From: a virus
Length of the DNA stretch: 22,859 bases
Direction: 5' to 3' (one strand)
Virus record (IMG/VR): IMGVR_UViG_3300025687_000349
Span: 1-22,859 of that record
The position numbers were made by a program, and so were the translations under genes. Position 1 is the first letter of the stretch, and every line of letters begins with the position of its first letter. The notes beneath the pieces were generated by a model. It was given only the letters and a program-made list of their open reading frames with translations. It made no database searches and was not told where the DNA came from. This document shows, piece after piece, positions 1 to 22,859 of this stretch.

Positions 1-498
1 GGCAACCGCACGCCAATCAAGCAGGATCTGTTTGATATCTGCATGGAACGCCGCACTGTGCTTTCCGATTACATCCCCAAGCAATCCGACAGGGTTGAAC
101 TGGTGATCTGCTGGGAATGGCACGGCGAGCCCTGCAAGGGCCGAATGGACTGGTACACGGGCACCGACATCTGGGATCTCAAGACCACTCGCGATGCGTC
201 TCCCCGTGGATTCCGATCTTCGATCAATAGCTTCCGTTACTACCAGCAGGCGGCGTATTACCTGAACGGCGCACGTTCCGTGGGGTTACGCGCCGACAAG
301 TTTTATTTCTTGGCCGTGGAAAAAGCGCATCCCTACCCGTTTGGTGTGTACACACTCAGCGATGAAGCCATCGCTTTTGGGGATGCGCGCAATGAGCAGG
401 CGCTGAAGATCGGGCTGGAATGCTTGGAAACCGACGTGTTTACGCCATTCAACGCCCATCACAATGTCGTGGAGTTTGGGGCCGACGAGCTTTACTGA
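1..498 (+). CDS. PD-(D/E)XK exonuclease, RecE/YqaJ-like, 5' partial
   Basis: The frame is open from the first base, so the true start lies off the left edge; about 165 codons remain. Visible motifs fit the PD-(D/E)XK nuclease fold of phage recombination exonucleases: an acidic residue in CKGRMD (Asp50 counting from base 1), the D-x-K core in WDLKTT (Asp59, Lys61) and a downstream Q-x-x-x-Y motif in YYQQAAYY (Gln82 to Tyr86). In RecE/lambda-Exo-type systems such an enzyme resects one strand of a double-strand end so that a single-strand annealing protein can act; the partner gene is not in the window. It is the only plus-strand gene at this end and its last 7 bases overlap the end of the convergent minus-strand gene. 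The family call is fairly sure; the exact subfamily (DUF3799/RecE versus YqaJ) is not. Confidence 0.82.
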   Translation, partial: GNRTPIKQDLFDICMERRTVLSDYIPKQSDRVELVICWEWHGEPCKGRMDWYTGTDIWDLKTTRDASPRGFRSSINSFRYYQQAAYYLNGARSVGLRADKFYFLAVEKAHPYPFGVYTLSDEAIAFGDARNEQALKIGLECLETDVFTPFNAHHNVVEFGADELY

Positions 499-677
499 GG
501 TTCGAGGTGCACTACATTGTCCCTCTCGGGCTCCTCGTCATCTTCGCAATAATCGTCATCTTCGCAATAATCGTCATCTTCCTGCGGGTAAGACATGAAA
601 ACGCCCTCTTCGAGAGTGGCTGAGATAATCAGCGTCTCGCCCGCCTCAAGCTCCGCTTCGAACTTAATCTTCCCCAT
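492..677 (-). CDS. small acidic hypothetical protein with DDYCED tandem repeat
   Basis: A 61-residue protein that I do not recognise. The first 30 residues look like a folded beta-rich segment (MGKIKFEAELEAGETLIISA). The second half is very acidic and holds two tandem copies of a six-residue unit, DDYCED, encoded by an 18-bp DNA repeat, giving two evenly spaced cysteines. The start ATG at 677 overlaps the last 14 bases of the thermonuclease-like gene, so it is probably translated with it as the last gene of the early minus-strand unit. It ends 7 bases inside the convergent exonuclease gene, so no terminator fits between them. The acidic tail could bind a basic protein or metal, but that is a guess. 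Confidence 0.68.
   Translation of the reverse strand: MGKIKFEAELEAGETLIISATLEEGVFMSYPQEDDDYCEDDDYCEDDEEPERDNVVHLEPQ
537..581. repeat. 18-bp tandem repeat, 2.5 copies
   Basis: Direct repeat of gtcatcttcgcaataatc: copy 1 at 537-554, copy 2 at 555-572 and a half copy at 573-581. The 18-bp period keeps the minus-strand reading frame, so a copy-number change would add or remove six residues (DDYCED) without breaking the gene. Confidence 0.9.
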
Positions 678-1119
678 ACAGCGTACCCCGCTCTCGGTGA
701 TAATCCACGTTAGCGGCGTGCGCCTCGAACAGATCGCCCTTGCCCTGCCCGTAGTAGCCTACGGCTAAACGCTCTGCGAGCAGGGTGTGGTTGAGGCTGT
801 GCTCATCCCCACCAAAGAAAAGCTCCACCAGAATGCGGCCATACTTGCCGCGCTCCTCATCGAGCACCGTCTTAACGGTGACAACGGGGCCCTTCATAGC
901 AACCTCGTTCCTGACAAATTCCGTGGCGAGAATGCCCAACTGCTTGAGGTCAGGCGCGTCCTGATATCCGCGTTTCTCCGCCGTATCGATGCCGTATAGG
1001 CGACAGTTCTGCGCCTTGAGTTCGATGTCAAACCCAAGGTCGATATCGAGCACCACACTGTCCCCGTCAATAACGCGGCAGATGCGAGCCCGATAAGTAT
1101 AAGCTGGCTCTATTCCCAT
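664..1119 (-). CDS. thermonuclease (staphylococcal nuclease-like) domain protein
   Basis: A 151-residue single-domain SNase-like protein. It shows the family's order of motifs: the Ca2+-site loop VIDGDSV (Asp18, Asp20), the catalytic block CRLYGIDTAE (Arg40, Asp45, Glu48, matching Arg35/Asp40/Glu43 of staphylococcal nuclease at the same spacing) and GKYGR (Arg95, matching Arg87). All key residues are present, so it should be an active Ca2+-dependent phosphodiesterase on DNA or RNA. There is no signal peptide, so it acts in the infected cell, perhaps degrading host DNA or taking part in recombination beside the nearby exonuclease. Its ATG lies inside the end of the upstream microprotein gene (10-bp overlap), and the acidic 61-aa gene overlaps its own end. 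Confidence 0.88.
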   Translation of the reverse strand: MGIEPAYTYRARICRVIDGDSVVLDIDLGFDIELKAQNCRLYGIDTAEKRGYQDAPDLKQLGILATEFVRNEVAMKGPVVTVKTVLDEERGKYGRILVELFFGGDEHSLNHTLLAERLAVGYYGQGKGDLFEAHAANVDYHRERGTLYGED

Positions 1120-1220
1120 TCTTCTTGCTCCTCTTCTTCTTCGCCCTCAACCCAATCCTCTGCCTCGGGGCAGTTCGGATGATGGCCGTTGACGCACAAA
1201 CATTCTGAGCACAATCTCAT
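1110..1220 (-). CDS. 36-aa Cys/His microprotein with acidic tail
   Basis: A very short gene. It starts at ATG 1220, overlapping the TGA of the upstream gene as ATGA, with a clear ribosome-binding site (GGGAGG, about 10 bases upstream). The N-terminal half reads MRLCSECLCVNGHHPNCPE, with CxxC, a third Cys, two adjacent His and a final Cys, enough ligands for one zinc ion. The C-terminal half is almost entirely Glu plus two Trp. I recall the GHHPNCPE pattern from small proteins of other phages, but no function is known to me. The translational coupling on both sides, the good ribosome-binding site and the metal-site pattern support a real gene despite its length. Confidence 0.72.
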   Translation of the reverse strand: MRLCSECLCVNGHHPNCPEAEDWVEGEEEEEQEEWE

Positions 1221-1411
1221 TCGCAAATTTCCTCCCTGATTTTTTTGTAGTCAGGCCAGCCTGACTGGCCATTTGTACGCTTAAACAGCAATGTCTGTTG
1301 ACAATACAGGGCTTCTTCATCGAGCGCATCCTGATAATCAGCCTCGCCCACCAACCCAAAGACAAGGCTCAGAAAAGCCACCACGAGAAAAGCCCAGATG
1401 TGCTCGCTCAT
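1217..1411 (-). CDS. small membrane-anchored protein with GWPDYK motif
   Basis: A 64-residue protein. I chose ATG 1411 rather than an upstream in-frame start because it overlaps the TGA of the preceding gene as ATGA. Residues about 5-22 (IWAFLVVAFLSLVFGLVG) form one hydrophobic segment, either a membrane anchor or an uncleaved signal. The rest is soluble, with two cysteines and the motif GWPDYK near the end. The layout (N-terminal helix, ADYQDAL-like segment, YC, GWPDYK) matches a small family I recall from phage genomes with no assigned role. It is not a typical holin (single helix, long soluble tail), but a role at the host membrane is likely. Confidence 0.75.
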   Translation of the reverse strand: MSEHIWAFLVVAFLSLVFGLVGEADYQDALDEEALYCQQTLLFKRTNGQSGWPDYKKIREEICE

Positions 1412-2343
1412 GCCGCCACCTCCTCTGGATCCCAGCACTTGGCCTTGCTGGGTCGCTTGAAAAACCCAAACTTCGGGTCATCCTTGCTGGGCTCGCAAGT
1501 CGCAACAAAAGCAACCCACATCCCCTTGTGAAGATCATCTTCGATGGCTCGCGGTACAGAACCCCAAACCTTGAAGCCTCGGTCATCAATGACCAGCATC
1601 TTGAGGGCTCCGCCCCAATCGCTGTCCTGCCACTTGAGGGTCAGAACCTCGCCGACGATTTCCAATCGATCCTCGGGAACGTCAGGCGCGGCCGCCGCTC
1701 GGGCTTCCTGCTCAGCCTTCTTAGCCTCTCGCTCCGCCTCGATCTTGGCCTCGACGGCTCGCTTATCCGCCAGCAGGAAATCCCCAACAGCGTTCACAAC
1801 GTCTCGCGGCACTCGGCCATTGAAGTAGACATAACACATGAGCGTGCCAGCGAAGGGACCATACTCCTTTAGATAGGGCACGCCCTGCTTCAGAACGGGC
1901 TCGCCAACAGCATTGTTGAAAGATAAGCAGAACGGATAGTAATCTGGCTCCCCGTCCATCGGGTTTTTGAAGGCCGCCTCGGAGCGGCCAAGCGCCTCGA
2001 TAGGTACGTCAGTCAGCTTGTTGTCTGCGGCGGCATCAAAGCCAGCGAGGCTACCGTCTTGAATCCACGGCTCCTTGAACTTGTCCATCGGCAGAAACTG
2101 GCCGCCCATGAAGTGGTCGCTACACTTGCGATCACCTTCCATCCACTCGTGCAGATAGCCGTCGCAAGGCGCGTGGTAAGTAGTCTCCACGCCATCCTTG
2201 TTCTTGCCGCGCACTGGCGGGATGCCGTTGTTACGGTCAGCCATGGCTTTCTCAAGTCGAGTGCGCCATGCCTTGTAGGCGGCATCGCTGGCCTTGCGAT
2301 AGGCCGCGAGCCGTTCTTTCATTGCAATCAGATCAATAGTCAT
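1408..2343 (-). CDS. conserved phage protein with C-terminal OB-fold-like domain
   Basis: A 311-residue protein. Residues 1-190 form a domain I cannot assign, with several conserved-looking aromatic and cysteine residues (HAPCDGYLHEW, FCLSFNNAV). Residues about 190-218 are a charged Ala/Glu/Lys helix, probably a coiled linker. Residues about 228-300 (GEVLTLKW, GGALKMLV, GFKVWGSVP, KFGFFKRP) resemble a small beta-barrel domain seen in many phage proteins near replication and recombination genes. I infer an OB-like fold and possible single-strand DNA binding. The start ATG 2343 has a strong ribosome-binding site (GGGGAG) just after the stop-codon hairpin of the previous gene. It ends in Ala-Ala and overlaps the next gene as ATGA. 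Confidence 0.8.
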   Translation of the reverse strand: MTIDLIAMKERLAAYRKASDAAYKAWRTRLEKAMADRNNGIPPVRGKNKDGVETTYHAPCDGYLHEWMEGDRKCSDHFMGGQFLPMDKFKEPWIQDGSLAGFDAAADNKLTDVPIEALGRSEAAFKNPMDGEPDYYPFCLSFNNAVGEPVLKQGVPYLKEYGPFAGTLMCYVYFNGRVPRDVVNAVGDFLLADKRAVEAKIEAEREAKKAEQEARAAAAPDVPEDRLEIVGEVLTLKWQDSDWGGALKMLVIDDRGFKVWGSVPRAIEDDLHKGMWVAFVATCEPSKDDPKFGFFKRPSKAKCWDPEEVAA

Positions 2344-2363
2344 ACTGTTTTCTCCCCGATAAG

Positions 2364-2379
2364 GGCCGCTTACGCGGCC
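2364..2379 (-). other. stop-codon hairpin, no T-tract
   Basis: Perfect 6-bp inverted repeat ggccgc-ttac-gcggcc at the 3' end of the 86-aa gene. The TAA stop (2370-2372) lies in the 4-base loop. No T run follows on the minus strand, so it is not a classic terminator. The ribosome-binding site of the next gene starts a few bases downstream. The 30-bp stretch 2350-2379 is repeated at 3159-3188 with one mismatch. Confidence 0.8.
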
Positions 2380-2630
2380 TTCGTGATGTGCTGGTCAATA
2401 ACGCGACCTGTTTTAGTGTCAATCAGCCGAACGTCTTGTGCGCGCCCGAGGTCAGCGACCTGTAAATTAAAGTGCCTGCACGCTGTCTTGAAGGGGTACG
2501 CTTTTTTCAGGACGTCTTGCCACTCTGTTTGCGCATACTCAGCAACACCGTCTTTTTCATACTCAGCCTGCATCACTGCGTTGTCGCGCCGTTGAACCTG
2601 AAACCGAAACTGACGAAATCTATTTTCCAT
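2370..2630 (-). CDS. hypothetical protein, early region
   Basis: An 86-residue basic protein of unknown function. The first half is helical and charged (FRFQVQRRDN, MQAEYEKDG); the second half ends in a segment that reads like a small beta-hairpin (DVRLIDTKTGRVI). ATG 2630 has an AAGGAAAGAG purine stretch upstream. It is the first gene after the promoter at 2677-2705, so it heads the second early unit. Its stop codon lies in the loop of a hairpin, and the protein ends Lys-Ala-Ala. Confidence 0.7.
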   Translation of the reverse strand: MENRFRQFRFQVQRRDNAVMQAEYEKDGVAEYAQTEWQDVLKKAYPFKTACRHFNLQVADLGRAQDVRLIDTKTGRVIDQHITKAA

Positions 2631-2676
2631 TGCTATCTCTTTCCTTCTCTGTCAGGACCACCCCGACCACAAAGAG

Positions 2677-2705
2677 ATAATCTCACATCTCCGTGTCGAT
2701 GTATA
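2677..2705 (-). promoter_or_regulatory. sigma70-like promoter P2 of early unit 2
   Basis: Minus strand: -35 TATACA (2700-2705), 17-bp spacer, -10 GATTAT (2677-2682), in the gap between the terminator at 2741-2764 and the gene starting at 2630. The spacer contains CGACACGGA (2690-2698), which also occurs in the spacer of promoter P1 at nearly the same place. The -35 match is weak, so the call rests on position and on the shared spacer motif. Confidence 0.5.
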
Positions 2706-2740
2706 CAAATTGATGCAGGAATATTAGACCGATTTGTCAT

Positions 2741-2764
2741 AAAAAAGGCCGCTGTTATGCGGCC
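2741..2764 (-). terminator. intrinsic terminator of early unit 1
   Basis: Minus strand: GGCCGC-ATAACA-GCGGCC followed by six T, a standard Rho-independent shape. The TAA stop of the 38-aa gene (2755-2757) sits in the loop, so the hairpin also encodes the last two alanines of that protein. It separates early unit 1 (4122 to 2755) from unit 2 (2630 to 492). Confidence 0.82.
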
Positions 2765-2871
2765 TTACTCCTCCCCTTCAGCAGTCGATGAATCGCCTTG
2801 GCCTCTTTGCCCTTGATGCGCGGGTCGCGCTTGATTGCTTTGTCCACCGCTTCTTTGTTGTACTTTGCCAT
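2755..2871 (-). CDS. 38-aa basic microprotein
   Basis: A short gene starting at ATG 2871 after an ideal ribosome-binding site (AAGGAG, six bases before the start) and ending in the loop of a terminator hairpin. The product is highly basic and probably helical (MAKYNKEAVDKAIK, then RIKGKEAKAIHRLLKGR). I recall similar short proteins in other phages of this kind, with no function assigned. Nucleic-acid binding is plausible from the charge. The strong start signal and the exact fit to the terminator make a real gene likely. Confidence 0.72.
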   Translation of the reverse strand: MAKYNKEAVDKAIKRDPRIKGKEAKAIHRLLKGRSKAA

Positions 2872-2911
2872 TTAAGTCTCCTTAACTTTCGATTGAGTGT
2901 GAGGCTATAGT

Positions 2912-3154
2912 TCACAAGACCACGAGACCGAACCTAACCCGCTCAATAACGTCATTCCAAAACTCACTGACTGGGCCTGATTGCCAGCTAATGCAGAAGG
3001 ACTCTGCACCGCTTGAGTCCCAGCAGTAGCCAGAAGGCGCGTCAACAGTGACGACCATTGCCTTCGTGTTACTCCCCGCGACCTCCGAAACAACCCAATC
3101 CATGCTACCGCCCACAGACTCGATCACCCTTAACGCTTGAGCTTTAGTTGCCAT
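2912..3154 (-). CDS. hypothetical protein, early region
   Basis: An 80-residue protein I do not recognise. It starts with a short helical segment (MATKAQALRVIESVGGSMDW) and continues with beta-like segments (AMVVTVDAPSGYCW, SFCISWQSG) and a hydrophobic end. ATG 3154 follows AGGGAGAAGC, a strong ribosome-binding site placed just after the stop-codon hairpin of the upstream gene. It lies 40 bases before the 38-aa gene in the same unit. Unlike its neighbours it does not end in Ala-Ala and has no hairpin at its stop. Confidence 0.68.
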   Translation of the reverse strand: MATKAQALRVIESVGGSMDWVVSEVAGSNTKAMVVTVDAPSGYCWDSSGAESFCISWQSGPVSEFWNDVIERVRFGLVVL

Positions 3155-3172
3155 TTGCTTCTCCCTGATAAG

Positions 3173-3188
3173 GGCCGCTTACGCGGCC
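3173..3188 (-). other. stop-codon hairpin, no T-tract
   Basis: Same inverted repeat ggccgc-ttac-gcggcc as at 2364-2379, with the TAA stop of the 80-aa gene at 3179-3181 in the loop. On the minus strand it continues into TTATCAGGGAGAAGC, the ribosome-binding site of the next gene. The 30-bp block 3159-3188 matches 2350-2379 at 29 positions. Confidence 0.8.
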
Positions 3189-3421
3189 TCATACATGGCA
3201 TTGAACTGCGACAAGATCGCCTCATAGCGATATCGCAAACCTTGCACTCCAAGCTCCGCTCGGCAAATGCTCTGAAACGATCCAACGCCAGAATCACCAA
3301 ATGCGTATGCCTCGCTGGCGGCTTCGCTTTTCACTTCGTGCAACTGCTCTTCTGCCAATGTCAGTACGTCTTCAGCTTCAGCTAAAGCGGCCCAAATATC
3401 GTTGTTGATTGATTCGTTCAT
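3179..3421 (-). CDS. hypothetical helical protein, early region
   Basis: An 80-residue acidic protein. The open frame extends upstream, but I chose ATG 3421 because it follows AGGAGAAAGC at proper spacing and the upstream extension only runs antisense-like through the preceding gene. The sequence is mostly helical (IWAALAEAEDVLTLAEEQLHEVKSE) with heptad-like leucines, suggesting a small coiled coil. It ends Tyr-Glu-Ala-Ala, and its stop lies in a hairpin loop. Function unknown. Confidence 0.7.
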   Translation of the reverse strand: MNESINNDIWAALAEAEDVLTLAEEQLHEVKSEAASEAYAFGDSGVGSFQSICRAELGVQGLRYRYEAILSQFNAMYEAA

Positions 3422-3447
3422 TTTGCTTTCTCCTGTCGAAAGGTTGG

Positions 3448-3463
3448 GGCCGCTTACGCGGCC
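3448..3463 (-). other. stop-codon hairpin, no T-tract
   Basis: Third copy of ggccgc-ttac-gcggcc, with the TAA stop of the 222-aa gene (3454-3456) in the loop. The 16-base core is identical to the copies at 2364 and 3173, but the sequence toward the next ribosome-binding site (CCAACCTTTCGACAGGAG on the minus strand) differs. Confidence 0.8.
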
Positions 3464-4122
3464 ATCTCTGAATAAAAGTTTTCGATCTGATCGTAAGGCC
3501 ACTGGCTCATGTTCGGCTTTCCCTTGCTTTCCCAGAACTCGCGACGAGGCGCGACGAAAGAGCAAATTCGAGCGAAGCTAACCAGACCTTCGTTCTGCTT
3601 GTACCAGTTGACTCGGTAGTAAGGATTTCCGAGGTGGCTCACGCAGTCCCATGCCTGAGTAGTAATCCACTGGTCAAGACGGAAGCCGTCATCCTTGACT
3701 GCCTTGGCGGCGGCTCGCTCCTGCTCGATGATGATCTGAGCTTCGTTCTTAGAAGCAGGAACAAGGTCGGCGTCTTTCATCGCGGCGCGAAGCTCGACCA
3801 ACTCAGCGACTTGGGCAGTCATGTCACCGAAGACTTCGGCGTCGATGTGCTTGGCTTGACGGACGTTGTGTAGATCCATCGGGTAGGCGTCAGATGCCTT
3901 GAGGTATTCAGCGTACAGTTCCTCGTTGATTTCGCCGTCGACAAAGTACGGGATCTCTTCGCGCAACTGAACGTCGCGGGCGCGACGAATGATTTCGTAT
4001 CCGCGTGACAGAGCGGTCATCGCCTCTTTGCGGTTGGCGTTGCTGTTGAACCCAGCATTGAACATCTCAACCGCGAGGTCGCGGTACTGGTCTGAAGTGC
4101 TGAAGCCCTTGCGGTAGCTCAT
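3454..4122 (-). CDS. hypothetical protein, first gene of early unit 1
   Basis: A 222-residue soluble protein of unknown function. The N-terminal third is helical and basic (YRDLAVEMFNAGFNSNANRKEAMTALSRGYE), the middle is charged and helical, and the C-terminal third is rich in aromatic residues (QWITTQAWDCVSHLG, YYRVNWYKQNEG). ATG 4122 has an upstream AGGGAGATAG. As the first gene after promoter P1 it is probably among the earliest expressed. It ends Met-Ala-Ala inside a stop-codon hairpin. No motif lets me assign an enzyme activity. Confidence 0.75.
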   Translation of the reverse strand: MSYRKGFSTSDQYRDLAVEMFNAGFNSNANRKEAMTALSRGYEIIRRARDVQLREEIPYFVDGEINEELYAEYLKASDAYPMDLHNVRQAKHIDAEVFGDMTAQVAELVELRAAMKDADLVPASKNEAQIIIEQERAAAKAVKDDGFRLDQWITTQAWDCVSHLGNPYYRVNWYKQNEGLVSFARICSFVAPRREFWESKGKPNMSQWPYDQIENFYSEMAA

Positions 4123-4155
4123 TTTTCTATCTCCCTATAACCAATCAACATCCCT

Positions 4156-4184
4156 AATATACACACTTCCGTGTCGTTGTGCAA
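4156..4184 (-). promoter_or_regulatory. sigma70-like promoter P1 of early unit 1
   Basis: Minus strand: -35 TTGCAC (4179-4184), 17-bp spacer, -10 TATATT (4156-4161), about 35 bases upstream of ATG 4122. The spacer contains CGACACGGA (4168-4176) as part of ACACGGAAGTGT, whose ends form an inverted repeat. The same CGACACGGA lies in the spacer of P2, suggesting that one factor acts on both. Confidence 0.68.
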
Positions 4185-4185
4185 G

Positions 4186-4197
4186 TATTTGCAAATA
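4186..4197. promoter_or_regulatory. 12-bp perfect palindrome, possible operator
   Basis: TATTTGCAAATA, a perfect palindrome, sits between the divergent promoter regions, just upstream of the -35 of P1 and overlapping a TTGCAA that could serve as a plus-strand -35. The position suits an operator controlling both directions. No binding partner is shown; the ribbon-helix-helix-like protein at 5428 is one candidate. Confidence 0.35.
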
Positions 4198-4249
4198 AAA
4201 AAATGGGAATATTTATGGTAGATTTGAGGCAGTTACAGGGAGGAAAGCA

Positions 4250-4497
4250 ATGAAACAGGAAACCAAATTATGGAGATTGACGAAGACGGAACGTGGTCGA
4301 ATCTGGATGAAATTGGAGTTGATGATATTTTATTGGCGTATCGAGCGGCTGTTGCTACAGCACGCCGCCTCCAAGAAGATGTCGCAATTATGGAAGACCT
4401 TGCGGTCATACGTCTCGCAGAGGCTAACGAGGCCCCCGCTCACATAATCCGGTTCAAGCCTTTTTCTCGGCCATCTTACGCTGAACGTATTCATTGA
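4250..4497 (+). CDS. small hypothetical gene with two overlapping candidate frames
   Basis: A plus-strand gene region whose frame is uncertain. The strong ribosome-binding site AGGGAGGAAAGC, of the same form as on neighbouring genes, points to ATG 4250, giving a 65-aa, very basic product ending at 4447. A second frame from ATG 4270, with a weaker AGGAAA site, gives 75 residues ending at 4497. Its composition (EIDEDGTWSNLDEIGVDDIL, then a long amphipathic helix AYRAAVATARRLQEDVAIMEDLA) looks far more like a real protein. I favour the 4270 frame as the product. Either translation starts there, or a single-base change separates it from the strong start. The end overlaps the convergent 69-aa gene by 44 bases. 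Confidence 0.5.
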
Positions 4498-4663
4498 AGT
4501 CTTCGCCAAACTTCTTACGAAACCAGACAGGCCACGGAACCTGTCGGGTAGTGCGCCCATCTCGGTTCCGCCAAACATGACGCGCCGCATAGTATTTGAT
4601 GTCTTCGGCCCACCGCTCCTCTCTCTCCCGATCTTCGATCTTCATCTGCTCGCGCAGGCTCAC
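4454..4663 (-). CDS. small basic hypothetical protein
   Basis: A 69-residue, strongly charged protein. The start is GTG 4663, overlapping the TGA of the oxygenase gene (GTGA), so the two are probably translationally coupled; an internal ATG (at MKIEDRE) is a possible alternative start. The N-terminal 25 residues are a charged helix (REQMKIEDREREERWAEDI). The middle carries WRNRDGRTTRQVPWPVWFRKKFG, a Trp- and Arg-rich stretch that could contact nucleic acid. Function unknown. Confidence 0.65.
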   Translation of the reverse strand: MSLREQMKIEDREREERWAEDIKYYAARHVWRNRDGRTTRQVPWPVWFRKKFGEDFNEYVQRKMAEKKA

Positions 4664-5373
4664 TGATACATCTCCTTCATTTCCAATGTGCGGCTACGGT
4701 TGTGTAGCCAGAAGACCAGCAGGAACCTGTCGCCTTTGTGTACAGGTAGCCCACGGTGCAGTTTCGTAAAGCTCGGGAATATCAGCGCGTGACCTGTAGG
4801 GAGGGGCTTCAGCGTGCCCAAACCATGGAACTCCGTTCCTCCACCCTCGTATTCGCCCGTGTTGAGCGGCACCACCACACTCATATCGCTTGACTCGTCG
4901 TGATGCCATGCGCCCTGCTTCTTGTCTTTGACGTTGTAGTTGGCAAGCTGAATTGATGAGACCTCGGCGCAATCGCGCTGATAAAGGCTGAAAAAGATAG
5001 GATTCAGCACGTTTTGCACAATGAACCACATTGTGCGGTAAAGCTCGGGAACCATGTCGTGAAGGGTGATCTCGGGGATCTGGCGCAGAACGTCCTCGCT
5101 GGGGTTTGTCTCAAACAGCCCCGCCTTCTGCATCTCACGAATCTCTTCAACCAGCATCTTGCAATACTGCCGCCGCAGAAGCGGCACCCTATGCACGTCA
5201 GGAAAAACCTTCTTTATGTGCTTACTTACTGCCAGCTTCTCCAGATCCTCTGTCCCATTTCGCGCTCGAAACTTTGCAATTTGCGGCAGGGAATCCTGCA
5301 CCGATTGATACAACGGCTGATTGATCATCCAGTGGCTTTGCATTGACAATAAGTAATTTTTGAGATTGTACAT
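4660..5373 (-). CDS. 2-oxoglutarate/Fe(II)-dependent oxygenase (prolyl hydroxylase-like)
   Basis: A 237-residue protein with a C-terminal double-stranded beta-helix dioxygenase domain. The iron ligands are visible: H-x-D at His157/Asp159 in WHHDES and the distal His206 in KLHRG. Arg216 in KGDRFLLVFWLH is in the usual place to bind the 2-oxoglutarate carboxylate. The stretch GGGTEFHGLG with LPTGHALIFPS is typical of the 2OG-FeII_Oxy_3 group. The first 120 residues are helical and unassigned. Such enzymes are common in marine phages; known substrates of the superfamily include protein side chains and nucleobases, and the substrate here is unknown. ATG 5373 and ATG 5343 are both possible starts; neither has a good ribosome-binding site. 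Confidence 0.85.
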   Translation of the reverse strand: MYNLKNYLLSMQSHWMINQPLYQSVQDSLPQIAKFRARNGTEDLEKLAVSKHIKKVFPDVHRVPLLRRQYCKMLVEEIREMQKAGLFETNPSEDVLRQIPEITLHDMVPELYRTMWFIVQNVLNPIFFSLYQRDCAEVSSIQLANYNVKDKKQGAWHHDESSDMSVVVPLNTGEYEGGGTEFHGLGTLKPLPTGHALIFPSFTKLHRGLPVHKGDRFLLVFWLHNRSRTLEMKEMYQ

Positions 5374-5395
5374 AAATGTGGTAATTGTGTATGAT
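5367..5395 (+). promoter_or_regulatory. possible promoter for the 5428 regulator gene
   Basis: Plus strand: a good -10 TATGAT (5390-5395) with a partial -35 TGTACA (5367-5372) at 17 bp, about 33 bases before ATG 5428. The region is AT-rich compared with its surroundings and also holds the start of the divergent oxygenase gene. The -35 is weak, so this is tentative. Confidence 0.4.
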
Positions 5396-5427
5396 TAGTT
5401 GCATAACTTAACAGATGGAGCGTTTTG

Positions 5428-5658
5428 ATGGAAGACGAGAACATCAGCGTTGGCGTAGTAAGCGTCGACACTGGACAGGTTGCAGTGGCTGTTGAAGATA
5501 AGCCAGCGCGCGTAAGGAAGTCTCTGGCGGTAGACGAGGCTACCTACGAGATGCTGAGCCGCGTGTGCGCTGAGCGCCGACGTAGCAAGATCCAACAGCT
5601 TCAGGTATTGATCGAGACTGAGTTTTACGCCTTGGGCCTTGATGAGAGGGACTCGTGA
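5428..5658 (+). CDS. ribbon-helix-helix-like DNA-binding protein
   Basis: A 76-residue protein. ATG 5428 is preferred over the adjacent in-frame TTG because GGAG lies seven bases upstream. After a flexible acidic N-terminus, residues about 29-70 fit the Arc/MetJ-type pattern: a short basic strand (VRKSLAV), helix A (DEATYEMLSRVCAE), a turn with RRRSK and helix B (IQQLQVLIETEFYALG). Such proteins bind DNA as dimers through the strand pair and often repress phage promoters. It is divergent from the oxygenase gene and upstream of, and coupled to, the next gene (GTGA overlap). A regulatory role in the early/late switch is inferred; its operators are not known. Confidence 0.62.
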   Translation: MEDENISVGVVSVDTGQVAVAVEDKPARVRKSLAVDEATYEMLSRVCAERRRSKIQQLQVLIETEFYALGLDERDS

Positions 5659-5930
5659 TCAGAAATCTGTTCAGCAAGAACAAACGCATTCCCCAGACCT
5701 ACGAGCCGGTGATGGAGGCTCAAGAAGTTCTGGAGATGTTCAGCAGGCTAACCCTGCACCAGCAGGCCGTGTTGATGCGGCTGATGTCCAGAAACCTGAT
5801 CATCGACCTGCCTGACGATGCCGTCATGGGTTATGAGCTTGATTGGAGCGTAGACAAAGCCATGGTGGTTGCGACTATGGCCGAGGGCTTTGACGTTACA
5901 CCAGCCCTGCAATCCCCATCTGACGCATAG
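5655..5930 (+). CDS. hypothetical protein coupled to the RHH-like gene
   Basis: A 91-residue protein starting at GTG 5655, overlapping the TGA of the regulator gene. The sequence is mostly helical (VMEAQEVLEMFSRLTLHQQAVLMRLMSRNLII), followed by a short acidic loop and a second helix (WSVDKAMVVATMAEG). I do not recognise it. Coupling to the ribbon-helix-helix-like protein suggests a partner or co-regulator. Its last 35 bases overlap the end of the long convergent virion operon. Confidence 0.65.
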   Translation: MIRNLFSKNKRIPQTYEPVMEAQEVLEMFSRLTLHQQAVLMRLMSRNLIIDLPDDAVMGYELDWSVDKAMVVATMAEGFDVTPALQSPSDA

Positions 5931-8259
5931 CGATCTCGCGATCATCCTCGTTCGGTAGCAAGGCAGGCGAGAAGTTCATGGGCGATGCCTGCGGCATGGG
6001 CGTCATGGGTAGTGGGTCAAACTCAGGCAATGCCATGGCGCTTTCGCTCTGCCCAATTTCATTGAGCCTTGCTTCCATGCGCGCTCGATCCGCAGGCGAC
6101 AGTTCTCTGAACTGACCTTCCTCTCCCTCGTCTGTCAAAATGTTCTGACGTAAAATGCCCTGCACAGATTGTGAAAACACTGGCGTGCGTAACGATCTAA
6201 CTGTCTGACGAGTAGCTTCAATGCCCTCTGCCAGCTTTTGACCGCGCATGATGCCCTCTGCAATCTCCTCGCCTTTTATAGGGATCCTGCTCAGCAGTCC
6301 CCTTCTGTTTGCCGCGCTAATCAGTGCGTAAGAGGTGCCAGACGGGTTGCCTCGCGTCTCTGCCCACACCGTGGGCACCACGTCATCCCTAAACTGCCGA
6401 ATCCGAGCAAGCTCATCTTCACTAAACAGCTTGCTGATGATGGACTTTTGCTTTTCAAAAACGTCGTTAAAGTTGTCTACCACCGCTTTTCTGGACACAG
6501 ATCCCTGCCGGTTGGTGAATGCCCGAGCAAGGATTCCGTCTTTGATTAGCTGAGTAACCCGCGCGTACTCCTCTGCTGGCAGAGCTTCTTGTAGCTTGTC
6601 CAACATCAGCGGCACAGCCTGATTGGGGTTGAACCGATTGTGGCCGAACAGGAAGTTAGCCACCTGTACGGGCGTATAATCTCGACTGCTCAGTTGCTCA
6701 AGAAGTCGATTGGCAGTTCTTTCTGCCTGATTTCTTCCGCCGCCTCTGCCGACAAGCCCCATATACTGGCGATACAAGCCAGTAGCATTTTGCAGTTGCT
6801 CTAGCACCTCTGGGCTACCACGCATAATGCCAGACTCAATCCCCTCAAAGATCGCTTGGTCTAGCGTTTCCTTCATCTTGATCAGCGCCAACTGCTCGGG
6901 AGAGCCCGGTGCGGCCTGATTCTTAATCTGGCTTAAAGATTTTTGATAGTCATGCAGGCGATCCAGCGACTGATCTTTAAAGCGCGGGTTTTGCAAAATC
7001 CTTCTAAGTTTTCTCAGGCGATCAATTTCCGCCTTCAGTATCGGGGTGTTGACCAACTGTGATGGGCCCACAATTTGCGGATACACATCCAGCATCTGAT
7101 CAACAGTCTGACGCACGCCATCGGCGGTCATCACTGGCGCTTCATCTGCGGCCTTTACTGCCTCATAGGCGGCACCAGCCTCCTCCTTTAGCTGACCAGC
7201 ACGCTGGGAAACCGTGCTTTGCGCTTCTTCTGCCGCGCGCACAGGTGTCAATCCAAGATCGTCCTGCAAACCGGGCACGCCACTGCCATACTCATCAATC
7301 ATCTGCATGGCGTCATCGGTTATCTCCCGAAGCTGACGCTCATCAAAGCCACGGATTACGTCAGTTCCGCCGCCCTGCGGTGCCATCCGAAGCTCTTCCT
7401 CTTTGCTTAACTGCTCTGTCATGCGGGGAGAGGGGCCAGTAGGTGCAGGGGCGGTGCGCTGTCCAACCGTTAGCGGATATTTGGACTGCTGTAAAATCTC
7501 AGGCGTCATTCGCGGAAAGACAAACTCAGCGACCTGCTCAGCCGCTTCTCCAGTTTTTCGCGCGGCGGCCTTAACGCCAGCACCAACTCCGCGAAGAACA
7601 GGGGGAGCCAAAACATCAGTGCCTACCCCTATCATTGTAGACGTGCCAATTTCTCCGGTAACGTCTGATAATGAGCGGCCCCTTTCAGCAGTGGTTTGCG
7701 GAGTTAGCGCCGCCTCTCCCGCTTGAGTTGCCGCTTCTGTAGTCGTATATGCTCCTAGTCCCCGCAAGGCGGTAGAGAGGGTGCCTCTTGCGCCCTGCAC
7801 AAAGCGGCCCGCTGGAATATATTTGGCCACCTCGCCAATAGTCGTGTTGATGTCTTGTTCGGTTAAGCCGGGCTTGTTGATGTAATAAGGAATGTCATTC
7901 CACATCATCATAGGTAGGCCAAACTTGTCCTCATAAATGCCGCCAAATCTGGCGTCATCTTTGAAAATCTCGCCAAGCCTTTCTGCCTTTCCGCGATCAT
8001 CTCTGATTAAGTGGACTTGGGATGCGATGATTTCGTCTGTGAGCCCGAGGGATCCGTCTTGTATATCAGTAATTTCGAGAAGCTCTGGGTATTCAATGGG
8101 CACGCCGTAACCTGTGACCGCCCCCACAACAGCACTAGCACCATCTTTAATTGACTGAAGAATTGACTTTTCTTCTGCCGCTATTTCCTCTTCAGAAGGC
8201 TTCCTTGGGGCGCTGTTGACGCCGACACCCACTGCATTAGCTGGCGCTGGTAAAGGCAT
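5896..8259 (-). CDS. large virion protein, probable internal/ejected protein (787 aa)
   Basis: The last gene of the late operon. I chose ATG 8259 (MPLPAPANAV) because the longer frame begins at a TTG inside the preceding gene. The N-terminal part (about residues 1-250) is rich in Gly/Ala with short hydrophobic stretches (ASAVVGAVTGYGVPIEYP, STMIGVGTDVLAPPVL). The remainder is long charged helix with coiled-coil character. A segment near residues 630-690 (VVPTVWAETRGNPSGTSYAL) resembles large proteins at the end of tail operons in marine podoviruses. No lytic transglycosylase or peptidase motif is visible. By position and composition it is a candidate for a protein ejected with the DNA. The family role is inferred, not shown. 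Confidence 0.75.
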   Translation of the reverse strand: MPLPAPANAVGVGVNSAPRKPSEEEIAAEEKSILQSIKDGASAVVGAVTGYGVPIEYPELLEITDIQDGSLGLTDEIIASQVHLIRDDRGKAERLGEIFKDDARFGGIYEDKFGLPMMMWNDIPYYINKPGLTEQDINTTIGEVAKYIPAGRFVQGARGTLSTALRGLGAYTTTEAATQAGEAALTPQTTAERGRSLSDVTGEIGTSTMIGVGTDVLAPPVLRGVGAGVKAAARKTGEAAEQVAEFVFPRMTPEILQQSKYPLTVGQRTAPAPTGPSPRMTEQLSKEEELRMAPQGGGTDVIRGFDERQLREITDDAMQMIDEYGSGVPGLQDDLGLTPVRAAEEAQSTVSQRAGQLKEEAGAAYEAVKAADEAPVMTADGVRQTVDQMLDVYPQIVGPSQLVNTPILKAEIDRLRKLRRILQNPRFKDQSLDRLHDYQKSLSQIKNQAAPGSPEQLALIKMKETLDQAIFEGIESGIMRGSPEVLEQLQNATGLYRQYMGLVGRGGGRNQAERTANRLLEQLSSRDYTPVQVANFLFGHNRFNPNQAVPLMLDKLQEALPAEEYARVTQLIKDGILARAFTNRQGSVSRKAVVDNFNDVFEKQKSIISKLFSEDELARIRQFRDDVVPTVWAETRGNPSGTSYALISAANRRGLLSRIPIKGEEIAEGIMRGQKLAEGIEATRQTVRSLRTPVFSQSVQGILRQNILTDEGEEGQFRELSPADRARMEARLNEIGQSESAMALPEFDPLPMTPMPQASPMNFSPALLPNEDDREIAMRQMGIAGLV

Positions 8260-8261
8260 TG

Positions 8262-10157
8262 TTACTGAGCCCCCATGGCTTTTTCCCAATCCTTGACAAT
8301 GTATGGGCCTTCAATGCCCTCAAACAAAACATTGCCGTTTATATCTCTGTTAAGAATTACCGCCCCGCTTGGCAAGTTGTTATACCAAGACATTACTGCG
8401 GCCTCATCATCTGGAGAGCCAGTCCATTTCTCCCAGATGCCGTTATCAGCCTTCATAATTTCTCGGTTCACATCTTCCATGTTCATGTACTTGCCAGAGG
8501 TAAGAAGATTTTGCTCTAACTGATTTAGCTGGATGGCATTTTCGGTCATCTTCTTGAACGCATAAAGGGCGAGGTAGTTTGCCATCTTAGTGTTGCCGAT
8601 AGATAGCAGGGCCTGCTTATAAGCCCTAAATTCCATGTCAGAAGTGGATCCAGATCCCACGGGACGCATTTTTGGGCCCAGAGCATTTGCAATGGCTTCC
8701 AGCCTATCAAGCGCAACGATTTCTGGCGTCTCAGTGCCAAAAGCCTGCGTAAAAGCTCTCTTGAGCGGAGACAAGATTTCAGTGACCTTACCTGTCTCGG
8801 TGGAAGGATCCATTAGCAGAGTAAGTGCGTCCTCAACCTGCGGCAATACAGATACCGCATTGCTATTGAACGCATCTTGGCTCTTGGCTATTAAATCCAA
8901 GCGCTTGCTTGCATAACTGTTAAATGGTGTTTGCCCAGCCGCCTTACTCGCGCCAAGCATGATATTTGTCACCTCATCGCCTTTGATGTAAGGCGTAAGC
9001 TCAGCAAAATTTCCTCCGACAATAACCGGCGCGCCAATTTGCTCTGGGCTTGATGCCGTAATTTGTTGCACCGCCCTTTCATAATTTGGGTTGTCAGGAG
9101 AGAGCCCAAGCCCCTGAATTACAGCTTCCGCGTCTGCGCGACTCATGTAAGTAGCCGCCATGCCTGTGGCTGTTGTCTTGTAACCTTTGCCGCCAGATGT
9201 TGACCCTATTCTGTCTCTGATCGAGAAAGCCTCTGATGGAGTCAATGGGATCTCTTCCCCCTGCTCGTAAAGCCTTCCTCGCAAGGTAATGCCATTTGGA
9301 TCTTGGACAACGAAGTAATCGATCTCGTTAGCAGAATCTTGCTTCGCCTTGTAAATCTCATATTGGTTCAGCATATCTTGGGCAGACTTGACATCAGACT
9401 GAGCCAGTTCAAATGCCTTCATCGCTACCGCGCGATCCTCTGCCCTCTGAGCTTCTCGCCTTTTTCTTTGCTGTGCGTCAAATTCTGACAAGCCCATACC
9501 CATCGAAGTAAAGGCTCCCGCCGTGGGGTCCGCCGCAAGCATGGTTCTGCCCACCGTGCTGGCAAGATCAAAGATACTAGATGGCCGCTCTGGGCGAATT
9601 ATGTTTCTAAGTTGCGTCTGATACTGACCAAACCGCTCTTCAAAATCTGGCACCGTAAGACTTGCAGGAGTTTGTCGTTGCTGAAGGGCCTGTTGCAAAG
9701 CCATAAGCTGACGCAAAAACTCCTCATCATCTGTTTCTGTCGCAGGCGGTGCAGGTGTTAAATATCCTTGGAACGGATCAACCTGACCACCAGCTTGGAA
9801 TCCACGGATCTGCTCTTCTAACTGTGCTCTGGTCATGCCCATATCAACATTCCCGCCTTCTCGAAACGTCCTAAGTTGCTTCATCGCCTGATCCGCCATG
9901 GCCTGCTCACCTTCGTTCATGGCTCTGACCGTGGGCGTAATCGTCACAGGAGGGGGCGTCCCCCTGTCGCGACCCATCTCATATTGTAAAGCGGCGTCCA
10001 ATTGATTGCCCGCCGCCTGTGTAATTGGCCCAATGAAAGGCAAATGATTTGCAAGCCCCTGCCCCGTCATCAGATACGAAGCAAAATTTGCAACGGGTAA
10101 TGCGCCGCCTGATGTTAAAGCGCTAATTCCCGACAGCACTGTTCCTAAGTTAGACAT
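8262..10157 (-). CDS. large virion protein, probable internal/ejected protein (631 aa)
   Basis: A 631-residue protein. The N-terminus is hydrophobic and glycine-rich (LGTVLSGISALTSGGALPVANF, then a second GPITQAAG stretch). A long helical, Gln-rich middle follows (MALQQALQQRQ, AQQRKRREAQRAEDRAVAMKA). The C-terminal 200 residues look globular and contain RPVGSGSTSDMEFRAYKQA, a pattern I recall from internal virion proteins of marine phages. ATG 10157 lies nine bases after the stop of the 981-aa gene and has a weak ribosome-binding site, so it may depend on coupling. A membrane or DNA-channel role after ejection is inferred from composition only. Confidence 0.75.
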   Translation of the reverse strand: MSNLGTVLSGISALTSGGALPVANFASYLMTGQGLANHLPFIGPITQAAGNQLDAALQYEMGRDRGTPPPVTITPTVRAMNEGEQAMADQAMKQLRTFREGGNVDMGMTRAQLEEQIRGFQAGGQVDPFQGYLTPAPPATETDDEEFLRQLMALQQALQQRQTPASLTVPDFEERFGQYQTQLRNIIRPERPSSIFDLASTVGRTMLAADPTAGAFTSMGMGLSEFDAQQRKRREAQRAEDRAVAMKAFELAQSDVKSAQDMLNQYEIYKAKQDSANEIDYFVVQDPNGITLRGRLYEQGEEIPLTPSEAFSIRDRIGSTSGGKGYKTTATGMAATYMSRADAEAVIQGLGLSPDNPNYERAVQQITASSPEQIGAPVIVGGNFAELTPYIKGDEVTNIMLGASKAAGQTPFNSYASKRLDLIAKSQDAFNSNAVSVLPQVEDALTLLMDPSTETGKVTEILSPLKRAFTQAFGTETPEIVALDRLEAIANALGPKMRPVGSGSTSDMEFRAYKQALLSIGNTKMANYLALYAFKKMTENAIQLNQLEQNLLTSGKYMNMEDVNREIMKADNGIWEKWTGSPDDEAAVMSWYNNLPSGAVILNRDINGNVLFEGIEGPYIVKDWEKAMGAQ

Positions 10158-10166
10158 AAGCTCATA

Positions 10167-13112
10167 TTAAGGGCCCGGCGGTTGTTGTTGCCCAAATCCC
10201 GGCTGGGTTGGCTGTTGATAACCATAGCCGCCATATTGCGGCTGTTGATTGCCTCCAAAGTAATTGCCAAGCGCGCCAAAGAAGGCCAATCCAGTGCCAA
10301 GGCCCGCTTGCAACGGACTCGGTGCTGGCCCAAATTGCGTGGCAATTTGGCTTGGCCCCGTCTGCTGGCCTGCAAACTGCATAAATGGCAAGAGCGACTG
10401 GTATTGCGCGAGCGGTGCCTGCTGTGCCTGCAACTGAGCTTGATATTGAGCATTCAGCATCTGCTGTTGATTCTGCTGTTGCAGAGCGCCAAGGCCAGAA
10501 AGCATCTGAACATTTTGCGCGCCAGCCGATTGAGCCGCTTGCCCAAGACCGGCCAATCCAGCGGCTTGGGCTTGTGCGGCCTGCGCCGCGTTTGCGCCGA
10601 AGGTACCGTAGGCACCGGAAAGATTTGTACCTAATCCCATTTGGGCACCGCCCAAACTTGTGCCAAGGTTGGCCTGCGCCGCGCCTAAATTTCCATACCC
10701 TTGTGCTACCTGCCCCGCCGCGCTAAGAGCGCCTATTCCCGCTTGGCCGTAACCTTGTGACGCCGCTTGGCCTAAACCAAGCGCGGTTTGAGCTAAATTG
10801 GTGCCCGCGCCATAAAGTTGACCAGCTTGTTGTTGTTGCGCGTTTGCGAGGTTCGTGCCAGCGCCAAGCATCTGCTGGCCTGCCATTAACTGCTGTTGAG
10901 CCAGTTGGTTTTGAGACGCCAGCCGCTGTGCGGCGGTTTGCCCAAGGGTTGAAATGCGTTGTTGCGCGGCGGCATCTTGAGCCTGCGCGGCGGCCATTTG
11001 TTGTGCCGTCATGGCTTGGCCAGCACCAAAGCGTTGCGCCCCCACTGCGGCGGTCTGTCGACCAAGGCCCTGCTCTGCACCAAATCTTTCTCCAGCAAGC
11101 GCGCCGCGTTGTCGGGCAAGCGCCTGAGTAGCGCCCAATCTTTGTGCGGCGGCATCGCTAAGGGCTTGAGCCATACGCTCACCAGCCGCGCTTTCTAGCT
11201 GAGCTTGTTGTCCAAGTTGCTGAGAAAGCGCCTGACCAGCGCCAAACCGTGTTGTTGCGCCAGAGCCCAATCGAGAGGCCAGCGCCTCCTCGGCCCCAAA
11301 TCTCTGTCCAGCCAGTGAAGCCAGACCAGTAGCGGCTTGACGCTGAGCTTCCTGCTGACGAGCAAACTCGCCAAGAGCGGTCTGCTGAGCCTGCCCAAAG
11401 CCCTGTGAGCGGATTCCTGCCAAACTCTCTGCCAGACCCCTGCCTAGCGCCTCACGGCGCTCTGCGGCCGTTAGACGAGCCCTTGAGCCAAAGGCGGATT
11501 CTCCGCCTGTCTGGATGTCTCTGGCACGCTGTGCGATATCAGCCTGATCCCCAGCCTCCAAAACGTCCTTAATGGTCTGCTGAACCACAGACTGCTCGAA
11601 AGGATCGTAAAACGCCTGCGTCATTGAGGGGTCAAAAGCCCCCGTAGTCTGGCGCAAGCGTGCCTCAGACTCTCCGAGTCTTCCTCCAAGCCCTGCTGTG
11701 GCACCTGCTGTCGTAAGCTCTGATCCCGTCAACCCACGGCCAAGTGCGCCGATTGCGCTTCGCAGTTGACCCGTGGCGACATCAAGACCGGGCGCTAGGC
11801 CAGAAAGAGCCCTGCGTCGCTCTGCTAAAGATCCGCCAAGCTCTTGACCAAAACGACCAACACCTGCACGCTCTTCTGCCAAAGCGCGTTCAAGGTCTGC
11901 GCCAAGATCGCCCACCGCTCGACCTTCAATGCCAAGAGAGCGGTCAAGCTCAGTTCCAAAAACATCTCTGGCTCGGCCCAACGTGTCAGTTGCCGCACCC
12001 ACCCTACGGCCAAGTGCCTGCTCTGCTTGCTGTGCAAGCCCTTCTATGGCACCAAGGTCTTCACCAAATCTTCCTGCCGCCGCGCGACCTATGTCTTGGA
12101 ACGCGGTGATATCTCGGCCAAACTCATCAAAAAGTCGGCCCTGAAAATCTCCAATTCTGCCTAAATCTGCGCGTAGATCGCTCGTTGCCTGAGTAGAAAG
12201 CAAGTTTGCACGATCCACTCCGCCCAGCAAGGATTCAAGGCCCAAGGCTCTATTTGTAGCCGCTTCATCTGCGGCGGCCTGAATTGCCGCTAAAGCATCC
12301 TGTTGCGTGCCAATTTGCGCGCCCAAGCCTTGGCTCAAGGTGCCAAACGCATCTTGATAGCCGCCCTGTAATGCCGCCACCTGCTGTTGAAGCGCCTGAT
12401 TCAAAGCCGCCCCACTACCCGCATAAGCGCTTTGCGCCGCCTGTAAGTAAGGCTGAATTGCGCCGACGTTTTGTTGAGCTAAGTCAATTGCGGCCAACTG
12501 GCCGGGGCTCAGTCCAGCGACGGGTTGCTGATAAACTATAGGCGTGCCGTCTGGGGCATAAAAGGTATTTTGGGCGGCTTGCATCGCACCTTGGATAAAG
12601 CCGGGTTGACCCCCAAGACCAAACAACAACTGTTGCATGATCGGGTCCATAGATACATTTTGCTGAGTAACGCTCGGCACATAAACGCCGGGGTCTAAAG
12701 TGCCTATGCCGACATTTCCGGTTTGGCCAGTGCCAGTGCCTGAGCCACCAGTGTCGGATTCATCGCGGTCATCAATGCCGTTATTGTTTACGTCAATGAA
12801 TTGACCAGTTCTAACCATACCGTCTCCAGCATTTGGGCCGCCCGTACCTGACCCTATAGGCTGATCGCCTAGCGTCGCAGAACCGGGTACTGGTTGTTGT
12901 CCGAGACGGTCTTCTAAACTGGTAGGGGGTGGCTCTCGAAAACTCGAAGGCATCCCCTGCTGGACGAAAGCGTCAACCTCTGCCTGATTGCCCGAAAATC
13001 CGTAGGCTTGTGCGAAGGCCATTGGATAAGAGTTTGGCCCATACACGGCGGCCATGTACGCCTCTTGTTCTGGAGTCAATTTATTGCCTCCGGGCATTGG
13101 CATAATGCTCAT
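10167..13112 (-). CDS. 981-aa Gln/Ala/Gly-rich repeat virion protein with EF-hand-like loop
   Basis: The longest gene. ATG 13112 (MSIMPMPGG) is preferred over an upstream in-frame start because AAGGGGG lies seven bases before it. Residues 107-118 (DVNNNGIDDRDE) form a complete 12-residue EF-hand/dockerin-type Ca2+ loop. Residues about 280-470 are charged helix with many RFG/LG motifs. A region of 18-residue repeats starting RFGA follows, then about 250 residues dominated by Gln, Ala and Gly, and a conserved-looking end (YQSLLPFMQFAGQQTG) with a Gln/Pro/Gly tail. Composition and place in the operon suggest an internal or ejected virion protein; there is no enzyme motif. Confidence 0.78.
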   Translation of the reverse strand: MSIMPMPGGNKLTPEQEAYMAAVYGPNSYPMAFAQAYGFSGNQAEVDAFVQQGMPSSFREPPPTSLEDRLGQQPVPGSATLGDQPIGSGTGGPNAGDGMVRTGQFIDVNNNGIDDRDESDTGGSGTGTGQTGNVGIGTLDPGVYVPSVTQQNVSMDPIMQQLLFGLGGQPGFIQGAMQAAQNTFYAPDGTPIVYQQPVAGLSPGQLAAIDLAQQNVGAIQPYLQAAQSAYAGSGAALNQALQQQVAALQGGYQDAFGTLSQGLGAQIGTQQDALAAIQAAADEAATNRALGLESLLGGVDRANLLSTQATSDLRADLGRIGDFQGRLFDEFGRDITAFQDIGRAAAGRFGEDLGAIEGLAQQAEQALGRRVGAATDTLGRARDVFGTELDRSLGIEGRAVGDLGADLERALAEERAGVGRFGQELGGSLAERRRALSGLAPGLDVATGQLRSAIGALGRGLTGSELTTAGATAGLGGRLGESEARLRQTTGAFDPSMTQAFYDPFEQSVVQQTIKDVLEAGDQADIAQRARDIQTGGESAFGSRARLTAAERREALGRGLAESLAGIRSQGFGQAQQTALGEFARQQEAQRQAATGLASLAGQRFGAEEALASRLGSGATTRFGAGQALSQQLGQQAQLESAAGERMAQALSDAAAQRLGATQALARQRGALAGERFGAEQGLGRQTAAVGAQRFGAGQAMTAQQMAAAQAQDAAAQQRISTLGQTAAQRLASQNQLAQQQLMAGQQMLGAGTNLANAQQQQAGQLYGAGTNLAQTALGLGQAASQGYGQAGIGALSAAGQVAQGYGNLGAAQANLGTSLGGAQMGLGTNLSGAYGTFGANAAQAAQAQAAGLAGLGQAAQSAGAQNVQMLSGLGALQQQNQQQMLNAQYQAQLQAQQAPLAQYQSLLPFMQFAGQQTGPSQIATQFGPAPSPLQAGLGTGLAFFGALGNYFGGNQQPQYGGYGYQQPTQPGFGQQQPPGP
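10980..11315 (-). repeat. 54-bp coding repeat (RFGA-type, 18 residues)
   Basis: Inside the 981-aa gene, units beginning RFGA or RLGA recur every 18 residues, with one double-length interval: RFGAEEALASRLG, RFGAGQALSQQLG, RLGATQALARQRG, RFGAEQGLGRQ, RFGAGQAMTAQQ. They are diverged in DNA, so this is an old repeat array rather than a recent duplication. The period is close to five helical turns, which suits an extended helical rod. End coordinates are approximate. Confidence 0.7.
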
Positions 13113-13113
13113 A

Positions 13114-15129
13114 TCAAGCCCCCTTCGCCTGCGGCGCTTGAGCAAACTCAGAGAAGAGATCCATCATTTTGTACATCAGATCGATGCCAGCTTCTTTGTT
13201 TTCGCCATTCATCGGCGTTAAGGTGACAATGCCGTCTTTGTTCTTCATGTCGAAGGCACCAGCGCCCCGTACTGCGCGGCCAGTCATCACAAACTCGCCG
13301 TCTGACAGCATCGCAGGGATATCGTCACTGATCTCCGTGCCTTCGCCGTTGATGTCCCCTGTCATGCGTATGAAAAGCTCGCCGTCCATGTCGCCGCCTT
13401 CAGATTTATACACCGCGCCACCCTGATTAAACATCGGGACTTGCTGTTCCACAGGCAACATCCCCGTAGGTGGTGGAGGCAACATCCCCGTAGGCGGTGT
13501 GTAATTGGGTAGCGGCATGGCTTGGTTGATGTCATTCGGATTAGGCGCTAACAAAATTTCACGCGGGGTAAATTGCTGGCCTTGTGGGATTGGCTGGCCG
13601 CCGCTCAACGTCGGGAAATTGTTAGGTAACAGGCCAAACTCCACAGGATTTGGTGCAGGCTGTCCCATTCTTTTCGCAATCTCCGCTTCAATATTGTACC
13701 GACCAGCCGCATTCATCTGGGTTAGAGGGGTCAGGGGAACGCCTTTTCTGTCTTTGGCTTCGTCATAAGCCAGCTTGCCGATTAATCCCGCCAAGCCAGC
13801 GGTGCCAAGCAAACCGCCGATTCCCATGCCGCCTGCACCGCCTTGGCCGCCGAGACCCAACAGTGATCCCAAATTAAAGCCGCCTTGCTGGCCTCCGCCT
13901 AAGCCGAGAACGCCACCGAGGTTGGAAAGTAAGCCGCGATCATCAGCGCCGGGCATAATAAATTCGCCGATTGAGCCCAAAAAGCCTTGGCCTGCGTAAG
14001 GGCTGATAGCCCCCGCGCCCTGCAATTCTGCAAGAATTTGCTCGAAGTTTAGCCCGCGCGCCATGCCATCTTGTATGGCTTGATCTATGGCTGGATTTCC
14101 TTGCGCCGCCTCTGTCAAGATTTCAGCCGCAGTCTTGCCGCCGCCTCCAATGCCGAGGGTCTGGCCGAGGTTTCCTAGCAAGCCTCGGTTGTCAGCGCCG
14201 GGCATCACATACTCGTAAATGCTGGAGCCAGTTTTCCCTAAATTGCCCAACAAGCCCACGTTGTCAGCGCCGGGCATAATGTATTCGTAAATGCTTCCGA
14301 AAATGTTGGAGCCACCACCTGCTGTATTAGCCAAATTTGCAACTCCCCCGCTTCCGCCAATGTTAAATGTCCCGCCGCCGAAACCGGGTATTTGAAAGCC
14401 GCCTTTGCCGCCGGGCATTGGTGCGGTAAGAGCCGCAATTCCCGCTAAAGGGTTGCCGCTTTTAAATGCGTCATAAGCGCTATAGCCTTTGTTGATTATA
14501 GCCGCGTAAGGTTGCCAAGGGCCCGGTATATACTGAGCCACACTAGCTATAGGCTTGATAACATTTTTGCCCACTTTCTTAATGGACTTCCACGTCTTCT
14601 TGAACCAACCAAACTCTTCTAGTCCGGTGATTGGATTCAAAGAAGCAATGCCAGAGCCAACAACATATTGCTCTGGATCCAGATCGAGTTCCGCAAACCG
14701 CTCACCAACAACCCGCTCGAAGTCGGCGTCCGCCATCATTTCGGGCGGAAGGACAACCTCGCCGGGCGCTAGATGGGCCAAGGTGGTATCAGGGCCACGG
14801 CCAGCTTGTGAAAGCTGAACAGCCATGTCTGCCATTGGGGCCTGCGTCCCAACTTCCGCCGCCTGTGCAAAGCCCATCGCTACTTCAGCGTCCAATGGGT
14901 CTTCTGCGGTTGCGGCGGTGCCCATTAGTTGGGCGATGGTCTCCCGCAACCCTGCGTTTGGATCCATAGGCATTTCGGCAGACATCGCAATGTCTGACTG
15001 CACTTGCGGATCTTGAATATCAATCGGATTGGTGTCGACTAAGCCGCCTCGCGCCATCATCATAGGCGCTTGCGGTCCCATAGGCATTCCAGCCATGGCA
15101 GAAATTCTTTGCTGAAGAAATTGATTCAT
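13114..15129 (-). CDS. 671-aa virion structural protein with MPGAD repeats
   Basis: ATG 15129 overlaps the previous TGA as ATGA. The protein has three parts. Residues about 110-225 (DTTLAHLAPGEVVLP, LDLDPEQYVVGSGIASLNP, KKTWKSIKKVGKNV, AQYIPGPWQPYAA) match a module I recall from many marine phages. Residues 230-460 are Gly-rich with three copies of a 20-residue repeat (IYEYIMPGADNVGLLGNLG and variants). Residues about 580-650 (GTEISDDIPAMLSDGEFVMT) match a second common phage module, whose LSDGEFV resembles the APGEVVLP of the first. Virion location is likely; precise role unknown, perhaps ejection or tail-fibre attachment. Confidence 0.78.
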   Translation of the reverse strand: MNQFLQQRISAMAGMPMGPQAPMMMARGGLVDTNPIDIQDPQVQSDIAMSAEMPMDPNAGLRETIAQLMGTAATAEDPLDAEVAMGFAQAAEVGTQAPMADMAVQLSQAGRGPDTTLAHLAPGEVVLPPEMMADADFERVVGERFAELDLDPEQYVVGSGIASLNPITGLEEFGWFKKTWKSIKKVGKNVIKPIASVAQYIPGPWQPYAAIINKGYSAYDAFKSGNPLAGIAALTAPMPGGKGGFQIPGFGGGTFNIGGSGGVANLANTAGGGSNIFGSIYEYIMPGADNVGLLGNLGKTGSSIYEYVMPGADNRGLLGNLGQTLGIGGGGKTAAEILTEAAQGNPAIDQAIQDGMARGLNFEQILAELQGAGAISPYAGQGFLGSIGEFIMPGADDRGLLSNLGGVLGLGGGQQGGFNLGSLLGLGGQGGAGGMGIGGLLGTAGLAGLIGKLAYDEAKDRKGVPLTPLTQMNAAGRYNIEAEIAKRMGQPAPNPVEFGLLPNNFPTLSGGQPIPQGQQFTPREILLAPNPNDINQAMPLPNYTPPTGMLPPPPTGMLPVEQQVPMFNQGGAVYKSEGGDMDGELFIRMTGDINGEGTEISDDIPAMLSDGEFVMTGRAVRGAGAFDMKNKDGIVTLTPMNGENKEAGIDLMYKMMDLFSEFAQAPQAKGA
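13915..14295 (-). repeat. three-copy MPGAD(N/D)xGLLxNLG protein repeat
   Basis: Copies at residues 279-299, 303-322 and 387-405 of the 671-aa protein. Copies 1 and 2 are nearly adjacent; copy 3 is separated by about 65 residues containing a helical insert (AAEILTEAAQGNPAIDQAIQ). Each copy pairs an aromatic strand (SIYEYIMPGA) with a Gly/Leu turn, like a repeated structural hairpin. Confidence 0.8.
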
Positions 15130-15443
15130 GGCGTGCTCACCGTTACGGTCCCTACGCTGACCGTCATTCCGAGACCCGTCGTATAGGACTGGTGCTCATA
15201 TAAATTACGGAACACCGTGCCATCAAAGGCTTGGTGTATCTCAAGCGTAGTATTAAAGATTATTGCTCCCGTGGCAAATTGCAGTTGAGAGATTTGTGTA
15301 GAAGTAAAGTGCGGCGAAATGCTGAAATCTACGCCGCCAAGGTTAAGCTCCAAGATCCGAATAAGCCGATTAAAAGTGTCCGCATCGACTTTTTCGCCCG
15401 GCCTTGCGCTAAGCGGAAGCTGGGTCGGCAGTAAAACGCTCAT
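15126..15443 (-). CDS. small conserved virion-operon protein (105 aa)
   Basis: A 105-residue protein tightly placed between the tail hub and the 671-aa protein: its ATG shares one base with the hub's TAA (TAATG) and its TGA overlaps the next ATG. The N-terminal part (LPLSARPGEKVDADTFNRLIRILELNLG) is a loop plus helix; the remainder is beta-rich and ends in a Val/Thr strand (MTVSVGTVTVSTP). I have no family name for it. Coupling to the tail hub suggests a tail-associated structural role. Confidence 0.72.
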   Translation of the reverse strand: MSVLLPTQLPLSARPGEKVDADTFNRLIRILELNLGGVDFSISPHFTSTQISQLQFATGAIIFNTTLEIHQAFDGTVFRNLYEHQSYTTGLGMTVSVGTVTVSTP

Positions 15444-17338
15444 TAGCGCCTACCGCTTGGCTGTACATCGACACGGGTCGATCCTATCCGCCATTTGTAG
15501 CCCGTTGCATCACTGCCCGTCAGATCATCATCGCTCTCAAATCGCAACACGATTTGACGGGCCCTGCTTCGCAAGTTTTTAAACTGAGTGGTCTGCTCGA
15601 TCTGAGAGGTGCTATCTGTGACAAGAGAATCGCCGGGGTAGTTTCTGCGCTTCAGCACAAAATTGACCGCCGCATTATTTGACACGGAAGGCGCAAAAAT
15701 AAAATTAACGTCTGGGATGACTTTCTTGACAAAGCTGAAGTTTTCTCCAGATCCGATATCGATATCAGCGCTTTCTATGAATACCCCAGCCATCCCTTCA
15801 CTTAAATTGTCATAGCCTGTCTCGTGCTCAAAAAGAAATTGCTGAGATGAGTCCGTCGCGGCCGCAATCGGTGCATCTTCAATACCTGCGTCAAGCCATG
15901 CGTAACGCACCAGACTGCCAATAGACCAATGGTTTTCTTCATAGTTGTAGATGACATAGCGCGATATTTCTCGCGTGCCATCTTCAATGCTCGGATAAAA
16001 GAACCAAATTTCGCCATATTCTGAGTTCAGGCCCATGTGGCATTTGAAAGCCTGAGTGAGATCAAGATCGCTGAAAACATATTCCTGCACTGTGCAAGAC
16101 AGTTTTTGCACCGCGCCGTTGTACACATAAAAGCCGGTTTTAGAGGCGAAAAATACGCCGCTTGGCGCTGTTATCATGGCTTTGGGACCAATTAGCCCCG
16201 CGCCCTCATTGACCAAATTCACCGCAAACGTCAAGGGTGGTCCAATAAACGCCATTGAGTACAAACTGGTATCCGTCCAAATCAAAATTTCCTGACGGCT
16301 TTTAGTTGCGCCCACAATGAACGAGCCTGAAGAAATTCTCAGGGAGCCAGCAGAATTGGTGGACAGGGGCTCAAAGTCCAGTTCGTTTTCGGCATCAGAG
16401 AAGGCCACGAGCATAGGGTCGAGCACGCCCGTGCGAGACGATCCGCTAATTGGATCGGCACCAAGCACGATCAGATGCCTGTCCACCTCAGAAGTAATGA
16501 CCTGCAAGCCAACCGTGGGGACCAAGTTTGCCCCACTTACGGCCGATAAGTTTGCCGCTCGCGTGCCAAATCCCCCGCTATCAAGCCAGCGATAAATGCC
16601 GCCGCCGCGAGGATTTATGATCAAGTTTTCGCCAAAGTTATCGTGGGTCCAGATTCTAAGCTGATTGATGTTAGAAGTAGCGGTCTGGGATCCCCAAGCC
16701 CCATTTCCCCACGTTCCAACCGACCAGCCGGTAGACGCAAGATAAACATCAAGGCCGACGTTAATTTGGTATTGACCGACAACGGAAGCGCCACCATTTC
16801 CTGTGTCAGAGGCGTCGGCTGTAACAGTGGCTCCAGATGTATCTTTTGCGGTGATTTCGTAAGTATTTGCGCTTGTGACCAAGCTAATCTGATACTCCTG
16901 ATTGAGCACCGTGTCTGTGATATTGCCGCCCAAAGATGCCGCACCGCTAAATGTCACAAAGTCATTGTTGACAGCGCCATGGCCGGTGTCGGTAACGGTA
17001 ATCGTGGATGAGCCGTCTACGGCGGCAAAAGTTACATCGCCTGCGGCAGTTGTTGAGCGAATAGGTGTTACGTCGTTGTAGGCACCCCCTTCCTCGATGT
17101 AATACTTGAACGTCGTGCCGAGTCCAAGATACCGAGTGCCGCCCAACTCAATCCAACTATGCAAAGCGCGGCAAATGCCAAGAAAAGCATCAGCGCCCAG
17201 CTTAGCCCAGCCGCCAACTTTTTCGACTCTGCCTTTACGGAATCTAACGAGGTTGCCATCAACCCAGCCTCCCTTCGCCGAGTAGTCTGTGGCTTCTTTG
17301 TCAATCCCCGGCTGAAAATCCAGCGTTTGCAGTGGCAT
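15443..17338 (-). CDS. tail hub / packaged-DNA stabilisation protein (P22 gp10-, T7 gp12-like)
   Basis: A 631-residue beta-rich protein. The opening (LDFQPGIDKEATDYSAKGGWVDGNLVRFRKG...GGW) and repeated strands such as YLGLGTT, RHLIVLGAD, ILIWTDTSLYSM, GVFFASKTGFYVYNG, EIWFFYPS and RYVIYNYEENHWSIG are typical of the propeller-like hub that closes the podovirus head-tail channel (P22 gp10, T7 gp12). Residues about 98-188 (STITVTDTGHGAVNNDFVTFSG...) look like an inserted beta domain, similar to the FCCH-like domain known from some phage tail proteins. It lies downstream of the adaptors, as expected. ATG 17338 is six bases after the previous stop. Confidence 0.82.
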   Translation of the reverse strand: MPLQTLDFQPGIDKEATDYSAKGGWVDGNLVRFRKGRVEKVGGWAKLGADAFLGICRALHSWIELGGTRYLGLGTTFKYYIEEGGAYNDVTPIRSTTAAGDVTFAAVDGSSTITVTDTGHGAVNNDFVTFSGAASLGGNITDTVLNQEYQISLVTSANTYEITAKDTSGATVTADASDTGNGGASVVGQYQINVGLDVYLASTGWSVGTWGNGAWGSQTATSNINQLRIWTHDNFGENLIINPRGGGIYRWLDSGGFGTRAANLSAVSGANLVPTVGLQVITSEVDRHLIVLGADPISGSSRTGVLDPMLVAFSDAENELDFEPLSTNSAGSLRISSGSFIVGATKSRQEILIWTDTSLYSMAFIGPPLTFAVNLVNEGAGLIGPKAMITAPSGVFFASKTGFYVYNGAVQKLSCTVQEYVFSDLDLTQAFKCHMGLNSEYGEIWFFYPSIEDGTREISRYVIYNYEENHWSIGSLVRYAWLDAGIEDAPIAAATDSSQQFLFEHETGYDNLSEGMAGVFIESADIDIGSGENFSFVKKVIPDVNFIFAPSVSNNAAVNFVLKRRNYPGDSLVTDSTSQIEQTTQFKNLRSRARQIVLRFESDDDLTGSDATGYKWRIGSTRVDVQPSGRR

Positions 17339-17344
17339 CTGGCA

Positions 17345-17770
17345 TCACGCCAGCCTGATAATCGCACCCGTCGCGGTGGGCGAGGGGAAGACTACAGTAA
17401 AGTTGCCTGCGGTAGAGGTTTTGTCTCCACCGAAATCCAGCGCGCAAACGGCTTTGTCTGACGCAGATGTATTAAAAATCAAGGCCCCTCGTGCCGTGAC
17501 TGTTGCAGTGCCAAAGGTTAAGTCAGCAAAATCCACGATTGCGGTGGTGCCAGAAGTGACTGGCGTCACATTCGTCAATGCCGCGCCTCTGGCGCTATAG
17601 TTTGTGCCGGTAGACTCGCCTGTGGTCACATAGGCAGTCGTGCTTGCTCCAAGCGTTGCTGAGCTTGTGTACAAAGCCAGATTGAAGGTATTGCCGCCAT
17701 TCGTGAAATTGTGCGTGCCAACCAGAAGCTCTTGCTTGAAGCTGGTACAGATCGCGTTGGTGATGGCCAT
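17345..17770 (-). CDS. small beta-rich virion protein (141 aa), decoration/tail type
   Basis: A 141-residue protein with an excellent ribosome-binding site (AAGGAG before ATG 17770). It is almost entirely beta, Thr/Ser/Ala-rich: FKQELLVGTHNF, FNLALYTSSATLGASTTAYVTTGE, ARGAALTNV, IVDFADLTFGTATVTARGALIFNT and ending FTVVFPSPTATGAIIRLA. This pattern belongs to a family common in phage structural modules, usually one gene away from the tail hub. I infer an abundant decoration or tail-surface protein; the exact position in the virion is not shown. Confidence 0.78.
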   Translation of the reverse strand: MAITNAICTSFKQELLVGTHNFTNGGNTFNLALYTSSATLGASTTAYVTTGESTGTNYSARGAALTNVTPVTSGTTAIVDFADLTFGTATVTARGALIFNTSASDKAVCALDFGGDKTSTAGNFTVVFPSPTATGAIIRLA

Positions 17771-17771
17771 G

Positions 17772-18062
17772 TTAAAGCTCCTTTAATATGTCCGCAAACT
17801 GTGTGTGCCCCTGACCTCGCAATGTCTGAGCAATCGTGGTCCTATCTGAAAAAATAGCACTTTTCATTCCGCGCAGAATAACACTATACACCTCGTTCCG
17901 AAAAGCCTCGGCTTGCTGTCTTACATGAGGCGGGGCGTCTTCAGATATCTGCAAAATCCGCTTGGTTGTCACCTCTGCCCAAAATTCTGGTTCATGGCCG
18001 CCATTATCGGATGTGGCAACCATGACGGTCCCGACAGATGCGCCTATATTTTCGCCCATCAT
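17772..18062 (-). CDS. small conserved virion-operon protein (96 aa)
   Basis: A 96-residue protein whose ATG overlaps the TGA of the DUF115-like gene (ATGA). The sequence runs strand (SVGTVMVATSDNGG), the motif HEPEFWAEV, then two helices (PHVRQQAEAFRNEVYSVILRGMKSAI) with SDRTTIAQTLRGQG near the end. I recall this arrangement (GHxPEFWA followed by SDRxT) from small proteins in phage tail operons, with no function known. Confidence 0.75.
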   Translation of the reverse strand: MMGENIGASVGTVMVATSDNGGHEPEFWAEVTTKRILQISEDAPPHVRQQAEAFRNEVYSVILRGMKSAIFSDRTTIAQTLRGQGHTQFADILKEL

Positions 18063-18781
18063 CCCTTGTATGGCTCCGGTGAGCTTGGCATTTCAATGCG
18101 TTGGAAGTCGTATTTTGCTTGCGCTTCGGCAAATCTGGAGCGATTGCAGATAATCCACTGGCCGCTTTGGTCAGGCATAGCGAGGAGCGGGTCATCCAGC
18201 CTATGATATCCATATAAGCGCTCGTGAGGCTCTACATTGCTGTCGAGCAACGCGGATCGAGGGCTCGCCCCAATGCTGATGCCTTCGCTAATACAGCGAG
18301 ATATCCAAAATTCCACACAGCCTCGACCAGCCTCGGCAAAGTGAATATTGTGCTTGTAGCTAAAATCCATGCCAAACAGATCCATGTGACCGACTTTGTT
18401 ATATAGGCCAAAAGCGATGGCATAAGCCACGGTGTTGTTGAGATAAGCGCATTTTTGATCTTCTATGACCTCGGCAATCGGATATTCAACGATTGCTGGC
18501 ACCCTCTCATCAAGCTCACATGAGTAAATTGGCTTGTCAAACGTAGGCAATAATTTACGCATTACATCGGTTTGATTCCCCGCATCCTCGGTATCCAAAT
18601 ACCGCGATGCTGGATCCATCATAAAGACCCGATCACAATCAAAGACAGCGAGAGATGAGTTGATGCACCACACCTCATCCCATTCTTTGCTGTTTTCTAC
18701 CGATATAACGTAGTCAATTTGAGAGGCACCTAGCCCCAAGATGGCAATTTTCTTGCCCTCTAGCTCCCTGATTTTAGACAT
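18059..18781 (-). CDS. DUF115/MptE-like Rossmann-fold protein in the tail operon
   Basis: A 240-residue protein. It opens with a nucleotide-binding-like strand-loop (KKIAILGLGASQID, glycines in the 16-20 region), then EVWCINSSLAVFDCDRVFMMDP (Asn41, Asp56), a helix around LNNTVAYAIAFGLY and HMDLFGMDFSYK at 132-143. This order resembles DUF115/6-hydroxymethylpterin pyrophosphokinase MptE-like and related sugar-transfer proteins, where the GxGxS loop, the D of the fourth strand and the GMDFS motif line the active site. It lies between two structural genes and is coupled to the next gene by ATGA, so it is made with the virion proteins. Reaction and substrate are unknown; glycan or nucleotide-sugar modification of a virion or host component is a guess. 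Confidence 0.6.
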   Translation of the reverse strand: MSKIRELEGKKIAILGLGASQIDYVISVENSKEWDEVWCINSSLAVFDCDRVFMMDPASRYLDTEDAGNQTDVMRKLLPTFDKPIYSCELDERVPAIVEYPIAEVIEDQKCAYLNNTVAYAIAFGLYNKVGHMDLFGMDFSYKHNIHFAEAGRGCVEFWISRCISEGISIGASPRSALLDSNVEPHERLYGYHRLDDPLLAMPDQSGQWIICNRSRFAEAQAKYDFQRIEMPSSPEPYKG

Positions 18782-18782
18782 T

Positions 18783-19430
18783 TTAGGTTACACCTATCCT
18801 CAATAAATCATAACGATACTCATCACGAGTCGCACGTCCCTCGCTGACGTTCTTCATCCTCGCGATCCCTTCCTTAAACCGAGCTTCAAAAGTCTGTACA
18901 ACATCCATAGGCTCTTTTAAGAATATTGCCGCCTCTACCAAAGCCCCATATAACAACGGATCTGGATGCTCGGTAGACAACAAAGTGGTGCCCGAGTCAC
19001 CCTCGGCGGTCAAACTGCCCGGCTTATATAAATAATGCAACTCCACTGAGTAATTCGAATCAGGCACCGGAGCAAGCTCAAACGCCGTGTCATCAAACAA
19101 AGAATAATACTTTGGCCTGCCCTCGGTGGTTGAGTTAGGCGCATATTGCTTCAAGAAGCTGGGGTGCTTGAATTCCAGATAATGATAGACATTGCTATCA
19201 ATCACCGCCAAAGAAAACGGCGCGTAAAAATCCGAGGGCGTAGCCAAAAAGCGCTTGGTGGCGGTCATATTGCCCGTTACGTTCTGGCGTTGCTCGGGTA
19301 ATTCTACGTTCTTAAAAATACGATCTTCGCTTTCACGAATAAACGTATTCAAATTCGCATTGAATGTGGTCTCGTCGACCTGTAGATAATCTTGAATGGT
19401 CGATTTCAGACTCGCAAGCGTGAAGCTCAT
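18783..19430 (-). CDS. tail adaptor-like protein (215 aa)
   Basis: A 215-residue protein with an early helix pair (LASLKSTIQDYLQVDETTFNANLNTFIRESEDRIFKNVELPEQRQ), beta segments (KRFLATPSDFYAPFSLAVI, PKYYSLFDDTAFELAPVPDSNYSVELHYLY) and a final helical part (HPDPLLYGALVEAAIFLKEP, then FEARFKEGIARMKN). This helix-strand-helix layout is that of the gp4/gp11-type head-tail adaptor family, in which several copies form a ring under the portal. With the 231-aa-type adaptor upstream, there are two adaptor-like genes, a common arrangement in marine podoviruses. ATG 19430 overlaps the preceding TGA. Confidence 0.75.
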   Translation of the reverse strand: MSFTLASLKSTIQDYLQVDETTFNANLNTFIRESEDRIFKNVELPEQRQNVTGNMTATKRFLATPSDFYAPFSLAVIDSNVYHYLEFKHPSFLKQYAPNSTTEGRPKYYSLFDDTAFELAPVPDSNYSVELHYLYKPGSLTAEGDSGTTLLSTEHPDPLLYGALVEAAIFLKEPMDVVQTFEARFKEGIARMKNVSEGRATRDEYRYDLLRIGVT

Positions 19431-19750
19431 GTGATCGTGACCTCCACAGTGCCAACTGCACTGTTAATTTGAAACGTGCCAATTTCCGCGCCTAGTATGC
19501 CATTGCCCACATTTGTATACACCATAAAGAAGTTGCCATCATTGCCATCGCTTGATGGATCGACTCTTGCGTTCCGCACAGCCTCTGGGTCAAAAGTAGA
19601 TGGCTTTCTTTGCAGTTGAGGATGCTTGGGAGACCACTGATCGGGGCCGACAAGCAGGCCATCCCACGTTTTTTTCATGTCCTTCAGCTTATATCGGAAT
19701 CCAGTAATGTCGCAGATTCCGTAAGCGTTTTTTCCGCCGCTAAACGACAC
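19427..19750 (-). CDS. small conserved protein between adaptor genes (107 aa)
   Basis: A 107-residue protein. The start is GTG 19750, sharing one base with the TAG of the adaptor gene. The segment CDITGFRYKLKDMKKTWDGLLVGPDQWSPKHPQLQRK matches a small family I recall in phage tail operons; related members carry a second cysteine near the first, suggesting a lost or partial metal knuckle here, where only one cysteine remains. The C-terminal part is beta-rich (GAEIGTFQINSAVGTVEVTIT). Function not known; the position suggests a minor virion or assembly protein. Confidence 0.75.
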   Translation of the reverse strand: MSFSGGKNAYGICDITGFRYKLKDMKKTWDGLLVGPDQWSPKHPQLQRKPSTFDPEAVRNARVDPSSDGNDGNFFMVYTNVGNGILGAEIGTFQINSAVGTVEVTIT

Positions 19751-20445
19751 TAGGCAATCCTGTATATCGTCAAATCAGGCGCAACACGGAAAGACGCGCG
19801 AGACTGGTCTTGCGACAAGGCCCTCTCAAACTCTTCTTCGTAAAGCTGTTTTAGCAAAGGTACTTTCTCGGGGGTCCGTTTTAGCGCCATGTAATAGGCA
19901 AGACCGGCCGCAAGGCATGGATAAAAGCGGAATGGCACTTCCATGGTGTTTGTGCCAGCGTCCGCGTCATCCATTCGGCTGAGCGTGTTGAGGTATAGGG
20001 TATATGTTGAACTTTTGTCTGGCGCAGGCCAGATCGTAATTGTCGGACTGATTTGCTTATCAATAAAATATTGATTGGGCTTGCCTGTGCTCGTTTTTGT
20101 CGCAATGTGGGCGTACTCGGCACGAGACAGCTTCGTCAGCGGCAAATCCGTCGTTGTGCCAGAGACGGTTTCCCTAACAAACACGTCAAGCACGTCAATC
20201 ACAGAAGTCGGATTGGTCGAATCAATCGTGTATACAATAGTATCTTTTACTGCACTTATTGATTTTTGATTGATTGTCCATTGGTTTAAGCCGCGATTAG
20301 CCCACTCCGCAAGCATCAGGTTAAGGGACCGCTGGGCCGTTTTGAGGTCGTAACCAGTGCGAAGCTCTAATCCGCAACGCTCAAACGCCTCTTCTACATA
20401 ATCCGCTACATCTAACTCAAAATCTTTACTGCCGCTCGTCGCCAT
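19750..20445 (-). CDS. head-tail adaptor / tail tubular protein A (P22 gp4-, T7 gp11-like)
   Basis: A 231-residue protein from ATG 20445; an upstream in-frame GTG at 20454 is possible. Recognisable features: the N-terminal helices FELDVADYVEEAFERCGLELRTGYDLKTAQRSLNLMLAEWANRGLNQW, the strand region with DVLDVFVRE and LPLTKLSRAEYA, the PNQYFIDKQISPTITIWPAPD hairpin and the C-terminal helix LYEEEFERALSQDQSRA. This is the layout of the adaptor that bridges portal and tail hub in short-tailed phages. Its start lies 20 bases inside the preceding gene. It supports the podovirus-type assignment of the window. Confidence 0.82.
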   Translation of the reverse strand: MATSGSKDFELDVADYVEEAFERCGLELRTGYDLKTAQRSLNLMLAEWANRGLNQWTINQKSISAVKDTIVYTIDSTNPTSVIDVLDVFVRETVSGTTTDLPLTKLSRAEYAHIATKTSTGKPNQYFIDKQISPTITIWPAPDKSSTYTLYLNTLSRMDDADAGTNTMEVPFRFYPCLAAGLAYYMALKRTPEKVPLLKQLYEEEFERALSQDQSRASFRVAPDLTIYRIA

Positions 20446-21121
20446 CTTCAGCACCCGCGTATAGGTTGTTGAAAACCTGATTTACGTCCAAGGTGTAGTC
20501 TAAATCAGATTTTGAATAATGGATATGCTGAGAGGGTCGGAAGTCTGGAGCGCCTTCTCCGGTCTCAAACCATGCGGGGTGCGTCACCCGCACTCGATTG
20601 TTTGGCAACGCCACTATGTTGCCTGTCCATGGCCCCGCATCTAGTAGCTCAAGAACATGGCTTTGTTTGTGCTGAGCGGGATCGTCAGCGATCTCGTTTT
20701 CGGCATAATCCACAGTGAAATAATATTTGGCGGGGTACATCTCCCCGTCAATAAGCGCGAGCCAAGGGCACGGCGTTGCTCTGTCAAGCACATAAACGGC
20801 ATGATGATGAGAGCTACAATCCCAAGGCTGAGCCGCCCAAACGGGCATTGGCTCTGGCCACTCCTCCATCGGAGTATCGCCCACCAGCGCAGTAATCGGC
20901 ATTCTCGCCCACATCGCTCCGCCGTGAACATTCGGCTCGTCGGTGTCGTATGTCTCAGCCCCCGTGAAAATTAACTGGAAGCTAAGGCAACGGGTGGGCA
21001 TTGTAGTGACCGCAATAGCCATGGCGTGAATAAATTCGCCGTGGTATTTTTGATGGTTATGCGTGTACTCCCTGCGTACCCAGCACTTGAAGTGCGGGAT
21101 ATTACTCTGCAAATAAGCCAT
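20426..21121 (-). CDS. conserved phage protein of unknown role (231 aa)
   Basis: A 231-residue protein with ATG 21121 after a GGGAGATAG ribosome-binding site. It is rich in Trp, His, Met and Pro (HFKCWVRREYTHNHQKYHGEF, GGAMWARMPITALVG, WPEPMPVWAAQPWDCSSHHHAVYVLDR), with a jelly-roll-like scatter of short strands and many His. I recall similar proteins upstream of adaptor genes in marine phages, unannotated. The paired histidines (SSHHHAVYV, SQHIHYSK) could be metal ligands. Virion or assembly role inferred from position only. Confidence 0.75.
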   Translation of the reverse strand: MAYLQSNIPHFKCWVRREYTHNHQKYHGEFIHAMAIAVTTMPTRCLSFQLIFTGAETYDTDEPNVHGGAMWARMPITALVGDTPMEEWPEPMPVWAAQPWDCSSHHHAVYVLDRATPCPWLALIDGEMYPAKYYFTVDYAENEIADDPAQHKQSHVLELLDAGPWTGNIVALPNNRVRVTHPAWFETGEGAPDFRPSQHIHYSKSDLDYTLDVNQVFNNLYAGAEDGDERQ

Positions 21122-21310
21122 CTATCTCCCGTATAAGCCGCTCTTTTTGCCTGACGGTGGCCGCACTCGCATTTTGCCGCCTTTTGATGCGCCCTTGGTC
21201 TTCATGGCCCCGCCTTTAGCGTAGCCCTTGGTTTTCATAGCGCCGCCCTTAGCATAACCCTTGGACTTCATCATGCCGCCCTTCTTCATGCCTTTAGCTT
21301 TCATTTTCAT
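21122..21310 (-). CDS. 62-aa Lys/Gly/Met repeat protein
   Basis: A 62-residue, highly basic protein built from a repeated unit of about 11 residues (KGYAKGGAMKT), twice nearly perfect plus degraded copies at each end, and a tail PSGKKSGLYGR. It is probably unfolded alone and would bind DNA or acidic protein tails by charge. ATG 21310 has GAGG five bases upstream. Its TAG is directly followed by the next ATG. Proteins of this composition recur in marine phage structural blocks with no known role. Confidence 0.75.
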   Translation of the reverse strand: MKMKAKGMKKGGMMKSKGYAKGGAMKTKGYAKGGAMKTKGASKGGKMRVRPPSGKKSGLYGR

Positions 21311-21317
21311 AACAACC

Positions 21318-21500
21318 TCACGATCTGGGGATTCGGGTTTTTTTGCGCCTATTGTTCATCATAGCGCCACAGCCACGTCCCTGAACTTCGACGTAACCGC
21401 CTTTGTTTAGATTGCGAGCAATCGCTTCGCCACGTTTTCTTTCGTAGCCAGACAGCTTGCCGTCATTGTTAAGGTCGGCTTTCTTTTCGTCCATCTTCAT
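21318..21500 (-). CDS. 60-aa basic protein with EF-hand-like loop
   Basis: Starts with ATG 21500, overlapping the preceding TGA. Residues 9-20 (DLNNDGKLSGYE) are a complete 12-residue Ca2+-binding loop with Asp9, Asn11, Asp13 and Glu20 in the expected places, followed by a basic helix (RKRGEAIARNLNK) and a Gly/Arg-rich end with GRGCGAMMNNRRKK. A single EF-hand loop in so small a protein suggests it works as a dimer or together with the other two EF-hand-like proteins of the operon. Role unknown. Confidence 0.75.
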   Translation of the reverse strand: MKMDEKKADLNNDGKLSGYERKRGEAIARNLNKGGYVEVQGRGCGAMMNNRRKKTRIPRS

Positions 21501-21751
21501 TTGCGATGCCTCGCCGTCTTTTTGGCAACCTTCTTGGGTTGCTTTGAAAATTGTTTGCCTTTCTTAGTGTCTGCGCGCTTCTTTCTGGTAGTCGCCGCAT
21601 ATTCTTTGTCGGACATAGCCTTAATAGCCTTTTCTGGCAAATATCGCTCGCCTGTGGCCTTGGGCCCTTGCGTGCTTGGCTTGCCAGACTTAGTGCGCCA
21701 TTTCTGCCTCGTCCACTTCTTCAGGGACTTTTGCGACTTCTTGAGAGCCAT
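21497..21751 (-). CDS. 84-aa Lys-rich conserved phage protein
   Basis: A strongly basic protein with the conserved-looking block KSLKKWTRQKWRTKSGKPSTQGPKATGERYLPEKAIKAMSDKEYAATTRKKR, which I recognise as a family frequent in marine phages (possibly the group annotated DUF5872; I am not certain of the number). It shares one base with the preceding gene (TAATG) and overlaps the next by ATGA. Proteins of this type probably bind nucleic acid; whether they enter the capsid is not known. Confidence 0.78.
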   Translation of the reverse strand: MALKKSQKSLKKWTRQKWRTKSGKPSTQGPKATGERYLPEKAIKAMSDKEYAATTRKKRADTKKGKQFSKQPKKVAKKTARHRK

Positions 21752-21963
21752 TAGTCCCTGTATCCTCCCCCAGCTTTTTTGTACTCAGAAGCCAGCATTT
21801 GCGCCTTCCGTGCTGACCATTGGCCCGGCTTCCCACCCTTTCCGCCAGCTTTTATGCGCTCAAAAATTCTTTTTCGAAGCGTTGGCTTGGTGTAATTGCC
21901 CGCTTCATTGACCCGAGATTTGGCCTTTTTCTTCGGCTTCGCTTTTGCTTTTGCCTTTGGCAT
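21751..21963 (-). CDS. 70-aa Lys-rich conserved phage protein
   Basis: A small basic protein: an (A/P)K-rich N-terminus (PKAKAKAKPKKKAK) like a histone tail, then TKPTLRKRIFERIKAGGKGGKPGQWSARKAQMLASEYKKAGGGY. I recognise this conserved core from many phages and some phage-derived bacterial loci; no function is established to my knowledge. Its ATG shares one base with the preceding TGA. The combination of a flexible Lys/Ala tail and a helical basic core fits DNA binding. Confidence 0.78.
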   Translation of the reverse strand: MPKAKAKAKPKKKAKSRVNEAGNYTKPTLRKRIFERIKAGGKGGKPGQWSARKAQMLASEYKKAGGGYRD

Positions 21964-22703
21964 CAGGGCCCTCCGCCGCCGCGCACCGCTCCAAGCAACG
22001 CATTAATTCGGTCAGATATTGCGCCAGATCCAGTCGCTCTGCTAGTCGACTGTCTGTATTCCTCGTCAGTCACAATCCCATCGTTATTAAGATCGTGACC
22101 TTGTGCAATAGCCGCACGCTGATTTCCCATGGCGTCTTGGAAGCTCATCCCGCGACCCATGAGTGTAGATAGGCGCGCCATTCGATCTCGCAGGTTAGCT
22201 ATGTCGATAGTGCCACCAAAAGGCAATGACATGGGCCCCATGTTCGGGTTGTTGGCCAGAAAGGCATCGAGCCGAGCCCTTACTTCTGCGGGATCTATTT
22301 GCGGTTGCTGTGGCGTAGGCTGTGCCATCTGCTGTTGCCGCTGGCGAATGATTTCCCTGATTCTGTCAATTTGACTTTGGTCAATATTAAATCCGAATGG
22401 GGAGCCGCCCATAAACGGGTTAGACATCGGCGCAGAGCCGCCCCCGCCTCCTTGGACAGTCCCCATCAGGTTGCTGAACTGAGCCTGTGGATTGGGCGCG
22501 GATTGGCCAGAATAATTTGCCGCCAACGCTTTAATGCGCTCAATAATGCTTGGGTCGGCACCCATGCCTCCAAGAGACCCGCCAAGATTCGCAGGAGCGC
22601 CAACATTGACGCCGCCAGACATTGGGCCAAAACTGGGCATAGCTTCTGGTCTGGTTGGCTCTGGGGCCCTAGTTCTGTTCATCAACTCTCGCATAATCGA
22701 CAT
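21963..22703 (-). CDS. 246-aa protein with EF-hand-like loop, late operon
   Basis: ATG 22703 follows GAGGATTAAATC. Residues 1-100 are Pro/Gly/Met-rich and probably disordered; 105-150 is helical with a Gln/Arg run (DRIREIIRQRQQQMAQ); 165-200 is helical (NLRDRMARLSTLMGRGMSFQDAM). Residues 204-215 (DLNNDGIVTDEE) form a full EF-hand-type Ca2+ loop with Asp204, Asn206, Asp208 and Glu215. The end is Gly-rich. I know no named family. Its place directly upstream of the small basic proteins suggests a virion or scaffold-like role. Confidence 0.75.
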   Translation of the reverse strand: MSIMRELMNRTRAPEPTRPEAMPSFGPMSGGVNVGAPANLGGSLGGMGADPSIIERIKALAANYSGQSAPNPQAQFSNLMGTVQGGGGGSAPMSNPFMGGSPFGFNIDQSQIDRIREIIRQRQQQMAQPTPQQPQIDPAEVRARLDAFLANNPNMGPMSLPFGGTIDIANLRDRMARLSTLMGRGMSFQDAMGNQRAAIAQGHDLNNDGIVTDEEYRQSTSRATGSGAISDRINALLGAVRGGGGP

Positions 22704-22715
22704 GATTTAATCCTC

Positions 22716-22859
22716 TTACCAAGCCTTACACGACCAGTATCTGGCCGAAAATTTGTCTTTTGCGGTATCGCATGAGTGTCTGGCTCTAAAATTCTTGCGC
22801 CTGCCCGGCTGTGCTTTTTTGATGGTCATGTTTGGGTCGCCAAACCGCACCAGCTTAAC
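22716..22859 (-). CDS. small Arg/Lys-rich Cys/His phage protein, 5' partial
   Basis: The last 47 codons of a gene that starts beyond the right edge. The sequence VKLVRFGDPNMTIKKAQPGRRKNFRARHSC and the ending ARYWSCKAW belong to a small family I recognise from many phages. A His-x-Cys pair (residues 28 and 30 of the visible part) and a later Cys (44) could bind a metal ion. The TAA at 22716-22718 is 12 bases before the ATG of the EF-hand-like gene, in the same operon. Role unknown; often found near capsid or adaptor genes. Confidence 0.8.
   Translation of the reverse strand, partial: VKLVRFGDPNMTIKKAQPGRRKNFRARHSCDTAKDKFSARYWSCKAW

Follow-up and report, generated by a model that had tools for sequence, protein, structure and literature searches.

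A recurring block of about 30 bp that joins one small gene to the next was found in the DNA of an uncultured virus, and it is probably a standard connector between neighboring genes in the accessory operons of certain uncultured tailed phages, one that allows genes to be swapped with their expressibility kept. It looks like a standard connector because related phages have different genes on either side of it. The connector would consist of the last codons of the upstream gene, a short G+C hairpin whose loop holds the stop codon, a spacer of 2-8 nt, and an AGGGAGA ribosome-binding site. Sequence comparison shows that the hairpin is conserved as an RNA pairing, that it stands in many gene-pair contexts, and that genes change exactly at the block in near-identical phages. 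How single small genes are exchanged among phages with expression kept is a long-standing question, to which such a connector would be a concrete and testable answer. The window (i.e., the whole stretch of DNA that was analyzed) is a complete IMG/VR record of 22,859 bp.

Gene junctions in the window

An earlier note, made from the letters of this DNA, had described three gene ends in an identical 16-base inverted repeat with TAA in the loop, a fourth in the same stem with another loop and a T6 tract, and a 30-bp block repeated with one mismatch that takes in the next Shine-Dalgarno sequence. This description proved accurate (Table 1). The minus-strand genes A, B, and E end in GGCCGC-GTAA-GCGGCC, the three 16-mers being identical, and the fourth hairpin, at the end of gene D, occupies 2747-2764 with its T6 at 2741-2746; a terminator-like signal was found at 2766-2745. 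Positions 2350-2380 and 3159-3189, which hold hairpin, stop codon, and the next ribosome-binding site, are identical at 30 of 31 positions and run on through CTTATC(A/G)GGGAGAA, i.e., the ribosome-binding sites of genes C and F. In shuffled sequence the 16-mer is expected about 0.06 times per window when at most two mismatches are allowed, and none of 100 shuffles reached the observed count; a chance origin of the hairpin copies is excluded.

Table 1. Genes, junction hairpins, and associated elements of the window.
Feature	Position	Strand	Remarks
Gene A	3454..4122	-	222 aa; without a family match; C-terminus ...EMAA* encoded in hairpin 1; 92% identical in L001
Hairpin 1, GGCCGC-GTAA-GCGGCC	3448..3463	-	Stop of gene A in loop; followed by a differing spacer, CCAACC...AGGAGA
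Gene B	3179..3421	-	80 aa; small-gene family with the same hairpin end in other phages and other genes behind it
30-bp junction block, first copy	3159..3188	-	Hairpin 2 (3173-3188, stop of gene B) + CTTATC + AGGGAGAA, ribosome-binding site of gene C
Gene C	2912..3154	-	80 aa; ends without hairpin (TAG)
Gene D	2755..2871	-	38 aa; in L001, L002, and L055 ends without hairpin, with another gene next
Terminator form, GGCCGC-ATAACA-GCGGCC-T6	2741..2764	-	Stop of gene D in loop; L003 version GGCCGT-ATAACA-ACGGCC-T6, a compensatory change
Promoter/operator-like element, TTGTATACATCGACACGGAGATGTGAGATTAT	2677..2708	-	Between terminator and gene E, upstream of E; the site is terminator plus promoter-like element
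Gene E	2370..2630	-	86 aa; C-terminus ...ITKAA* encoded in hairpin 3
30-bp junction block, second copy	2350..2379	-	Hairpin 3 (2364-2379, stop of gene E) + CTTATC + GGGGAGAA, ribosome-binding site of gene F
Gene F	1408..2343	-	311 aa; GGCCGC-ATGA-GCGGCC end in L006 and L007, where an extra gene comes next
Promoter/operator-like element	4155..4183	-	Upstream of gene A; shares ACACGGA-NN-TGTG with the element at 2677

Three of the four hairpins (at 3448, 3173, and 2364) are followed by CTTATC or CCAACC and have no T-tract, which is present at 2741-2764 only. At these three sites the next start lies 18-26 nt from the hairpin, and no promoter-like match was found on the same strand. The junction from gene C to gene D (2912/2871) is without a hairpin. 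No Rfam match was obtained for the window at E <= 0.5, and no Pfam match for genes A-F. These may be early genes, as judged only from their small size and the promoter-like sites. The ACACGGA-NN-TGTG sites upstream of genes E and A are also present in contig L001, and two copies were seen in L003; the element is possibly a phage-specific regulated promoter. Elsewhere, the window encodes a DUF3799 PDDEXK-like nuclease (43-498, plus), a Staphylococcal-nuclease-like protein (664-1119, minus), a protein with a weak 2OG oxygenase-like match (4660-5373, minus), and a protein of a PHROG labelled ferredoxin (20426-21121, minus), and a 53-nt repeat occurs three times (13922-14295) inside a gene of 671 aa that shows weak tape-measure similarity.

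Pairing of the stem

Across 40 distinct junctions, part of which were picked by their stem so that pairing is inflated and the information lies in the cases with wobbles or an alternative stem, 97.9% of cells were paired compared with 90.9% in shuffles. Cells changed on both sides numbered 12, against 3.4 in shuffles, and none of 500 shuffles reached the observed pairing or covariation score. G-U wobbles occur at four of the six stem pairs, and pairing drops to 20-76% in slid registers. A scan with the ribosome-binding-site half, in which the 5' arms were not preselected, gave 22 more junctions besides matches without a hairpin. Their arms include GGTCGC, GGTTGC, AGCCGC, and CGCCGC opposite GCGGCC, and GGCCGC opposite GCGGTC, with two 7-nt loops; all 22 either pair with a wobble or lose the outermost pair only. 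A scan for other Ala-Ala stems yielded 16 contigs, all paired once G-U was counted, and the compensatory change in the terminator of L003 (Table 1) is an independent one. Folding of whole junctions was not always better than that of shuffled sequence (z from -0.03 to -2.58). By these comparisons, the stem is conserved as an RNA pairing, and we infer a role of the hairpin in expression; RNA processing or stability and coupling, which the earlier note had named, would be possible roles.

Nearly all upstream proteins end in Ala-Ala, as they would if selection acted at the protein level, namely, if a C-terminal Ala-Ala (a ClpXP-type degron) were needed and GCC-GCG-TAA paired incidentally. Such a signal is very improbable because an Ala can go while the pairing stays: the GGTCGC and GGTTGC arms encode Val-Ala. 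Moreover, conservation extends to the non-coding 3' arm, which covaries with the third base of the penultimate codon, and in L003 the frame differs, so that the likely upstream gene does not end in Ala-Ala.

The same variants bear on whether the palindrome acts as DNA, i.e., as a site bound by a phage or host protein or dedicated to recombination, without any function in RNA, as with the 17-bp dyads of Cluster O mycobacteriophages. The arms do form a nearly perfect palindrome, genes are gained or lost at the repeats (see below), and a similar event took place at a DNA dyad in Cluster O phages (PMC4351075). However, the orientation is strict with the gene and the position is set by the stop codon, GGTCGC, GGTTGC, and GCGGTC keep G-U pairs that exist in RNA only, and some phages of this group have the alternative stem GGCGGC...GCCGCC, with which a site recognized by its sequence would be lost; a purely DNA-level function is thus considered improbable, and an RNA pairing is the preferred reading of the stem.

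Gene change at the block in close relatives

The contigs L001, L002, L003, L006, and L007 represent the same kind of phage as the window, with mostly 78-97% DNA identity over long stretches; the virion protein is 98% identical to that of the window in the contig of L001 and 87% in that of L003. With hp for hairpin and term for terminator, the gene order is A-hp-B-hp-C-D-term in the window, A-hp-B'-hp-D-X-term in L001, A-hp-D-X-term in L002, and A'-hp-D'-term in L003, where D' is an apparent fusion. L002 thus equals L001 minus one gene (B') and one copy of the 30-bp block. To the left of the hairpin, 116 nt of L002 are identical to L001 copy 1, and to its right L002 agrees with L001 copy 2 (60 nt at 98%), the 30-bp block itself being common to all. 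When L001 was joined in silico at its two repeats and compared with L002, 465 of the 477 aligned positions were identical. This difference matches what would be expected from recombination between direct repeats, by insertion or deletion alike, and speaks for the suggestion of the earlier note that the block provides homology for gene shuffling. The change of genes at the block is directly visible in these alignments; recombination between copies is what we infer as its cause, because the same ~30 bp recurs at several junctions, both within a genome and across relatives.

Other junctions of these phages differ in a similar manner. At the terminator copy, the upstream genes of L002 and the window differ and the downstream DNA is 97% identical; in L003 a different gene occupies the promoter side of the 30-bp block; and in L006 and L007 an extra gene stands behind gene F (Table 1). 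A search of related phages for the block with different genes on its flanks, as the earlier note had suggested, therefore found such cases (L001, L002, L003, L006), and an identical short sequence stands where the flanking genes differ in L001, L002, the window, and L003. The same note had named absence of the stems in relatives that keep the genes as evidence against its proposal, and such absence was mostly not observed: the hairpin of gene A is retained in L001 and L002, whereas gene D is without one in L001, L002, and L055.

In L003, the gene in the place of A stops at a TGA just before the stem (3720-3735, minus), out of frame with the TAA of the loop. The likely upstream gene of L003 thus stops in another frame, and the block does not require its loop to hold the stop that is used. 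Gene D of this contig is apparently fused to a different N-terminal part of 97 aa (3322-3720, minus), where the window has separate genes C and D.

Gene turnover at hairpin junctions was compared with that at other junctions in contigs selected by carrying the motif, with nine hairpin families, a simple gene caller, and pairs that are not independent. Among small upstream genes common to contigs, at least two downstream families were found for 8 of 9 with a hairpin and 31 of 61 others (Fisher p = 0.038). For pairs 80-95% identical, the downstream gene differed in 15 of 20 hairpin pairs compared with 49 of 204 (24%) other pairs, and for pairs more than 95% identical there was no excess of downstream change (14% vs 14%). 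The excess is modest, and suggestive only, because the pairs are not independent and the contigs were picked by the motif.

The copies might instead be recent functionless duplications in one phage lineage, with the swapping being ordinary phage mosaicism. The copies of the window and L001 are nearly identical, and small phage genes turn over fast everywhere, as the 24% of non-hairpin pairs illustrates. Nevertheless, the same architecture recurs across contig groups, two of them large and several small, with few or no common proteins in the stretches compared, and this breadth, together with the covariation of the stem, has already weakened the explanation to the point of making it highly unlikely.

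Occurrence across virus and prokaryote collections

The pattern GGCCGC-NTRA-GCGGCC followed by 2-8 nt and AGGGAGA was found in 54 IMG/VR stretches, compared with four places in 257 Gb of prokaryote genomes. The 48 whole contigs that were checked have 1-3 copies each, and a reversed control pattern gave 0 matches. About 50 upstream families are represented at 81 junctions; behind the upstream family of gene B stand five different downstream families, and four upstream families precede the downstream family D7. The claim that hairpin, stop codon, and ribosome-binding site travel together between unrelated genes is supported by this, since close relatives and dozens of contigs keep the block while its neighbors differ. 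The idea of a single junction unit needs refinement, though: the hairpin follows the upstream gene, its presence being constant in 39 of 41 hairpin-bearing gene families and mixed in the other two, and either the spacer and ribosome-binding-site half or a T-tract may come after it. In families U4, U12, and U19, the hairpin is followed by a T-run in one contig and by a ribosome-binding site in another; both forms therefore occur behind the same gene.

By common proteins, the carrier contigs fall into a group of 51 (including the TTTACC spacer type), a group of 20 with the window, and several small groups, and terminase families differ among carriers; the separation of the groups is provisional because the loci are fragments. 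It is a tentative possibility that a transferable RNA connector has spread between phage groups with few or no common genes, as a general assembly standard by which accessory genes would be exchanged in an integron-like manner with no integrase.

L068-L077, from phages whose virion protein is 75% identical to that of the window, have a second version of the stem, GGCGGC...GCCGCC with CA-AGGGAGA behind it; two copies each are present in L071 and L075. In a separate phage group (L079, L080, L083, L089, L090, L108), TTTACCAAGGGAGAAGG is the ribosome-binding region after AT-rich sequence, without a hairpin. The ribosome-binding-site half alone (TTTACCAAGGGAGA) is found in 59 contigs; it is not specific because unrelated contigs without a hairpin match too. 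It is also a short sequence, and gene A has AGGGAGA as well, with no hairpin before it. Against 50,697 phage records, the window had no nucleotide match and no match was found for the gene A protein. Matches to the block in these records were partial only and were judged to be due to chance; several lay within genes for the terminase small subunit, on the opposite strand. The nearest isolates, DSL-LC04, HTVC027P, and CRP-901, have 0-2 stop-in-loop hairpins per 50 kb, none of the block type.

Proposed working of the connector

Homologous recombination between copies of the block would insert, delete, or replace one gene, and after the exchange each gene would keep its stop codon and ribosome-binding site. 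In the mRNA, the hairpin would form after the terminating ribosome leaves and would close the 3' end of the upstream cistron. The next ribosome-binding site would stay outside the stem, and therefore a new neighbor could not easily bury it. Together with a T-tract, the hairpin would be the operon-end (terminator) form, and the two forms would interconvert by context. In E. coli, ribosomes at a nearby stop codon repress terminators (PMC4824070), so that a stop in the loop would allow the hairpin only after release; in the T6 form, termination could thus be coupled to translation.

From the same observation, the hairpins could be viewed simply as ordinary intrinsic terminators, or attenuators gated by ribosomes, whose T-tract was lost or shortened and whose shared sequence is a favored stem. 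The T6 of one window copy, the T-runs behind the same hairpin in other families (L011, L040, L053), and the many ATAA-type blocks that run on into TTT are in line with this, and translation could gate termination through a stop in the loop. This account is nonetheless rather unlikely: three of the four window copies have another sequence in place of the T-tract, and terminators alone leave unexplained the fixed distance to AGGGAGA and a count in viruses far above that in 257 Gb of cellular genomes.

If the connector is moreover a general assembly standard, which is the more tentative reading, any small gene that ends in it would slot into an operon and be automatically terminated and insulated, with a working start site next to it. 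With the connector as proposed, the unit of exchange would be one gene with its 3' hairpin, and the crossover would fall in a mostly non-coding stretch of 30 bp. The motif may help in locating accessory genes on contigs of uncultured phages, and the block may be a natural part for insulated operon design.

Comparison with known systems

Stem-loop cassettes between small accessory genes, the PeSLs, were reportedly described by Arbiol et al. in 2010 and Comeau et al. in 2014, and are said to have been proposed for modular gene shuffling. In the accounts given by citing papers (PMC4503421, PMC4177764), PeSLs (promoter early stem-loops) are mobile regulatory cassettes of T4-type phages. The block is like them in placing a stem-loop or terminator after the upstream gene, as at the four hairpin-bearing gene ends of the window, and in being repeated at the boundaries of exchanged genes, and positions 2764-2677 combine a terminator with a promoter-like element. 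PeSLs differ in having an early promoter within the cassette, which is absent at three of the four window sites, and the window hairpin encloses the stop codon and is then followed by a ribosome-binding site. No T4-like phage was among the 15 listed virion-protein relatives (DSL-LC04, HTVC027P, and CRP-901 at the top), and no link of the carriers to T4-type phages was found through virion-protein relatives or by nucleotide in the 50,697 phage records. The best reading of the block appears to be that of a mostly promoterless PeSL analogue.

In Cluster K mycobacteriophages, many different small genes are directly preceded by short repeats with a ribosome-binding site, the start-associated sequences (SAS). 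An upstream inverted repeat accompanies half of these repeats (extended SAS, ESAS), the stop codon of the previous gene sometimes lies inside the repeat, and RNA pairing of the ESAS inverted repeats had little support in that study (PMC3203893). The linkage of an upstream inverted repeat to a ribosome-binding-site repeat is common to both systems. The SAS is a 13-bp sequence, GGGATAGGAGCCC, at 3-7 bp before the start, whereas the block has CTTATCAGGGAGAA, and, compared with ESAS, pairing in the block covaries and the stop codon is in the loop. In Cluster O, Corndog gene 14 is flanked by two copies of a 17-bp dyad, and other phages have one copy and no gene; the dyads are often inside genes and are thought to be protein-binding DNA (PMC4351075). 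The logic is that of L001 and L002, although the dyads are not tied to stop codons or ribosome-binding sites. Conserved boundary sequences are mentioned in connection with homologous exchange of phage modules (PMC3029335). They are alike in being short common sequences at gene boundaries, proposed as points of homologous recombination between modules. The lambdoid boundary sequences are not known to include a conserved stop-codon hairpin. Intrinsic terminators that overlap stop codons share the G+C stem and, at 2741-2764, the T6, but the other window copies are without a T-tract. By analogy, then, and apart from the PeSL promoter at three of four sites and the SAS sequence, the block would work like a PeSL and like the dyads around Corndog gene 14, and it resembles the SAS/ESAS repeats.
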